A DNA stretch of 64,000 nt from Bacteroidota bacterium (lineage in GTDB: Bacteria > Bacteroidota > Bacteroidia > Bacteroidales > UBA4417). A program made the translations under genes and the position numbers. The DNA lies in assembly GCA_013376995.1 (NCBI GenBank), contig JACAAZ010000002.1, positions 111,917-175,916 on the forward strand. Direction: 5' to 3'. Positions within the stretch are counted from its first letter, which is position 1. Every line of letters begins with the position of its first letter. The notes under the pieces are model-generated. The model was not told the DNA's origin, made no database searches, and saw only the letters and a list, made by a program, of their open reading frames with translations. Shown one piece after another: positions 1 through 64,000 of this stretch.

Positions 1-212
1 GCCCTGCCCGACATTATGCGATCAAACTAGCACCATAATTGCATTCTGATTTCTAAATCCAGTTAACGTGACTTTCTTCTCACAAAATGAAGATTTAAAT
101 TGATCAGGCAGAAATGTCTCTTTTTTGTTCAATTGAGTTCGATATTAGTTCCATACTTTATCTACCATTTGCATAATACATTTTACATAGCTCCAACAAA
201 TGCCAATATTAG
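1..212. other. AT-rich upstream region, no gene seen
   Basis: I see no convincing reading frame or RNA gene here. It precedes the sigma-factor promoter and may hold the end of a transcription unit lying outside the window. Confidence 0.4.
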
Positions 213-243
213 TTGACAAGGTTGTTAAATTTACATAATTTTG
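213..243 (+). promoter_or_regulatory. Bacteroidota-type promoter for the ECF sigma operon
   Basis: TTG at 213-215 and TAATTTTG at 236-243 match the Bacteroidota sigma-70 consensus (TTG/TTTG near -33 and TAnnTTTG near -7), with a 20-base spacer. Transcription would begin near 250, about 45 bases ahead of the probable true start of the sigma-factor gene. Confidence 0.6.
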
Positions 244-366
244 TTGTAATCAAGCTGTTTAACCCTGCGACTATTCAAAAATAAAGCCGGAAAAATAAAT
301 TCGCTGCAGCATCTCACAGATGAGCAGCTTGTTGAGCAATATGCCCGAACTCATGATCCTGAATGC

Positions 367-870
367 ATGGGCCCTCTTTTTGAACGGTATACACACCTGG
401 TTTTCTCTGTTGGCATGAAATACCTTGGTAATGATGCGGAAGCACAGGATATGGTGATGACTGTTTTTGAAAAACTCTTTGAAGAACTAAAGCGGCAACA
501 GATAAATTCTTTCAAGAGCTGGCTTTACATGGTAGCCAAGAACCAATGTCTTATGCACCTTCGTCATGAAAAATCCATAAACAGGAACAGGCAGGAAATA
601 CTGGCAGACCTCCGGGCAGAAGTTATGGAAAATGAAATTCCCGGGCATCTTGTTCCGGGCAATGGAGAGGATAAAGCCGCTCAACTGGAGAATGCTATCC
701 AGGCATTAAATGCAGCTCAAAAACTTTGTGTTGAATTGTTTTACCTTCAGGAGAAATCTTATAAGGAGGTAGCTGAAACAACAGGCTTCAGTATGAATGA
801 AGTGAAGAGCCATATCCAGAATGGAAAAAGAAAAATTAAGATTTTCCTTGAAAAAGCCCCAGATCAATGA
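367..870 (+). CDS. ECF sigma-70 family RNA polymerase sigma factor
   Basis: This is an extracytoplasmic-function sigma factor that directs RNA polymerase to a small regulon. Region 2 is visible at residues 4-75 (FERYTHLVFSVGMKYLGN, then the DAEAQDMVMTVFEKLF segment and KSWLYMVAKNQ). Region 4, the -35-binding helix-turn-helix, is at residues 105-160 (CVELFYLQEKSYKEVAETTGF). The ATG at 367 cuts off the usual start of region 2: the upstream in-frame codons from 295 read LTDEQLVEQYARTHDPE, a typical ECF N-terminus. No ATG, GTG or TTG lies there, only ATA at 295 and CTG at 265 and 304, so the real start may be the ATA at 295. The stop overlaps the next start (ATGA at 867), so the two genes are translationally coupled. 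Confidence 0.9.
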   Translation: MGPLFERYTHLVFSVGMKYLGNDAEAQDMVMTVFEKLFEELKRQQINSFKSWLYMVAKNQCLMHLRHEKSINRNRQEILADLRAEVMENEIPGHLVPGNGEDKAAQLENAIQALNAAQKLCVELFYLQEKSYKEVAETTGFSMNEVKSHIQNGKRKIKIFLEKAPDQ

Positions 871-1901
871 CCGAAAACATTCCATATAAAGAAATGCTTT
901 TTATGTCTTCAGGCTGCCTCACACAAAAGGCTTTGGAAGATATGGCCAGGGGTTCATTGACCGGACAGCAATTTAAAGATGTTCAGGATCACCTGGCAGA
1001 TTGTGATCTTTGTTCAGATGCTCTTGATGGTGTGACAATTTGGATGGGTAAAAAGATTCCGGATATTGAACTTTCTGATCGCCTGAACCAACTCCAAAAC
1101 TCTACTCAAACCCTCATAGAAAATAGAAGGGCAACGTTTACTCCTGCCCGCCGTATACATGGTTATTACAGATGGGCCGCTTTGGCTGCTTTATTTCTGG
1201 TATTTGCCGGAATCTTTTTCCTGGTAAAGGAAAACCCGGTATTAAAGAAGGAATCCATTGCTATGGAAAGGCACAAAAACGCTGATTCCCTGAAGATACC
1301 GGATCAGGTAAACCTCGATAAGAATGAAAAAACGGCCAGGCCTGCTGATGAAAACCTGAATAAAGGGCCTGGTAAATTAAAAACAAGGGTAAAGTTTGCC
1401 GCTCCTGTAATCAAACCCGATGTGGACGTCGTTAAAGAACAAGATGTTTTTAGTTCTGATGATCTTGCATTACCCGAAAAAAAAACGGAACAGGCTGCAT
1501 CAGAATCTATTTCAGAATCTCCTAAGGCCGTTGGGGGAACTAGTGTAAAAACAGCAAGTAGGCTTGTTGCGGAAGAAGTCTATGAAAAACCTTTTACAGT
1601 TGTTGAGGAAATGCCGGCATTCCCCGGGGGAGAAACCAAAATGCTTCAATTCCTTAGAGAGAACATTCGTTATCCTGAGCAGGCAAGGGAAAATTCGATA
1701 AGCGGGACTGTATATGTATCTTTTGTGGTCGGAAAGAATGGTAATATCTCTGATATTAAGATTTTAAGAGGAATTGGGGGTGGCTGTGATGAAGAGGCCT
1801 ATAGGGTTGTTAAAAGTATGCCCGCCTGGATTCCTGGAAAACAAAACGGGAAGGCTGTTCCAACACAATTTAATATGCCTATAATTTTTAAACTCAATTG
1901 A
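867..1901 (+). CDS. Anti-sigma-like membrane protein with C-terminal TonB domain
   Basis: The N-terminus (residues 20-55) carries a zinc-finger anti-sigma signature, HLADCDLC, of the H-x3-C-x2-C type that grips a cognate ECF sigma factor. One membrane segment lies near residues 97-116 (RWAALAALFLVFAGIFFLV). A long charged, low-complexity periplasmic linker follows (about 120-245). The C-terminus (about 245-344) is a TonB-C / energy-transducing domain (PGGETKMLQFLRENIRYP, GTVYVSFVVGKNG, MPAWIPGKQNGKAV). The gene overlaps the sigma gene by four bases, so it is very likely its regulator. The TonB-type domain suggests the sensor end interacts with envelope proteins. Family assignment of both ends is firm; the joint function is inferred. 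Confidence 0.85.
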   Translation: MTENIPYKEMLFMSSGCLTQKALEDMARGSLTGQQFKDVQDHLADCDLCSDALDGVTIWMGKKIPDIELSDRLNQLQNSTQTLIENRRATFTPARRIHGYYRWAALAALFLVFAGIFFLVKENPVLKKESIAMERHKNADSLKIPDQVNLDKNEKTARPADENLNKGPGKLKTRVKFAAPVIKPDVDVVKEQDVFSSDDLALPEKKTEQAASESISESPKAVGGTSVKTASRLVAEEVYEKPFTVVEEMPAFPGGETKMLQFLRENIRYPEQARENSISGTVYVSFVVGKNGNISDIKILRGIGGGCDEEAYRVVKSMPAWIPGKQNGKAVPTQFNMPIIFKLN

Positions 1902-1969
1902 TTGGTTTCTGCATATTTTCAAAAATCTTCTGTTTTATGCTTCAAGAAAAACTCACATGTAATTTTTTG

Positions 1970-1977
1970 TATATTTG
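1970..1977 (+). promoter_or_regulatory. -7 box of the trpB promoter
   Basis: TATATTTG fits TAnnTTTG exactly. A start of transcription near 1984 would give a roughly 170-base leader that contains the Trp-rich leader peptide and the attenuator hairpin before trpB. Confidence 0.5.
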
Positions 1978-2008
1978 TGTATTGAAAACAATTCAATAAA
2001 TGCTTCAT

Positions 2009-2068
2009 ATGATTTCATGTAATTTTTGGTGGTGGCAAATGAATAATTCTCCTGACAGGAACCACTGA
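2009..2068 (+). CDS. trpL: trp leader peptide with three consecutive Trp codons
   Basis: A 19-codon reading frame encodes MISCNFWWWQMNNSPDRNH and ends in TGA at 2066-2068. Three TGG codons in a row (2027-2035) are the hallmark of a tryptophan attenuator. An in-frame ATG at 2000 would add three residues. It lies between a TAnnTTTG promoter and an intrinsic-terminator hairpin, directly upstream of trpB. A ribosome stalled at the Trp codons would leave 2056-2062 (CAGGAAC) free to pair with 2108-2114 (GTTCCTG), the 3' arm of the terminator, so transcription continues. A ribosome reaching the stop codon would cover 2056-2062 and let the terminator form. Confidence 0.85.
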   Translation: MISCNFWWWQMNNSPDRNH

Positions 2069-2097
2069 TCCGTTGCATGTGCAAAAATATTGCCTTG

Positions 2098-2126
2098 GCC
2101 GCAGGAAGTTCCTGCGGCTTTTTTTA
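2098..2126 (+). terminator. trp attenuator (intrinsic terminator in the leader)
   Basis: GCCGCAGGA (2098-2106) and TCCTGCGGC (2110-2118) form a perfect nine-pair stem with a three-base loop, followed by a seven-T run at 2119-2125. It lies about 30 bases ahead of trpB and 30 bases after the leader-peptide stop codon, as in classical amino-acid attenuators. Confidence 0.9.
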
Positions 2127-2156
2127 TTCCTTTTTTAACCTTTAAAACTAAAAATT

Positions 2157-3335
2157 ATGTTCAGAGAAGAGACCATCATTCAAAAAGAAGGCTATTTTGG
2201 CCAATTTGGCGGAAGCTTTGTACCGCCTGTACTAGAAAGCCCGTTAGCACGGCTATCAGAGGCTTTCAATGCTGCAAAGTCAAATCCCAGGTTTATCGAG
2301 GAATACCGGTATTACCTGAAACACTATGTGGGGCGGCCATCCCCTTTGTATTATGCAAAGCGGTTGTCAGAGTTAACAGGCAGCAAGATATACCTCAAAA
2401 GGGAAGACCTTAACCATACGGGTGCTCATAAGATCAATAATAGCCTTGGGCAAATCCTCCTGGCTAACCATATGGGTGCAAAAGAGATCATTGCTGAAAC
2501 TGGAGCGGGACAGCATGGTGTGGCTAGTGCAACAGCTGCAGCTCTTTTTGGTATTCCATGCAAGATCTTTATGGGTTCCCGGGATGCCAAAAGGCAAAAA
2601 CTCAATGTACAACGGATGAAATTGCTGGGGGCAGAGATCATTACAACTGATCAGGGAACAGCTTCATTGAAGGATGCCGTTGATGTTGCACTCGGATACT
2701 ACATTGAACATCCGGATTCATTTTACCTGCTAGGGTCAGCAGTCGGGCCACACCCCTATCCTACCATGGTTAAGTTTTTCCAAAGCATAATCGGGGAAGA
2801 AGCGCGCAAACAGATACTGGAAGCTGAAGGCCGTCTGCCTGATTCAATCTTTGCCTGCGTTGGAGGAGGATCAAATGCAATTGGTTTATTCTCTGCTTTT
2901 CTGAATGACCTGGCTGTGGAAATTCATGCTGCAGAAGGTGGTGGAGAAGGCCCAGGAACTAACAGGAGCGCATCAACACTTGTGCTTGGAAAGCCCACCG
3001 TATTCCAGGGTACCTATTCTTACTGTATAACAGATGCAGATGGACAACCCACAACTGCGTATTCAATTGCATCCGGTTTGGACTACCCCGGGGTCGGGCC
3101 GGAACATGCACACCTGAAAGAAACAGGAAGGGTAACTTACCATTGTATTACGGATGATGAAGCAATACAGGCATTTTACCTCCTTTCAAGGCTCGAAGGA
3201 ATCATCCCTGCCATTGAATCTTCGCATGCCATCGCATTAGCTGCCAAATTCCTGAAGAATAAAAACCAGCTTTCAATTATAAACCTTTCAGGAAGGGGCG
3301 ATAAGGATGTGGAACGCGAAATGGAACATGAATGA
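2157..3335 (+). CDS. trpB: Tryptophan synthase beta chain
   Basis: This is a PLP enzyme that joins indole and serine to make tryptophan, the last step of tryptophan synthesis, normally as an alpha2beta2 complex with TrpA. The length (392 residues) is normal. The PLP lysine is K92 in NHTGAHKINNS, the phosphate-binding loop is GGGSNAIG near residue 235, and the glycine-rich GAGQHGVA segment lies near residue 114. It resembles the TrpB1 type that works with TrpA. No trpA, trpF or other trp gene is adjacent: the unit is leader, attenuator, trpB and a terminator. It is therefore an orphan trpB under its own tryptophan-sensing control; TrpA must be encoded elsewhere or the enzyme works alone on indole. 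Confidence 0.97.
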   Translation: MFREETIIQKEGYFGQFGGSFVPPVLESPLARLSEAFNAAKSNPRFIEEYRYYLKHYVGRPSPLYYAKRLSELTGSKIYLKREDLNHTGAHKINNSLGQILLANHMGAKEIIAETGAGQHGVASATAAALFGIPCKIFMGSRDAKRQKLNVQRMKLLGAEIITTDQGTASLKDAVDVALGYYIEHPDSFYLLGSAVGPHPYPTMVKFFQSIIGEEARKQILEAEGRLPDSIFACVGGGSNAIGLFSAFLNDLAVEIHAAEGGGEGPGTNRSASTLVLGKPTVFQGTYSYCITDADGQPTTAYSIASGLDYPGVGPEHAHLKETGRVTYHCITDDEAIQAFYLLSRLEGIIPAIESSHAIALAAKFLKNKNQLSIINLSGRGDKDVEREMEHE

Positions 3336-3372
3336 AGAGAATCTGACAGGATTCCTTTTATGCATTTAATCA

Positions 3373-3417
3373 AACAGCGGCAGGTACCATCGAAATGACC
3401 TGCCGTTGTTGTTTTTA
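3373..3417 (+). terminator. Intrinsic terminator after trpB
   Basis: A 13-pair stem, 3373-3385 with 3398-3410 (one G-T pair), encloses a 12-base loop and is followed by GTTTTTAT. It closes the single-gene trpB unit. Confidence 0.85.
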
Positions 3418-3564
3418 TATTTTTAACAGAATCTAAGAGATAGGCCACTCAGGGCACTTATTAATAATTGAAGTTCTTGCTGTCAATCAGTGCTTGATTG
3501 AACACAGTATCTTTACCGGCTGTTATATGTATAGATTTAAGATACTACGCTCAGTCACTCCTCC

Positions 3565-5340
3565 ATGAAATACGATGTCCCTGGTAAAAAAATTACCCTT
3601 CCCGGTTTAAAGAAGCTCTTTCAACTATATAGTTATCTCAAACCCTACCGGCTGGAATATGGATTGGGGTTATTATTCCTACTTGGTTCAAGTGGCGCCA
3701 GCCTGGTCTTCCCCAAATTGCTCGGGCAACTGGTAGACCTAGGCAATCATGGAACTCTTGCACTGGAGATCAATCGCATTGCTCTAATTCTGATCCTGGT
3801 GTTGATCCTGCAATCCGTATGTTCCTATTTCCGGATTTTCCTTTTCGTAAGGGTAGCAGAAAAAACACTTGCAGATCTTCGCCAAAGTACTTATAACCAC
3901 CTTATCCGGCTTCCTATGAAGTTTTTCCAGCACAGGCGTGTAGGGGAGCTGAACAGCCGCATTTCTGCTGATATAAGCTTGCTTCAGGATGCCCTGACAT
4001 CGACACTGGCTGAGTTTCTGAGGCAACTTATTGTTATCATCGGGGGTATCAGCCTGATGATGTTCACATCATTCAAACTGACTCTTTTCATGCTTTCAAT
4101 TGTTCCTGTTATTATGATCCTAGTTGTCCTTTTTGGAAGATACATCCGAAAACTCAGCAAGGAGGCACAAAAACAGGTTGCTGATTCAAATACCATTGTC
4201 GAGGAAACACTTCAGGGAATACAAAGTGTTAAAGCTTTTACAAATGAGTTCTTCGAAATGTCCCGCTACCGTGTAAAAACCCTGGATATAGCAGAAACCG
4301 GTATCAAAAACGGACGGCTGAGAGGTGCGTTTTCTTCTTTCACAATTATCGGGCTTTTCGGGGCTATGGTAGCTGTTATCTGGAAGGGTTCAAGTATGAT
4401 GTCTTCTGGCGAACTGGCAACCGGTGAATTGTTCTCTTTTGTTATCTACTCTATGTTTATCGGTGGTACGATTGGTGGAATGGCAGATGTATTTGCCAGG
4501 GTTCAAAAGTTTATTGGTGCAACAGAGGACCTGCTCGAAATATTCCAGGAATCACCTGAAGACATCGATGATAAAGTCGAACTCCGAGATGATCAGATTC
4601 TTAAAGGAATGATCCGCTTTGAAAATCTCAAATTCAGCTATCCAACCCGCATGGAAACCGAGGTGATCCGGGATATTTCCGTTACCATCCTGCCGGATAC
4701 ATTAGTTGCTCTTGTCGGGCCTAGCGGAGCCGGGAAATCCACCCTGGTTTCGCTGCTGCTCCGGATGTATGAGCCTACAGCTGGGGAAATTCTGTTTGAT
4801 GATATTGATAGTGCCGCTCTTCCATTATCATCCTTAAGAAGCCAGATGGCTATAGTGCCCCAGGATATCTTTCTATTTGGCGGCACCATAAGGGAAAATA
4901 TTGCCTATGGCAAACCCGGTTCTCCTGAGGATATGATCATTGAAGCCGCCAAAAAAGCAAATGCCTGGGAATTCATTAATTCATTTCCTGAAGGGCTTGA
5001 AACTTTGGTTGGAGAGCGGGGAACTCAATTGTCCGGCGGGCAGAGACAACGAATTGCAATAGCACGTGCAGTGCTGAAAGACCCAAAAATACTCATCCTC
5101 GATGAAGCAACTTCCTCTTTGGATTCTGAATCAGAGCGACTTGTACAGGATGCCCTTGAAAAACTCATGAAGGGCAGAACATCTATAGTTATTGCGCACA
5201 GGCTTTCTACTATCCGCCAGGCAGACAACATCCTGGTAATTGATAATGGAAAGTTGGTTGAACAGGGCACCCATGAATCCCTGCTAAAACTTGATAATGG
5301 AATATATCGCAGCCTGAGTGAATTACAGTTTGCAGGTTGA
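3565..5340 (+). CDS. ABC transporter, fused membrane and ATPase domains (MsbA/exporter type)
   Basis: This half-size ABC exporter works as a homodimer and moves a lipid, drug or peptide outward. Residues 25-320 form the six-helix membrane domain. The ATPase domain has Walker A GPSGAGKST (K391), the signature LSGGQ starting at residue 489, and Walker B ILILDE (D513), followed by the switch His in IAHRLS. The length (591 residues) is normal for MsbA-like exporters. The substrate cannot be told from sequence. It appears monocistronic and sits between the trpB terminator and the PUL regulator. Confidence 0.93.
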   Translation: MKYDVPGKKITLPGLKKLFQLYSYLKPYRLEYGLGLLFLLGSSGASLVFPKLLGQLVDLGNHGTLALEINRIALILILVLILQSVCSYFRIFLFVRVAEKTLADLRQSTYNHLIRLPMKFFQHRRVGELNSRISADISLLQDALTSTLAEFLRQLIVIIGGISLMMFTSFKLTLFMLSIVPVIMILVVLFGRYIRKLSKEAQKQVADSNTIVEETLQGIQSVKAFTNEFFEMSRYRVKTLDIAETGIKNGRLRGAFSSFTIIGLFGAMVAVIWKGSSMMSSGELATGELFSFVIYSMFIGGTIGGMADVFARVQKFIGATEDLLEIFQESPEDIDDKVELRDDQILKGMIRFENLKFSYPTRMETEVIRDISVTILPDTLVALVGPSGAGKSTLVSLLLRMYEPTAGEILFDDIDSAALPLSSLRSQMAIVPQDIFLFGGTIRENIAYGKPGSPEDMIIEAAKKANAWEFINSFPEGLETLVGERGTQLSGGQRQRIAIARAVLKDPKILILDEATSSLDSESERLVQDALEKLMKGRTSIVIAHRLSTIRQADNILVIDNGKLVEQGTHESLLKLDNGIYRSLSELQFAG

Positions 5341-5356
5341 TTACAATTAATCCTTT

Positions 5357-5364
5357 TATCTTTG
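5357..5364 (+). promoter_or_regulatory. -7 box ahead of the PUL sensor-regulator
   Basis: TATCTTTG matches TAnnTTTG and lies 65 bases ahead of the regulator start. A TTG at 5337-5339 lies 17 bases upstream, a little closer than the usual spacing. Confidence 0.35.
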
Positions 5365-5428
5365 CTTTGGCCATAAAAAGAGCTGTCTATTCATATTTTC
5401 TTTTCCCTTTTTAAGGCTGTTCATTCTT

Positions 5429-8323
5429 ATGCATAACAGGGGTTTAGCTTTTGCACTTTTCATCCTGACCTCCGCATGTTTCATTAAACCTGCGGTTGGT
5501 CAACGATATGGCTTACCCGGCATCCAAAATTACCCGAGATCAGAATACAAGGGAGGAACCCAGAATTGGTCTGTTGCACAGGCTGAAAATGGAATGATGT
5601 ACTTCGCCAATAACGATGGGCTGGTTGAATACGACGGAGCTCACTGGACCGTTTACCGCGATATGGAATTGATCTATCGCTCTATTTGCATTGATGGAAA
5701 GAGGATTTATGTTGGGGCTTTTAACCGGTTCGGGTATTATGAAGAAAATGCAAAAGGGGCGCTGGAGTTTCATTCCTTATTACCACTGTTGAAAGGCCGC
5801 ATAAGTGATTTTGATGAGATCTGGCGGATACACAAAACGAGCTTCGGGATTGTATTTCAATCCTTTAAAGCCATCTTCATCTACTCCAATGATAAGATTG
5901 ACATCGTATATCCCAGGTCTAAGTTTCATTTCTCGTACTATGTTAACGGCCTCCTTTGGGTTTATGACGAAACTCAGGGCCTTATGCAACTCAGGGAGGG
6001 AAAAGTCAGGCAGATAACCAATGGGGAATTTTTCAGCGGAACCGAAATCTGGACCATTTTGCCCCTTGATGACGACCAGGTAATTATAGGCACAGCAAAA
6101 AAAGGGTTATTCCGCTATAATGGAGAACAAGTAATTCCCTGGAATAACCCGGTAAATGAACTTTTGAAAAAATACCAGATCTTTTCCGGCTCTGTCATCA
6201 ATGGAAAATACTTCGCGTTTGGTACAATTCAGAATGGGCTGATCCTTTCTGATACGGCCGGACAAGTAGTTTTTGAAATTAATAAGGAAAGGGGTATTCT
6301 GAACAATACGGTGCTTTGTGTTGGAAATGATAAACAGGGTGATATCTGGCTAGGACTTGATAACGGCATTTCCCTTGTGAAATTCAACTCCCCGCTGACT
6401 TACATCCAGAATTATTTCGATATCGGCTCAGGGTATACATCTGAAAGGTTTGGTGATTTTCTTTACCTGGGAACGAACCAGGGCCTTTTCTATATTCGCT
6501 GGGAAGACTTTAATAATCCGCTAAAGAAAAAAGAAGATTTTCACCTGATTGAAGGAACGGAAGGCCAGGTCTGGAACTTGTCAATCATTGATAATACATT
6601 GTTATGCGGCCATAATTTTGGTGTGTTCCAAATCATTGACAATAAGGCTATAAAAATATCATCCATTCCTGGTGCTTGGACTCTTGTCAAGCTGAAACAA
6701 AAGAATCCGCTGATCCTTGTTGGCCATTATTCCGGTCTCTCCCTGCTGGAAAGAAAAGGACAGTTGTGGAATTACCGCAATGAATTACATGGTTATGATC
6801 AATCCTCTCATTATGTGCAGCAGGATGACAAGGGGGATATCTGGGTCAGTCATGGTTATAAAGGCATTTACCGGATCCGCCCGGATTCAGCCTGGAAGAA
6901 TGTTAGCAAAATATGGTTTTTTGACACCCATGCCGGGTTACCTACACTCATTGGAAACAATCTTTTCAGGATTCAATCCGGACTTGTGGCAGCTACGCGG
7001 GATGGGATCTACCGGTTTGATTATTTGAGAAACCGGTTCTTTCCTGACAGTTTGTTTTCACAATTCTTGCCGGGATACCATCAGATCGATTATCTATCAC
7101 AGGATCAGAATAGTAATCTCTGGTATTATCATGATCAACAGCCTGGCGTATTGAGGCTTCAGGAAGATGGGACCCTTAAGAATATTACAGCCCCCTTTAT
7201 AGAACTAAAAGGACAGGTAATTCCTTCATATGGCCACATTAACACCCTGGATGGAAATAATGTGATCATTGGTATAGAAGGTGGTTTTGCTCACTATGTA
7301 AGTGGCCAATTCAAGGATTATGCTTTTCTTCCGGTTTTGCATATCAGTTCCCTGCATTCCAATGATCCGGCAGAAGGTAAATTCCGGTTCAATAGTCTAT
7401 GTCCACCTCAAACTGTAATCCCTTCATTTGCCTATAGTGGAAATACTGTTTCTATTGCCTTTGCTGCAAGTCAATATGGAAGTCCCGAAATTGATTTCCA
7501 GTTCAAGCTAGATGGCTTTGATCAAGGGTGGTCAGACTGGTCACTTCAAAATGCAAAAGAATATACAAACCTTCCTGACGGCGAATATGTATTTCTATTA
7601 AAGGCAAGGACTGAAAATGGGAAGATTACCCCCGTTCTTTCATATCGTTTCAGGATTTTGCACCCCTGGTACAGGACCACCCTGGCATATATTATATATT
7701 TCTTGATCCTGATGGTCCTTGTTACCCTGGCATACCGTTTCTTCCTGAAGAGTATTGAGAGATCAAGACTAAAAGAGAAAGAAGAGCAAAAGAATAAATA
7801 CAGGCAAAGAGAACAACTGCTCAAGGAAGAAGCCCTTATGACTGAAAAAGAGATGATCCGTTTAAGGAATGAGACGCTGAACCTTGAAATGATCCATAAA
7901 GAAAAAGAGCTCGCAAATTCTACCTTAATGATTATCCAGAAGAACGAAATACTTCACAAGATACGGTCCGAGTTAAGCAAAATTAAAAACAGTGTTGGTG
8001 AAGAGCATCTCAAAAATGAGTTGAATACCACATTGAGGAGGATAGGGAAAGAAATTGATAATGAGAAACAATGGCAGATTTTCAACACACATGTTGAGCA
8101 GGTTCATGAAGCTCTTTTCGTGAAGCTCAAGTCAAGTTATCCTGATTTAACTCCCCGGGAGTTGAGCCTCTGTGCTTATTTGAGGATGAACATATCAAGC
8201 AAGGAGATTGCCACTTTGATGAATATCAGTACAAGAGGTGTTGAAATCAGTCGTTACCGAATTCGCAAAAAACTTAGTATTGATAGAAATGCCAATCTTA
8301 CAGAGTTCATGATGAAACTATAA
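5429..8323 (+). CDS. Membrane sensor-regulator: beta-propeller, Y_Y_Y domain, coiled coil, LuxR-type HTH
   Basis: A signal peptide (about 1-24) leads a periplasmic part of some 700 residues with repeated blade motifs of the two-component-regulator propeller kind (GDIWLGLDNGIS, GDIWVSHGYKGIYRI). A Y_Y_Y domain follows at about 660-740 (FQFKLDGFDQGWSDW, YTNLPDGEYVFLLKA). One membrane helix lies near 752-772, then a charged coiled coil (780-870), then a C-terminal helix-turn-helix of LuxR/GerE type at about 900-964 (LTPRELSLCAYLRMNISSKEIA). No histidine-kinase or receiver domain is present, so it differs from the classical hybrid two-component sensors of PULs. It is the first gene of the PUL and is the likely glycan-responsive activator of the downstream susCD operons; that role is inferred from position and architecture. 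Confidence 0.88.
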   Translation: MHNRGLAFALFILTSACFIKPAVGQRYGLPGIQNYPRSEYKGGTQNWSVAQAENGMMYFANNDGLVEYDGAHWTVYRDMELIYRSICIDGKRIYVGAFNRFGYYEENAKGALEFHSLLPLLKGRISDFDEIWRIHKTSFGIVFQSFKAIFIYSNDKIDIVYPRSKFHFSYYVNGLLWVYDETQGLMQLREGKVRQITNGEFFSGTEIWTILPLDDDQVIIGTAKKGLFRYNGEQVIPWNNPVNELLKKYQIFSGSVINGKYFAFGTIQNGLILSDTAGQVVFEINKERGILNNTVLCVGNDKQGDIWLGLDNGISLVKFNSPLTYIQNYFDIGSGYTSERFGDFLYLGTNQGLFYIRWEDFNNPLKKKEDFHLIEGTEGQVWNLSIIDNTLLCGHNFGVFQIIDNKAIKISSIPGAWTLVKLKQKNPLILVGHYSGLSLLERKGQLWNYRNELHGYDQSSHYVQQDDKGDIWVSHGYKGIYRIRPDSAWKNVSKIWFFDTHAGLPTLIGNNLFRIQSGLVAATRDGIYRFDYLRNRFFPDSLFSQFLPGYHQIDYLSQDQNSNLWYYHDQQPGVLRLQEDGTLKNITAPFIELKGQVIPSYGHINTLDGNNVIIGIEGGFAHYVSGQFKDYAFLPVLHISSLHSNDPAEGKFRFNSLCPPQTVIPSFAYSGNTVSIAFAASQYGSPEIDFQFKLDGFDQGWSDWSLQNAKEYTNLPDGEYVFLLKARTENGKITPVLSYRFRILHPWYRTTLAYIIYFLILMVLVTLAYRFFLKSIERSRLKEKEEQKNKYRQREQLLKEEALMTEKEMIRLRNETLNLEMIHKEKELANSTLMIIQKNEILHKIRSELSKIKNSVGEEHLKNELNTTLRRIGKEIDNEKQWQIFNTHVEQVHEALFVKLKSSYPDLTPRELSLCAYLRMNISSKEIATLMNISTRGVEISRYRIRKKLSIDRNANLTEFMMKL

Positions 8324-8845
8324 TCCCGTTCTCCCCTAATCTGTCTGAATGAATTATATTTTCAACCATCCTCTAATGTTAATTCGCCTGCAAATTCCTT
8401 CATTTAAATTGCATTGAGCCGGAAACCCAGGTTTTGCTACCTTGTGTAGTTATTGTTGTGTCATTCAGTGAAGAAGATTATTATAGAAGTTTAAATATCA
8501 ATCACATATAACATATAAATATTAAATTTGATGTATTGTGATTGTAATTAGTTTTCAACTTTTGTTGCATATTTGATGTACAGGAATTTTTTGTTCCCTT
8601 TTACTCTACACTCTATATTAGCCAAACAATTCAGACTCATTAACAAGCAGATTGGGCGTAGACTGTTTAATTTAATTGTCAATCTGATGAATTAATGTGT
8701 GCAATAATTAATATATAGACTCATTTTCAACCACTTGTACATATTGCTTTGCAGCCAACCTTACATAGATGATAAAAAAGAGTATCTTTAGTATGAATAA
8801 GCAAACCAACCAGCTAAACAAATAATAAGCAACCTCAAAACCGAA
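8324..8845. other. Long AT-rich intergenic region before the first susC
   Basis: No gene is seen in these 522 bases. It probably holds the PUL promoter and the binding site of the upstream regulator. A near match to the -7 box (CATATTTG) lies around 8568-8575. The sequence AACCTCAAAACCGAA just ahead of the start codon (8831-8845) recurs almost unchanged ahead of the PKD gene at 16382. Confidence 0.4.
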
Positions 8846-11800
8846 ATGATGAAAAACTTCTACGATGCGATGAAATCCTTAAAAAAGGTTTTACTGATCG
8901 TGGGATTTTTGTGGCTAAGTGCCTTTAACCTGGCACATTCGCAGAAAACCTATGGGATCAGTGGAAAAGTTGTTGATAATCAGGGTGAAACCATGCCAGG
9001 TGTTACCGTATTAATTAAAGGTACATCAATTGGCACAAGCACTGACATAAACGGAGGATTCAGCCTTGCTGCTCCAAGTCAGGAGGTAAAACTGGTATTT
9101 TCTTTTATTGGAACCGTTCCGCAGGAAATAACGGCAATTGCCGGCACTCCTGTCCGCGTTGTCATGGAATCAAAGAGTGTTGGGCTGTCGGAGCTCGTAG
9201 TCGTCGGATATGGTGTTCAGAAGAAAAGTGTTGTAACCGGCGCCATTTCAAGTGTTAAGGCAAAGGATCTTGAAAATAACCAGATTTTACGTGTTGAACA
9301 GGCACTCCAGGGGAGAACTTCCGGCTTAACAATAGCCTCAAGTTCAGGCCAGCCCGGTGCCGGAATTACAGTTCGTGTTCGCGGAACCACTTCTATAAAC
9401 AATAGTGATCCTTTGTATGTAGTTGATGGTGTTCCAGTAGATGTTGGAGGTATCGACTACCTGAATTCATCAGATGTTGAATCAATTGAAGTTCTGAAGG
9501 ATGCAGCATCAGCAGCAATTTACGGGACTCGTGCAGCGAATGGTGTAATACTGATTACAACTAAAAAGGGGAAATCGGGCTCTATGAAAGTAAGTTATAA
9601 CACTTATTTTGGAACACAATCTCCTGCCAAAAAGCTCGATCTTCTCAATGCAACGGAATATGCAACACTTCAGAACGAAGCTCAACAAAATGCCAACATT
9701 CAATTTAATAAGAATGATAAGCTTCCATTCCCTCAGTTAGAAACTAATCCTAATTATTTTGGTGCAGGGACAGACTGGCAGGGCACAATTTTCAACAATA
9801 ATGCCAAGATTCAAAACCATGAATTGAGTATCAGTGGTGGAAATAATATATCTACTTTCTACACTTCATTTGGGTACACGGACCAGGAAGGAATAGTTGC
9901 TTCTTCTATTTCCAATTACAAACGGCTTAATATCCGCATGAATTCAGTGCACAAGGTAAAAAGCTGGCTTCGTTTGGGTGAAAATGTCGGCTATTCCCAT
10001 ATTAAAAGCAAGGGATCTCTGAATACAAACAGTGAATTCGGCGGCCCTCTGTCTTCTGCGATCAACCTGGATCCAACAACACCCACTGTTATTACAAATG
10101 ATAGCATTGCTGGGTTAGACCTCTATTCCAAGCACCCGGTAATGAGGGATGAAAATGGAAACCCTTACGGAATTTCAACAACTGTTGTACAGGAAATGTC
10201 AAATCCTCTTGCTTATATCAAAGCACACCAGGGGAATTATGGCTGGTCAGATAACATTGTCGGTGATGTTTTCGCAGAAGTTGAACCCATTAAAGGCCTG
10301 GTTTTTAAATCAGACCTCGGTGCAAAACTAGCCTTTTGGGGTGATGAAAGCTTTACCCCGATTGTGTGGTATAATGCATATTCACCTCCTTCACCCAAGA
10401 ATTCCTTATACCGCTCCAACAGTAAGGGCATGACCTGGAATTTTGAGAATACTGTTTCGTACACTAAAAGTATAGGTTTGCACAATGCTACAATTCTTCT
10501 CGGAACAAGTGCATATGTAGATAACAGCAGCGGGGTAAGTTCTACATTCCAGAATCTGCCTGTTAATACTTTCGAAGAGGCTTCAGTAAAGTATTCATTT
10601 GTTGATGCTGATAAAATTGGTGGTGGATGGGAGAATGCCCCGCATAAAATTAGTTCGCTTTTTGCAAGGCTCACTTATAATTACAATGAAAAATACCTCT
10701 TCACAGGTATTGTTCGAAGAGATGGTTCCACCAGGTTCGGATCTAACAATAAATATGGGGTATTCCCCTCGGCATCTCTTGGTTGGGTTGCTTCCAGGGA
10801 AGGATTCTGGCCTGAAAATAAGGTTGTTGACTTCCTGAAGATCCGCGGATCGTATGGGGTAACGGGTAATGACAATATTCCTGATTTCCTTTATTTTTCT
10901 ACTGTTAGCGGGGGAAGGAACTATACCTTTGGTTACGATAATTATCTTATAGGCTACAGCCCGGATGCACCGGCAAATCCTGATTTGCATTGGGAAGAAA
11001 CCAGCCAGTCGAATATTGGTTTCGAAATGAACCTCTTCCAGAATTTCAGCCTCGTATTTGATCTATATTCGAAGAAAACAACCGGTATGTTAAGGCCGTT
11101 TGTACTTCCGGCATACACAGGATCCGGAAGCCCTTGGGGAAATGTTGCTTCTATGACGAATAAAGGTTTTGAAATCGAATTAGGATACAGGGCTGAAGTA
11201 GGTAAGGTAAATATTGACCTCAAAGGAAATGCTTCTTACCTGAAGAATGAAATTACTGACCTGGGGTCTGTTAAATACCTTGATGCTGCCAACTTACAAT
11301 CAATGGGAGTAATAAGTCGCCTTGCAGTGGGACATCCAATAGGGTCATTTTATGGGTACGAAGCTATGGGTGTTTTCGCAAAACAATCTGATATTTTGAG
11401 TTACAAGGATCCTGCAACCGGTAAGGTCATTCAGCCCAATGCACAACCCGGAGATTTGCAGTTCCGCGACTTAAACGGGAGAGATTCTTTAGGTAATCTT
11501 ACCGGGAAACCAGACGGAAAGATAGATGTAGACGATAAAACCTATATTGGTGATCCAACGCCTACCTGGTCATTCGGGTTTACTTTTTCAGCGAATTATT
11601 CCGGTTTTGACGTCATGATATTTGGTCAGGGAGTTGTTGGAAATGATGTTTTCAATGGCTTAAGGCGTCTCGAAATATCTTCAGCCAACTGGACATCTGA
11701 TGCTATGAATCGTTGGACACCTAACAACCGTAATACAGATTTCCCAAGAATCATACTAGGTGATCCGAATAAGAACTTTACGAGTTCTTCAACATTTTAT

Positions 11801-12040
11801 CTCACCAATGGCTCTTATTTCAGGGTTAAAACAATTCAGATCGGTTACACTTTGCCAGCCTCCCTCATGAGTAAAATAGGGGTTGACAAATTGCGGGTTT
11901 ATGTTAGTACCAATAATTTGCTAACAATAACAAAATATAAGGGTTACGATCCTGAAATCGGTGGATCCAGCTATAGTATTGATCGTGGGGTATATCCACA
12001 AGCCAAATCATTCCTGGCAGGATTAAGTCTTACATTCTAA
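8846..12040 (+). CDS. SusC/RagA-type TonB-linked outer-membrane glycan transporter (first pair)
   Basis: This 1064-residue beta-barrel imports oligosaccharides across the outer membrane using TonB energy. A signal peptide (to about residue 33) is followed by a carboxypeptidase-regulatory-like domain (about 36-110, GKVVDNQGETMPGVTVLIKG). The TonB box/plug region (SELVVVGYGVQKK at about 115, then VRVRGTTSINNSDPLYVVDG) precedes a 22-strand barrel ending in an aromatic C-terminus (LSLTF). An alternative start is the ATG three bases downstream. The partner SusD begins 18 bases after the stop. By neighbours, the cargo is likely beta-glucan oligosaccharides. Confidence 0.95.
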   Translation: MMKNFYDAMKSLKKVLLIVGFLWLSAFNLAHSQKTYGISGKVVDNQGETMPGVTVLIKGTSIGTSTDINGGFSLAAPSQEVKLVFSFIGTVPQEITAIAGTPVRVVMESKSVGLSELVVVGYGVQKKSVVTGAISSVKAKDLENNQILRVEQALQGRTSGLTIASSSGQPGAGITVRVRGTTSINNSDPLYVVDGVPVDVGGIDYLNSSDVESIEVLKDAASAAIYGTRAANGVILITTKKGKSGSMKVSYNTYFGTQSPAKKLDLLNATEYATLQNEAQQNANIQFNKNDKLPFPQLETNPNYFGAGTDWQGTIFNNNAKIQNHELSISGGNNISTFYTSFGYTDQEGIVASSISNYKRLNIRMNSVHKVKSWLRLGENVGYSHIKSKGSLNTNSEFGGPLSSAINLDPTTPTVITNDSIAGLDLYSKHPVMRDENGNPYGISTTVVQEMSNPLAYIKAHQGNYGWSDNIVGDVFAEVEPIKGLVFKSDLGAKLAFWGDESFTPIVWYNAYSPPSPKNSLYRSNSKGMTWNFENTVSYTKSIGLHNATILLGTSAYVDNSSGVSSTFQNLPVNTFEEASVKYSFVDADKIGGGWENAPHKISSLFARLTYNYNEKYLFTGIVRRDGSTRFGSNNKYGVFPSASLGWVASREGFWPENKVVDFLKIRGSYGVTGNDNIPDFLYFSTVSGGRNYTFGYDNYLIGYSPDAPANPDLHWEETSQSNIGFEMNLFQNFSLVFDLYSKKTTGMLRPFVLPAYTGSGSPWGNVASMTNKGFEIELGYRAEVGKVNIDLKGNASYLKNEITDLGSVKYLDAANLQSMGVISRLAVGHPIGSFYGYEAMGVFAKQSDILSYKDPATGKVIQPNAQPGDLQFRDLNGRDSLGNLTGKPDGKIDVDDKTYIGDPTPTWSFGFTFSANYSGFDVMIFGQGVVGNDVFNGLRRLEISSANWTSDAMNRWTPNNRNTDFPRIILGDPNKNFTSSSTFYLTNGSYFRVKTIQIGYTLPASLMSKIGVDKLRVYVSTNNLLTITKYKGYDPEIGGSSYSIDRGVYPQAKSFLAGLSLTF

Positions 12041-12058
12041 CAAGCTAAATAAAACAAC

Positions 12059-13555
12059 ATGAAAACACACAATATATATGTTGGGATTCTTTTGACCGGA
12101 TTCCTCTTCTTGAATTCCTGCTCCAAAGATTTCCTTGAAATAACACCAAAAGGAACATCCCTGGAAGCAAATTATTATAAAAATGAAGCCGAGGCTTTCA
12201 ACGGCCTGGTAGCAGCCTATGATCCCCTTGGTGCTGAAGTAGTAGTTGACTATGCCGACAAAGTTGGCCTTCTGAACACAGCATCTGATGATTGCTATGC
12301 CGGTGGCGGAGCCTATGGAGACCGTCTGACCTGGGAAGCCTGGAATACGTTCACAGTTGACCCAATTGTTGGGCCCCAGGCAGATTTCTGGGGAAGAAAT
12401 TTTACCGGTATTAACAGGGTAAATACTCTGCTCCCCAAAATAGATGCAGTTCCTGATATGACTGCTTCAAAGAAAGCCAGATTTACAGCTGAATGCAAAT
12501 TCCTACGAGCCTACTATTATTTCGACCTGGTGAGGTTATTTAAGAATGTTCCATTATTCACCCAACTGGTACCTCCGGCAAATTTGTTTTCTGTTACCCA
12601 GGCAAAACCGGAAGAAACCTATGCTCAGATTGAGAAGGATCTGAATGAAGCTATTCCTGATTTACCCGAGGTTGTTCCAACCGAAGAAAATGGCCGTGTT
12701 ACTAAAATGGCTGCTGTTGCTTTACTTGGTAAAGTAATCCTTTTCCAGAATGATGAAAGCAGGATGAAAGAAGCAGCCGACCTTTTCGAACAGGTTAATA
12801 CATCTCCGAATTATGAATTACTTCCCAATTTCGGAGATATTTTCAGGCCGGATAATAAATTCAACAAGGAATCGATCTTCGAAATCGTTCATACTTCCTT
12901 AGCCGTTGGTTACTGGGGCCCATGGCCTCCGGCAGGTGAGGGAAATATTTTCACCCAAATGTGCGGACCGCGTGCTTATGTGGGCCCTACCTATGTTGCC
13001 GGATGGGGTTTCAACCCAATCAACATGGATTTGGTGAACCTTCTTAAGGCAGATCCAAGGTACAGGTATACTTGTGCCAATATCGACAGCCTTACCAAAG
13101 CAACTCCCGGAGCATCCTACCAACCAGGATATCAAAACACGGGGTACTTCATCCAGAAATTCGCTCCATTGAAAGAATTCCAGGCTACTGGTGCAGGAGA
13201 TCCTGTATTAATGTATCCCAATGATTATATTGAAATTCGTCTCGCCGACACCTACCTTATGGAAGCTGAGGCTCTTGTAAGAGCCAATGCTGATCTTGGT
13301 AAGGCTCAGTCATATCTTGATAATGTTCGTGCCCGCGTTGGACTGGCTTCTGTTCCTGCCACCCTTGACAATATTTACAAGGAACGCCGTCTTGAACTTG
13401 CCACTGAGGGGCATCGTTTCTTTGACCTTGTTCGTACCGGTAAAGCAGCTACTGCTTTAGCTTTTAAAGGATTCACCGCTGGAAAGAATGAAATTCTTCC
13501 AATTCCTTACACAGAATTAACCAATACTAAACTTGTTCAGAATCCAAATTACTAA
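12059..13555 (+). CDS. SusD/RagB-type surface glycan-binding lipoprotein (first pair)
   Basis: SusD-like lipoproteins lid the SusC barrel and capture oligosaccharides at the cell surface. The lipobox is LNSC near residue 20, followed by the typical acidic export region (SKDFLEITPKG). The RagB core includes RFTAECKFLRAYYYFDLVRLF and the C-terminal SusD motif YKERRLELATEGHRFFDLVRTG. The length (498) is normal. Cotranscription with the upstream susC is clear from the short gap. A strong hairpin follows the stop at 13611-13641. Confidence 0.95.
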   Translation: MKTHNIYVGILLTGFLFLNSCSKDFLEITPKGTSLEANYYKNEAEAFNGLVAAYDPLGAEVVVDYADKVGLLNTASDDCYAGGGAYGDRLTWEAWNTFTVDPIVGPQADFWGRNFTGINRVNTLLPKIDAVPDMTASKKARFTAECKFLRAYYYFDLVRLFKNVPLFTQLVPPANLFSVTQAKPEETYAQIEKDLNEAIPDLPEVVPTEENGRVTKMAAVALLGKVILFQNDESRMKEAADLFEQVNTSPNYELLPNFGDIFRPDNKFNKESIFEIVHTSLAVGYWGPWPPAGEGNIFTQMCGPRAYVGPTYVAGWGFNPINMDLVNLLKADPRYRYTCANIDSLTKATPGASYQPGYQNTGYFIQKFAPLKEFQATGAGDPVLMYPNDYIEIRLADTYLMEAEALVRANADLGKAQSYLDNVRARVGLASVPATLDNIYKERRLELATEGHRFFDLVRTGKAATALAFKGFTAGKNEILPIPYTELTNTKLVQNPNY

Positions 13556-13610
13556 GAGTAAAATAATAATAAACAGAAGACAGTTTTTGGGGTTGACTTG
13601 GTTTGTTAAC

Positions 13611-13653
13611 GGAACTGGTTGCAGCATTTGCAACCAGTTCCTTCCCTCGGGAA
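13611..13653 (+). promoter_or_regulatory. Strong intercistronic hairpins after the first susD
   Basis: GGAACTGGTTGCA (13611-13623) and TGCAACCAGTTCC (13629-13641) make a perfect 13-pair stem with a five-base loop. A second small stem, TTCCC/GGGAA, follows at once (13642-13653). There is no T-run behind it, so it is not a standard terminator. It may protect the susCD message end or reduce read-through into the enzyme genes. A similar hairpin sits after the second susD. Confidence 0.6.
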
Positions 13654-13684
13654 GTCCTGAAAATCTTTGAAATAATGCTTGTAA

Positions 13685-14557
13685 ATGAACAATAAATTGC
13701 CAATGAAGTTGTTTCTGCTAGTACTGCTGACAATAACGGTGAGCAGTTTTTCTTCCACCATCAGGTATATTGGTGGATTTCGGCAAAACATTTTTTTGCC
13801 AGATACTCTGGAAAAGAAACATTGGGCTTTCGAATCTAATCCCTTCTGGTCAGATGAGTTTGATTATTCCGGTCAACCTGATCAGGCCAAATGGGGATAC
13901 GACGAAGGTGGAAACGGGTGGGGCAACAATGAACTTCAATATTATACCCATGATTCCCGGAATGCAAGTGTTGCAGATGGAATACTCACAATAAGCGCAT
14001 TAAAAGAAGATTTAGAAGGAAAACATTACACCTCTGCAAGGCTGGTAACGAAAAATAAAGCCGATTTTCTCTACGGCAGGATTGAAGTAAGAGCAAAAGT
14101 ACCGGCAGGAATAGGAACATGGCCGGCAATCTGGATGCTGCCAACCGATTGGAAATATGGTGGCTGGCCTCAATCCGGAGAAATTGATATTATGGAACAT
14201 GTTGGTTTTGACCCCGATGTAATCCATTTCAGTACTCATTGTGAAGCTTACTACTGGAGAATTAACACCCAGAAAACAGCTGTGAAAAAGATTGAAAATG
14301 CAACCACTGCGTTTCATCTTTACAGGGTTGATTGGACACCAGACGAAATCAAGGGATTCATTGACGGAGAGCTTATTTTTACCATGATGAATGAAGGATC
14401 CGGTTATAAGGTCTGGCCTTTTGATCAGCGGTTTCACCTGCTCCTTAATATTGCAGTAGGCGGCGATTGGGGCGGACAGAAGGGTGTGGATGACAATATT
14501 TTCCCGGCAAGCATGCAGATCGACTTTGTAAGGTATTACAAGTTGTCTGAAAAATAA
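13685..14557 (+). CDS. GH16 family endo-beta-1,3-glucanase (laminarinase type)
   Basis: A GH16 retaining endo-glucanase with the catalytic motif E166-I-D168-I-M-E171, where E166 is the nucleophile and E171 the acid/base. Other family landmarks are WSDEFDYSGQPDQAKWGYDEGG at the N-terminal side, ARLVTKNKADFLYGRIEVRAK, and LLNIAVGGDWGG near the end. The N-terminus is hydrophobic (residues 5-20), a signal peptide without a clear lipobox, so it is probably periplasmic. An in-frame ATG at 13703 is an alternative start. The GH30 gene follows four bases after the stop, so both are one transcript. Likely role: cleaving beta-1,3-glucan oligosaccharides brought in by SusCD. Confidence 0.93.
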   Translation: MNNKLPMKLFLLVLLTITVSSFSSTIRYIGGFRQNIFLPDTLEKKHWAFESNPFWSDEFDYSGQPDQAKWGYDEGGNGWGNNELQYYTHDSRNASVADGILTISALKEDLEGKHYTSARLVTKNKADFLYGRIEVRAKVPAGIGTWPAIWMLPTDWKYGGWPQSGEIDIMEHVGFDPDVIHFSTHCEAYYWRINTQKTAVKKIENATTAFHLYRVDWTPDEIKGFIDGELIFTMMNEGSGYKVWPFDQRFHLLLNIAVGGDWGGQKGVDDNIFPASMQIDFVRYYKLSEK

Positions 14558-14560
14558 AGT

Positions 14561-16033
14561 ATGATGAAAAAGAGGGCAGCATATTATTTCCTGGTTGGTG
14601 TAATGTTAATACTTAGTATGTCGACAACAGCCTATAGTTGTAAAAAACATGAAAGAGATACAACGCCAATAAATCCCATAGATACAACTAAGGATACAAC
14701 TGCATTGAAAAGAGATGTGGAGGTATGGATGACCCGTCCTGATAAATCAGCTTTGTTACGGCACCAGGTCATAGCTCTAACTTTTGATACTATTGTTAAC
14801 TCTTACCCGGATATTGAAGTTGACACAACGCGAACCTATCAAGCCATTGACGGTTTTGGTTTTGCAATGACCGGAGGAAGTGCATACCTGATTAACCGGC
14901 TTCAGTCCGACCAACGCGAAGCCTTAATCAGAGAGCTTTTCTCATCCGATAGCGGATGTATTGGGATCAGCTATATAAGGGTTAGTATCGGTGCATCTGA
15001 CCTGAGCGCTACAGTATTTTCCTATGACGATATTCCCTCAGGTACGACGGATACCACCTTATCAAGTTTTACCCTTGCAAAGGAGCAGGAAGACCTGATT
15101 CCTGTGCTAAAAACGGCATTAAAATACAATCCTCAACTAAAGATCCTTGGTTCACCATGGTCAGCACCAACATGGATGAAGACCAATGGTAACAGTATTG
15201 GCGGAAAGTTAAAAACTGAATATTATGGAGTTTATTCCCGCTATTTCGTAAAGTATATACAAGGGATGAAATCTGAAGGGATACCCATTGATGCGATCAC
15301 CATTCAGAATGAACCCTTAAACCCGAACAATAATCCCAGCATGGAAATGAGTTCAGCTGAACAGGGGAATTTTATTAAAAACTACCTGGGGCCTGCTTTT
15401 CAAGATGCCAATATTACAACAAAGATCATCCTGTATGATCATAATTGTGACCACCCGGAATATCCTATCAATATTCTGAATGATCTCAATACACGTCAAT
15501 ATGTTGATGGCTCAGGATTTCATCTTTATGCCGGAGATATTTCAGCATTAACCCAAACGCACTTTGCCCATCCTGATAAGAACGTGTATTTTACTGAACA
15601 ATGGGTGGGTGGTCCAAGCAATTTCGGACCAGACATGCAATGGCATATGAAAAACCTGATAATCGGTGCAACAAGGAATTGGAGTAAGAATGTAATTGAA
15701 TGGAACCTTGCTTCCGATCCATACTATAAACCACATACTCCTGGTGGATGTAACAGTTGTGAAGGAGCTTTGACCATAGCATCTTCGGTTGCACGAAATG
15801 TGTCATATTATATAATTGCGCATGCTTCAAAATTCGTTTTCTCCGGGTCTAAAAGGATTGCTTCTTCATATCCTGCAAACCTTCCGAATGTTGCATTCAA
15901 GCGACCTGATGGAAAAAAAGTGCTGATTGTGCTGAACGAAAGTTCATCAACACAATCTTTCAACATAAAGTATGGTAGAAAATCTGCCAAAACCAAGCTG
16001 GATAAGGGTGTAGTTGCTACTTATATCTGGTAA
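14561..16033 (+). CDS. GH30 family glycosidase lipoprotein (glucosylceramidase-like)
   Basis: A TIM-barrel GH30 enzyme with a beta-sandwich tail. The acid/base is E251 in ITIQNEP, and the nucleophile is E346 in YFTEQW. The lipobox AYSC near residue 27 marks a lipoprotein. The motifs AIDGFGFAMTGGSAYL and LGSPWSAPTWMKTN are typical of the GH30_1-like branch found in laminarin loci, where beta-1,6 side-chain removal is the proposed role; the subfamily is my reading of the sequence. The gene sits four bases behind GH16. A short hairpin with a long T-run follows at 16048-16070. Confidence 0.9.
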   Translation: MMKKRAAYYFLVGVMLILSMSTTAYSCKKHERDTTPINPIDTTKDTTALKRDVEVWMTRPDKSALLRHQVIALTFDTIVNSYPDIEVDTTRTYQAIDGFGFAMTGGSAYLINRLQSDQREALIRELFSSDSGCIGISYIRVSIGASDLSATVFSYDDIPSGTTDTTLSSFTLAKEQEDLIPVLKTALKYNPQLKILGSPWSAPTWMKTNGNSIGGKLKTEYYGVYSRYFVKYIQGMKSEGIPIDAITIQNEPLNPNNNPSMEMSSAEQGNFIKNYLGPAFQDANITTKIILYDHNCDHPEYPINILNDLNTRQYVDGSGFHLYAGDISALTQTHFAHPDKNVYFTEQWVGGPSNFGPDMQWHMKNLIIGATRNWSKNVIEWNLASDPYYKPHTPGGCNSCEGALTIASSVARNVSYYIIAHASKFVFSGSKRIASSYPANLPNVAFKRPDGKKVLIVLNESSSTQSFNIKYGRKSAKTKLDKGVVATYIW

Positions 16034-16047
16034 AACAATACTTGATT

Positions 16048-16070
16048 AACGAGGAATTTCGTTTTTTTTT
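16048..16070 (+). terminator. Weak intrinsic terminator after the first GH30
   Basis: A five-pair stem AACGA/TCGTT (16048-16052 with 16059-16063) runs into nine T bases (16062-16070). The stem is short, so termination is probably partial, allowing some read-through to the PKD gene. Confidence 0.45.
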
Positions 16071-16125
16071 GAAATCAATCGTAAAATAATATGAAGAGAC
16101 TCAATAAAAAATGCAAACTTGGGGT

Positions 16126-16255
16126 AAAGGAGGCTGATAGCATCAAATTTTGAATTAATTTTATAGTGCGGATTAATTACTGGTCAAAGAGTTATCTGGT
16201 TTTCTCAATAAAACCGGTTTCAATTTATCTGCAAGTGCTAATCAGTCTCCTTTTT
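16126..16255 (+). ncRNA. Candidate structured RNA (three-way junction) inside the PUL
   Basis: The ends of this 130-base stretch pair over 17 base pairs with one bulged A: 16126-16142 with 16236-16253. Inside are two further stems: 16153-16159 with 16172-16178 (AATTAAT/ATTAATT) and 16198-16203 with 16210-16215 (GGTTTT/AAAACC). The outer stem ends in a T-tract (16251-16255) on the plus strand. It lies in the 369-base gap between GH30 and the PKD gene. It could be a small RNA, an elaborate terminator, a leader element of the PKD gene, or the relic of an inverted-repeat element. I recognise no known family. Confidence 0.45.
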
Positions 16256-16402
16256 AATATATAGAAGTAATAAATTTCCCTTAATAATTATCTGATAGTA
16301 AACATGTTAACAAACCAATCCATAACGCATGAAGCATATGTCAACCTAATTTAAGCTAATTATTTCAATTCATTTCGTACTAACCTCAAAAACCAAATCA
16401 AC

Positions 16403-18193
16403 ATGAAACAATTCAAGAAGTACAGTTGGGCAATTTTAGTGCTCGCAGTTTTAACCCTGACTTATTCCTGTAAGAAGGATAAGACCACCCCACCTGTGGC
16501 TGGTTTTACTCATTCCCAGGATGCAGCAAATTTCCTCCAGTTTACCTTTACCAATTCTTCAACGAATGCTGATACGTATTCATGGAATTTTGGTGATGGT
16601 ACAGCAGCCGTTACTGATAAAGATCCAGTACATACTTTCCCTGCAGCAGGAACCTATACCGTTGTTCTGACTGCAACTGCAGGTGGCTCTTCAGATGCAT
16701 ACCAGGAAGTTATTACAGTTTCTGACCCCAATGCAATGTTGACCGCACTGGCTGGTTCTACTACCAAAACATGGAAACTTCTTCGCGATGTTTCTGGTGG
16801 TGTATATCCATTGGAAGTTGGTCCCTGGGATCATTCATCCATTTGGTGGGCCATGGGAAAAGGAAATGATGAACTTGCCAACAGGCCATGCCTGCTGAAT
16901 GATGAGTTTACCTTTGGCCGTGATGGTTCCTACGTAATTGACCGTAAGGGAGATTATTGGGCTGAAGGCGGAATTTACAATCCTTCAAACGTTTGTGCTA
17001 GTACCTCTACTATGGTTGGAGTAAATGGTGAAGACCTTTCAGCTTGGGGTGGCGGAACATTTACTTTCACTCTTGATCCAGGAGCAAAAAAGATCACTTC
17101 TGTTGGTAAAGGTGCTTACATCGGTTTTGAAAAACTTGGAAATGGTGCTGAAGTTATGAATGGAACCAGTGCAACAAATCCTATCACACCTCCGGCCAGC
17201 GTAACTTACGACATTATCAGTCTTTATGATGGTGCTGTTGATACTCTTATTGTTCAGGGTCATTACACATGGGATGCTACCGACGGTGGTTACTGGCGTT
17301 TTGTCCTGGTTCATTATGATGATCCTTCACAGGAACCTCCTATCCCAGGAAACAAACCAGCTGTTGGATTCAACCTTGATATCAGCGGTCTAACTGTTAC
17401 CTGCAACAATACCTCAACCGGTGGCGTAACTTATGCATGGACCTTTGGTGATGGCACTTCTTCAACAGCACAAAGTCCTTCCCACACCTATGCAGAAGGT
17501 GGACCATATGTTGTTACACTCACAGCATCAAATCCTAACGGAGATGCTACTACCTCCTCAGCAATTTTTGTAACACAGGATGTTGTAACTGATGCTAACC
17601 TTCAGGGCGGTGCCTGGAAAGTTAAAGTTGACAACCTGACTGTATTTGTAGGTGACGGTATGGGCAAGAGCAACTGGTGGAGTGTTCCAGTAGACTTCCT
17701 TAACGGTGGAAAAGTTGGTACAACAGATGACTGGTCATGTATGCCAGATGATGAATTCACCTTCAGTGCAGGTGGCGTATTCACTTATAATACCAAGGGT
17801 TCAACACGTAACGATGGTTACTTTGGTGGTACCAACGGTTGCATTGATGATGCCGGCATTTTAGCCAGTGGAAATGGTGCTGCTTTTGCTAGTGGCAGTC
17901 ATACTTATACATTCACACCTCCCACTGCTTCTACCAGGGCATTAATTACTCTGACCAGCACTGCAGGTCATGCTGCTTTCATTGGATTCTACAAAGGATA
18001 CAATGGAGTTGCTTCGGGTATGCCAGGTGGTGAAAACTCAGATAAGACTATTGCTGCAAATGGTGGTTCACCAACCAATACCTATGAAGTAATGGGTTAT
18101 GCCAAAACAGCTACAAAAGAATACTTATTTGTTTCGGTAGACTTTACAGCTGATCATTCAGGTCATGGCTGGTCTGCTATCCTCGAAAGATAG
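16403..18193 (+). CDS. Surface glycan-binding lipoprotein with two PKD domains
   Basis: A lipobox (TYSC near residue 23) and KKDK follow the signal peptide. The protein is two copies of one unit: a PKD domain (about 32-110, motif YSWNFGDGT; again about 317-390, motif YAWTFGDGT), each followed by a roughly 190-residue beta-rich module rich in Trp (SSIWWAMGKGN; KSNWWSVPVDF). No catalytic motif is seen. PKD-bearing lipoproteins in this position of laminarin PULs bind beta-1,3-glucan on the surface (SusE-like role); binding here is inferred. The start is preceded by AACCTCAAAAACCAAATC, close to the leader before the first susC. A strong terminator follows. Confidence 0.85.
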   Translation: MKQFKKYSWAILVLAVLTLTYSCKKDKTTPPVAGFTHSQDAANFLQFTFTNSSTNADTYSWNFGDGTAAVTDKDPVHTFPAAGTYTVVLTATAGGSSDAYQEVITVSDPNAMLTALAGSTTKTWKLLRDVSGGVYPLEVGPWDHSSIWWAMGKGNDELANRPCLLNDEFTFGRDGSYVIDRKGDYWAEGGIYNPSNVCASTSTMVGVNGEDLSAWGGGTFTFTLDPGAKKITSVGKGAYIGFEKLGNGAEVMNGTSATNPITPPASVTYDIISLYDGAVDTLIVQGHYTWDATDGGYWRFVLVHYDDPSQEPPIPGNKPAVGFNLDISGLTVTCNNTSTGGVTYAWTFGDGTSSTAQSPSHTYAEGGPYVVTLTASNPNGDATTSSAIFVTQDVVTDANLQGGAWKVKVDNLTVFVGDGMGKSNWWSVPVDFLNGGKVGTTDDWSCMPDDEFTFSAGGVFTYNTKGSTRNDGYFGGTNGCIDDAGILASGNGAAFASGSHTYTFTPPTASTRALITLTSTAGHAAFIGFYKGYNGVASGMPGGENSDKTIAANGGSPTNTYEVMGYAKTATKEYLFVSVDFTADHSGHGWSAILER

Positions 18194-18215
18194 TACGCCC
18201 GGTATTACCTGATTC

Positions 18216-18264
18216 TCAAAAAATCAAGAGTGAGCGGGCTTCTCCCTCGCTCTTGATTTTTTGA
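18216..18264 (+). terminator. Strong intrinsic terminator ending the first PUL operon
   Basis: Positions 18216-18230 pair perfectly with 18250-18264 over 15 bases, with a run of six T in the 3' arm. The symmetry would also allow termination from the other side. Confidence 0.85.
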
Positions 18265-18873
18265 TTTTTAAGATCCCTGTTTCCCCGGAATTATCAATCT
18301 ATATATCAATTAACCTGGACTTGACTCTGAATGGAGATTTTCGGTTTAAGAAGCGGGGAAATAGAAATTTCAAATACTTACAATAACAACATCAGATTGC
18401 ATTACCCAAAAGCCTGATCATCAAAGAAAAGCAGACAGGTTTGATTTGTTGCAGACATAGGTCAAGTTTCAACAGATTTATAGCTTCAAGAGTCCTCATT
18501 TAAGTGCTTAAATTTCAATTGGAATACTTTAAACGCTCTCCTTAAGAAATCATTTGGTTAATCTTATCCTGTTACATTTTCCCGGATAATTACTTTGATC
18601 TCTTAGGGATTTTTAATGCCTGAATCAGTCAAAAATGATGAATATTATTTGTCATCAAAAAGAATTATAGAGTTAAGTAAGATCCGTGAAACCTAAGTTC
18701 ATATCAGATTTCAAGGATTTTCACCTTTTTCAGCTTCATTGCAAAGATCTTAACCAATCCATCCCTCATATTCATGTGCCGGAAATTTTAGATTGGTATT
18801 ACCCTCAACATTGAAAAATCAATATTTACACAATAATAACTGGCAATAGCCCGAATATTATAAACCTAAAAAT
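18265..18873. other. Long intergenic region before the second susC
   Basis: I find no gene in these roughly 600 bases. It follows a strong terminator and precedes the second susC, so it should contain an independent promoter and control site. No exact TAnnTTTG box stood out. Confidence 0.4.
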
Positions 18874-18879
18874 TTGGCT

Positions 18880-21819
18880 ATGACAAAAACAATTACTTTA
18901 ATTTTTCTCCTTTTACTCTCCATTGCCGTAAATGCCCAGCAAAAAGCAATTACCGGGAAAGTAACAGACATAGGAGGCCTTGGAATACCAGGAGTAACCG
19001 TTCAGTTCAAAGGAACCTCTACCGGAACCATTACTGATATTGACGGGAAATACAGTATTCCAATGAACCAGGGAATACTCAGGTTCAGCTATATCGGTTT
19101 TGTTGCTCAGGAATTCCCTATAACCAATCAGACAACTATCGATGTTTTGCTTCTTGAAGAAGCCAAAGCATTGAATGAAGTCGTAGTTATTGGTTACGGA
19201 ACTGCGAAGAAAAAAGACATTTCCACCTCTATTTCAGTAGTAGGTGAAAAAGATCTAAAGGATCGTCCAATCACCTCTCCGGCTCAAGCCTTGCAGGGGA
19301 AAGCTGCCGGGGTGCAGGTTACTTCCCCTTCGGGAAAACCCGGACAAGCATTGTCTGTCAGGGTCAGGGGATCAACCTCCATTGAAGCCTCCAATGAACC
19401 ACTATATGTAGTTGATGGAGTTATAACTTCAGACATAAGTAGCATAAATTCGAATGATATTGCATCGTTAAGCATTCTTAAGGATGCATCCGCTGCCGCT
19501 ATTTATGGGGTTCGTGGTGCAAATGGCGTTGTTATTATCACTACCAAGACCGGAGAACCTAATTCCCAAAGCCTAAAGTTCAATACCTATTTTGGAGTTT
19601 CCAAATTGAGGAAGACTGTAGATGTCCTTGGTACCAAAGACTACAGGACCCTTATGGATGAAATTTACAAACAGAATTATAACTGGACGAACTATACCGA
19701 CTGGAGCAAAGAGGTATTTGGAACCGGCTACGATCAGTCCTATCAGCTCTCTGCTTCAGGAGGAAAAGATAAATTCAATTATTATGTTTCAGGAGGTTAC
19801 CTGGGAAATGAAGGAATTGTAAAACCCGCTCGTTTCGATCGTTATTCATTCCGGATGAACCTTGATAACCAGGTGAATTCCTGGTTTAAGATAGGAACAA
19901 ATATTAACATCGTAAGGAGCAAGAAGAAAGACACACCCGATAATGCCAGTTCAGGAAGGGGTGGTGTAATCATGAGTACGCTGAATACTCCTCCATTTCT
20001 TCATACTTACCAGGGTGAAGGAACTACCGGATATATTCTGAATGATACTACGCATTTTGACCCTAATCCATTCCAACCTTCGTGGGAGAACCCAATTGCT
20101 TACATGAGCGGGCCTAAGCAGGAAACTATTGATGACAATGTTTCCGGTAGTGTTTTTGGTGAAGTTTCCATTCTGCAGGACCTGAAATTTAAATCCAGGC
20201 TGGGAGTTGAATTGAATCATCACCAGTGGGATTATTACCTCGATCCATTCCGCACCGTTTATGGCAGGCAACAACACGGGCAAGGTCAGTCTGATAAATC
20301 AGCCAATCAATACTGGACCTGGGAGAACACCCTTGATTACGCAAAGATCATAGGTAAACATAACTTTGCTGCTATGGTTGGAAACAGTCTTGAAAAGAAT
20401 ACTTTCAGTGACTCCTACCTATATGGTACCGGTTTCCCTTCAGATCTGAATGTAACCAAACTGAATGCGGCAAATACAATCACAGGTAACACAACTGCCT
20501 ACCAATGGTCCGGAGCGTCGTTTTTTGGACGACTAGCTTACAATTATAACAGTAAGTATTACCTGACCATGAGTCTCCGTGAGGACGGGTGTTCCAAGCT
20601 TAATCACAAATGGGGTACATTCCCGGCAATTTCAGCAGCATGGCGTATTTCTTCAGAAGACTTCATGAAAAGCCTTTCGTTTATTGATGATCTCAAACTG
20701 AGGGCTGGCTATGGAACCTTGGGTAACTCGAACGACATTCCTCCTTATACAAAGTACGGGCTCATTGATTATGTCCGTCAAACAGGTAGCAATACACCGG
20801 GTTCCTACCTTTCCAGCATGGGAAATAAAGACCTTCGATGGGAAACGACTACTCAAACAGATGTCGGATTTGACCTTACTATGCTGAATTCAAGGATAAC
20901 ATTCGCATTTGATGCTTATTTGAAAACGACGAATGATTTATACCTGAATGTTATCTGGCCCTCTTCCAGTAATCTTCCTAACCTGATGACCAATGCCGGT
21001 TCAATGGAGAACAAAGGGCTGGAGTTTGACCTGAATACTGTAAACCTGACTGGCAAATTAAAGTGGACATCCAACTTTAATATCTCTTTCAATCGGAATA
21101 AGATCAAATCTTTCAAATACCAGGATGTTGCTTATTACGGAAGGATCTATAGCAACAATCAGGATGTTATTATCCTGAAACCCGGTCTGTCTCTCGGATC
21201 ATTTTATGGCTATGTAGCTGATGGAGTTGACCCTGCAACGGGAGATATGAAGTACAAGGATGTTAATAACAATGGGATATTTGACCCTAACGACAGGACC
21301 ATTATTGGAAATGCCCAGCCTAAATTCACTTATGGATTTTCAAACAACCTCAGCTATGGCGACTTCAACCTGGATATTTTCTTCCAGGGAAGCCAGGGTA
21401 ATGATATCTACAATGCTACCCGAATTGACCTTGAAGGGATGTTCGACAGCAAGAACCAATCTACGGATGTGCTGAGAAGGTGGACACCTCAAAATACTAT
21501 TACTGACATTCCAAGAGCAATTGGAGGTGGTAACACCAAAAATGTCCAGAATTCCAGCAGGTTTGTGGAAGATGGGTCCTACCTGCGACTCAAATCCATT
21601 TCCCTCTCTTACAAACTGCTTGGTAATAAATTGAAAGTAAAGGGAATCAAGAACCTTTCCTTATATGTAACCGGGGAAAACCTTCTCACCTTTACGAAGT
21701 ACTCCGGTTTCGATCCTGAAGTCAATGCTTACGGGAATGATGCCGTTCAGTTAGGTGTTGATTACGGAACCTATCCACAAGCCCGAACTGTCATAGTAGG
21801 TCTTAATGTCGAATTTTAA
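18880..21819 (+). CDS. SusC/RagA-type TonB-linked outer-membrane glycan transporter (second pair)
   Basis: A 979-residue SusC-like importer, shorter than the first (1064). Signal peptide to about residue 20 (ends NAQ), carboxypeptidase-regulatory-like domain at about 24-95 (GKVTDIGGLGIPGVTVQFKG), TonB box/plug (NEVVVIGYGTAKKKD; VRVRGSTSIEASNEPLYVVDG), then barrel and aromatic C-terminus (LNVEF). I chose the ATG at 18880; a TTG two codons upstream (18874) is possible but less likely. The SusD partner starts 12 bases after the stop. The two SusC proteins are only distantly alike in the barrel, so they probably carry different glucan pieces. Confidence 0.94.
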   Translation: MTKTITLIFLLLLSIAVNAQQKAITGKVTDIGGLGIPGVTVQFKGTSTGTITDIDGKYSIPMNQGILRFSYIGFVAQEFPITNQTTIDVLLLEEAKALNEVVVIGYGTAKKKDISTSISVVGEKDLKDRPITSPAQALQGKAAGVQVTSPSGKPGQALSVRVRGSTSIEASNEPLYVVDGVITSDISSINSNDIASLSILKDASAAAIYGVRGANGVVIITTKTGEPNSQSLKFNTYFGVSKLRKTVDVLGTKDYRTLMDEIYKQNYNWTNYTDWSKEVFGTGYDQSYQLSASGGKDKFNYYVSGGYLGNEGIVKPARFDRYSFRMNLDNQVNSWFKIGTNINIVRSKKKDTPDNASSGRGGVIMSTLNTPPFLHTYQGEGTTGYILNDTTHFDPNPFQPSWENPIAYMSGPKQETIDDNVSGSVFGEVSILQDLKFKSRLGVELNHHQWDYYLDPFRTVYGRQQHGQGQSDKSANQYWTWENTLDYAKIIGKHNFAAMVGNSLEKNTFSDSYLYGTGFPSDLNVTKLNAANTITGNTTAYQWSGASFFGRLAYNYNSKYYLTMSLREDGCSKLNHKWGTFPAISAAWRISSEDFMKSLSFIDDLKLRAGYGTLGNSNDIPPYTKYGLIDYVRQTGSNTPGSYLSSMGNKDLRWETTTQTDVGFDLTMLNSRITFAFDAYLKTTNDLYLNVIWPSSSNLPNLMTNAGSMENKGLEFDLNTVNLTGKLKWTSNFNISFNRNKIKSFKYQDVAYYGRIYSNNQDVIILKPGLSLGSFYGYVADGVDPATGDMKYKDVNNNGIFDPNDRTIIGNAQPKFTYGFSNNLSYGDFNLDIFFQGSQGNDIYNATRIDLEGMFDSKNQSTDVLRRWTPQNTITDIPRAIGGGNTKNVQNSSRFVEDGSYLRLKSISLSYKLLGNKLKVKGIKNLSLYVTGENLLTFTKYSGFDPEVNAYGNDAVQLGVDYGTYPQARTVIVGLNVEF

Positions 21820-21831
21820 TCCCTCAGAGCG

Positions 21832-23310
21832 ATGAAATATACACCCTTCATACTTTTCCTTACGCTTCTCATAACACTGTTTGTGTCATGCAAGAAGATT
21901 GATAATTTTCTCGATCTGAAACCCGTTTCGAATGGGATTGGCGTTGAAAATAAAGCTACAGATTCCATTCTTTTCAAGTCAGCAAGCGAAGCAGAAGCAG
22001 CTCTTTCGGCAACCTATGCTGATTTCAGAAATGAGTACTTTGAGCTGGATTATTTTGTCAACGGCGATGCCCAATCCGATGACGCATATGCAGGTGCTGA
22101 TAATCCTGCTAATTTCCAGATTGATGACTATGAAATTGATGCTCTCAATACGAACGTCAGTCGCGATTGGGGCTATCTCTATTCCACCATCGGCAGGGCA
22201 AATACGGTTATTAATAATGTAAATAAGGTCATTGATCCTGAGCTTACAGCAGACCGAAAAAAGGAAATCATCAGCGAAGCCTCCTTCATAAGGGCTTTCC
22301 TGTATTTTCAGCTTGTTCGGCTTTGGGGTGATGTTCCTCTGCAGTTATACGAGGTGAAAGAAGTTAATGCTTCAAATCTTCCGGAGGTATATCCATTGCT
22401 TTTCCCTGCACGACAGCCAATGACCGCTGTTTACCAGCAGATCATTGCGGATCTTGAAGCGGCATTGCCAAATGTTAAGGCAACTGCTGTTAATAAGACG
22501 ATAGTTACCAAAGGAGCTGTAAACACATTACTAGCCTATGTTTATGCCACAATTGAGCCTCATGACTGGACAAAGGTGCTGAAATATTGTAATGATGTCA
22601 CATCCGGCCCATATAGCCTATTGCCTGATTACGATCAGCTCTGGGATAATTCTCATGAAAACTCTGCTGAATCTATTTTTGAAATAAACTATGATGGAAC
22701 CAGTTCCAGTGGAAATTGGGGCACTAATATGTTCCAGGGGATGGATTGGAAGAAGTTCAACATCCCATCCAATGATCTTGTACAGGCATTTGATGATGAA
22801 GGAGATGTGATCCGCAAGAATTCCTCCATAAAATGGGTGGATGTTACAGGACATTGGTCAGATATCCACTGGCCTCAGGACCATTATCCTTTCCTCAATA
22901 AATACAGGGCTTTGGATCAACCCAGTCCACAGAATTATATTTTCTACAGGCTGGCTGACATTCTTTTACTGAAAGCTGAAGCTCTGAATGAAACAGGCGA
23001 TGTATCAGGAGCTGCTCAACTGGTTAACCAGGTCCGCAGCAGGGTAAGCCTGCCAAATACCACTGCTTCAAATCAGGATGCAATGCGACTGGCTATTGAA
23101 AAGGAAAGAAGGCTTGAGCTTGCATTTGAAGGCCATCGCTGGTTCGACCTGAAACGCACAGGACGAGCCGTTGCTGTGATCAACGCCGTTACTAACTTTG
23201 GGCCTGGTGTTACAATGAGTTATAATCTGAACGAAAACAGGCTGCTTTGGCCAGTACCTCAATCAGAACTTGATAAAAACTCGAAACTTACACAAAATCC
23301 GGGTTATTGA
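21832..23310 (+). CDS. SusD/RagB-type surface glycan-binding lipoprotein (second pair)
   Basis: Lipobox FVSC near residue 20, then KKIDNFLDLKPVS. RagB core motifs: EASFIRAFLYFQLVRLWGDVPL and the C-terminal KERRLELAFEGHRWFDLKRTG; it ends with the typical LTQNPGY. The length (492) is normal. It is 12 bases behind susC, forming the second glycan-capture pair. A 17-pair hairpin follows the stop codon at 23321-23359. Confidence 0.95.
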   Translation: MKYTPFILFLTLLITLFVSCKKIDNFLDLKPVSNGIGVENKATDSILFKSASEAEAALSATYADFRNEYFELDYFVNGDAQSDDAYAGADNPANFQIDDYEIDALNTNVSRDWGYLYSTIGRANTVINNVNKVIDPELTADRKKEIISEASFIRAFLYFQLVRLWGDVPLQLYEVKEVNASNLPEVYPLLFPARQPMTAVYQQIIADLEAALPNVKATAVNKTIVTKGAVNTLLAYVYATIEPHDWTKVLKYCNDVTSGPYSLLPDYDQLWDNSHENSAESIFEINYDGTSSSGNWGTNMFQGMDWKKFNIPSNDLVQAFDDEGDVIRKNSSIKWVDVTGHWSDIHWPQDHYPFLNKYRALDQPSPQNYIFYRLADILLLKAEALNETGDVSGAAQLVNQVRSRVSLPNTTASNQDAMRLAIEKERRLELAFEGHRWFDLKRTGRAVAVINAVTNFGPGVTMSYNLNENRLLWPVPQSELDKNSKLTQNPGY

Positions 23311-23320
23311 TTTTTTGACT

Positions 23321-23359
23321 GCTTTATCCTGGAATCGAGCATCGGTTCCGGGATAAGGC
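23321..23359 (+). promoter_or_regulatory. Strong intercistronic hairpin after the second susD
   Basis: Positions 23321-23337 pair with 23343-23359 over 17 bases (three G-T pairs), leaving a five-base loop AGCAT. No T-run follows directly. Position, stem strength and loop size resemble the hairpin after the first susD, suggesting a shared way of making more SusCD than enzymes. Confidence 0.6.
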
Positions 23360-23496
23360 AATCATTTTAAGCATTTTCTCGTCGGCTGATATAACTATAA
23401 TAATTTGTGGAATTCTTACTTTCCGCTTACGTTCATACTTGCCGCAGTAAATTCCCAAACCTTTTCTCAACTTACTCGTACTTACCCAACATCAGC

Positions 23497-26265
23497 ATGA
23501 ATATCAGGATGACGAAGCTTACAAAAATATTATTCCTTTGTTCAGGATTACTCCTCATCAGCACTATCGTTTTAGCACAGGGACTTAAAACGAGCGGGAA
23601 AAAAATTGTCGACCAGAATGGTAATGAAGTCATCTTAAGGGGGATGGGCCTTGGCGGATGGATGATACAGGAAGGCTATATGATGGAGACCAGCAATTTT
23701 GCAGGCTCTCAACATGAAATCAAAGCTAAAATACAGAGCCTGGTCGGACCTGAAAACACTGCAACCTTTTACAAAACCTGGCACCAGAATCATTGCACCA
23801 GGCGCGATATTGACTCCCTGGCTTCCTGGGGATTCAATTCTATCCGCGTTCCCATGCATTACAACCTATTTACCCTTCCTGTTGAATCAGAGCCCGTCGC
23901 CGATTCAAACACCTGGCTGGAAGAAGGATTTGTACTCACTGATAGTCTGGTAAAATGGTGCTCTGCAGATCATATTTATATTATCCTCGATTTGCATGCA
24001 GCCCCCGGAGGACAGGGCAGAGATGCCAATATTTCCGATTATGACCCATCCAAACCCTCCCTTTGGGAAAACCAGGCTAATAAGAATAAAACCATTGCTT
24101 TGTGGAAAAGGCTTGCTGAACGCTATGCAAATGAGCCCTGGATTGGAGGGTATGATCTTATTAATGAAACAAACTGGAATTTTACTGCCGGGGCTAACCA
24201 AAATGGTTGCGACGAAACAACCAATGCTCCGCTTCGACAGTTGCTAATTGCCATAACAACTGCCATTCGAGAGGTTGATACTCATCACATTATATTTATT
24301 GAAGGTAATTGCTGGGCCAATAACTATAATGGGATCCTTCCTTCCTGGGATAATAACCTGGTAGTTAGCTTTCACAAATATTGGAGTTATAATGACTTGG
24401 GGTCCATTCAGGGAATGCTCAATATCAGGAATAATTTCAATGTTCCTCTCTGGCTTGGAGAATCCGGCGAAAACTCAAATGCTTGGTTTACAGAGGCTAT
24501 ACAGCTCCTGGAAAAAAATTCAATCGGCTGGTCATGGTGGCCGTTGAAAAAGGTCAGCTCTGTTGTAGGCCCATACACAATCCCTAAAAATACAGGATAT
24601 CAAACCCTGCTTGATTACTGGCAGAATGGGGGAACAACCCCCACTTCCGAATTTGCAATGAATGCCCTGATGCAACTAGCCGAAAACGCAAAACCTGAAA
24701 ATTGCATTTACCGGAAAGATGTGATTGACGCCATGTTCCGGCAGGTTAGCGACACAAATACGAAGCCTTTTTCCCACCAGGCTGTTCCTGGTATAATCCA
24801 TGCATCTGATTATGATCTGGGAAGATATGGAAGTGCCTATTTTGATAAAGACATTGCTGATTACCATGTAACTACTGGCACATACACAGCCTGGAATAAT
24901 GGATGGACTTACCGGAATGACGGAGTGGATCTTGAAACTTCCTTCGACAGTGACCCGGGCTCAAATGGAATCAATATAGGCTGGACCCAGGACAATGAAT
25001 GGACCCAATATTCGGTAAATGTGGATTCCAGCGCTGTTTATACGATCAAGTTTCGATATGCCTATGCTTCTGGAACAGCTGCAAAAATCCGGTTAATCAG
25101 TAACGGAAGGGATGTTTCACCGCTTTTAGCATTAACAGCTACTGGTGGAAATCAAACCTGGAATTACCTGACCATCAATGATATTGTTCTTTATAAAGGA
25201 TTAAATAAAATTCGGGTTTATTTCGAAAAAGGAGGTGCAAACTTCGGTTTCATGAAGTTCACCCTGAGCAAAAAGATCAGTGATATGGGCCTCCTTCCTG
25301 TGACCGGTGAAACATCGGGGAGTAAAGGTTTAATCCTTGTTACCTTCAACAAATTTCTTGACCCACAATCGGTAAATCTTAACGGATTTTCATGCCTGGT
25401 AAATGGTAATCCGGTTAGCATTAAAAGTATCTCTCTAAATACCAAAAATACTTACCAGGTATTTTTTGAGCTTGAAACATCTATTTATGACGGAGATACA
25501 ATAAGCTTTTCCTACCAGGGCGGAAGTATTAAAGCCGGGGATGGAATGCCATTATCTGATTTTAATAACCTCATCGTCGATAATTTACTGCCTGTTCACT
25601 ATTCAATCCCTGGCAAGATAGAAGCAGAATCTTTCGTGTTAAACCGTGGATTGCAATTGGAAAGTACCACCGATTTGGGTGGAGGACAGGATATTGGCTA
25701 TACAAATACGGGAGACTATCTTGAATATAATATCAGAGTAAAAAAAAAGGCCCGGTACAAACTGGAAGTACGTGTTGCCTGCCAAAGTAAGTCCGGAACT
25801 GTAGAGTTTCAACAAATTGACACAACAGGAACTGAGCTTCATTCCGTTGACCTCAGTGTCCCCGTGACAGGAGGTTGGCAAACCTGGACTACAACCTCCT
25901 CCTCAGTTAACCTTGAGGCCGGAATTGGCACTTTAAGGGTTAAGATTATCGCACCCGAATTCAATATGAACTGGTACCGATTTACAGAGATCATCAAGGA
26001 CACCAGTTCAAATGAAAAGAAAGAAATCAGGTTATATCCCAATCCCTTACACGATGGTGTTCTGACAATTGAAATTCCTGATTCAAAAGGCATGAATAAG
26101 CGGCTCATCATTCATTCAACATCCGGTGCGCTATGCCTGGATAAAGAATTAAATAGCAGCGACGAAACTTACAGGGAACTTCTTGGGAACCTTGCTCCCG
26201 GCTTCTATATTGTCGAACTCAGAATCAATGAATCCATACGCCGCACTAAATTCCTGGTTATCTAA
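23497..26265 (+). CDS. GH5 family endo-glucanase with two CBM6-like modules and T9SS sorting domain
   Basis: I place the start at the ATG at 23497, where a clear signal peptide begins (MNIRMTKLTKILFLCSG); an upstream in-frame GTG at 23407 would add 30 residues with no signal character. The GH5 barrel spans about 25-375: acid/base E224 in LINETNW, nucleophile E322 in WLGESGE, and the substrate loop ILDLHAAPGGQG. Two CBM6-like sugar-binding modules follow (about 440-590 and 700-835), separated by an Ig-like segment. The last 75 residues (EIRLYPNPLHDGVLTIEI ... GFYIVELRINES) form a type A C-terminal sorting domain, so it is exported by the type IX system to the surface or medium. The exact glucan linkage cut is not clear from sequence. 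Confidence 0.9.
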   Translation: MNIRMTKLTKILFLCSGLLLISTIVLAQGLKTSGKKIVDQNGNEVILRGMGLGGWMIQEGYMMETSNFAGSQHEIKAKIQSLVGPENTATFYKTWHQNHCTRRDIDSLASWGFNSIRVPMHYNLFTLPVESEPVADSNTWLEEGFVLTDSLVKWCSADHIYIILDLHAAPGGQGRDANISDYDPSKPSLWENQANKNKTIALWKRLAERYANEPWIGGYDLINETNWNFTAGANQNGCDETTNAPLRQLLIAITTAIREVDTHHIIFIEGNCWANNYNGILPSWDNNLVVSFHKYWSYNDLGSIQGMLNIRNNFNVPLWLGESGENSNAWFTEAIQLLEKNSIGWSWWPLKKVSSVVGPYTIPKNTGYQTLLDYWQNGGTTPTSEFAMNALMQLAENAKPENCIYRKDVIDAMFRQVSDTNTKPFSHQAVPGIIHASDYDLGRYGSAYFDKDIADYHVTTGTYTAWNNGWTYRNDGVDLETSFDSDPGSNGINIGWTQDNEWTQYSVNVDSSAVYTIKFRYAYASGTAAKIRLISNGRDVSPLLALTATGGNQTWNYLTINDIVLYKGLNKIRVYFEKGGANFGFMKFTLSKKISDMGLLPVTGETSGSKGLILVTFNKFLDPQSVNLNGFSCLVNGNPVSIKSISLNTKNTYQVFFELETSIYDGDTISFSYQGGSIKAGDGMPLSDFNNLIVDNLLPVHYSIPGKIEAESFVLNRGLQLESTTDLGGGQDIGYTNTGDYLEYNIRVKKKARYKLEVRVACQSKSGTVEFQQIDTTGTELHSVDLSVPVTGGWQTWTTTSSSVNLEAGIGTLRVKIIAPEFNMNWYRFTEIIKDTSSNEKKEIRLYPNPLHDGVLTIEIPDSKGMNKRLIIHSTSGALCLDKELNSSDETYRELLGNLAPGFYIVELRINESIRRTKFLVI

Positions 26266-26313
26266 CCATAATTGTATTTCATAATACCATTCCGTATTAA
26301 ATCATATTATAAC

Positions 26314-28827
26314 ATGAAAATCAAGCTGTTAATTTTGTTGCTCCTGCCGGTTGGTCTCCTGGTCAATGGGCAAAATGAAATTTATAAGGACCCTTCGGCA
26401 AAAACTGAAGCCAGGGTAGAAGATCTGCTCAGCAGGATGACTCTGGATGAAAAATTAGAACAGCTTGCCGGTACAGGAATTACAGGAATGGACACTAAAG
26501 CAAATGAACGTCTTGGAATCCCGCCATTCTTAATGTCAGATGGCCCCCTGGGAGTACGTTGGGAGAAATCTACCGCTTTTCCTTGTGGAGCAGCCATTGC
26601 AGCAACATGGGACACAGAACTTGTATCACGCTTTGCTGATGCTCTCGCAACAGAAACACAGGCACATGGCCGGAACTATCTCCTGGGGCCTTGTGTCAAC
26701 ATACATCGTTTACCAATAGGAGGGAGGAATTTTGAAAGCTATGGAGAAGATCCCTGGCTCACTTCGCGACTTGTCGTGAGCTATATTAAAGCCCTGCAAG
26801 CCCGTCATGTTATTCCAAGCGTTAAGCATTATGCACTGAATAACCAGGAGTGGCAAAGAACTGAGGTAAATGTGGTAGCAGATGAAAGAACTATGCGTGA
26901 GATATACCTGCCATCATTTGAAGCTGCTGTTAAAGAAGCCAATGTATGGACTGTCATGTCGGCCTATAACAAGGTTAATGACTGGTGGTGCAGTGAAAAC
27001 AAGCACTTACTCACAGATATCCTCAAAAATGAATGGGGATTCAAAGGCCTGGTTGTTTCTGATTGGGTTTCAACTCATTCAACAGTAGATGCAGCCAATA
27101 ATGGCCTTGACCTTGAAATGCCCATCGGCGATGTGTTTGCTGTTGGAAAGCTTAAACGTGCTATCACTGAAGGCAAAATTACTGAACAGACTATCAATGA
27201 GAAAGTCCGTAGAATCCTGAGAATTAAATTCGAAGCCGGTTTATTCGATTCGAAAAACACTCCGGATCCCACCAAAATAAGCGATTCAAATGCTATCCAA
27301 CTGGCGACGGAGCTTTCTGAAGAAAGCACGGTCCTACTGAAAAACCAGGATAAACTATTACCTCTGGATATTGCCTCTTACAAGAAGATAGCAGTTATTG
27401 GACCTTTAGCTGATATTTCTAATACCGGTGGTGGAGGTAGCTCATTGGTTATTCCCACCTTCAATATATCACCATATCAGGGAATTAAGAAATTTGTCGG
27501 AAACCAGGCTGAAGTTTATTTTGCTTTGGGCGACAAACCCCCAACTGCAACCCTGGAAGCTATTGATCCATTATTTTTCCATGTTGGAATAGGAGTTGAG
27601 AAAGGGTTGAAAGGCGAATATTACAGCAATAAGAACCTTGAAGGAAACCCCATACTCACCAGGATTGACCCTAATATTGATTTCAATTGGGAGGATAATT
27701 CCCCTTCACCAATTATGGAAAACGACAATTTCTCCGTGCGGTGGACTGGAACTCTCCTGGCTCCGTTGTCAAGAAAATACGTTTTTTCAACCGGCAGCGA
27801 TGATGGAGTCCGATTCTATATTAATGGTAAGAAAGTCATTGATAATTGGACAGATCACGGGGAAACGGTGGATACAGCAATTGTAGCCATGGAAGAAGGA
27901 AAATCCTACGATATTAAACTCGAATTCTATGAAAAAGGCGGCAGCGCAGTTTGCATACTGGGTTGGGACCTGCCAAAGGACAATTCACAGGAAAACCTTG
28001 TAGATGAAGCAGTCAGAATAGCCAGGAAGAGTGATGTGGCAATTGTATTTGTAGGATCTACTGAATTTGTTGAGAGCGAGGGTTTTGATCGTCGGGGTGG
28101 AATGATGCTACCAGGAAATCAAAGTGAGTTAATCCAGGCAGTTGTGGCTGCCAATCCAAAAACCATCGTTGTACTGAATACCGGAACAGCCATTACTACC
28201 AGCCCCTGGCTGGATAAAACGCCTGCTTTGCTTGAAAACTTTTTCCCCGGGCAGGAGGGTGGCAATGCAATCGCAAATATTTTGTTTGGAAAGCATAATC
28301 CATCCGCTAAACTTCCATTCTCCTTTATCAGGGATTACTCTCAAACACCAGCATTTAAAGGCTATATGGATGCCGGTTTGCAGGCTCCCTATTCTGAAGG
28401 GATATTTGTTGGATACCGGTACCTGGATAAAAACAACCTTGAACCAACTTTTCCTTTTGGATTTGGCCTTTCCTATACAACATTTTCCTATTCTGACATG
28501 AATATAGTAGCCCTTGAGAACGGGAACTATAAAGTAAGCCTGAAGATCAAAAATACCGGGAAAATGAAAGGAAGTGAAGTCGTACAATTATATGTTTCCG
28601 ACAAGCACAGTTCAATACCCAGGCCTGAAAAGGAACTAAAAGGATTTGCCAAGGTAAGCCTTGCTCCTTCTGAAGAAAAGGAGGTTGCTTTCCTGCTTAA
28701 CCATCGTTCATTTGCCTATTACGATGTTGTTGGGAAGAGTTGGAAAGTAGAACCGGGAAAATTTGATTTGCTTGCCGGCAGTTCTTCCAGGGATATCAGG
28801 GTAACCGGATCTATATTGATCCCTTAA
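26314..28827 (+). CDS. GH3 family beta-glucosidase with PA14 insert
   Basis: Start chosen at the ATG at 26314, which opens a signal peptide ending VNGQ; the ATG at 26272 would add 14 residues ahead of it. The GH3 barrel has the nucleophile D250 in VVSDWV and the substrate motifs PSVKHYALNN and GRNFESYGEDP. A PA14 sugar-binding domain (about 415-550, GLKGEYYSNKNLEGNP, TGSDDGVRFYINGKKVIDNW) is inserted in the second GH3 domain, followed by a fibronectin-III-like end. The enzyme releases glucose from oligosaccharides, probably in the periplasm, finishing the work of the endo-enzymes. It lies 49 bases behind the GH5 gene. Confidence 0.94.
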   Translation: MKIKLLILLLLPVGLLVNGQNEIYKDPSAKTEARVEDLLSRMTLDEKLEQLAGTGITGMDTKANERLGIPPFLMSDGPLGVRWEKSTAFPCGAAIAATWDTELVSRFADALATETQAHGRNYLLGPCVNIHRLPIGGRNFESYGEDPWLTSRLVVSYIKALQARHVIPSVKHYALNNQEWQRTEVNVVADERTMREIYLPSFEAAVKEANVWTVMSAYNKVNDWWCSENKHLLTDILKNEWGFKGLVVSDWVSTHSTVDAANNGLDLEMPIGDVFAVGKLKRAITEGKITEQTINEKVRRILRIKFEAGLFDSKNTPDPTKISDSNAIQLATELSEESTVLLKNQDKLLPLDIASYKKIAVIGPLADISNTGGGGSSLVIPTFNISPYQGIKKFVGNQAEVYFALGDKPPTATLEAIDPLFFHVGIGVEKGLKGEYYSNKNLEGNPILTRIDPNIDFNWEDNSPSPIMENDNFSVRWTGTLLAPLSRKYVFSTGSDDGVRFYINGKKVIDNWTDHGETVDTAIVAMEEGKSYDIKLEFYEKGGSAVCILGWDLPKDNSQENLVDEAVRIARKSDVAIVFVGSTEFVESEGFDRRGGMMLPGNQSELIQAVVAANPKTIVVLNTGTAITTSPWLDKTPALLENFFPGQEGGNAIANILFGKHNPSAKLPFSFIRDYSQTPAFKGYMDAGLQAPYSEGIFVGYRYLDKNNLEPTFPFGFGLSYTTFSYSDMNIVALENGNYKVSLKIKNTGKMKGSEVVQLYVSDKHSSIPRPEKELKGFAKVSLAPSEEKEVAFLLNHRSFAYYDVVGKSWKVEPGKFDLLAGSSSRDIRVTGSILIP

Positions 28828-28837
28828 CACATTTATA

Positions 28838-30073
28838 ATGATGAAAATCAAAAACATGAATAGATTTAATAATGAAACCGTTAAGAAAACAAATATGAAA
28901 ACGCCCTTATTGTTATTGCTATTACTGATATTTCAATCAGGAATGTTGTTATCCTGTAAGAAGGAATCAGCAAAACCAGCCGTTGTCCCTGAAATCATAA
29001 TTAGTGATGTTTCAATTCCCGAGGGCAATACATCTGGCCAGAAAGCGGTGATCAATGTTGATCTTTCCGAAGTAACAACCGTTGAAGTCTCATTCACCTG
29101 GTCAACGGAAGACGGAACTGCAAAAGCCGGACAAGACTATGTTGCTTCCAGCGGCAATATGGTAACTTTTGCTCCTGGTGAATTGAGTAAAACTATTGAG
29201 GTTCCCCTGATTTCAGATAATATCCTGGAGTTTACCGAGACATTTCATGTCAAGATTTCGAACATTCTCAATGCTACGGCTGCAAAGACCGATGCCATTG
29301 TTAAAATTCAAAATGACGACACTTATACTGCTGAAGTTACAGCTGACGGCTATATTACTCCTGCCAGCTATCCAGGAATGAGCCTGGTATGGAGCGATGA
29401 ATTCGACAGCACTGCCCTGAATACTTCCAACTGGAATTATGAGCTGGGTGGAGGCGGTTGGGGAAACAGCGAACTGGAAATCTATACCAGCCAGAATGAA
29501 AATTCCTTTGTAAAAGATGGATATCTAACAATCCAGGCTCTTAAAAATCAGTATAACAACAATTACACTTCTGCCAGGCTTACCACCAAAGGAAAGAAGG
29601 AATTCACCTATGGCCGGATTGATATAAGGGCCAAGATGCCTATCGGACAAGGTATCTGGCCTGCACTTTGGATGCTGGGCGGCAATATTTCTTCCGTTGG
29701 ATGGCCAGCCTGTGGTGAAATCGATATTATGGAATACCTGGGCAATGATACAAAAACCGTTTATGGTACGGCACATTACAATGATGGTGGCCACAAGTAT
29801 AAAGGAAGCAATTACCAGGTATCCGCAGCAGAGAATTACCATGACAAGTTCCATGTCTTCACAATTATCTGGCAGGAAGGATCGATGGAATGGTTTGTTG
29901 ATTATCACCGGTATTTCATGGTCACCCCCTTTACAGTTAGCTATGATGCTTTCAATCTGCCCCAATTCTTCATTTTTAATGTTGCAGTCGGAGGTGCATG
30001 GCCTGGTAATCCCAATTCAAGTACAACCTTTCCGCAGAGTATGATCGTGGATTATGTAAGGGTATTTCAATGA
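28838..30073 (+). CDS. GH16 endo-beta-glucanase lipoprotein with Calx-beta domain
   Basis: The best-looking signal peptide begins at the ATG at 28895 (MKTPLLLLLLLIFQ) and ends with lipobox LLSC near residue 40 of the longer form; the ATG at 28838 gives 411 residues. A Calx-beta domain lies at about 55-150 (TVEVSFTWSTEDGTAKAGQDY). GH16 follows at about 175-411 with the catalytic E294-I-D296-I-M-E299. It resembles the first GH16 of the locus in landmarks (WSDEFDS, GRIDIRAKMP, FNVAVGGAWPGN) but has the added domain and lipid anchor. It probably cuts beta-1,3-glucan at the cell surface. Confidence 0.92.
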   Translation: MMKIKNMNRFNNETVKKTNMKTPLLLLLLLIFQSGMLLSCKKESAKPAVVPEIIISDVSIPEGNTSGQKAVINVDLSEVTTVEVSFTWSTEDGTAKAGQDYVASSGNMVTFAPGELSKTIEVPLISDNILEFTETFHVKISNILNATAAKTDAIVKIQNDDTYTAEVTADGYITPASYPGMSLVWSDEFDSTALNTSNWNYELGGGGWGNSELEIYTSQNENSFVKDGYLTIQALKNQYNNNYTSARLTTKGKKEFTYGRIDIRAKMPIGQGIWPALWMLGGNISSVGWPACGEIDIMEYLGNDTKTVYGTAHYNDGGHKYKGSNYQVSAAENYHDKFHVFTIIWQEGSMEWFVDYHRYFMVTPFTVSYDAFNLPQFFIFNVAVGGAWPGNPNSSTTFPQSMIVDYVRVFQ

Positions 30074-30206
30074 AAAGGATGAACAGGCTGAAAAATGGAA
30101 TAGGATAACTTCTTCCCAACCAGAACCTGATATCCAAAGCGCTATTAATCTTACGATTACCTGATTTTGACAGCTATTTCATCAAAAAAATAAAATCAAT
30201 CTATTT

Positions 30207-31691
30207 ATGGAAAATAAAAAATTCGTCAGAAACACTCTCAGACAAGGGGTAGTTATGATTTCTTCAGTAATTGTTTTGGTGGTAATCCTGTTTGGCTGCA
30301 AACCAACAAATAGCGGATCAGACAAAACAAAAGCTTCAGGCCCTGCATACATTACTGCTGAAATCTATGTTACAGCTCCAGTTGATTCACTTAGAATTTC
30401 CAAATTACAAGATCTGAACTTCAATGATCTTATCAACCCGGATGAACACCAGGCAACCATTATGCTTGATCCTGGTAAGACTTTTCAGACGCTTGTCGGG
30501 ATTGGTGGCGCCTTAACAGATGCATCAGCAGAAACATTTTATAAGCTGCCTAAAGCCAAACAAGAAGAACTCATGAATGCTTATTTTTCCTTAGATAAAG
30601 GAATAGGATATTCACTCTGTCGCACACATATCAATAGCTGCGATTTCTCGAGCGAGAGTTATGCATATGCAACTGAAAAAGAGTTGTCTAATTTCTCTGT
30701 TGAGCATGACAAAAAGTACAGAATTCCTTTAATCAAGGAAGCATTGGCCAGGGCAGGTGGTTCTTTGCAGCTTTTCGCATCACCCTGGAGCCCCCCTGCA
30801 TGGATGAAAGACAACAATAATATGTTGCATGGCGGAAAGTTGAAACCAGACTGTTATCAAAGCTGGGCAGATTATTATGTCCATTTCTTCCAGGCATATA
30901 AGAATGAGGGAATCAAATTCTGGGGCTTAACCGTTCAAAATGAACCTGCAGCTGTTCAGACCTGGGAATCCTGCATTTATACTGCTGAAGATGAAAGAGA
31001 CTTTGTTAAGACCTACCTCGGGCCTACCCTGGCAAAATCACCTTTCTCGAATGTAAAGCTAATGATCTGGGATCATAACCGCGGACTCATGTACCAGCGA
31101 GCCAAAACGGTTTATGATGATCCTGATGCGGCAAAATATGTTTGGGGAACAGGGTTCCATTGGTATACCGGTGACCATTTTGAAAATGTTAAACTTCTTC
31201 ATGAAGCCTATCCTGAAAAAAACCTGATGTTTACCGAGGGATGTGTCTATCCGTTCAATTATGACAGTATTCATGAATGGCACTGGGGAGAAACCTATGG
31301 CAAATCTATTATTAGCGACCTAAATAACGGGGCAAATGGTTGGGTTGACTGGAATATTCTGCTGGATGAGACCGGAGGTCCGAATCATGTAAATAACTTC
31401 TGTTTTGCACCTGTTATTGGAAATACCAAGACCGGTGAATTACTTTACATGAATTCCTTCTATTTCCTTGGCCATTTTTCCAAATTCATTCGACCCGGTG
31501 CTAAACGCATTATTTGTTCTTCGAATGATGACGACTTGAAAGCCACATCATTTGTAAACCCTGATGGAAGCCTTGCAACAGTGGTGCAGAACTCAACAGA
31601 TAAAGGAAAAGACTTTTATGTATGGGTTGATAAGAAAGCAGTAAAAGCCAAAAGCCCTGCTCATTCTATCCTGACAATTGTCATGAAGTAA
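30207..31691 (+). CDS. GH30 family lipoprotein, probably endo-beta-1,6-glucanase type
   Basis: A GH30 barrel with acid/base E246 in LTVQNEP and nucleophile E344 in FTEGCVY; lipobox LFGC near residue 31. The segments GIGGALTDASAETFYKLP and GIGYSLCRTHINSCDFSS are what I associate with the GH30_3 branch, whose studied Bacteroides members cut beta-1,6-glucan; this subfamily call is from memory of the motif. It closes the second PUL operon after the Calx-beta/GH16 gene (133-base gap). Together with the first GH30 it gives the locus two distinct beta-1,6-directed activities. Confidence 0.9.
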   Translation: MENKKFVRNTLRQGVVMISSVIVLVVILFGCKPTNSGSDKTKASGPAYITAEIYVTAPVDSLRISKLQDLNFNDLINPDEHQATIMLDPGKTFQTLVGIGGALTDASAETFYKLPKAKQEELMNAYFSLDKGIGYSLCRTHINSCDFSSESYAYATEKELSNFSVEHDKKYRIPLIKEALARAGGSLQLFASPWSPPAWMKDNNNMLHGGKLKPDCYQSWADYYVHFFQAYKNEGIKFWGLTVQNEPAAVQTWESCIYTAEDERDFVKTYLGPTLAKSPFSNVKLMIWDHNRGLMYQRAKTVYDDPDAAKYVWGTGFHWYTGDHFENVKLLHEAYPEKNLMFTEGCVYPFNYDSIHEWHWGETYGKSIISDLNNGANGWVDWNILLDETGGPNHVNNFCFAPVIGNTKTGELLYMNSFYFLGHFSKFIRPGAKRIICSSNDDDLKATSFVNPDGSLATVVQNSTDKGKDFYVWVDKKAVKAKSPAHSILTIVMK

Positions 31692-31715
31692 TTTGCGTTC
31701 AAGGAGTTCCTGAAA

Positions 31716-32198
31716 TCAAGGTTTTTCCTGGACAATCATACCCTGGCGGGACCAGAAGCCCGTCAGGTTTCCCCATTGAACAATCAGCCTCTTGGCTTCA
31801 GGAGTGTTCCAGTCATTTTCAATATCCCGATGGCATAACTCCCCTTTCCCTTTGCGTGAATGATGGCAAAACCTGCATTCCAGAGGTTCGTGACCAGTAT
31901 TGAATAATTCACACAAACCTTCTTTTAAGAATGTACAGCCCTGGTTAGCATAGATTTCCAGCGCATAATTCACTTCATTTCCTTTAAAGGCCGGTGATAA
32001 TACAGCAAAGTTGCCTTCCGGGGCCATTTCAAGCATCATGTGGTTTGCATAACCAGCCAGTATCGCTTTTGATGCTTCCTCAACAGTCCACCATCCGGGC
32101 CGCTGACAGTAACCCTGACATATTTCGCAGCTGCATGGTTCACTGGGAGGATATTTTTTAAGAAGTTGGAAATGATAACCGGTAGCTGATAATCCCAT
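31716..32198 (-). CDS. Cysteine-rich protein, YkgJ-like metal-binding type
   Basis: A 160-residue soluble protein with ten or so Cys in two clusters: CSCEICQGYC near residue 22 and GCTFLKEGLC ... CRFCHHSRKGKGELC from about 90. This spacing suggests iron or zinc binding as in YkgJ-type proteins; I do not recognise it beyond that. It runs opposite to the PUL and converges on it with a 24-base gap. A -7-like box (TAACTTTG on the minus strand, 32204-32211) lies only five bases ahead of the start codon. Confidence 0.7.
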   Translation of the reverse strand: MGLSATGYHFQLLKKYPPSEPCSCEICQGYCQRPGWWTVEEASKAILAGYANHMMLEMAPEGNFAVLSPAFKGNEVNYALEIYANQGCTFLKEGLCELFNTGHEPLECRFCHHSRKGKGELCHRDIENDWNTPEAKRLIVQWGNLTGFWSRQGMIVQEKP

Positions 32199-32344
32199 AC
32201 AATCAAAGTTAAACTATGCAAATAAACAACTTTTATTAAATTTAGTGTCAATTGGGATCAGAGTATCCCTCGACTGCAGGCCGGAGAGTTTACCTTGAAT
32301 TTTAACGGAATTATCTGTACCGGTATTTGAATTTCAGGCAGGAA

Positions 32345-32917
32345 TTAATAGATTTTCCGGTTTTCCTCCAACATTTTCACAAATTGTTCGATTCTTCGAT
32401 GGCGTGTCTCTGGCTTAACAGCAGTTGATATCCTGAAAAGAATTGCATAGCGGTTCCGACTATCCAACTGATCAAAAAAGGATTTTGCCTTAAGAGATTT
32501 CTTGAATTCCACTTCGAGGTCTGGGGGAACCTGGATAGTACTTTGAGGCTCATAAGCCCTGTCCCAACTCCCATTTTTCTTGGAGACCTCAATTGCTTTA
32601 ATCCCCGGAGGCAGCATCTTTCCTTCAGCTATAAGTTGTTCAACTTTTTCCCTGTTTACTTTTGACCAATTACTGCCTGCTTTTCGAGGGGTAAAGCGTT
32701 GCAGAAAGAAATTCTCATCAAGGCTTTTCCTGATGGCATCTATCCATCCATAGCATAGAGCAATTTCAAGCGCTGCAGCATGATTAACCGACACTTTGTG
32801 AGATTGCTTTTTAGCAATCATCATCCAGATTCCTGAAGAAGAATCCTGGTGAATGCTTAGCCACTGAGCCCAATCCTGCTGGGATTCGAATAACAGAAAT
32901 TCTTCACTAACCGACAT
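32345..32917 (-). CDS. YdeI/OmpD-associated family protein
   Basis: The sequence fits the YdeI/OmdA family of small cytosolic proteins: the N-terminal FESQQDWAQWLSIHQDSSSG and ALEIALCYGWIDAIRKSLD, the central PRKAGSNWSKVN, and the C-terminal domain LEVEFKKSLKAKSFFDQL with SRNRYAILFRIS. The length (190) is typical. Members have been linked to resistance to peptides and bacteriocins, but no biochemical function is settled. It is probably monocistronic on the minus strand. Confidence 0.85.
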   Translation of the reverse strand: MSVSEEFLLFESQQDWAQWLSIHQDSSSGIWMMIAKKQSHKVSVNHAAALEIALCYGWIDAIRKSLDENFFLQRFTPRKAGSNWSKVNREKVEQLIAEGKMLPPGIKAIEVSKKNGSWDRAYEPQSTIQVPPDLEVEFKKSLKAKSFFDQLDSRNRYAILFRISTAVKPETRHRRIEQFVKMLEENRKIY

Positions 32918-32960
32918 GAGAGTATTTTCCGGAAATTAATGCTGAATAAAATTCAACTTT

Positions 32961-33839
32961 TTAATCATCCAAATGTCCGAATTTTCCTTTTTCAAAGTCC
33001 TGGTATGCCTCGATGAGTTCTTCGCGGGTATTCATAACGAATGGCCCGTAGGCCGCAATAGGTTCGTGTATTTTTTCTCCACTCATAATCAGGACTATTG
33101 CCTTCTCTTTTGATTCAATGGTAAATTCATCGCCATCCGATCCGAATAATACAAAGAAATTTGTCGGGATGTCGTTATTTCCATTTACAACTACAGAACC
33201 TTCAATTACTATCAAAGCTGTAGTATAGCTTGAAGGAAAAGAAAAGGCAGCTTTCGACCCTGCATTCAGCCTGGCATTCATAAGGTGAACAGGTGTAAAG
33301 GTAGAAGCCGGGCCATTCACAGATTGATAATTTCCCGCTATAACTTCAATGGTACCTTCATTGCCAGGAAGCTCAAACGAACCAATCTGATCATTGGTAA
33401 TGGACTGGTACCCGGGTTTAGACATCTTATTGACTGCTGGCAGGTTTACCCATAATTGCACCATTTGAAAGTCGCCGCCTTTCAGGCTAAATTCCTTCTC
33501 GTGGTATTCTTTATGCAGCACTCCTGATGCAGCAGTCATCCACTGTACATCTCCCTCCCCAATCACTCCGCTGTTCCCGGCACTGTCATGATGGGCTACC
33601 TTTCCATGATATGCGATGGTAACAGTTTCAAAACCCCGGTGCGGATGTACCCCAACGCCCCGGGGTATTTCGCTTGGAGGAAAATAATGCCTGGAACCAT
33701 AATCGAGCATGATAAATGGGTTCATACGTTCCATGCCCGATGGAATGTTCCCGGGTATAAAATTGTGCACTCTAAAGCCATCTCCTACCATATGTGGAGC
33801 AGGAGGCGGTATGATTCGTTCTATAGATTTGGTTGACAT
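32961..33839 (-). CDS. Pirin family protein
   Basis: A bicupin iron-binding protein; some pirins have quercetinase activity and some act as redox-linked regulators. I chose the start at 33839 (MSTKSIERIIPPP); an ATG at 33872 would add 11 residues that overlap a terminator hairpin. The N-terminal cupin carries the metal ligands HPHRGFETVT and AHHDSAG, followed by GEGDVQWMTAASGVLHKEYH. The C-terminal cupin ends with an IAAYGPFVMNT motif typical of the family. The length (292) is normal. Confidence 0.92.
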   Translation of the reverse strand: MSTKSIERIIPPPAPHMVGDGFRVHNFIPGNIPSGMERMNPFIMLDYGSRHYFPPSEIPRGVGVHPHRGFETVTIAYHGKVAHHDSAGNSGVIGEGDVQWMTAASGVLHKEYHEKEFSLKGGDFQMVQLWVNLPAVNKMSKPGYQSITNDQIGSFELPGNEGTIEVIAGNYQSVNGPASTFTPVHLMNARLNAGSKAAFSFPSSYTTALIVIEGSVVVNGNNDIPTNFFVLFGSDGDEFTIESKEKAIVLIMSGEKIHEPIAAYGPFVMNTREELIEAYQDFEKGKFGHLDD

Positions 33840-33843
33840 GGTA

Positions 33844-33880
33844 AAAAAATAAAGAGCCCGGGTATAAAACACCCAGGCTC
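33844..33880 (-). terminator. Intrinsic terminator after the YceI gene (minus strand)
   Basis: Read on the minus strand, a ten-pair stem (33880-33871 with 33863-33854, one G-T pair) is followed by TTTATTTTTTT. It ends the YceI transcript just before the pirin start. Confidence 0.85.
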
Positions 33881-33896
33881 AAACATGGTTCATCAA

Positions 33897-34478
33897 TTAG
33901 TTTTTAATGAATTCGGCATTACAGTCAATAATGATTTCATCAGCGACAATTGCCGTTGGCACATTGGGGCCAATTCCAAAATCTGTGCGTTTTAGTTTAC
34001 CTGTGATCTTGAAACCGGCAATGGTCTTCTTGCTCATGGGGTTTGTACCCATCCTGGCGATTGCTGTGAGGGAAACCGGTTTTGTGACCCCATGCATGGT
34101 AAGATTTCCTTTTACAAAGTAAGTGTTGGGAGTTTTAGTTTTCTTGAAATAAAAACTCTTGAAGCTGAGGTTGGGGTACTTTTCAACTTCAAAAAACCCT
34201 GTTCCTTTCAGATCCGAATCTCTCATGTCATTATCGGTAAAGATCGAATTTGCATCAGCAGTCATCTCTACAACTGCGTCGGTAAAGTCGGCTTTTGTTG
34301 ATGTGAGAGTTGCTGTTGCTTTTTTGAAGTAACCTTCAACATCGGAAACCATCATATGGGTAGCACTGAATCCCACCTTTGCATGATTTGAATCATAAGT
34401 CCAGGTGGTTTGGGGCACAAGCGTAAAAGATAAACTGAAGGCAGCGATGAGGATTGCTATCAGGCTTAGTTTTTTCAT
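33897..34478 (-). CDS. YceI family lipid/polyisoprenoid-binding protein
   Basis: A 193-residue secreted lipocalin-like beta-barrel protein. The signal peptide covers about residues 1-20. Family landmarks: TWTYDSNHAKVGFSATHMM, FTDAVVEMTADANSIFTDN, DLKGTGFFEVEKYPNLSF, LTMHGVTKPV and KRTDFGIG near the end. YceI proteins bind isoprenoid lipids in the periplasm; the physiological role is often stress-related. It follows the reductase gene on the same strand (60-base gap). Confidence 0.93.
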   Translation of the reverse strand: MKKLSLIAILIAAFSLSFTLVPQTTWTYDSNHAKVGFSATHMMVSDVEGYFKKATATLTSTKADFTDAVVEMTADANSIFTDNDMRDSDLKGTGFFEVEKYPNLSFKSFYFKKTKTPNTYFVKGNLTMHGVTKPVSLTAIARMGTNPMSKKTIAGFKITGKLKRTDFGIGPNVPTAIVADEIIIDCNAEFIKN

Positions 34479-34538
34479 TGTTTAAAATGTTAAATGTTAG
34501 AATTATTTTGAATTATCTATAATGATTGTTATTGGGTA

Positions 34539-35408
34539 TTAGGAAGGTTTATAAACCGTTTTTAGAAAATCTTTTAAAGTAGTTGGTTTATGATGAAGCA
34601 ATTTTTCGAGGTCACCATTGCTGAAATCAAATTCTCCTTGTTTAATTGCTTCGCTGAAAGATGCTAAGAAGCCTGCGAAAAATTCAGGAACCCCTGCATT
34701 TTTAAGTACCTCTTTGTAGGCTTCCAGTGGAGCATCTGTGTAAGTTACTGATTTACCGGTGATTTCGCTTAAAATATTGGCAACGTCAGCATATGAATTT
34801 TTTTCTGTTGTTGCTGTGAGGTAAATGGCATTTTCGTGTCCATCTTCAAGCAATACATTGGCAGCAGCTTCAGCCATATCTGCCCGAACAGTTAATGCAG
34901 CTTTAGTGGTACCTGCTGGAAGAAAGATTCCTGTTTCCAGAACGTTTTCTCCCATAAACATGGGTAAACCATCTGCATAAAGCCCATTCTGGAGTATGGT
35001 GTAAGTCATACCAGAAGCAAGAATTTCTTTTTCAGCATCGAGGTGAGCCTGGGCAATCATCTGGATCGGAGAATTAACTTCATTTTTTCGTTGGAAGCTA
35101 GTATAAACAATATGCTTGACACCAGCTTGTTTTGCAGCCTTTATGGCATTGATATGGTGCTGAGTACGGTTATTCAAATCCGATGAAGAGACAAGTAAAA
35201 GCTTATCTACCCCAGTGAAAGCTGTATTGAGTAAAGCAGGATTACTGTAGTCACCGACCCTTATTTGGACTCCCTGTGATTTTAAATCTTCAGCTTTAGC
35301 TTCATCTCTTACCAAAGCATTTAATTGGGATACCGGGTATCCTTTTTTAACAAGGAAGTCAATCGTTGCCTTCCCAAAATGTCCTGTTGAACCTGTTACG
35401 AGTATCAT
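34539..35408 (-). CDS. NAD(P)-binding reductase of the NmrA/QOR2 type
   Basis: A 289-residue atypical short-chain dehydrogenase. The nucleotide-binding start is ILVTGSTGHFGKATIDFL, followed by ALVRDEAKAEDLKSQGVQIRVGDY and the KQAGVKHIVYTSF segment. It is closest in look to the quinone-oxidoreductase-2/NmrA-like group, which use NAD(P)H to reduce quinones or sense redox state. It is divergent from the HxlR regulator, a frequent arrangement in which HxlR controls the reductase. A minus-strand -7 box (35440-35447) lies 32 bases ahead. Confidence 0.9.
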   Translation of the reverse strand: MILVTGSTGHFGKATIDFLVKKGYPVSQLNALVRDEAKAEDLKSQGVQIRVGDYSNPALLNTAFTGVDKLLLVSSSDLNNRTQHHINAIKAAKQAGVKHIVYTSFQRKNEVNSPIQMIAQAHLDAEKEILASGMTYTILQNGLYADGLPMFMGENVLETGIFLPAGTTKAALTVRADMAEAAANVLLEDGHENAIYLTATTEKNSYADVANILSEITGKSVTYTDAPLEAYKEVLKNAGVPEFFAGFLASFSEAIKQGEFDFSNGDLEKLLHHKPTTLKDFLKTVYKPS

Positions 35409-35439
35409 AAATTTATTTTGTGTTAAATGAATTATGAAG

Positions 35440-35447
35440 CAAATTTA
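35440..35447 (-). promoter_or_regulatory. -7 box of the reductase promoter (minus strand)
   Basis: The minus strand reads TAAATTTG, an exact TAnnTTTG match, 32 bases ahead of the reductase start and next to the HxlR operator region. Confidence 0.5.
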
Positions 35448-35457
35448 TGTATTTTTG

Positions 35458-35508
35458 CTATACTTTTGTAACCACTATACTTTTGTATAGCACTATACTA
35501 TAGTATAC
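35458..35508 (+). promoter_or_regulatory. Divergent control region: repeated -7 boxes and palindromes ahead of HxlR
   Basis: CTATACTTTTGTA occurs twice (35458-35470 and 35475-35487), each containing TACTTTTG, a TAnnTTTG box. The second copy extends into the inverted repeat CTATAC-tttt-GTATAG (35475-35490). A perfect 14-base palindrome, TATACTATAGTATA, follows at 35494-35507. Such symmetric sites suit the dimeric HxlR winged-helix protein encoded 22 bases downstream, so autoregulation and control of the divergent reductase are likely. Confidence 0.6.
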
Positions 35509-35529
35509 CTTCATCTAAATGAGTTACTT

Positions 35530-35901
35530 ATGAATGCTTCAGCAGATCTTGTAAAGGTAAAAAGTTGTCCTACTCAGTTTGTTCTCGCAATAAATGACAC
35601 ATTAAATGTGCTGGTAGGGAAATGGAAACTGCCTATAATCGGTGCTTTATTATTTGGGAAAAAGAGATTTCGCGAAATGGAGAGGGATATCCCAAAAATT
35701 ACTCCAAGGATGCTTTCGAAGGAATTAAAGGACCTTGAATTGAATGGTATCATAAAGCGGACAGTGCATGATACTATCCCGGTTACCGTCGAGTATGAAC
35801 TTACTCCTTCCGGCAAATCATTGAGTAATGTTCTGGATGTTATGATAGAATGGGGACTGCACCACAGGAAGATGAGTATTTCTCCTGAAAAAGCGGCCTG
35901 A
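35530..35901 (+). CDS. HxlR family winged-helix transcriptional regulator
   Basis: A 123-residue MarR-like regulator of the HxlR family. The core is LVGKWKLPIIGALLFGKKRFREM, PKITPRMLSKELKDLELNGIIKR, and the wing VEYELTPSGKSL. A Cys near the N-terminus (SCPTQFVL) sits where redox- or electrophile-sensing HxlR proteins have their reactive cysteine. It is divergent from the NmrA/QOR2-like reductase with repeated palindromes between them, so it probably represses that gene until an electrophile or quinone appears. Confidence 0.92.
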   Translation: MNASADLVKVKSCPTQFVLAINDTLNVLVGKWKLPIIGALLFGKKRFREMERDIPKITPRMLSKELKDLELNGIIKRTVHDTIPVTVEYELTPSGKSLSNVLDVMIEWGLHHRKMSISPEKAA

Positions 35902-36031
35902 TATCCGAAATTGGAAAGTATAAACATAAGAAGTGCTCTCTGAATATTTTCAGATAGTGGGATAATTTCGCCAAACTGTTTTCGTCGGCTAATCATTGCT
36001 GTTTTTGAATTTCAGGAGTTTTTGATTTTTT

Positions 36032-36046
36032 AGACCTGACAGGTCT
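36032..36046. repeat. Short palindrome AGACCTG-A-CAGGTCT
   Basis: A perfect seven-base inverted repeat around a single base lies 42 bases ahead of the M64 gene. It is preceded, not followed, by a T-run on the plus strand and has no T-run on the minus strand, so it is not a terminator. It may be an operator or a copy of a dispersed intergenic repeat. Confidence 0.45.
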
Positions 36047-36087
36047 ATTGATAAATTCCTTTCTTACCTTCACTAAAAATTTCAGCT

Positions 36088-37566
36088 ATGAAGAGTTTAT
36101 TCCTTTTTCTGATTACCATTATTATCCTTACTTCCTGTAAGCAGATGAATTCAACTTCCGGAAAAGATTCCGGGAAACAAGCCTCGCAAATACAGATCAA
36201 ATCCGATGGAAATGTAAAGTTTCCAGACTTCTTTGCCGCAAATACAATGAGGCTCGATTATTACCACAGCGGAAATACCAAAGAAGAACATTTTGCCATC
36301 GACCAGGTAGTTTCGGACGGCACCTGGCCGGGAAGCACTATTCAGCTGATTGACACCCTCAACCTGGGTTCCTACCATTTCAAGGTTATTGATAAAAAAT
36401 CTCACATATTACTTTATTCCCGGGGCTTTGGCAGCATCTTCGGAGAATGGCAGACCACTCCTGAAGCCGATAGCATCTGGGGGACATTTCATGAATCCCT
36501 CCGCTTTCCATGGCCTTTAAAACCAGTCATTGTGTTTCTTGAAAAGAGAAATGCCTCAAATGTTTTCGAAACTATTTGGGTAACCGAAGTAGATCCTTCA
36601 TCCCGCCAGGTTACAAATGCTGGCAAACCTTCGGAATTCAAATCGGATGTAATATTCGAGAACGGCCCCGCCAGTCAGAAAGTAGACCTGGTAATCCTTG
36701 GCGATGGTTATACTTCAGCTGAAATGGATAAATTCCGAAAAGATGCAACACGCCTTACAAATGCCTTATTCAATGCTGAACCTTTTAAATCCAGGAAGGC
36801 TGATTTCAATGTAAGGGCTGTGGAAACCCCTTCTATGGTTTCAGGTGTTTGCAAACCCCATCATAACATTTATAAACGGACTCCACTATCCGTGCATTAC
36901 AGCAGTTTCGATTCAGAGCGCTATGCGTTAACCTATGACAATCGCACAGTGAGAGACGTTGCTGCTTCAGTACCCTACGACTTTATGGTAATCCTGGTGA
37001 ATGAACAGACCTATGGCGGGGGCGGCATATATAACCTCTATACCACAGTTTCTGCTGACAATAAATTCGCTGATTATATTATGATCCATGAATTGGGCCA
37101 TCATATCGCTGCCCTTGCTGACGAATATTATACTTCTTCCGTGGCCTATGAAACTCCCGACATTAAGCTGGAACCCTGGGAAACAAACATCACGGCAATG
37201 TTTGATCAGAAAAACCTGAAATGGAAAGATCTTGTTGAAAAAGGGACTCCCCTTCCAACCCCATGGAATAAAGAAGCTTTCGATAAGTTTGGCTACCAGG
37301 TCCAAAAAACACGTGACAGCATAAGGACTGCGCAATTACCAGAAAATGTGATGGAAGACTTATTCTTCAAACAGAAAGCACAGGAGGATGCATTCTTTTC
37401 TAAGGAGATTTATAAAGATAAAGTTGGGGCATTCGAAGGAGCCGGGTATACGGCAAAAGGGCTTTACCGTTCGCAGCTGGACTGTATTATGTACACCCGT
37501 CATGTTGAATATTGCAAAGTTTGCAGGAGAAGCCTGGAAAATGTTTTCAATCAATACGTTCGCTAG
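36088..37566 (+). CDS. M64 family metallopeptidase lipoprotein (IgA-peptidase-like)
   Basis: A 492-residue zinc peptidase of family M64. The lipobox LTSC near residue 16 marks a lipoprotein. An N-terminal beta-domain (about 45-190) precedes the catalytic part (about 195-490). The zinc motif is H334-E-L-G-H338 followed by ALADEYY, and the domain starts with VDLVILGDGYTSAEM. The related Clostridium ramosum enzyme cuts IgA, but most bacterial homologues are uncharacterised; here the substrate is unknown. It stands alone between HxlR and the convergent membrane/patatin pair. Confidence 0.92.
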   Translation: MKSLFLFLITIIILTSCKQMNSTSGKDSGKQASQIQIKSDGNVKFPDFFAANTMRLDYYHSGNTKEEHFAIDQVVSDGTWPGSTIQLIDTLNLGSYHFKVIDKKSHILLYSRGFGSIFGEWQTTPEADSIWGTFHESLRFPWPLKPVIVFLEKRNASNVFETIWVTEVDPSSRQVTNAGKPSEFKSDVIFENGPASQKVDLVILGDGYTSAEMDKFRKDATRLTNALFNAEPFKSRKADFNVRAVETPSMVSGVCKPHHNIYKRTPLSVHYSSFDSERYALTYDNRTVRDVAASVPYDFMVILVNEQTYGGGGIYNLYTTVSADNKFADYIMIHELGHHIAALADEYYTSSVAYETPDIKLEPWETNITAMFDQKNLKWKDLVEKGTPLPTPWNKEAFDKFGYQVQKTRDSIRTAQLPENVMEDLFFKQKAQEDAFFSKEIYKDKVGAFEGAGYTAKGLYRSQLDCIMYTRHVEYCKVCRRSLENVFNQYVR

Positions 37567-37585
37567 TTCCCTATAATTGCTGGAC

Positions 37586-37888
37586 CTACTTGATGAAATT
37601 GAAGACAATCATCATGGTAGTTGCAAACATCAGGATCAACCCCAGCAGGAAAATCAAGTCTGCTGCATTTTCATAACGGATCTCAAACTTTCTGGAACTT
37701 CGCATCGAAAGAAATGACAGGATGCTGCTTGTCATAAAGAGAATAATGGCTGCTCCTGTAAGTTCATCAATAATCGTTGCTTCCTGGAGTTTCAATACTT
37801 TTAAGGAAGTAAGAACAAGAAAACAAAATCCAAGCAGGTTGGATGAAGTAGTGAGAATATGCTGGGAATTGTCATTTTTTGATCTCAT
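37586..37888 (-). CDS. Small membrane protein of unknown function
   Basis: A 100-residue protein with three likely membrane helices (about 14-34, 43-60 and 75-98) and a short basic loop (RSSRKFEIRYENA) between the second and third. I recognise no family. Its start overlaps the end of the patatin gene by 17 bases on the same strand, so it is probably cotranslated with it and may be its membrane partner. Confidence 0.65.
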   Translation of the reverse strand: MRSKNDNSQHILTTSSNLLGFCFLVLTSLKVLKLQEATIIDELTGAAIILFMTSSILSFLSMRSSRKFEIRYENAADLIFLLGLILMFATTMMIVFNFIK

Positions 37889-39008
37889 GGGTGGCAGCAG
37901 GTATTTTATTAGTACTTAAAAGATTGTGCTTTAGGTAATCAGAAAGCAAAACAGGTTGATGATTATCTGCCCAGTTGGAGGTTACAGAGTATTGATCCTC
38001 CATCGTATCAAAATTAAGAAGCGGAAAGTTTTGCTTAAAATCAGGAATATAAATGTAGGTATGTGATGCCAGTTCCGGATTGACAAGCTGAAACTCCATT
38101 AGTTTCCGAATGAAGGAATCCTTTGAATATCGCTCCAGGGTAAGCCCAAGTTTTTCCAGTAATTTAGTGTCTCTTAATCCAAGATTATACAATTCCGATT
38201 TCAAATCATCTTCTGAATCACTTTTCCGGCTGACAATAATCAGGGTATCTGCTTCCAGATGCCTCATACTTTGGTATTGAAGAACGGCTTCCAGGGGAAT
38301 ATGATCATCCCCTATTCCTCCATCAAGAAAAACCATTGAAGAAATCTCTTTATTACCATTGATCTTTTCAGCAGGAAAGACAACAGGAATGGCTGTTGAA
38401 GCCATCAGAAGTTCAACGAGATCATAATAAGGGCTACTTTCAGAGTTAATACCCCTGTTACTGAATCGCAGGGTGCTGTTTCGCAATGGCAGAAGTTTAA
38501 GGCTGGTAGCAGAAATAGAAGAGGGAATCGGCAAGTCACCAATGGTTGAATAACCCAGAGTGTCCTTTATTATTCCCGAAAGAAACTGCCTTAAAGGAAC
38601 AGTACTGAAGGGCAGTTTCCGATCTCCGGGTTTATAGATTTTATTATTGTTGATACTGAATAGTATCTGCTTGTACCTTTCCCAGTTGAATTTTCCACTC
38701 AAGATTGCATTTAGCATAACACAATTGAGTGCACCAGAACTTGCTCCGGATATGAACGAAACATTCTTCATCCACCCGGTTTTATAAAGGTGCTCAAGCA
38801 ATGCGGCCTCCTGTGGAATGCGTGATGCTGCCCCTGTAATTGCTATAGCTGTACCAAAACTAGCTTGCTTACCTAGTTTAAGGGTGTCAGACGGGTGAAT
38901 AGCGGAATACGCCGAAGTAACCAGGAAAATTAGAAGGAAACATGCAATTATTGGTAGAAGTAGTCTCTGCCTGGCAGTGCTTTGTATTATTGATAAACCG
39001 GTATTCAT
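37872..39008 (-). CDS. Patatin-like phospholipase
   Basis: A 378-residue serine lipid acyl hydrolase of the patatin family. An N-terminal hydrophobic segment (about 14-34) is a signal or anchor. The nucleophile elbow is G-A-S-S-G in FISGASSGALN near residue 80, and the partner aspartate is in FLDGGIGDD near residue 225. The oxyanion stretch (GTAIAITGAASRIPQEAALLEHL) is a variant of the usual glycine-rich form, here with Ala/Ser/Arg. The gene overlaps the small membrane protein downstream. Confidence 0.88.
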   Translation of the reverse strand: MNTGLSIIQSTARQRLLLPIIACFLLIFLVTSAYSAIHPSDTLKLGKQASFGTAIAITGAASRIPQEAALLEHLYKTGWMKNVSFISGASSGALNCVMLNAILSGKFNWERYKQILFSINNNKIYKPGDRKLPFSTVPLRQFLSGIIKDTLGYSTIGDLPIPSSISATSLKLLPLRNSTLRFSNRGINSESSPYYDLVELLMASTAIPVVFPAEKINGNKEISSMVFLDGGIGDDHIPLEAVLQYQSMRHLEADTLIIVSRKSDSEDDLKSELYNLGLRDTKLLEKLGLTLERYSKDSFIRKLMEFQLVNPELASHTYIYIPDFKQNFPLLNFDTMEDQYSVTSNWADNHQPVLLSDYLKHNLLSTNKIPAATHEIKK

Positions 39009-39186
39009 CTTCTTCTGACAATCATTAATCCAATTACAAACTAACTATTCTTATATGTGGATAGTATTCTTTTTAGATAAATTACATTTTTGACAGCCCG
39101 GCTAATACTATAAGGAACTTAAGTAACAACATAGAAACATTTCCAGGGATTGATAACTTTGAACACTTCACTTACATCATAAAAGC

Positions 39187-40227
39187 CTAATAACTTGTAT
39201 CATCCAACTTGACCTTCCCCCAGAAAGTCCGGTAAACAAAGAAAGTATATAGTCCCACTAAAGGGGCACCAATAGCTACAAATACCAGCATAATTTTGAG
39301 AGTCTTTACTGATGAGGCTGCATTGTAAATTGTAACATCATAGGCAGGATTAATCGTTGACATTAAAAGCATAGGGTAGAGCTCAATCGCTACCAGTATC
39401 AGCATCAGGCTCATGGTAAGCGCCGAAAAAAGGAAAGCCAGCTGATATTTACGCTTGCTGACCAGTCGTGGAATATTGGCTATGCTCAGAAAAGCTAACA
39501 GCGGAACAATATATAGGATTGGGTGTGCATTCAGATGATCTGAAAGATGCGGAACTTTGAAAAAAGTGTAGGCTGTTGTCACCAGGAATGCCGCCACGAA
39601 AAACAGTATGGCTCTTTTCAGCAAAAGAGTAATTTTAATAAAAAGCCGGCCTTCTGTTTTCATTGCCAGGTACAGAGCACCATGAACCATGAATAATGAA
39701 AGTGTTGTTAACCCAACAAGAAGGGAGTAAGGGTTCAAAAATTCAATCCAATTTCCTTCAAATTCATATCCTTTTCCAATGGATATTCCCTGTAGTATAT
39801 TTCCCAGCACAACACCTAGTAGAAATGCAAGCATCACAGATGAAATGCAATAATTTATATCCCATAACCGCCGCCACCACAACATGGGTTCTTTTGACCT
39901 GAATTCTATGGAAACAGCCCTGAAAATCAGAAAGGCAAGGAACAGCATGAAAGGAATATACATGGCAGAAAACATTGCTGCATAAAGCACCGGGAAACCT
40001 GCAAAGAGTGCACCTCCGCCAATAACCAGCCAGACCTCATTCCCATCCCAAACGGGCCCAATGGCATTCAATGCTATTCTCCTGCTTTCCTCTTTCCTGA
40101 AAAAGAGATGCCAGGCTCCGGCACCAAGGTCAAAGCCATCCAGTATGGCATATCCTGAAAACAATGCTCCTACTACCAGGAACCAAAGGGTCGGGTAATC
40201 TATCCCCAAAAATGTATCCATAATCAA
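39187..40227 (-). CDS. cydB: Cytochrome bd ubiquinol oxidase subunit II
   Basis: A 346-residue membrane protein with about eight to nine helices, partner of CydA in the high-oxygen-affinity terminal oxidase. Typical starts: FLGIDYPTLWFLVVGALFSGYAILDGFDLGAG, then IGPVWDGNEVWLV and RAVSIEFRSK. Its ATG overlaps the cydA stop by four bases. No cydX-like small ORF was found after it. Confidence 0.96.
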   Translation of the reverse strand: MIMDTFLGIDYPTLWFLVVGALFSGYAILDGFDLGAGAWHLFFRKEESRRIALNAIGPVWDGNEVWLVIGGGALFAGFPVLYAAMFSAMYIPFMLFLAFLIFRAVSIEFRSKEPMLWWRRLWDINYCISSVMLAFLLGVVLGNILQGISIGKGYEFEGNWIEFLNPYSLLVGLTTLSLFMVHGALYLAMKTEGRLFIKITLLLKRAILFFVAAFLVTTAYTFFKVPHLSDHLNAHPILYIVPLLAFLSIANIPRLVSKRKYQLAFLFSALTMSLMLILVAIELYPMLLMSTINPAYDVTIYNAASSVKTLKIMLVFVAIGAPLVGLYTFFVYRTFWGKVKLDDTSY

Positions 40228-41618
40228 TGCCTTTTTTGAGAACGGGTTTCAATCACTTCAGCTATTTCGTGTTGTAATGGCCTGTCTTCTATTTCAGTTT
40301 CATCATATGGGCCATGTTTTATCTTGTTATTGAGAAGGTAAATAAACAGGGCAAATAACAGCACATAAATGAAGGTGAACATGATCAATGAGAAAACAAT
40401 CTGGTTCGCTGAAACAGCCTTCGAAAATGCTTCAGAAGTACGGAGCAATCCATAAACCACCCATGGCTGACGGCCCATTTCAGCAGAGTACCAGCCTACC
40501 TGGTTTGCAATTTGCGGGAACAGGACAGCGAAAACGAATAACCATAATATCCATTTATGCCTGAACAAGCTACCCTTCCACCACATCCAACTACCCAGGA
40601 GTGATAAAATAATCATAAGAATACCCAAAGTGATCATGAGGTGGTAAAACTGGAATATGGCATTAACGGCAGATGGCTGTTCCTCTTTGGGGAAATAGTT
40701 CAATCCTTTAATGGGTTTATGAAAATCAAAACTTGTGAGGAAACTAAGCCCACCGGGAATCCCGGGTCCATAAACCACCTGTTTATCCTTATCGACCCAC
40801 CCAAAAAGATACATATCAGCTATCGCCAGGCTATCAAAATGGCCTTCGAAAGCAGCAAGCTTAGCAGGTTGATTTTTCGAGACGCCAATGGAGGATCTAT
40901 GTCCGGTTAACAATTGAGTGCACGAGAATATAGTTGCAATTACCAGCGCAATTTTAAAAGCCTTATGCGAGAGGTCAACATACCTTTTTTTGAGCAGGTA
41001 ATAGCTATGCACACTCAAAACTAGAAAAGCACCGGATAAAATTGCACCCACCCAAACATGAAGCAACCTGTCGACACTGGAAGGGTTGAAGACCATGGCC
41101 CAGAAATCCGTTATCTCAGCCCTGGCATTTAGTCCGGATCCGACAATATGATATCCGGCAGGTGTTTGCTGCCAGCTATTGGCAATTACGATCCATACTG
41201 CTGAAAACATGGATCCCAGCCATACCCCAAGAGTAGCAAGGAAATGAAATCCGGGTTTTACACGATTCCAGCCAAACAGAACTATCCCCAGGAATCCACT
41301 TTCGAGCGCAAAGGCAAATATGCCCTCAGCAGCAAGTGCACTTCCGAATACATCACCAACGTATCTTGAATATGTTGCCCAATTAGTGCCAAATTCAAAT
41401 TCCATTACAATCCCCGTGGCAACACCAATCCCGAAAGTAAGGGCAAAGATCCTTGTCCAGAATCTTGCCATCTGCTCATAGATTCGATTACCAGTCTTCA
41501 GGTACAGCCCTTCCATAACCACCATAACCAATCCCAGTCCAATACTCAGAGGAGGATAGATGTAATGAAAAGATATCGTGAAAGCAAATTGGATTCGGGC
41601 TAAAATCTCTGTTTCCAT
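40224..41618 (-). CDS. cydA: Cytochrome bd ubiquinol oxidase subunit I
   Basis: A 464-residue subunit that binds hemes b558, b595 and d and oxidises quinol while reducing oxygen to water without proton pumping. Landmarks: [21 protein letters not shown] with the heme ligand His, [15 protein letters not shown], and the quinol-loop region around [21 protein letters not shown]. The length is less than the 522 residues of E. coli CydA, pointing to a short Q-loop form. A minus-strand -7 box lies about 110 bases upstream. It is in an operon with cydB and supports growth at low oxygen. Confidence 0.96.
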
Positions 41619-41724
41619 TCATTATTAATTTGAACTCTGAAATGCTATTGCATCAGGAGGTGGGAATCCTTGTTACTGAACTACTAACAAAAACAGTTGA
41701 GGGATGTTTTGCTGTTTGGGAACT

Positions 41725-41732
41725 CAAAATTA
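41725..41732 (-). promoter_or_regulatory. -7 box of the cydAB promoter (minus strand)
   Basis: The minus strand reads TAATTTTG, an exact TAnnTTTG match, giving a leader of about 100 bases before cydA. I see no clear -33 element. Confidence 0.35.
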
Positions 41733-41798
41733 GGCATTAAATACCGATCTTACTTGAACAGACCATCCATGAACTAAATGATCATCAAATTAAGGAGA

Positions 41799-42680
41799 TT
41801 AAACATATTTGTTGATTATCTTTTTTACCTGGGACGCATAACCCCCACCAAACAGATTGGCATGTACAAGCAAAGGATAAAGGTTAAATAAGTCTGTCCG
41901 CTCTTCCCATCCTTTTTCCAGGGCAAAAACCTGCTGGTAGCTTTCATAGAATTTGGGATGGAATCCACCGAATAAACTTGTCATAGCAAGGTCAATCTCC
42001 CGGTGGCCATAATATACAGCCGGATCAATTAAGCAAGGATTGCCATTTTCATCAACCAGGTAGTTTCCATTCCATAAGTCTCCATGCAGGAGTGCTGGTT
42101 TTTCTTCAGGCATCAATCGCGGAAGTTTGTTGTAAAGTTGCTCAAAGCTATTGACCAATTGTGCTGAGATTTCATCCTTATCACGAGCATGCCTGGCCAT
42201 TGGCTCCAAACGTTCCAACACAAAGAAGTCAACCCAGGATGAATGATGTTGGTTACCCTGCTGAAGCGATCCGATATAGTTGTCGTGGTCTAATCCGAAA
42301 AGATCACTTGTGTGTTTATGAAGATTTGCCAGGGAACTTCCGAACTGCTCCCAGAAGCCAGGTGACTTGACTCCCGGCTCGATATACTCCATCAATAAAT
42401 AAGAATGCTTTCCTGCAACTTCAGCATGCAGGACTTCGGGAATCAGAATTTCTTCAGCCTGCTGAAGTATTTTCAGACCTTTAGATTCTGCCTCGAACAT
42501 CCCGGGATAAACGGAAGACAGGTTATATTTTACAAAGAAATCTCCATGGCTTGTCTGGACTTTTGCAGTTTCATTAATACAACCACCGCTAACAGTAACA
42601 ACTGAGAGTATGCTGGCATTTTTACCATACTGCCGGGAGAAGTAATCAAGAATACTTTGTGACACTGAATTGGGAAGCAT
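41799..42680 (-). CDS. Fructosamine kinase family protein
   Basis: A 293-residue protein of the fructosamine-3-kinase/ketosamine-kinase family, which phosphorylates sugar adducts on proteins so that they fall off. The catalytic loop is LLHGDLWNGNYLVDENG followed by the metal-binding LIDPAVYYGHREIDLAM. The N-terminal lobe has VSGGCINETAKVQT and the lysine in GDFFVKYN. The length is normal. The gene is on its own; protein-repair activity is inferred from the family. Confidence 0.92.
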   Translation of the reverse strand: MLPNSVSQSILDYFSRQYGKNASILSVVTVSGGCINETAKVQTSHGDFFVKYNLSSVYPGMFEAESKGLKILQQAEEILIPEVLHAEVAGKHSYLLMEYIEPGVKSPGFWEQFGSSLANLHKHTSDLFGLDHDNYIGSLQQGNQHHSSWVDFFVLERLEPMARHARDKDEISAQLVNSFEQLYNKLPRLMPEEKPALLHGDLWNGNYLVDENGNPCLIDPAVYYGHREIDLAMTSLFGGFHPKFYESYQQVFALEKGWEERTDLFNLYPLLVHANLFGGGYASQVKKIINKYV

Positions 42681-42737
42681 ACCTATAGCAACAAGTAACT
42701 AATAACAAATTACTAATAGACCTGTAACTATGACTAA

Positions 42738-43166
42738 TCAGGCTTTGCTTGCTTTGTGGGCAGGCCTTTTGATCGCCTGGTCTAAGGATACGAGGAGAAG
42801 AATAGCAACTGAAACCGGGAGGAGGTACATCATTTTGCTCATTCCACCAAGATGGCTGAGCGACTCACCTAACCAAACCGAAGAAATTCTGAATCCTTCA
42901 GCAGCGTAATACAATACAAACTGGCCAGGAGTGAATTCATATCCAAACCATGTCCAGATAGGGAAGAACAGCAATAGAACAGAAACTGCGAGGGCAAAAA
43001 ACAACACAAACCACTGGGAACGCAACAGCCAGCTTTTTGCGGCTTCCGGTTCTGCTTCAATACGTTCCATCAGGCGCGATGTAAAGTCATCGGAGGTCTT
43101 TTCAAGCCTGCTATGGCTCAATAACCTGCGGATTGCTTCATCATTTTGTATTTCCCTAGTTGACAT
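42738..43166 (-). CDS. Two-helix membrane protein, probable anti-sigma partner
   Basis: A 142-residue protein with a soluble N-terminal part (about 1-40, NDEAIRRLLSHSRLEKTSDDFTSRL) and two membrane helices (about 47-68 and 110-130). It lies directly downstream of an ECF sigma gene on the same strand (37-base gap). The short charged N-terminus plus membrane helices suit an anti-sigma factor, though no zinc-finger motif is present. It may also have its own promoter (43187-43194). Confidence 0.65.
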   Translation of the reverse strand: MSTREIQNDEAIRRLLSHSRLEKTSDDFTSRLMERIEAEPEAAKSWLLRSQWFVLFFALAVSVLLLFFPIWTWFGYEFTPGQFVLYYAAEGFRISSVWLGESLSHLGGMSKMMYLLPVSVAILLLVSLDQAIKRPAHKASKA

Positions 43167-43186
43167 GGAGTTATTTTTAGCGGTTA

Positions 43187-43194
43187 CAAAAGTA
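43187..43194 (-). promoter_or_regulatory. -7 box between sigma factor and membrane partner (minus strand)
   Basis: The minus strand reads TACTTTTG (TAnnTTTG), 20 bases ahead of the membrane-protein start. It could give that gene extra transcription independent of the sigma gene. Confidence 0.3.
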
Positions 43195-43203
43195 AACTTT
43201 TTC

Positions 43204-43773
43204 TTATGCCATTATCGCCTTATTCATCATGTGCTGTAAATCATCATACAGTTTTTTCCTGATTCTGAAGAGTTTCACCTTCACATTGGATGCACTCAGT
43301 CCTGTTATATGGCTTATATCCTCGATCGAATTTTCTTCCATATAAAAGAGTGTAACCAATGCGCTCTCATCAGGGGGAAGCCTGTCGATGGCTTTATTGA
43401 CCAATACTGCCTGTTGATCGGTTTCCAGCCTGTCAAGATCTTCAATGATCTCATCCTCGGTAGTATTTCCCATCACCCTGTCATCGATTGTTGTAAATTC
43501 ATACTGTTTCTTCCGGGTATGGGAGATAGCAGCATTATAAACGATCCTATACAGCCAGGTGCTGAACTTTGAATCACCTTTAAAAGAACGTAACGATTGG
43601 TAAGCTTTCACAAATGCATCCTGGGCTATTTCCTCTGCATCTTCCCTATGCCTTACTATTTTAAGCGCAATATTGAATGCCAGTTCCTTGTGCCTGTTGA
43701 CGAGGACGGCGAATGAGGCGGTATTTCCAGCCAATACATTCTGCACATGGTAGATGTCGTCCTGTTCTTTCAT
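43204..43773 (-). CDS. ECF sigma-70 family RNA polymerase sigma factor
   Basis: A 189-residue RpoE-like sigma factor. Region 2 is at about 15-85 (FNIALKIVRHREDAEEIAQDAF, FKGDSKFSTWLYRIVYNAA). Region 4 is at about 125-180 (RLPPDESALVTLFYMEENSIEDI, ITGLSASNVKVKLFRIRKKL). It is followed by a membrane protein that is probably its anti-sigma factor and is divergent from a DUF6249-like membrane gene, which could be a target or partner. Confidence 0.94.
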   Translation of the reverse strand: MKEQDDIYHVQNVLAGNTASFAVLVNRHKELAFNIALKIVRHREDAEEIAQDAFVKAYQSLRSFKGDSKFSTWLYRIVYNAAISHTRKKQYEFTTIDDRVMGNTTEDEIIEDLDRLETDQQAVLVNKAIDRLPPDESALVTLFYMEENSIEDISHITGLSASNVKVKLFRIRKKLYDDLQHMMNKAIMA

Positions 43774-43910
43774 GTGGGCTTTTGACGCAAGGTAAAGGAT
43801 AAGGTTACAACTAATTTACGAAAGAATACCGGCTATTTTGTAACCGGGATAAAAAGCTTGCGTCATAACCGGCATAAAACAAATGTGAAACCTTTTAAAC
43901 TCTAAGAACT

Positions 43911-44255
43911 ATGCAAGAAGGTATTGTAATTCCGGTAGCCGCATTCGCAATGATCCTGGGCATTGTATACCTTTCATATCGAAAGAAGGAACGATTGGCC
44001 CTCATAACCAGCGGACGTGATTCATCCATTTTTGGAAAGGATAAACAGTGCTATTCAACGTTAAAATGGGGATTACTCCTTTTTGGCGTAGGCCTGGGAC
44101 TGTTAATTGCTGAAGCATTGGCAAAATATGATATCCTGAGTCCAGAAGTAGCCTATTTCTCCATGGCATTCATTTTTGGAGGTGCAGCCTTGATTGTTGA
44201 CTTCCTGATTGAAAAGATGAGAGGTCCTGGTACACAAACAGAGGAAGAGAAATAA
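43911..44255 (+). CDS. DUF6249-like small membrane protein
   Basis: A 114-residue protein with three likely helices: about 5-22, 50-70 and 80-100. The layout (helix, basic stretch YRKKERLALI, then two helices and a charged tail) matches small DUF6249-type proteins often encoded near ECF sigma factors in Bacteroidota. Function unknown. It is divergent from the ECF sigma gene and ends at a clear terminator. Confidence 0.7.
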   Translation: MQEGIVIPVAAFAMILGIVYLSYRKKERLALITSGRDSSIFGKDKQCYSTLKWGLLLFGVGLGLLIAEALAKYDILSPEVAYFSMAFIFGGAALIVDFLIEKMRGPGTQTEEEK

Positions 44256-44278
44256 CTGTTTAATGGTGGTTTATTCTA

Positions 44279-44308
44279 AGCCGGTTCCTGGTGGGGCTGG
44301 CTTTTTTT
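44279..44308 (+). terminator. Intrinsic terminator after the DUF6249-like gene
   Basis: AGCCGG (44279-44284) pairs with CTGGCT (44297-44302), one G-T pair, followed by seven T bases (44302-44308). Confidence 0.7.
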
Positions 44309-44447
44309 GTGAACAACGACTTGAAATGCGGGTGAATTCATCGAGTTTGAACTCAGGTATCACAGGAATTAAGAACAGCAGAACAATCGAGTAGTGAAGT
44401 AAGAACCGGGAGGCGGTGATTTATACCAGTTTTGATTTCTGAACTCA

Positions 44448-44497
44448 TTTGTTCAATTGTTCTTAGTTCGTTTGTTCAATTGTCCTTTGTTCAATTT
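44448..44497. repeat. Three imperfect copies of TTTGTTCAATTGT
   Basis: Copies at 44448-44460, 44471-44483 and 44486-44497 share TTTGTTCAATT. They lie in a gene-free stretch (44309-44630) in which I see nothing else. Confidence 0.6.
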
Positions 44498-44630
44498 CAA
44501 CGGGTGAGGAATAATGAATGAAGAACTACGTGCTTTGGGCAGGATAGTTAAGGCGCGCGATCCAGGACTTCGATTATTAAATTGAGATAATTCTTACTAT
44601 GCCAACTGCTGACTACTCCTTACATCTTAA

Positions 44631-44721
44631 TTCCGACTTCCGACTTCCGGCTTCCGACTTCCGGCTTCCGACTTCCGACTTCCGACTTCCGACTTCCGAC
44701 TTCCGACTTCCGACTTCCGAC
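44631..44721. repeat. Tandem heptamer array (TTCCGAC x13)
   Basis: Thirteen seven-base units run without gaps: eleven are TTCCGAC and two (units 3 and 5) are TTCCGGC. Because three units make 21 bases with no stop, the array is open in all frames on both strands and creates a spurious frame (44599-44826). It ends about 40 bases from the stop of the 2'-5' RNA ligase gene. Confidence 0.95.
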
Positions 44722-44759
44722 TTCCCGCCCCCTGCTGACCGCCTACCGCTGCCGCCCTC

Positions 44760-45317
44760 CTACTTCAGCTCAAATCCCCCAAGCTTCAAATACAATGGCC
44801 CTTCGCGGCGCAAAATGCTTTCATAGAGTATGACTTCCTTAATCTCCTGTTCCTGGATTGAAGCAGATTTGTATTTGTTGATGATTTGCTGAAACAAGGC
44901 TTTATCCCTTAATTCCTTAATCCTGCCGATGGTGAGATGGGGTACAAAATTCTGCCGGTCGGGCTCCCATCCGGCTTTTTGAAGTTCTTTAACTGTATTG
45001 GCGGCCAGTTGATCAAGACAGGGTTCAGGATCTATTCCAAACCATACGACCCGGGGATCATAGCGGCTTCCGAATATGCCGGTCCGGTTTATTTTCATTA
45101 TGAACCTTGTAGATTGATTTGCTGCTTCCTGCAAGGCTTTTTTAATTGAAGGAATTTGATTCTCGTCGGTTTCACCAAAGAATTTCAGGGTGATATGAAT
45201 ATTGTTTGTTTCAACCCATTTAATGCGTTCATGGTGGAGGTCTCCGGAAATCTGGGTGAGAACCCGAACAAATTCAGGGGTTGGGGTTATTTTAATGGCA
45301 GCAAATAAGCGTTTCAT
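44760..45317 (-). CDS. thpR: RNA 2',3'-cyclic phosphodiesterase (2'-5' RNA ligase family)
   Basis: A 185-residue two-histidine phosphoesterase that opens 2',3'-cyclic phosphate ends of RNA. Both HxTx motifs are present: HITL in NNIHITLKFFGE near residue 42 and HLTI in FVPHLTIGRIK near residue 127. The N-terminus MKRLFAAIKI is typical. The length is normal. A minus-strand -7 box lies 23 bases ahead. The heptamer array follows the stop codon. Confidence 0.93.
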   Translation of the reverse strand: MKRLFAAIKITPTPEFVRVLTQISGDLHHERIKWVETNNIHITLKFFGETDENQIPSIKKALQEAANQSTRFIMKINRTGIFGSRYDPRVVWFGIDPEPCLDQLAANTVKELQKAGWEPDRQNFVPHLTIGRIKELRDKALFQQIINKYKSASIQEQEIKEVILYESILRREGPLYLKLGGFELK

Positions 45318-45339
45318 GGTGAATGAACATTAGCAGATT

Positions 45340-45347
45340 CAAAAATA
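45340..45347 (-). promoter_or_regulatory. -7 box of the 2'-5' RNA ligase promoter (minus strand)
   Basis: The minus strand reads TATTTTTG, an exact TAnnTTTG match, 23 bases ahead of the start codon. Confidence 0.4.
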
Positions 45348-45407
45348 CTACTTTGACGTAAGATCTAATGAAACACCTTAAGTTTTAAAGAGGCTGAAAT
45401 TAATGGA

Positions 45408-45477
45408 ACGCTGATAACGCGGATATTCTATAAGGTCGTTCCCTGTTTCAGAGACCATCGCGGATCAACGCAGATTA
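45408..45477. repeat. Degenerate ACGCnGAT repeats in an intergenic region
   Basis: Units of the form (A/T)CGC(T/G/A)GAT occur as two pairs, at 45408-45424 and 45459-45477, in the 45348-45591 gap. They look like a decayed short repeat; I see no gene there. Confidence 0.4.
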
Positions 45478-45591
45478 TCAAGATGCGAACAACTTGAGTA
45501 TAATAATAGGGAGAGAATCACGAATAACTAGACAAAAAATTGCTGCATATAGGCTTGAGAGAAAAATACTTTTCTTTTAAATGAAATATTG

Positions 45592-45599
45592 TAAATTTG
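45592..45599 (+). promoter_or_regulatory. -7 box of the tRNA-Ala promoter
   Basis: TAAATTTG matches TAnnTTTG and ends 12 bases before the tRNA, a normal distance for a tRNA promoter. Confidence 0.6.
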
Positions 45600-45611
45600 C
45601 GTCCTCTTTCC

Positions 45612-45685
45612 GGGGCGTTAGCTCAGTTGGCTAGAGTATCAGACTGGCAGTCTGAGGGTCATGGGTTCGACTCCCATACGCTCCA
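45612..45685 (+). tRNA. tRNA-Ala, anticodon GGC
   Basis: A full cloverleaf can be drawn. The acceptor stem GGGGCGT pairs with ACGCTCC and includes G3-U70, the identity pair of alanine tRNAs. The anticodon stem TCAGA/TCTGA encloses the loop CTGGCAG, so the anticodon is GGC (reads GCC). The T arm is ATGGG-TTCGACT-CCCAT. The discriminator base is A; CCA is not encoded. Confidence 0.96.
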
Positions 45686-45778
45686 CGAAGTAATAATCCG
45701 CTACGATGTTGATCATAGCGGATTTTATTTTGTGATATTTTAGGCTTACAGAAATCTATTAAAGACCCATAATTCCTG

Positions 45779-46495
45779 CTATTTGCAGGACCAAAATTTG
45801 TGACGGATCTCAGCTCCTGTACATTGCTGATTTTCATACCAGAGGGTCCTGATGATGACATACGGTTTACCTTCATAAAGATTTGGCTGCCCGGGTTCAG
45901 GAGTATTCACAATGAAAGGTATTGTGTCCTCGGCAAACCTGAGTACCGGCCCAATTGTTTGATAATTCAATGGCTCAGAATTAAAGGCTTCATAGATTTC
46001 CCATTTCTGCCTTACACCTCCCGGAAAAGCTTTGGTTGAATCAAATGCGAAGCACGTAACGTTTGAATAATACGGGCCATTTGTTGAGAAAGATACACCA
46101 TAGTCAAATTTTGAAAGGTCAGGATATGCATGAACCACCTTTGTGAGAAATCCGGCATTTATCGTTGTATCGGGGTGCTGCCAGGTGACGGAAAGAATAT
46201 ATTCCACAGCATTTCCCCAACTTGATACAGTAATGCATGAAGTACCCTGGCCTGAAAATACTACTCCATCTGAAGGTGAAATGTTCCAGGAATAACTTAT
46301 AGCTGCTGTGTCAATGTTTTCAAGACAATAGGTGGCCGGACGGGTAGGCAAACACAGGGATGTATCACCGGTGAGGATAGCCAGTGAATCATTGCTGTTA
46401 CTTTTTAATGGAGAATCATTTCCTTTTTCACATCCAGTCACAAAAATCAACAAAAAAGGAAATAATATAATCGGATAAAGAGGGATAGATTTCAT
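45779..46495 (-). CDS. Hypothetical lipoprotein with Ig/PKD-like fold
   Basis: I place the start at 46495, giving a 238-residue lipoprotein with signal peptide and lipobox VTGC near residue 20; an ATG at 46621 would add 42 residues without signal character. A PKD- or Ig-like segment is visible at about 40-125 (ISYSWNISPSDGVVFSGQGTS). The remainder, with several Cys, is unrecognised. It lies just beyond the tRNA on the opposite strand. Confidence 0.75.
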   Translation of the reverse strand: MKSIPLYPIILFPFLLIFVTGCEKGNDSPLKSNSNDSLAILTGDTSLCLPTRPATYCLENIDTAAISYSWNISPSDGVVFSGQGTSCITVSSWGNAVEYILSVTWQHPDTTINAGFLTKVVHAYPDLSKFDYGVSFSTNGPYYSNVTCFAFDSTKAFPGGVRQKWEIYEAFNSEPLNYQTIGPVLRFAEDTIPFIVNTPEPGQPNLYEGKPYVIIRTLWYENQQCTGAEIRHKFWSCK

Positions 46496-46910
46496 ATCAA
46501 AAAGTCTAAGATTATTAGTAGCATTAATTAATGTGCCAAATGAATAACTGGTAAACAAATAATACTTCAAACTAATGACACGACGAATAATGAAAGTTGC
46601 ATGACCTGTAAAAGAATTCAATCATAAAGATATTAAATGATCCGATCAATGGATGTGCCATCAAATAAATCTTTACACGGTGTAAAAAAAATTATCATTG
46701 TGCGAAAAAAATATTGGCGAAAAAAATTGGATTCAAACTATTTAGTTAATTTGCCATTATTATTACTTATTGTTTAACAGGCTGTTAGACCTATTATTTA
46801 AAGTACGTAGTTCCACTGCTTACATATGATCCTGAATTTGGCACAGCTTTGGTATTTAATATGTGACCTCAACAAAACTCGTGTCTATCGTAAACTCTAT
46901 ACAACCTATA

Positions 46911-47678
46911 ATGTCATTTATTATGAAAAATCGGTTCAAGTATTCTCCAACCATCGAGCGTTACCTTTCAAACGAAATGGAATACGCGGAGATGAGATCT
47001 TTTGAAAAAGAAATATTGACTAATTCAACTCTTTCTTCTGAACTGTCTTTTACCAGGAGTATAGATGATGCCCTGAGAAACGATGACATTATTGATTTCC
47101 GGCTAAAACTGGCATCAGCCAGGAATGAGAATGTACATTCCAATTCTTCAATTCCGGTTATCGACTTCAAACAGAAAAAATTCTGGTACATGGCTGCTTC
47201 CCTGCTTTTGATAGCAGCATTAGGAACTGTATTGTATTTTAACATTAACCATGGTTATACATCCGATGACCTGTTTGCAAAGTATTACACTCCCGAAAAT
47301 ATGATCAACGTCACCCGTTCAGGTGATGCAAATATTGTTGAAGCTATTATCCGATTCCAGGATAAGGATTACCAAACCTCCGCCAATCTTTTCAGCCAAA
47401 TACTTGCAAGGGATCCTGAAAACTACGCCGGATGGTTCTTCTATGGGATTGCCTGTATTGAGTCACAGAAGTTTGCTAAAGCCGAAGCAGCCTTTAATAC
47501 AATAATTTCAAATAATGAAAACCTGTATGTTGAGCATGCCCAATGGTACCTGGCTTTGTGTTTCATCAAAAGTAACCAGGTAGCCAAAGCAAAACTCCAG
47601 CTTCAGAAAATCGCTTCGGAGCCTGATAACTTCCACCGTAAAGATGCCAAGCATCTCTTAGAAAAATTAGCTAATTAG
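46911..47678 (+). CDS. Membrane-anchored tetratricopeptide protein
   Basis: I prefer the ATG at 46911 (or 46923) over the GTG at 46863, giving about 255 residues. An N-terminal soluble part resembling an anti-sigma head (about 5-75, TIERYLSNEMEYAEMRSFEKEI) precedes one membrane helix (about 89-110). Two to three TPR units follow (about 145-250: VEAIIRFQDKDYQTSANLFSQIL, AGWFFYGIACIESQKFAKAEAAF, AQWYLALCFIKSNQVAKA). It probably forms a periplasmic protein-interaction platform. No sigma gene is next to it. Confidence 0.8.
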   Translation: MSFIMKNRFKYSPTIERYLSNEMEYAEMRSFEKEILTNSTLSSELSFTRSIDDALRNDDIIDFRLKLASARNENVHSNSSIPVIDFKQKKFWYMAASLLLIAALGTVLYFNINHGYTSDDLFAKYYTPENMINVTRSGDANIVEAIIRFQDKDYQTSANLFSQILARDPENYAGWFFYGIACIESQKFAKAEAAFNTIISNNENLYVEHAQWYLALCFIKSNQVAKAKLQLQKIASEPDNFHRKDAKHLLEKLAN

Positions 47679-47754
47679 TGAATAGAGTTAATAGTACGAT
47701 TGCCTTTCGTCAATACTCTGAAAATGCCCGGAAAAATTCTTGGGCAGATCAAAA

Positions 47755-47787
47755 AAAATGGCAGGGATAAACCATCCCGGCCATTTT
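47755..47787. terminator. Bidirectional hairpin terminator after the TPR gene
   Basis: AAAATGGC-A-GGGAT (47755-47768) pairs with ATCCC-G-GCCATTTT (47774-47787), with one mismatch, and is flanked by A-run and T-run. A weaker hairpin lies just upstream at 47725-47746. Confidence 0.8.
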
Positions 47788-47825
47788 ATGTTTAAATATT
47801 GTTAGTAAGATCTATAAACAATAAT

Positions 47826-48413
47826 ATGAATAAAAACAGGTTAGAAGCTTTCAGTGATGGAGTAATCGCGATATTGATCACTATCATGGTATTGGAGTTA
47901 AAAGTCCCGCATGGCAATGATTTCAAATCTTTGTTACCGCTTATTCCGATTTTTATAAGTTATATCATGAGTTTTTTATATCTCGGGATTTACTGGAACA
48001 ATCATCATCATCTTTTACATACTGTAAAGCAGGTGAGTGGAAATATCCTTTGGGCAAACTTACACCTGTTATTCTGGCTATCCCTTATCCCCTTTGTTAC
48101 AGGCTGGGTTGGAGAGAATAATTTTGCACCTTTCCCCATTTCTCTTTACGGAGTTAACCTGTTGATGGCTGCGATTGCCTATTATGTGCTCCAGATCCAG
48201 ATACTGAAAACCCATGGTACTGATTCATTGCTAGGCAAGGCAATTGGAAGTGACATGAAGGGAAAGATGTCGCTGGTGCTTTATTTCTCAGCTATTTGGT
48301 TATCCATATTGAGCCAATGGATAGCATTGGGCATTTATGTATTTGTCGCTTTAATATGGCTGATCCCAGATAAAAGGATTGAAAGACTTTTTTGGGAGGA
48401 TTCCAGGAATTGA
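47826..48413 (+). CDS. TMEM175 family potassium-channel-like protein
   Basis: A 195-residue protein of the TMEM175 (DUF1211) family with about six helices. The family signature FSDGVIAI, with LEAFSDGVIAILITIMVLELKVP, is at residues 5-28; these FSD residues line the channel in studied members. I chose the ATG at 47826; an upstream ATG at 47799 adds nine residues ahead of the conserved start. Bacterial members form tetrameric K+-leak channels. It lies 1 kb ahead of the kdp potassium-uptake operon, but is a separate unit. Confidence 0.9.
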   Translation: MNKNRLEAFSDGVIAILITIMVLELKVPHGNDFKSLLPLIPIFISYIMSFLYLGIYWNNHHHLLHTVKQVSGNILWANLHLLFWLSLIPFVTGWVGENNFAPFPISLYGVNLLMAAIAYYVLQIQILKTHGTDSLLGKAIGSDMKGKMSLVLYFSAIWLSILSQWIALGIYVFVALIWLIPDKRIERLFWEDSRN

Positions 48414-48577
48414 TCCCTCAATATTCCATGCTGTTATTAAAGTATGATTAAGAAAGCATTTTCATTTTATGCAGGATATATGAAATCATAAATGTAGGGG
48501 TTCGTAATGATTGCCGGAATTTCCTACTTTTATGAAATTATTTATCGAAGTAGCTAAAAACCTTTACATTCCTGATC

Positions 48578-49183
48578 ATGAAAATAAATAACAAATCATC
48601 CATCATACTACTTTCGTTAACATTCTATTTTCTAATAAACCTAAGTGGTTATTCCCAGAAGGAGCCAAATTCAAATATTAAATTTCAGATATCTATCAGG
48701 AACATTTCTAAAGCCTCGGAAAATTCACTCGAGTTTGATTTATTTTTACTCAACCTGGATAAAAATACACCTCTCGAGCTTGCTTTATTCCAGGCCGGGA
48801 TAAGGGTAAATCCTGAAATTTACAATGGAGGTAACATCACCGCATCAATAGTAACGGGCAGTTCTGAACTAATTGAAGCTCAGCAACCACAAATCGTGAT
48901 ATTTTCCCAGTCCGAAAATACTATCAAATTACCTTCCCGATTAATGAAAACACCCCATTCGACGCCAGGATCAGGGCCCAGGGGAAGCATTATTTCTTCA
49001 AAGGAATCTGGTACGCGTATATGCAGAATTAAGTTAGACAATACCCAGGCATTCAAGAAAACGAAAGAGATATTTTCATTTTCTTTTGATAAACTCCCGT
49101 ATTGCACTTCAGTATACCAGTATGTTAATGGAATGAATACTCCCATGCGCTGCAATGCTGACAACTGCATTGTGAAGCCCTGA
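48578..49183 (+). CDS. Hypothetical secreted protein with cohesin-like N-terminal domain
   Basis: A 201-residue protein with a signal peptide (about 1-27, ends YSQ). Residues 35-125 read like the beta-sandwich domain found at the front of large T9SS-exported proteins in Bacteroidota (LEFDLFLLNLDKNTPLELALFQAGIRVNPEIYNGG when read in pieces: LEFDLFLLNLDK, LALFQAGIRVNPE, GNITASIVTGSSEL). The usual following repeats and C-terminal sorting domain are absent, so it is either a stand-alone domain or a shortened relic. Function unknown. Confidence 0.6.
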   Translation: MKINNKSSIILLSLTFYFLINLSGYSQKEPNSNIKFQISIRNISKASENSLEFDLFLLNLDKNTPLELALFQAGIRVNPEIYNGGNITASIVTGSSELIEAQQPQIVIFSQSENTIKLPSRLMKTPHSTPGSGPRGSIISSKESGTRICRIKLDNTQAFKKTKEIFSFSFDKLPYCTSVYQYVNGMNTPMRCNADNCIVKP

Positions 49184-49344
49184 TGGTCGTAAAATAAGCC
49201 TATCTCTTTTCTCATTTACTGGTTAGTGTCCTGTTCCCGGTAGCTAGTAGCCTATTGTATTTCAAATATACCGTGGTATTTATTCTTTATAAAATCTTTA
49301 TTATTCCTATCCACATCTTAACAAAACACTTATGATCAAGGGCC

Positions 49345-49352
49345 TAATTTTG
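49345..49352 (+). promoter_or_regulatory. -7 box of the kdp operon
   Basis: TAATTTTG matches TAnnTTTG and ends 21 bases before kdpF. AT-rich sequence at 49280-49310 may hold the KdpE site, but I cannot define it. Confidence 0.5.
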
Positions 49353-49373
49353 TAGCTGCTAATCAGTTACAAC

Positions 49374-49526
49374 ATGAAATTGATCATTCACACACCTTTT
49401 TCCATTTTAATGGTCACTACGGGGATTGGAAATTCCCAATCTTCCGGGTACCTGCTTGGAGCTTTGCTGACACTTGGCATCCTCTGCTATTTAATCTATA
49501 GCCTGATAAAACCTGAAAAATTCTGA
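49374..49526 (+). CDS. kdpF: Potassium-transporting ATPase small subunit KdpF
   Basis: A 50-residue single-helix protein. Its last half, GALLTLGILCYLIYSLIKPEKF, reads as the KdpF consensus (helix followed by ...YSLIKPEKF; the P-E-K/R-F end is characteristic). KdpF stabilises the KdpABC complex in the membrane. It carries about 22 extra N-terminal residues compared with the roughly 29-residue E. coli form; an internal in-frame ATG at 49410 is an alternative start. It stands first in the kdp operon. Confidence 0.85.
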   Translation: MKLIIHTPFSILMVTTGIGNSQSSGYLLGALLTLGILCYLIYSLIKPEKF

Positions 49527-49529
49527 ATT

Positions 49530-49679
49530 ATGTTCTGGTATATCGAAAACACGGTTGCCCTAGCCGGTTTATTCATGCTTGGCTATTTCCTTTCAAGGTT
49601 GATCGAAATTCTGTTTGATACAGATCTGACCTATGAAATAAATAAACCAAAAAATCTATCGAATCATGGAAATCAGTGA
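49530..49679 (+). CDS. Small single-helix membrane ORF between kdpF and kdpA
   Basis: A 49-residue frame, MFWYIENTVALAGLFMLGYF at its N-terminus, with one membrane helix (about 8-30) and a charged tail ending NHGNQ. It begins three bases after the kdpF stop and overlaps the kdpA start by 14 bases, so it is well placed for translation. It resembles no Kdp subunit I know. Spacing, composition and coupling argue that it is real; function is unknown. Confidence 0.6.
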   Translation: MFWYIENTVALAGLFMLGYFLSRLIEILFDTDLTYEINKPKNLSNHGNQ

Positions 49680-51357
49680 AATCATACAGATCCTTTTGTA
49701 TATCGCGCTATTAGTTATGCTAACGCCAGTTTTGGGCAGATTTATGACCAAAGTGTATATGGGGAAAGGGCATTTTATGAAACCTGTCCTGGGATGGCTG
49801 GAGAAATTCACTTATCGCTTATGTTCAGTTGATGTACAGCAGGAGATGGATTGGAAAAAGTATGTCTCCGGACTTCTTATTTTCAATCTATTTGGATTTG
49901 TTATCGTCTTCTTTCTTCAGCTCTTTCAAAACCAATTACCCCTTAACCCGCAGCACCTTCCAAATCCATCCTGGCATCTGTCTCTTAACACTGCAGTGAG
50001 TTTTATGACCAACACCAACTGGCAATCCTACAGTGGTGAAACTACCTTGAGTTACCTTGTACAAATGCTGGGATTGACGGTTCAGAATTTTGTTTCAGCC
50101 GGAACCGGAATGGCTGTATTATTGGCCGTTATCAGGGGATTGACAGCTAAAACGACAAAAATGCTTGGAAATTTCTGGGTAGATCTAACCCGTTCGGTGT
50201 TATATATTCTCTTACCTCTCTCGATCATTTTCTCGATTGTGCTAGTCGGGCAAGGCGTGGTTCAGAATTTTTCACATTATACCGGCTCGGTTACGCTGGA
50301 AGGCGCTACACAGGTTATTCCAGGTGGACCGGCTGCCTCACAGATTGCCATTAAGCAATTGGGAACAAATGGCGGTGGATTTTTTGGAACGAACAGTGCT
50401 CATCCATTTGAAAACCCAACTCCTGTCAGCAACTTCCTTGAGATGCTTGCCATTCTCCTGATTCCTGCGGCTCTAACCTTTACATATGGCAGGTTTGCCG
50501 GATCCAATAAACAAGGCTGGACTTTATTCATTGTAATGCTCATCCTGTTTACTGCCGGCCTGATGATTTCATTAAAGTCAGAATTCAGCATGAACCCGGT
50601 CTTCAAGACTGCTTCAAATATGGAAGGAAAAGAAACCCGGCTGGGAATTGCAAACAGCGTTCTTTGGTCCGTTGCTACAACTGATGCATCCAATGGCTCA
50701 GTCAATGCCATGGAAGACAGCATGACTCCCTTAACAGGATTAATAGGCATGTTTAACCTTATGTTGGGGGAGATCATATTCGGAGGGGTAGGTTCAGGGC
50801 TTTATGGAATGGTTGTTTTCATAATTCTCACCGTTTTCATAGCGGGGCTTATGGTGGGGCGTACGCCTGAATACCTGGGGAAAAGAATCGAAGCCTTTGA
50901 AGTTCAGATGGCAATACTGGCAGTTTTGGCTCCCTGTCTCATCATTCTTGTTTTTTCAGCCATTGCTGTTTCCACTCAACAGGGACTTTCCGGATTAAGC
51001 AATTCCGGACCTCATGGGCTTTCACAAATACTTTATGCTTTCAGCTCTGGAGCAGGGAACAACGGAAGCGCATTTGCCGGGCTCTCAACAAATACTGTAT
51101 TTTACAACCTGATGCTCGCATTGGCAATGCTAGTCGGACGCTTTGGAGTTATAATCCCGGTGATGGCAATTGCAGGCAACATGTCAATGAAAAAGATCAC
51201 ACCACCTTCTTCAGGTACATTCCGGACGGATAACTGGTTATTCGGGATCCTGCTTATCGCAGTAATTCTCATTGTTGGTGGTCTCACCTTCTTCCCGGCT
51301 CTGGCCCTGGGGCCTATAACCGAACATTTCCTGATGATAGGTGGAATTTCTTATTAA
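49666..51357 (+). CDS. kdpA: Potassium-transporting ATPase potassium-binding subunit KdpA
   Basis: A 563-residue membrane protein with about ten helices that forms the K+-selective pore of the high-affinity Kdp pump. Four pore-loop repeats are visible, for example [14 protein letters not shown] (about 103-117), [22 protein letters not shown] (read in parts, about 228-250) and [14 protein letters not shown] (about 461-475). The length is normal. It is cotranscribed with kdpB (20-base gap). Confidence 0.97.
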
Positions 51358-51377
51358 TATTTCAAGGCAGATTAGCT

Positions 51378-53456
51378 ATGACAAATAAAAATAAAATATT
51401 CACCAAAAGTCTTGTTATTAAGGCTGTAAAAGCTGCTCTTCTAAAGCTGAATCCGAAAACTCTTATCAAAAATCCTGTAATTTTTATTGTAGCGATAGGG
51501 GCATTTATCACAACCTTCATCTTCTTTACTGACTTGTTTGGTGGTCAGGCTGCCTCCTTTGATTTTCAGATAGCCATTTGGCTTTGGTTTACCGTTTTGT
51601 TTGCCAATTTCTCCGAAGCAATTGCAGAAGGAAGAGGTAAAGCCCAGGCAGAGTCATTAAGAAAGAATCGTTCGGAAACGGTTGCAAACCGCCTTATTAA
51701 TGGAAAGATAGAGGTTGTCTCGGCAACACTTCTCAGGAAAGGAGATATAGTTGTTTGTGATTCCGGTGACCTGATCCCGGCAGACGGAGATGTGGTTGAA
51801 GGTATTGCCAGTGTTGATGAATCTGCTATTACCGGAGAATCTGCACCGGTGATCAGGGAAAGCGGAGGTGACAGAAGCGCAGTAACAGGTGGTACCAAGG
51901 TGATAAGCGACAGGATCGTTGTAAAAATCACTTCTGAACCGGGTGACACCTTCCTTGACCGGATGATCATGTTGGTGGAAGGGGCGAAGAGACAAAAGAC
52001 GCCAAATGAAATTGCCCTGACCATACTTCTATCCGGGCTTACAATCATTTTCCTGCTTGCCATTGTTACCCTGCCCACTTTCTTCCAATACAGCCTGGAT
52101 GCTTCGGGGAATACATCGGCTCACAATCTTTCCCTTCCGGTTTTGATTTCATTGCTTGTTTGTTTAATTCCAACTACTATTGGCGGACTTCTCAGCGCTA
52201 TTGGCATTAGCGGGATGGACAGGCTGTTACGCAAGAATGTTATTGCTACAAGCGGTAAGGCAATAGAAGCAGCCGGGGATGTTGATGTTTTATTGCTTGA
52301 TAAGACGGGAACTATAACCCTGGGAAACAGGATGGCTGTTGAGTTTATTCCAGCAGATGGCATTTCGGAGGAATCCCTCGCTGATGCTGCTCAACTTTCT
52401 TCACTGGCAGATGAAACACCAGAAGGAAGATCCATCGTAATCCTTGCTAAAGAACTCTATAATATACGGGGCAGGCAGATTCATGAAAATGCTTCAACCT
52501 TTATCCCTTTTACAGCACAAAGCAGGATGAGCGGGGTAGACATAGAAAGCCATGATGGAACTCTACGTCGCATCCGCAAAGGATCAACAGATTCCATTAA
52601 AAAATTTGTTGAAAATAACAATGGATTCTTCCCTAAAAAAATGACAGAGGTAATCAACAACCTGGCAAGGCAAGGAGCCACTCCACTTGTAGTCGCAGAT
52701 AATGATAAGGTGCTTGGAGTGATACACCTCAAGGACATTGTAAAAGGTGGCATCCGTCAGCGCTTTGCGCAACTTCGCTCTATGGGGATCAGGACCATTA
52801 TGATAACCGGTGACAATCCTTTGACTGCTGCAGCCATAGCTGCTGAAGCAGGGGTAGATGATTTCCTGGCAGAAGCAATGCCCGAAGATAAACTGGCTCG
52901 AATCCGGAAAGAACAATCTCTGGGGCATCTCGTAGGAATGATAGGAGACGGCACCAATGATGCACCGGCCCTGGCCCAGGCAGATGTGGGAATAGCCATG
53001 AATACAGGTACCCAGGCTGCCAGGGAAGCTGGAAATATGGTGGACCTTGACAGTAATCCAACCAAGTTAATCGAAGTGGTGGAAACAGGGAAGCAGCTCC
53101 TGATGACCAGGGGTGCCCTTACAACCTTCAGCATTGCTAACGATGTTGCGAAGTATTTTGCTATCATACCTGCTATAGCCAGTATTCTCTATGCAAACAA
53201 ATTCGGGCTAGGGCCTCTTAATGCTTTGAACATTATGCACCTGTCATCACCTGAATCCGCCATACTGAGCGCAGTGATCTTTAATGCACTCATTATTATC
53301 CTGCTGATACCCCTGGCTATGAAAGGAGTAAAATACAGGCCCCTTCCGGCTAATTCCATCCTGCTGAGAAACCTCCTGGTATATGGGCTTGGCGGAATTA
53401 TCACTCCTTTTATCGGAATAAAGATCATTGATCTGTTTTTAAAACTGATTAGTTAA
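51378..53456 (+). CDS. kdpB: Potassium-transporting ATPase ATP-binding subunit KdpB
   Basis: A 692-residue P-type ATPase that drives K+ uptake by KdpA. The phosphorylated aspartate is D308 in [11 protein letters not shown]; the phosphatase motif [12 protein letters not shown] is near 145; the hinge [21 protein letters not shown] is near 520. It has the seven helices and length of the Kdp-type pump. It continues with kdpC after nine bases. Confidence 0.98.
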
Positions 53457-53465
53457 TTAGACCTT

Positions 53466-54053
53466 ATGAACTCAAGTAATAACAACACTTTGATAGCATT
53501 GAAAATGATAGTTTTCTTTACTATCTTAACAGGACTTTTGTACCCCTTGTTAATAACTTCGCTGGCCCAGGTTGCATTCCCTTCGGAAGCAAATGGAAGC
53601 CTAAAACTAAAAAATGGAAAAGTGATTGGTTCTGAACTGATTGGACAATCTTTTAACGATTCTGTGTATTTCTGGTCCAGGCCTTCATCCAGCGGTTATA
53701 ATGCGATGCCGGGATCCGGATCAAACCTGGGACCGACAAGTGCAATGCTTAAAAAAATGGTTGAAGAGCGAAAGAAAAATTTCATCACTTTAAATCACCT
53801 GGACAATTCGGTATCGATTCCATCTGAGATGTTGTTTGCTTCAGGTAGTGGGCTTGATCCCCATATTTCAAAACAGTCTGCCATATTACAGGTAAACAGG
53901 GTTGCAACAGCAAGGAAAATGAGCCGGGAACAAAAAGAACAATTAATTTCACTGATTGAAAAGCATACTGAACCTCCACAACTTTCATTATTTGGTGAAG
54001 AGAGAGTGAATGTCCTTATGCTTAATTTAGATGTTGATAAAATTAAACAATGA
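53466..54053 (+). CDS. kdpC: Potassium-transporting ATPase subunit KdpC
   Basis: A 195-residue subunit with one N-terminal helix (about 8-32) and a periplasmic domain that links KdpA and KdpB. Landmarks: LIGQSFNDSVYFWSRPSSSGYNAMPGSG (in parts), SNLGPTSAML, and SGLDPHIS near 130. It overlaps kdpD by four bases (ATGA at 54050). Confidence 0.97.
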   Translation: MNSSNNNTLIALKMIVFFTILTGLLYPLLITSLAQVAFPSEANGSLKLKNGKVIGSELIGQSFNDSVYFWSRPSSSGYNAMPGSGSNLGPTSAMLKKMVEERKKNFITLNHLDNSVSIPSEMLFASGSGLDPHISKQSAILQVNRVATARKMSREQKEQLISLIEKHTEPPQLSLFGEERVNVLMLNLDVDKIKQ

Positions 54054-56737
54054 CGCAGGAGATGTCCAGGCCCAATCCTGACGAACTGCTTGCTTCTATT
54101 AAACTGGATGAAGAACGGAGCAACAGGGGTAAGTTGAAGATTTTCTTTGGCATGTGTGCCGGGGTTGGAAAAACTTATGCCATGCTCAAGGCAGCACAGG
54201 TTGAGAAGTTAAAAGGAATTGATATTGTTATCGGCTATATTGAAACCCATGATCGAAAGGAGACTAATCAACTGCTTCATGGTCTTGAGGTTATCCCCCC
54301 AGCAATAAATGAATATAAAAAAGTACTTCTCAAAGAAGTCGATATTGATTCTATTGTCTCACGAAAACCAGAGGTGGTTCTCGTGGATGAACTTGCCCAC
54401 ACCAATGCTCCGGGAAGCAGGCATACCAAGCGTTTCCAGGATGTAATGGAAATCCTTGATAATGGAATTAATGTATATACTACCTTGAATGTCCAGCATC
54501 TGGAAAGCCGCTCTGAGACAGTTTCTCAAATTACGGGAATAGTTGTAAGAGAAACTCTCCCAGATGAAATTTTTGAGATAGCTGACGAAATTGAACTTGT
54601 TGACCTGACACCTGATGAATTGCTTCAGCGGTTTTCGGAAGGAAAGGTTTATTCTCCCGGCCAATCGCAGGAAGCCGTCCGCAACTTTTTCAGGAAAGGA
54701 AATATTACTGCTTTAAGGGAAATGGCTCTCCGCATTGTTGCCGACAGGGTTGATATCCAGCTCAGGCAATATATGCAGCAAAAAAGGATTTCCGGCCCCT
54801 GGAAATCCGGGCTTAGGTTGATGGTGATACTGGGTGCAAGTACTGAATCCGTTAGCCTGATCCGCTGGGCAAAAAACCTCTCCTATACCATGGGAGCGAC
54901 TATGCTGGCACTTTATGTTGAGCCGGCTAAGAAACTATCACCGGTCCAACAAGAGAAGCTAACACGCAATATTAACCTTGCCAAACAATTGGGTGCTGAG
55001 TTTATCTCCACTTCCGGAGTAGATTATGTAAAGGCAATCCTTAACATCGCCCATAAGGAGAATATCTCTCATATTATCATTGCAAAACCGCGGCGAAGGA
55101 ATTTCCTTTCTTTATTCCGTCTTGGAAATTATATCAATCAGCTTGTTCAGCATAGCGGGAATATTGATGTGTATGTAATGGGCTCAAATATTACGGGCGA
55201 TGAAAAATACCAGAAATACAGCACCCTGCCTTCATTCTCATCCGGCTTTTCTCAATATTTTCTATCTGGAATTATTACCGTTTTATTGGCAATTGCCTTC
55301 TATCCGTTCAAGAACCTGATTGGTTACCAGGTGGTGTCATTTGCCATGTTGTTTATGATTTCCATCCTGGCCATATTTTATGGAATTGGCCCCATCTTAC
55401 TGTCTGCAACACTTTGTGCACTCTGCTGGAATTATTTTTTCATCCCCCCTGAGTTTACCTTGCATATTGACAAGGCAGAGGATGTCCTGATGCTGGTAAT
55501 GTTCTTTACAATTGCCCTTTTAAATGGCATCCTCACCACAAGAGTCAGGAAACAGGAAAAGCTTACCCGCGACCGTGAAGAACGCACAAGTGCCTTATAC
55601 CACTTAACCCGTGACTTATCTCTTGCTTCCGGGATGAATGAGGTTTTGAATGTTTCTGTTTCAGCAATTCTTAAATTTTTCAGCCTGGAAAGTGCTGTGA
55701 TATTACAGGGTGGCAACAATGAACTACATAATGAGATTCGTCATGAATCCAAGCTGAAATTAAATGAATCGGATATGAGTATAGCTTCCTGGTCCTTTTT
55801 CCACGCTGGTAAAGCTGGAAAATTCACTGATACGCTACCTTCATCGTCCTTCACTTTTTACCCACTGACTGGCAGTAAGATGCGCCTGGGTGTTATTGCA
55901 ATAAAGCATCTTAACGCTTTTAACGCTGATGAAGAGATCTTTTGGGATACTTTCAAAACCCAGGTTTCAAACGCTCTGGAGCGAGAGTTTTTAAATGACC
56001 TTGCTATTCGGGCATCCATACTCAATGAATCTGAAAAATTATACAAAACGCTTTTCAACAGCATATCTCACGAGTTGAGAATTCCCGTGGCTACCATTAT
56101 GGGGGCTACTGACACATTAATGTCCATTGATTATAATAAGGAAACCTATCAAAAGTTAAATAACGAGATTTTCACAGCATCTGAAAGGCTAAACCGCCTG
56201 ATTGAAAACCTCTTGAATATGTCAAGGATTGAGTCAAACAGGATCAGGCCACATATGGACTGGCACGATGTTAATGACCTTGCAGCGAAGGTTACTCAAT
56301 CACTACGGGGTGAATTACAAAATTTTAATGTGGAACTTGTGATACCTGATGATACTCCACTTGTAAAATTCGATTTCGGATTGATGGAACAGGTTTTGCA
56401 AAACCTGGTATACAATGCGACTCAATATGCGGCAAAGGGTACTACCATACGTATTAAAATATACTATGATTCTCATCATTGTTACCTGCAGGTGATGGAC
56501 CGGGGACCCGGATTTCCTCCCGATACCATTCCTTTTGTATTTAATAAGTTTTATCGGGTTGAAGGAACAATTCCGGGGGGCACAGGCCTTGGATTATCTA
56601 TAGTTAAAGGATTTGTTGAGGCACAAAACGGGTCAGTAACTATTGAAAACCGTCAAAACGGGGGTGCCCGCATCACTGTAAAAATTCCTTCTGAAAAACC
56701 TGATTTTGAAAGAATTGAAACACCTAATAAAGAATGA
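54050..56737 (+). CDS. kdpD: Sensor histidine kinase KdpD
   Basis: An 895-residue K+-sensing kinase. The KdpD N-domain (about 25-235) has the Walker-type FFGMCAGVGKTYAML. A universal-stress-like domain follows (about 250-375), then four closely spaced helices (about 400-500), a GAF-like region (520-650), and the kinase core with phospho-acceptor H674 in SISHELRIP. ATP-binding motifs are NLVYNATQYA, DRGPGFP and GTGLGLSIVKG. It overlaps kdpE by four bases and would turn on the operon when K+ is low. Confidence 0.96.
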   Translation: MTQEMSRPNPDELLASIKLDEERSNRGKLKIFFGMCAGVGKTYAMLKAAQVEKLKGIDIVIGYIETHDRKETNQLLHGLEVIPPAINEYKKVLLKEVDIDSIVSRKPEVVLVDELAHTNAPGSRHTKRFQDVMEILDNGINVYTTLNVQHLESRSETVSQITGIVVRETLPDEIFEIADEIELVDLTPDELLQRFSEGKVYSPGQSQEAVRNFFRKGNITALREMALRIVADRVDIQLRQYMQQKRISGPWKSGLRLMVILGASTESVSLIRWAKNLSYTMGATMLALYVEPAKKLSPVQQEKLTRNINLAKQLGAEFISTSGVDYVKAILNIAHKENISHIIIAKPRRRNFLSLFRLGNYINQLVQHSGNIDVYVMGSNITGDEKYQKYSTLPSFSSGFSQYFLSGIITVLLAIAFYPFKNLIGYQVVSFAMLFMISILAIFYGIGPILLSATLCALCWNYFFIPPEFTLHIDKAEDVLMLVMFFTIALLNGILTTRVRKQEKLTRDREERTSALYHLTRDLSLASGMNEVLNVSVSAILKFFSLESAVILQGGNNELHNEIRHESKLKLNESDMSIASWSFFHAGKAGKFTDTLPSSSFTFYPLTGSKMRLGVIAIKHLNAFNADEEIFWDTFKTQVSNALEREFLNDLAIRASILNESEKLYKTLFNSISHELRIPVATIMGATDTLMSIDYNKETYQKLNNEIFTASERLNRLIENLLNMSRIESNRIRPHMDWHDVNDLAAKVTQSLRGELQNFNVELVIPDDTPLVKFDFGLMEQVLQNLVYNATQYAAKGTTIRIKIYYDSHHCYLQVMDRGPGFPPDTIPFVFNKFYRVEGTIPGGTGLGLSIVKGFVEAQNGSVTIENRQNGGARITVKIPSEKPDFERIETPNKE

Positions 56738-57423
56738 TGAATTCTGAAGTAATTATATTGGTCATAGATGATGAAATTCAGATCCGCCGGCTTCTGGAAA
56801 TAACACTTTCTTCTGAAAGCTACAAAGTTCTTGAAGCTTCTGATGGAAAAAGCGGAATCATTGCAGCTGCTACACATAACCCTTCACTCATCCTGCTTGA
56901 CCTGGGATTACCCGATGAGGACGGACAGTCTATTCTCATAAAGCTACGCGAATGGTATACAAATCCTATTATCATATTGTCAGTCAGAAATTCAGATGAA
57001 GATATAATCCGGGCCCTTGACAACGGGGCTATAGACTACTTAACAAAACCATTCCGGATTGGAGAATTGCAGGCCCGGATCCGTTCTGCCTTAAGATTGG
57101 CTCAGTCAGCCAACAATTCATCGTCCATACTTACTTTCAACTCCCTCAACATTGACCTCGTTAACCATGTAGTAAAAAGAAATGATGAAATCCTGAAGTT
57201 AACTTCTACAGAATTTTCTTTATTGGTTCTTTTGGCAAAAAATGCAGGCAAAGTGCTGACACATCAATATATCCTGAAAGAAATCTGGGGACATGGATAC
57301 ATTGAGCAAACACAATATTTACGGGTTTTTATTGCCCAACTCAGGAAAAAGATCGAAGATGATCCTGCTGATCCCCTTTATATTGTAACTGAATCCGGCA
57401 TAGGCTACCGATTCCAGGGTTAG
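56734..57423 (+). CDS. kdpE: Response regulator KdpE
   Basis: A 229-residue OmpR/PhoB-type regulator. The receiver domain has D56 as the phosphorylation site (LLDLGLPDEDG) with acidic pocket IDDE near residue 10 and K in LTKPFRIGEL. The DNA-binding winged helix (about 130-229) has LTSTEFSLLVLLAKNAGKVL and YLRVFIAQLRKKIEDDP. The start overlaps kdpD. It ends the kdp operon; I see no strong terminator after it. Confidence 0.96.
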   Translation: MMNSEVIILVIDDEIQIRRLLEITLSSESYKVLEASDGKSGIIAAATHNPSLILLDLGLPDEDGQSILIKLREWYTNPIIILSVRNSDEDIIRALDNGAIDYLTKPFRIGELQARIRSALRLAQSANNSSSILTFNSLNIDLVNHVVKRNDEILKLTSTEFSLLVLLAKNAGKVLTHQYILKEIWGHGYIEQTQYLRVFIAQLRKKIEDDPADPLYIVTESGIGYRFQG

Positions 57424-57622
57424 TCCGGTCACTTTGCCAGGTTTTAACCTGCACCAGTAGATTCCCTGTTCCAAGTTACCTGATAAGCTATAGATTTTTC
57501 CATATTTTGGTGCAAAATAACATACTTTGCACTCCCTGATACAACATAATCTGATTTGTCCTGTTATAGTAATTGGGTACGTATTATACAAGAATTACTA
57601 TCTGAGTACAAAAACCAATTAC

Positions 57623-57808
57623 ATGTCTCCCACTGAATTTCCATTTTCAAAAATAAAAGTGACCTTATTGAACAAGAATGTTCTGCTTGCTTCATCATTG
57701 ATGTTTCCACAAAAGGGAAAACCAGAAATATATTTCCTTAATCAAGAGACTGAAAAGTGGATTCAGGTGGATATTTATGCTATCCTAAGCATTGAGTTCG
57801 AATCCTAA
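57623..57808 (+). CDS. Small hypothetical protein
   Basis: The ATG at 57623 gives 61 residues starting MSPTEFPFSKIKVTLLNK; an in-frame ATG at 57527 would add 32 less convincing residues. No membrane helix or known motif is seen; the middle (PQKGKPEIYFLNQETEKWIQV) looks like a small beta domain. It may be read with the downstream protease-like gene (44-base gap). Existence is plausible but unproven. Confidence 0.45.
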   Translation: MSPTEFPFSKIKVTLLNKNVLLASSLMFPQKGKPEIYFLNQETEKWIQVDIYAILSIEFES

Positions 57809-57852
57809 TTCGTAAAATGTGCTAACTTAGCAGAAATAATCCTTTATCCGGT

Positions 57853-58881
57853 ATGAAGTTAGCCACGGTCATTCTTTATCGTTGCTTACTTATTCTGTTG
57901 CTGCCAGCAGCCATTATTTCTTTTGGCTTTGTTCATTTTCTTCAGTCAAGGGGAGAGGAAAGCCCTATTATGGTAAACCTCACTATTTTACCATTATCGA
58001 ATTATAGCAGTACTGACCCGGAAGCTATTGAGAATTTCGATGAGCTGACGCTTCCACTAAAAAGAGCCGGAAGGTTATTTCTTGTGGAAGCAATAATTGA
58101 CGGTGAGAGCGGGAACCTGGTATTCGACACCGGCGCTACAGGATTGGTGCTTAACAGGACCTATTTCAGGAATCATGCATGCATTGAGTGTGGTCCCTCA
58201 AACGGTATAACCGGTACTACTGGAAACATAGCAAACACCATAGCGCGGGATGTCAGGATTGGAGGGCTTCAATTTCAGAAGATCCGCGCTGATGTTTCCG
58301 ACCTCAGTCACATTGAGAACCGAAGAGGAGTAAAAATTATCGGGCTGATGGGGTTTAATATGATAAAATCCTTTGAGATTGTAATCGATGCCAATCAGAA
58401 TGAGTTACATCTCTACCGGATTGACAGGAAAGGAAACAGGATCAAATCTGACGAGCAGATTCCAGTCCAGGATCATATCCAGAAAATTGAACCCTGGCAC
58501 CCTGTACTGATCGTAAAAGGCATTATCGCAGGTAAACAGCTGAATTTCTGCTTCGATTCCGGAGCTGAAACCAATGCCATCAGCAACCATGCTCCAAAAA
58601 ATGTACTTAATACTATCAGCATCACCCGCAGATCCGGTTTGAAAGGTGCCGGCCAGGCCACGAGCGAGGTTTTGTTCGGTACCATGAACGACTTTATGCT
58701 CGATAAAACATCCCTGAATGAAATGGAAACCATTGTTACTAACCTTGACGCATTAAGCGAAGTTTATGGAGTAACAATTGATGGAATGCTGGGATATAAC
58801 TTCCTTGAAAAGGGAATAATCACGATCAACCTGGTGAAGAAGCAATTTTCAGTTCGTTATTCCAAGCCTGCAACATCATGA
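57853..58881 (+). CDS. Membrane-anchored retropepsin-like aspartyl protease
   Basis: A 342-residue protein with an N-terminal membrane anchor (about 8-28) and two aspartyl-protease half-domains on one chain: D92 in VFDTGATGLVL and D235 in CFDSGAETNAIS. Both D-(T/S)-G motifs are intact, so it can form a pseudo-symmetric active site facing the periplasm. Landmarks GLMGFNMIKSFEIVID and GMLGYNFLEKGIITI follow each motif in the expected place. Its stop overlaps the start of the glycogen-binding-module protein (ATGA at 58878), linking the two. The substrate is unknown. Confidence 0.85.
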   Translation: MKLATVILYRCLLILLLPAAIISFGFVHFLQSRGEESPIMVNLTILPLSNYSSTDPEAIENFDELTLPLKRAGRLFLVEAIIDGESGNLVFDTGATGLVLNRTYFRNHACIECGPSNGITGTTGNIANTIARDVRIGGLQFQKIRADVSDLSHIENRRGVKIIGLMGFNMIKSFEIVIDANQNELHLYRIDRKGNRIKSDEQIPVQDHIQKIEPWHPVLIVKGIIAGKQLNFCFDSGAETNAISNHAPKNVLNTISITRRSGLKGAGQATSEVLFGTMNDFMLDKTSLNEMETIVTNLDALSEVYGVTIDGMLGYNFLEKGIITINLVKKQFSVRYSKPATS

Positions 58882-60353
58882 AAAACAAAGATATAGCACT
58901 ATTAATCATAGGACTTCTTTTATTCACTTCCTCTGCCATTGCTCAATTTGATCCCAAATCAGTTTGCAGGTTTGAAAACGGTGACCTGGTCTTCCGCATT
59001 GATAAAAACTGGACTGACGCACAGAAACATGAAGTCAGCATCAAATTCGATCTGGACAGCACGCTATTGGTAAGGATTTTTGATGGATTCCCCCTGGTTA
59101 GCAGTGATAGTATTACATGGAAGGTTAAAGTGCTGAAACCAGGCCTTGTAGAAATTTCGAAGCTCACAGTACCTGAAGTACCTGCCGTTAATATCCCGGA
59201 TTTACATATAGGAACAACCCCTACAATGATACTGCATGACCTGATGATCTCGGAAAACTATGGGGGATGGACTTCAGTACCCGCTGAGAATGTTATTTAC
59301 GGGGTGAACTCTTTCTCCACGGCAAGTGTATTCAGGTATGAGAATAGTATTGCATCTATATACCTTCCAGGGTTTAAGGATGCAATTAATATATTCATTG
59401 CCGGATCATTCAACAATTGGAGTACTATGCAGTCGCCCATGATTAAATTGGATTCAGGTTGGGTTTTCAAGGTTAAGCTTCAGCCTGGCAGGTATATGTA
59501 TAAGTTCATTATCGATGGCAAATGGGAACCGGATCCTAACAATAAACTGAAGGAGGATGACACTTACGGAAGCCATAATTCTATCTTTTTCTGTCCAAAT
59601 TACATTTTCAAACTTTCAGGTTATAATGAAGCCCGGAATATAATTCTCAGCGGAAGTTTTAATAATTGGAATGAAAGGGAACTGAAGATGAACCGCACTC
59701 AAACTGGATGGGAGCTTCCTCTATATCTTAAAGAAGGAACACATGCTTATAAGTTCAAGGTCGACAAACAATGGATCCTGGATCCTGCAAACAAGGTAAC
59801 TCGCCCTGACGGATATGGAAACCAGAATTCATTCATGGCTATTGGTGACACTTTGATTTTCAGATTAAACGGATACAAGGGTGCCAGGACTGTAAACCTT
59901 GCCGGAAGTTTCAACGCATGGAATTCAGGGGAGCTTTTCATGCAGAAGGACAGCATGGGTTGGACAATCCCCTACGTTCTGGCAAAAGGTAATTACGAAT
60001 ATAAATTCGTTGTGGATGGAAAGTGGATGACCGATCCGGCCAATCCCTATTCTACAGGTGGAGGAGAAACACAAAACTCATTCTTAGCCTTTAAACCGAA
60101 TCATACTTTTCAGCTGGATACATTGACCCAGGCTCATTCAGTTATCCTGACCGGAAGTTTCAACGGATGGAGTAATGAAAATTACCGTATGAAATTGGAA
60201 AACGGGAAATGGGTCTTCCCAATCTGGCTCAATCCCGGGAAGCATACTTATAAGTTCATTGTTGACGGAACCTGGATATTGGATCCACGAAATGAACTCT
60301 GGGAAGAAAATGAGTATAATACCCGAAATTCCCTGCTCTGGATTGAACCCTGA
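58878..60353 (+). CDS. Secreted protein with four tandem AMPK/CBM48-type glycogen-binding modules
   Basis: A signal peptide (about 1-22, ends AIAQ) is followed by a region of about 140 residues that I do not recognise, then four repeats of about 83 residues starting near 170, 253, 337 and 420. Each repeat has the core GSFN(N/A/G)W, an aspartate/lysine-rich middle, a Y-KF-(V/I)DG strand and W-DP-N (for example YKFIIDGKW, EYKFVVDGKW, YKFIVDGTW). These are the signs of CBM48/AMPK-type starch- or glycogen-binding modules, but no catalytic domain is attached. It is translationally coupled to the aspartyl-protease-like protein. It may hold alpha-glucan or use the fold for protein binding. Confidence 0.85.
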   Translation: MKNKDIALLIIGLLLFTSSAIAQFDPKSVCRFENGDLVFRIDKNWTDAQKHEVSIKFDLDSTLLVRIFDGFPLVSSDSITWKVKVLKPGLVEISKLTVPEVPAVNIPDLHIGTTPTMILHDLMISENYGGWTSVPAENVIYGVNSFSTASVFRYENSIASIYLPGFKDAINIFIAGSFNNWSTMQSPMIKLDSGWVFKVKLQPGRYMYKFIIDGKWEPDPNNKLKEDDTYGSHNSIFFCPNYIFKLSGYNEARNIILSGSFNNWNERELKMNRTQTGWELPLYLKEGTHAYKFKVDKQWILDPANKVTRPDGYGNQNSFMAIGDTLIFRLNGYKGARTVNLAGSFNAWNSGELFMQKDSMGWTIPYVLAKGNYEYKFVVDGKWMTDPANPYSTGGGETQNSFLAFKPNHTFQLDTLTQAHSVILTGSFNGWSNENYRMKLENGKWVFPIWLNPGKHTYKFIVDGTWILDPRNELWEENEYNTRNSLLWIEP

Positions 60354-60560
60354 TTCATTACTTTCCCCTGAATTCGACTTAGATTGAAAGCCTCTGTATA
60401 ACAGCATCTTGGCAAATAATGCATCATACTATTCTAATAATTCAATATAAATCATATCGAGATTAAGCAATATTAACATTTGAAGTCAGTTACTTTTCAA
60501 GAACAGAATAATCAATTAAAGACAGACTTTTTGTCTGCTCACTAAAGCTCACTTTTCAAA

Positions 60561-61088
60561 ATGTATAGTATGTTAACAAAATCAGACTATACCTTCCAGT
60601 GGGAAGATCTCGGAGACATCACTGAAGGAAGGCCCAACCTCGGCAACCTAACGAACGTTGCAACCTACAGGCTCATGCAATACAGCATGAGGAGCGTATT
60701 AAATAATCACTTCGGAGGTGAAGAAGTCAAAAAACTTTTTTACCAGGCAGGAGAACTTGCCGGCATGGAATTTTGTAAAAATGTTCTAAACTGCGAACTT
60801 GACTTTTATGGGTTTATTTCGCATTTGCAGGATGTTCTTCGCGAAATGAAAATTGGTATTTTGAGAATTGAAAAGACTGACCTGGTAGGTATGAATTTCA
60901 CGCTTGTTGTAGCTGAGGACCTCGATTGCTCCGGCCTTCCAATTACGGATGAAACCGTTTGTGATTATGACGAAGGGTTTATTGCCGGTATTTTTAAAAT
61001 ATTTATACAAAAGGATTTCAATGTAAAGGAGATTGATTGTTGGTCGAAGGGAGATCGGGTTTGCCGATTTGAAGTATCTTTACGGTAA
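60561..61088 (+). CDS. V4R domain protein
   Basis: A 175-residue soluble protein whose C-terminal half is a V4R (4-vinyl-reductase) domain: VAEDLDCSGLPITDETVCDYDEGFIAGIF (in parts) and the Cys-rich end EIDCWSKGDRVCRFEVSL. V4R domains bind small hydrophobic ligands and serve as sensor modules. An ATG at 60570 is an alternative start. Its stop overlaps the start of a soluble PAS histidine kinase by one base, so it is the likely sensor of that kinase. Confidence 0.88.
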   Translation: MYSMLTKSDYTFQWEDLGDITEGRPNLGNLTNVATYRLMQYSMRSVLNNHFGGEEVKKLFYQAGELAGMEFCKNVLNCELDFYGFISHLQDVLREMKIGILRIEKTDLVGMNFTLVVAEDLDCSGLPITDETVCDYDEGFIAGIFKIFIQKDFNVKEIDCWSKGDRVCRFEVSLR

Positions 61089-62614
61089 TGAATGAATCAG
61101 ACTTCCTAAAACAGCTTACCCAGTCGATCAATGAACTCCTGAGCGGCGATTACCGTGTCAGGCAGAGAAATTTCCCGGATAACCTCGAAGACCGGTCACA
61201 TGAAACCGAACTTCGGAAACTTAACCTGAGTGTCAACAGCCTGATTGAAAAATTTCATGATGCTGACAATTTTATATTGAATCTTTCAAAAGGGAACCTG
61301 GATGCAGAAGTTCCCAAGTCAAACCAACTAATTTCTCCTTTCAAGGAACTTCAGTCAAACCTTCGTCACCTCGTATGGCAGACCCATCGCATAGCTGAAG
61401 GTGATTACAGCCAGCGTATTGATTTCCTTGGCGATTTTTCGTCTTCCTATAATTACCTGATCTCTTCACTGCGCGAAAAACAAATTCTCGAAAAAGAGCT
61501 TTCCATAAGTGAAGAAAAGTACAGGATGCTGGCACAAAATGTTTCAGATGTGATCTGGAAATATCACTCTCCTGCCCAAAAGCTGACGTTTATCAGCCCT
61601 TCTATTTTCAAGCTCCTTGGATATAGTGTTGAAGAAGCGCTGAATATTAATTTTGAGAAGCTTTATACACCTGAAGGATTGGAAATTTTTGAAAACGAAT
61701 TGCAACAGCATTCTGAAGCTTTCCTGTCAGGAGATGACAATGCCCTGAACTTTACTACAGAGCTTCAGATGATCTCAAAGGACAGCTCAGTAATTTGGGT
61801 GGAATCCGTGATTAATCTCCTTGTAAATACTGAAGGATTAGTTAATGAAATTCTAGGAGTCACGCGAAATATTGAGAAGAGAAAAGAAGCAGAAGCAGAA
61901 CTGAAAAATTACGCAGCTGAGCTCAAGGAACTGAATACCACCAAGGATAAATTCTTTTCCATCATTGCCCATGATTTGCGCAATCCATTCAATGCCTTGC
62001 TGAATCTTACTGATTTTATCATCGATAACATTGAAGAAGGGAATAAGGAGCGGGCCATTGAACTGGCTGGTTTCATGAAAAATAGCGCCCAGCATGCATT
62101 TACCCTTCTTCAGAATCTTCTGGAATGGTCATCCATTCAACAAGGCGGAGTGCATTGCGACCCTGCTTATGTAATGTTATTCCCGCTGGTAAAGGAAGAA
62201 GTTCAGACGCTGGAGGGCATAGCCAGTCAGAAAAACATCAAAATAGAACTTGATATTTCTGATACATTCCTGATCAAAGCAGATAAAAATATGCTGAAGA
62301 CCATTCTCAGGAACCTGATAAGCAATGCCCTTAAATACACTTATGAAGGCGGAAAGATCATGATCAGAGCTGAAAGGGTTGATAATAAAGTCAGGATCCG
62401 TATCAAGGATACCGGAACCGGCATGACCCGCGAGGAATTGGACCGTCTGTTCCACCTGAATTCCACCAAATCCAAGCCCGGAACCAAGCAAGAGAAAGGC
62501 TCCGGATTAGGCCTTCTCCTTTGTCATGAGTTTATCACACTTCACCATGGCATCATCTGGGCCGAAAGCGAGCCCGGGCAGGGAAGCACTTTCCTGTTTG
62601 AACTGCCGCTGTAG
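61088..62614 (+). CDS. Soluble PAS-domain sensor histidine kinase
   Basis: A 508-residue kinase with no membrane helix. Residues 5-140 resemble two HAMP-like segments (NLSKGNLDAEVPKSNQ, RIAEGDYSQRIDFLGD). A PAS domain is at about 143-265 (MLAQNVSDVIWKYHSPAQK, FISPSIFKLLGYS). The phospho-acceptor is H295 in IIAHDLRNP; ATP-binding motifs are NLISNALKYT, DTGTGM and GSGLGL. It is coupled to the V4R gene upstream, with no response regulator next to it. The last 57 coding bases (62554-62610) are repeated at 63567-63623, beyond an AT-rich insert. Confidence 0.93.
   Translation: MNESDFLKQLTQSINELLSGDYRVRQRNFPDNLEDRSHETELRKLNLSVNSLIEKFHDADNFILNLSKGNLDAEVPKSNQLISPFKELQSNLRHLVWQTHRIAEGDYSQRIDFLGDFSSSYNYLISSLREKQILEKELSISEEKYRMLAQNVSDVIWKYHSPAQKLTFISPSIFKLLGYSVEEALNINFEKLYTPEGLEIFENELQQHSEAFLSGDDNALNFTTELQMISKDSSVIWVESVINLLVNTEGLVNEILGVTRNIEKRKEAEAELKNYAAELKELNTTKDKFFSIIAHDLRNPFNALLNLTDFIIDNIEEGNKERAIELAGFMKNSAQHAFTLLQNLLEWSSIQQGGVHCDPAYVMLFPLVKEEVQTLEGIASQKNIKIELDISDTFLIKADKNMLKTILRNLISNALKYTYEGGKIMIRAERVDNKVRIRIKDTGTGMTREELDRLFHLNSTKSKPGTKQEKGSGLGLLLCHEFITLHHGIIWAESEPGQGSTFLFELPL
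62554..62610 (+). repeat. 57-bp direct repeat, left copy (3' end of the histidine kinase)
   Basis: The bases encoding IWAESEPGQGSTFLFELPL of the kinase are identical to 63567-63623. The copies differ just outside: this copy ends CTG TAG, the right copy CTT TAA, both giving Leu and stop. Confidence 0.97.
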
Positions 62615-62768
62615 TTTAAAATGTATTTGTGTTCAAAAAATTCAAATACTTTCAAAACAGATTATTTTATAGGAATACAACTTTTGTGTTTATTCAATTT
62701 CGATGTGATTTTTAATTTTATATCTTGCATATAATTTATTAATAATATTATCTCAAGAATAAAATACT

Positions 62769-63434
62769 ATGGAAGATTTTTGGTTTTATGTAATTTCATG
62801 GATAATAATATGTTTGATATTTAGTATACCAATTGGCAATTACGCCAAGAGACTCGGTAGAGATAGTGGGGCCTATTTTCTTTTATCTTTCCTCGTGTCT
62901 CCTATTCTTGCATACATTATCTTAGTCGCAAATGGCGAAACAGAAGAGATGCATCATATTAATATAATTAAAGATAAAGACATATTAAATAATAATGTTA
63001 TTAAAAAGGAGGATCAAAAAAGCAATAATGAAAAATATGATCTTCTCATTAAAATAGGTAATCTAAAAGAAAAAGGAATCATTTCTCAAAAAGAATTTGA
63101 AGTAGAAAAAAGAAAAATATTAAATAAGAATCAAACCAAAACAATTTCAGATGATGTATTGATTGCAATAAATAGCTTAATAAAAAACACAAAACCAAGT
63201 GGAATCTTCGAAAATATCAATTATGAATTAGTCAGCTATCTAAATGAGAAATGCATTAATTTGAATACAACATTAAACATTTTAGAATCTTATGAGAATT
63301 TATATAAGCAATCACTAATTATTGAAATAAAAAAGTTGACTAATACTTATACTGGTTTGAAGATTTACCTTGAAAGATTTATAGAACTAGGAGTAGTTGA
63401 GAAACAATATCCACACAAAATAATCCCACATTAA
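62769..63434 (+). CDS. Membrane protein with SHOCT domain
   Basis: A 221-residue protein. Two hydrophobic segments occupy about residues 4-22 and 36-54, then a charged linker, then a SHOCT (short C-terminal oligomerisation) motif at about 92-120 (LIKIGNLKEKGIISQKEFEVEKRKIL). The final 100 residues are not recognised. Codon use is strongly A/T-biased (AAT, AAA, ATA), unlike the neighbouring genes, which suggests transfer from another source. It is the only gene in the repeat-bounded insert. Confidence 0.8.
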   Translation: MEDFWFYVISWIIICLIFSIPIGNYAKRLGRDSGAYFLLSFLVSPILAYIILVANGETEEMHHINIIKDKDILNNNVIKKEDQKSNNEKYDLLIKIGNLKEKGIISQKEFEVEKRKILNKNQTKTISDDVLIAINSLIKNTKPSGIFENINYELVSYLNEKCINLNTTLNILESYENLYKQSLIIEIKKLTNTYTGLKIYLERFIELGVVEKQYPHKIIPH

Positions 63435-63566
63435 CCTGGATGATTTATTGACTCTATATTTCGAATAAAGCTCTAATTTCTACTTAATTTGTTGGGAACT
63501 TTCATGTCAACTCTCCAAAATAAAAGTATTAAAAGCGATATGATCTATTTCAGTACACCAGTGAAC
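63435..63566. other. Right part of the insert, no gene seen
   Basis: AT-rich sequence without a convincing frame, reaching the right repeat copy. Nothing further is recognised up to 63690 apart from that copy. Confidence 0.4.
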
Positions 63567-63623
63567 CATCTGGGCCGAAAGCGAGCCCGGGCAGGGAAGC
63601 ACTTTCCTGTTTGAACTGCCGCT
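63567..63623 (+). repeat. 57-bp direct repeat, right copy
   Basis: Identical to 62554-62610. In the kinase frame it still encodes the same C-terminal residues and ends in TAA, so it is probably the original or a duplicated kinase 3' end now cut off from its gene. Confidence 0.97.
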
Positions 63624-63690
63624 TTAATTGTACTCCGGTTCGCCGAAATCTGATCAGGCAGCGAATATATCCTTCCGTTATATTATTTGA

Positions 63691-63698
63691 TACATTTG
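63691..63698 (+). promoter_or_regulatory. -7 box ahead of the last gene
   Basis: TACATTTG fits TAnnTTTG and lies 78 bases ahead of the secreted-protein start at 63776. Confidence 0.35.
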
Positions 63699-63775
63699 AT
63701 TCAAATTTTAATGTATTGCGTTTCAATCAGCTCGATTCGATCCATATATTCTGACAATAATTCAACACTTTGGTT

Positions 63776-64000
63776 ATGAAATACATTTTACCTTTCATTG
63801 CCTTGATATTCTTCTACTCTTCAGTTGGTGCACAATCCTCCAGTATTCAGTGGCAGCTGATTCTTGGCGGCTCAAACGGGGAAGTCGCGATGAGCGTTAT
63901 TCCTACATCAGATGGGGGATATATTTCTGCAGGTTCTACCACTTCAATGGATGGTGATATTATTGGCAATCATGGCATTAACTGGACTGCTGATGTCTGG
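63776..64000 (+). CDS. Secreted repeat protein, N-terminal part (runs off the window)
   Basis: The ATG at 63776 opens a signal peptide (MKYILPFIALIFFYSSVGAQ) followed by WQLILGGSNGEVAMSVIPTSDGGY (in parts) and AGSTTSMDGDI. This is the start of a Bacteroidota surface/secreted protein with repeats of the kind G-G-S...D-G-G-Y-I...A-G, usually ended by a T9SS sorting domain. Only 75 codons lie inside the window; the end is unseen. Confidence 0.75.
   Translation, partial: MKYILPFIALIFFYSSVGAQSSSIQWQLILGGSNGEVAMSVIPTSDGGYISAGSTTSMDGDIIGNHGINWTADVW

Follow-up and report, generated by a model that had tools for sequence, protein, structure and literature searches.

The region immediately upstream of trpB in the window, i.e., the whole 64,000 nt stretch of Bacteroidota DNA that was analyzed in silico, very probably holds a ribosome-mediated attenuator that, at low levels of charged tRNA-Trp, would turn on a TrpB working independently of TrpA in indole salvage. 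By computable tests it looks like a conserved Trp attenuator of the ribosome-mediated type. Trp attenuators are already known in Bacteroidota (Rfam RF01692, 2010); the solitary-trpB version that a preliminary description of this DNA proposed was not found in print, i.e., titles and abstract openings of the open-licence literature gave no report of an attenuated solitary trpB. On the sequence evidence, the new parts are the gene, which belongs to a solitary and probably salvage TrpB lineage, and the antiterminator geometry. The features of the locus are as follows.

1970–1977, + strand: TATATTTG, a match to the Bacteroides -7 promoter element TAnnTTTG (motif match)
2009–2068, + strand: leader peptide ORF, 19 codons plus TGA (direct reading; start set by the L004/L005 alignment)
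2026–2068, + strand: predicted ribosome-free fold that hides segment A, 2026–2033 paired with 2061–2068 and 2050–2053 with 2057–2060 (RNA fold)
2027–2035, + strand: three adjacent Trp codons, TGGTGGTGG, the predicted ribosome stall site
2056–2062, + strand: segment A, CAGGAAC, the putative antiterminator strand just 5' of the leader stop (covariation, swap test)
2098–2118, + strand: terminator hairpin, GC-rich, with a 9 bp stem and a 3-nt loop (RNA fold and covariation)
2108–2114, + strand: segment B, GTTCCTG, part of the terminator loop and 3' arm, pairs with A (growing-transcript fold)
2119–2125, + strand: seven-T tail of the terminator (direct reading)
2157–3335, + strand: trpB, solitary tryptophan synthase beta subunit, 392 aa (TIGR00263)

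The leader ORF can be read directly, with its start at ATG 2009, 19 codons (MISCNFWWWQMNNSPDRNH) and a TGA stop at 2066–2068. The related leaders L004 and L005 (MINRNFWWW...) align to 2009, so that an in-frame ATG at 2000 was not accepted as the leader start. The terminator hairpin is GCCGCAGGA-agt-TCCTGCGGC. It has a predicted delta G of -17.7 kcal/mol (z -5.68), and none of 200 shuffled sequences is as stable. Segments A and B are perfectly complementary. The preliminary description had proposed all three elements: the 19-codon frame with three adjacent Trp codons proved correct base for base, the hairpin with its seven-T tail is confirmed, and the seven-base pairing is present as described and covaries in relatives. 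Upstream of trpB, positions 367–1901 of the window carry an ECF sigma factor gene and then a gene with a TonB C-terminal domain. The two nearest relatives seem to retain these upstream genes (L004 3930–5123, with TonB_C confirmed; L005 3907–5690, by eye).

In the proposed mechanism, RNA polymerase probably starts near 1985 and the ribosome would begin at 2009. When Trp-tRNA is plentiful, the ribosome would reach the stop at 2066 and cover segment A. With A covered, the terminator and its tail (2098–2125) would fold and transcription would stop before trpB. When Trp-tRNA is scarce, the ribosome would stall at the Trp codons and leave A free. Free A would capture the loop and 3' arm (2108–2114) as these emerge and pre-empt the hairpin, which would permit read-through into trpB. 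The TrpB produced would make Trp from serine and free indole, the source being neighbours or the cell's own tryptophanase. Termination would be the default, since the ribosome-free RNA is predicted to hide A, in a fold whose stability is no better than that of shuffled sequences (z -0.69).

A chance control was made with a simple pattern, i.e., an ORF no longer than 45 aa that contains TGGTGGTGG, followed by a hairpin of at least 8 bp and at least 5 T that starts within 120 nt. With both strands scanned, the window has a single site of this pattern, and 60 simulated windows of 64 kb have none. A stronger control than the pattern scan is provided by the relatives, in which the frame, the terminator and the putative competing pairing are conserved. 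These same three properties support the interpretation as a Trp attenuator that the preliminary description had offered.

The relatives are 64 loci found by scanning public genomes with the window TrpB. The leader count omits five that have less than 400 bp upstream (L016, L033, L040, L060, L061); 52 of the 59 loci kept are from Bacteroidota and 7 are not, as assigned from the record title. In 34 loci, trpB is preceded by a short ORF that has adjacent Trp codons and, after this ORF, by a terminator-like hairpin. Model R1 matches at four further loci (L017, L021, L026, L027), where the leaders are of the W-x-W type (R1 and alignment A1 comprise 31 of 35 leaders, with L011, L032, L039 and L055 left out). 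Among Bacteroidota trpB loci outside Sphingobacterium, a leader with close Trp codons and a terminator is found in 38 of 41, and no leader was found in L006, L042 and L057. Nor was one found in the 11 Sphingobacterium loci or in the 7 loci outside Bacteroidota. The terminator stem covaries, with double-sided changes at five of the nine consensus pairs among 31 aligned leaders.

The Sphingobacterium loci (L046–L053, L056, L066, L067) have a window-like trpB with no Trp leader in the 700 or 900 bp upstream. Three of these genomes were checked (those of L046, L047 and L056), and they have trpA with its own trpB and no tryptophanase match. In L012 the leader and terminator look intact, but the trpB (from 1555) is interrupted near its beginning by a single in-frame TAG.

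The protein encoded downstream of the leader is TrpB1-like, with a score of 537.8 bits to TIGR00263 (cut-off 392.45). It is not a TrpB2, as the score to TIGR01415 is 171.6 bits, under the cut-off of 518.85. The genome of the window (G000) is 5.05 Mb and 96.66% complete and has one trpB over the cut-off. A second trpB was rejected, the other TIGR00263 match being 23.3 bits, below the cut-off. Searches for trpA (TIGR00262) and trpD (TIGR01245) gave no match in this genome and were positive in 14 of 14 control genomes. The preliminary description was thus right that trpB is single, but its wording "far from other trp genes" understates the situation, as neither trpA nor trpD was found in the genome. 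Tryptophanase is encoded (NF053783, 805.5 bits; cut-off 750), and the tnaA gene is at L069 1363–2763 (G000:C40).

A genome survey covered 50 of the 64 loci. In 16 of these genomes with a window-like trpB there is a trpA over the cut-off; each of them carries a further trpB on the contig of trpA, and the window-like trpB is always on another contig. The trpA-side copy in G028 is a fragment at a contig edge (311 bits). The other 34 genomes have no trpA over the cut-off and exactly one trpB, one of them (G046) with a sub-threshold TrpA-like match of 93.6 bits. Perlabentimonas gracilis (L014), a cultured relative, has trpA as well. The pattern is uniform, but single absences prove little, since most of the 50 were assembled from metagenomes and have no stated completeness. 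A maximum-likelihood tree places 57 window-like TrpBs, including that of the window, on one side of a branch (100/99), and the operonic TrpBs of the same genomes fall apart from them; the grouping is partly due to selection, since "solo" was defined as window-like by similarity. The tree leaves out L012, which is shortened by its in-frame TAG, and sets L058, L059 and L062 apart as "other". The Tenericutes L058 and L059, two of the 50, lie just outside the window-like clade. One row labelled operonic (L124) has a very long branch and its placement is unsure. Residues Q284 and C290 are present in all 57 window-like TrpBs, and these positions are mostly H and L in 16 operonic copies. The clade reaches Spirochaetota and Fusobacteriota records (L035, L036, L037, L038), where it is without the leader; gene transfer or a binning error are possible reasons for their placement.

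The solo lineage appears to be uncommon. A trpA over the cut-off is present in 133 of 396 Bacteroidia genomes. That solo trpB would be common among the trpA-less genomes was rejected, as none of 80 sampled genomes without trpA over the cut-off has a trpB (E <= 1e-60).

As a raw count, tryptophanase (NF009709) is found in 39 of the 50 genomes and is absent from 11. It is present in 29 of the 34 genomes without trpA and in 10 of the 16 with trpA. NF009709 is a subfamily model to which related tyrosine phenol-lyases may also score, and it is positive in three of 14 control genomes. TrpB, together with serine, can convert indole to Trp. The available text of PMC11085991 shows trpB-dependent indole conversion in Bifidobacterium, and that of PMC9026213 lists a TrpAB-only variant in gut genomes. 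From the tryptophanase pattern and these precedents for TrpB and indole, the switch may be read as a control of indole reclamation by Trp-tRNA charging.

Stand-alone TrpBs, i.e., LBCA-TrpB, plTrpB and archaeal TrpB2, are active without TrpA, and among solved structures the best match of the window TrpB, itself TrpB1-like and not TrpB2, is the ancestral LBCA TrpB (5ey5). Six LBCA residues, E36, E42, T53, S187, A279 and M280, are tied to stand-alone activity in the available text of PMC11917138. When mapped by alignment, the window TrpB has R, R, S, S, T and Y at these positions, so that one of six, S187, is kept. This low number is in favor of another explanation, in which TrpB has a non-salvage role (e.g., another beta-substitution) or works with a distant TrpA, and the attenuator merely marks a Trp-linked enzyme. 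The lineage signature residues FQGTYSYC and AEGGG in the window-like TrpBs (rows shown) are in its favor as well. It is nevertheless considered unlikely, in that the TIGR00263 equivalog score is well over the cut-off, 34 of the 50 genomes have no trpA over the cut-off, and an attenuator with Trp codons argues for Trp as the product. A TrpB that would act without TrpA on free indole is the preferred reading.

An orphan trpB has been described in Mycoplasma californicum, whose authors call it unusual in prokaryotes (PMC4081997, available text). As in the window, this trpB is found in an amino-acid auxotroph, and synthesis of Trp from exogenous indole is proposed in the same text. The M. californicum gene is unlike that of the window in that no attenuator is mentioned in the part of PMC4081997 available.

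The sequences of the two competing segments differ between genomes, and each A tends to match the B of its own leader. A is the stretch before the leader stop and B consists of the terminator loop and 3' arm, e.g., GAAGAATA with TATTCTTC in L054, TAAGGA with TCCTTA in L063, AGGGAT with ATCCCT in L043 and GCAGGGGG with CCCCCTGC in L041. The fit of each A to its own loop and 3' arm was compared with the fit after swapping between leaders. The main test comprised 11 divergent leaders with TrpBs less than 75% identical, one per identity cluster. The mean duplex energy for own pairs is -11.37 kcal/mol and that for swapped pairs is -8.15 kcal/mol (sd 0.62), and none of 20,000 swaps equalled the own pairs, with shared ancestry only partly removed in this test. 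At looser identity cuts (n of 16, 26 and 32) the result is again 0/20,000; at 70% identity (n = 5) it is weak, with 848/20,000. When A is shuffled rather than swapped, the value is -6.76 compared to -10.2 for own pairs in 31 leaders (the near-copies L005, L010, L022 and L029 were dropped from 35). Thus both properties that the preliminary description had looked to for support, a WWW frame and competing stems that are conserved, are seen in relatives, the first in the 38 of 41 loci above and the second in the swap test.

The signal requires the loop and 3' arm together. The 3' arm alone (1,946/20,000) and the 5' arm with the loop (5,305/20,000) do not carry it. Sliding windows of 14 bases place the peak of the fit to the loop and 3' arm between stop -16 and +1, where two windows have z values of -5.0 and overlapping ones have -2.7, -3.7 and -2.8. 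For this analysis L011, L031, L032 and L044 were excluded for unusual spacing, and one leader per cluster was then taken (22). The reading frame through A varies by species, i.e., CAG GGG in L015 and C AGG in the window. This difference in frame implies that the constraint on A is on the RNA rather than on the peptide.

In E. coli trp, the antiterminator takes up the terminator's 5' arm (2:3 versus 3:4) and a pathway operon is controlled. This is the textbook trp design, and an antiterminator that sequesters the 5' arm has to be considered for the trpB leaders also. The element in the window resembles the E. coli trp leader (RF00513) in its tandem Trp codons, in the logic of the stalled ribosome and in mutually exclusive antiterminator and terminator. 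In the trpB leaders, however, A has no own-versus-swapped signal with the 5' arm (own -6.38, swapped -6.33), and no part of the sequence from the Trp codons to the terminator substantially fits its own 5' arm; the largest z in the sliding windows, -2.5, belongs to the 8 bases immediately preceding the stem and corresponds to only -0.5 kcal/mol. The classical geometry is therefore quite improbable here, although in other Bacteroidia leaders, mostly before trpE and described below, a signal for the 5' arm with the loop is present. Since A fits its own loop and 3' arm and not the 5' arm, the antiterminator would capture the far side of the terminator. The window also differs from E. coli in that control would be of one presumed salvage gene instead of a pathway operon. 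In the Rfam search, RF00513 (Trp_leader) did not reach its gathering score and had no match in the window.

Folding of the transcript is consistent with capture of the loop and 3' arm. In the window, the A:B pairing has the lowest predicted energy for a transcript that ends at 2112, where it is weak and the centroid is unpaired, or at 2114, where it is also the centroid. At full transcript length the terminator replaces it. Growing transcripts folded from the downstream edge of the stalled ribosome have at least three expected A:B pairs in 27 of 35 leaders, and fewer than three in the other eight (L011, L023, L024, L025, L028, L029, L032, L044). The A:B pairing outweighs the complete terminator in L022, L041 and L054, but not in the window or in most others. 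Since the full-length terminator is the more stable in most leaders, the switch, if real, would be mainly kinetic. The half of the folding with the ribosome at the stop is no independent test, since A is absent there by construction.

Leaders of this type are also found elsewhere in Bacteroidia. A scan with model R1 has matches in 92 of 395 genomes at E <= 0.01. This number is not a count of attenuators: among 29 R1 loci besides that of the window, 11 have the match joined to a short ORF in which Trp codons are adjacent, and the remaining loci looked like plain terminators. L074 (MVQSWWRT) is not counted among the 11. Eight of the leaders with W codons and a terminator precede trpE-like genes (L073, L075, L077, L078, L082, L084, L085, L095), where trpE-like denotes a best match to anthranilate synthase component I; all of these matches are below the cut-off and one gene is cut by the contig end. 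A swap test was made with nine of the 11 leaders, seven before trpE-like genes, one before an unknown gene and one before trpB; L079 and L095 were left out as similar to L084. The fit of the loop and 3' arm beats the swaps (5/20,000) to a greater extent than that of the 5' arm and loop (251/20,000). The 5' arm and loop is the stronger partner in five of the 11 (L073, L079, L082, L095, L100).

The known element closest to that of the window is RF01692, the Bacteroidete tryptophan peptide leader. It is the Bacteroid-trp RNA of Table 1 in PMC2864571, where the table as available has "y" for RNA and "y" for cis-regulatory and lists Bacteroidetes. It is from the same phylum and likewise has a leader with Trp codons, after which a terminator begins. 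The RF01692 model stops within the terminator's 5' arm and does not contain the loop and 3'-arm pairing found in the window, and the two elements differ in the gene controlled, which in the window is a solitary trpB. In window positions 1700–2400, RF01692 gives no hit with E up to 1, and in 12 related loci with a window-like trpB nothing reaches its gathering threshold. It does match L100, the leader that precedes trpB in G220, a genome with trpA, at 63.4 bits (gathering threshold 49). The eight leaders before trpE-like genes score below threshold (L085, L073, L078) or have no match at E up to 1 (the other five), so that the RF01692 model seems narrow.

Another explanation is that the hairpin is a mere terminator of the gene with the TonB C-terminal domain (TonB_C, 867–1901), that the trpB promoter is downstream of it and that the WWW ORF is incidental. 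This gene is on the same strand and ends about 200 bp before the hairpin. The W-codon ORF, its spacing, the stop-adjacent A and the A:B covariation are nonetheless conserved, and some relatives with the conserved leader appear to have different upstream genes (by eye). The distance from the T tail to the trpB ATG is only 31 bases, and the promoter-like TAnnTTTG element at 1970–1977 precedes the leader. TAnnTTTG is given as the Bacteroides -7 consensus in the available text of PMC4747536. It is present within 80 nt before the leader ATG, at a variable distance, in 26 of 38 leaders (the window and 37 loci, with L065 left out as too short), where 2.5 are expected from mononucleotide shuffles. A mere upstream terminator is thus very improbable. 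Control of the terminator by another Trp sensor, i.e., a T-box, a TRAP-type protein or a metabolite aptamer, all of which regulate Trp genes in Firmicutes, is hardly credible, as such sensors need no W-codon leader and the Rfam search gave no credible match, the only three with E up to 1 being on the opposite strand, with scores well under the gathering values.

The ribosome-mediated attenuator may tentatively be placed in a wider context, with somewhat less than an even chance of being correct. In this joint reading the system would be a dedicated Trp-indole recycling module of Bacteroidota, consisting of a TrpB lineage without TrpA that is controlled by a Trp attenuator of its own; most of the genomes concerned have tryptophanase. 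Abundant Trp would be degraded to indole, and at low tRNA-Trp charging Trp would be rebuilt from the cell's own indole or that of neighbours. The switch would operate by the non-textbook capture of the loop and 3' arm, and in some relatives a second Trp-rich leader peptide would add to the sensing. Free indole is a widespread bacterial signal. If the reading is true, indole would also be a recoverable store of Trp, and uptake of the indole of others would be predictable from the leader sequence. Capture of the loop and 3' arm represents a testable alternative to the textbook pairing and may help to find attenuators missed by models of the 5' side. The solo TrpB lineage may supply naturally TrpA-free enzymes for biocatalysis.

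The second short Trp-rich ORF is located between the terminator and trpB in 12 relatives and is absent from the window. Its distance to the trpB start in bases is -191 in L007, -304 in L008, -342 in L012, -189 in L034, -196 in L020, -270 in L023, -190 in L025, -213 in L027, -195 in L044, -224 in L015, -222 in L022 and -189 in L031. The leader and terminator scan found no terminator downstream of it. Seven of the 12 have a core of approximately WWRRIQF(L/P)WR. L007 has 3 to 5 changing codons. Codon differences are mainly synonymous in several pairs, e.g., five synonymous and none changing between L008 and L034, which suggests that the peptide is under selection.
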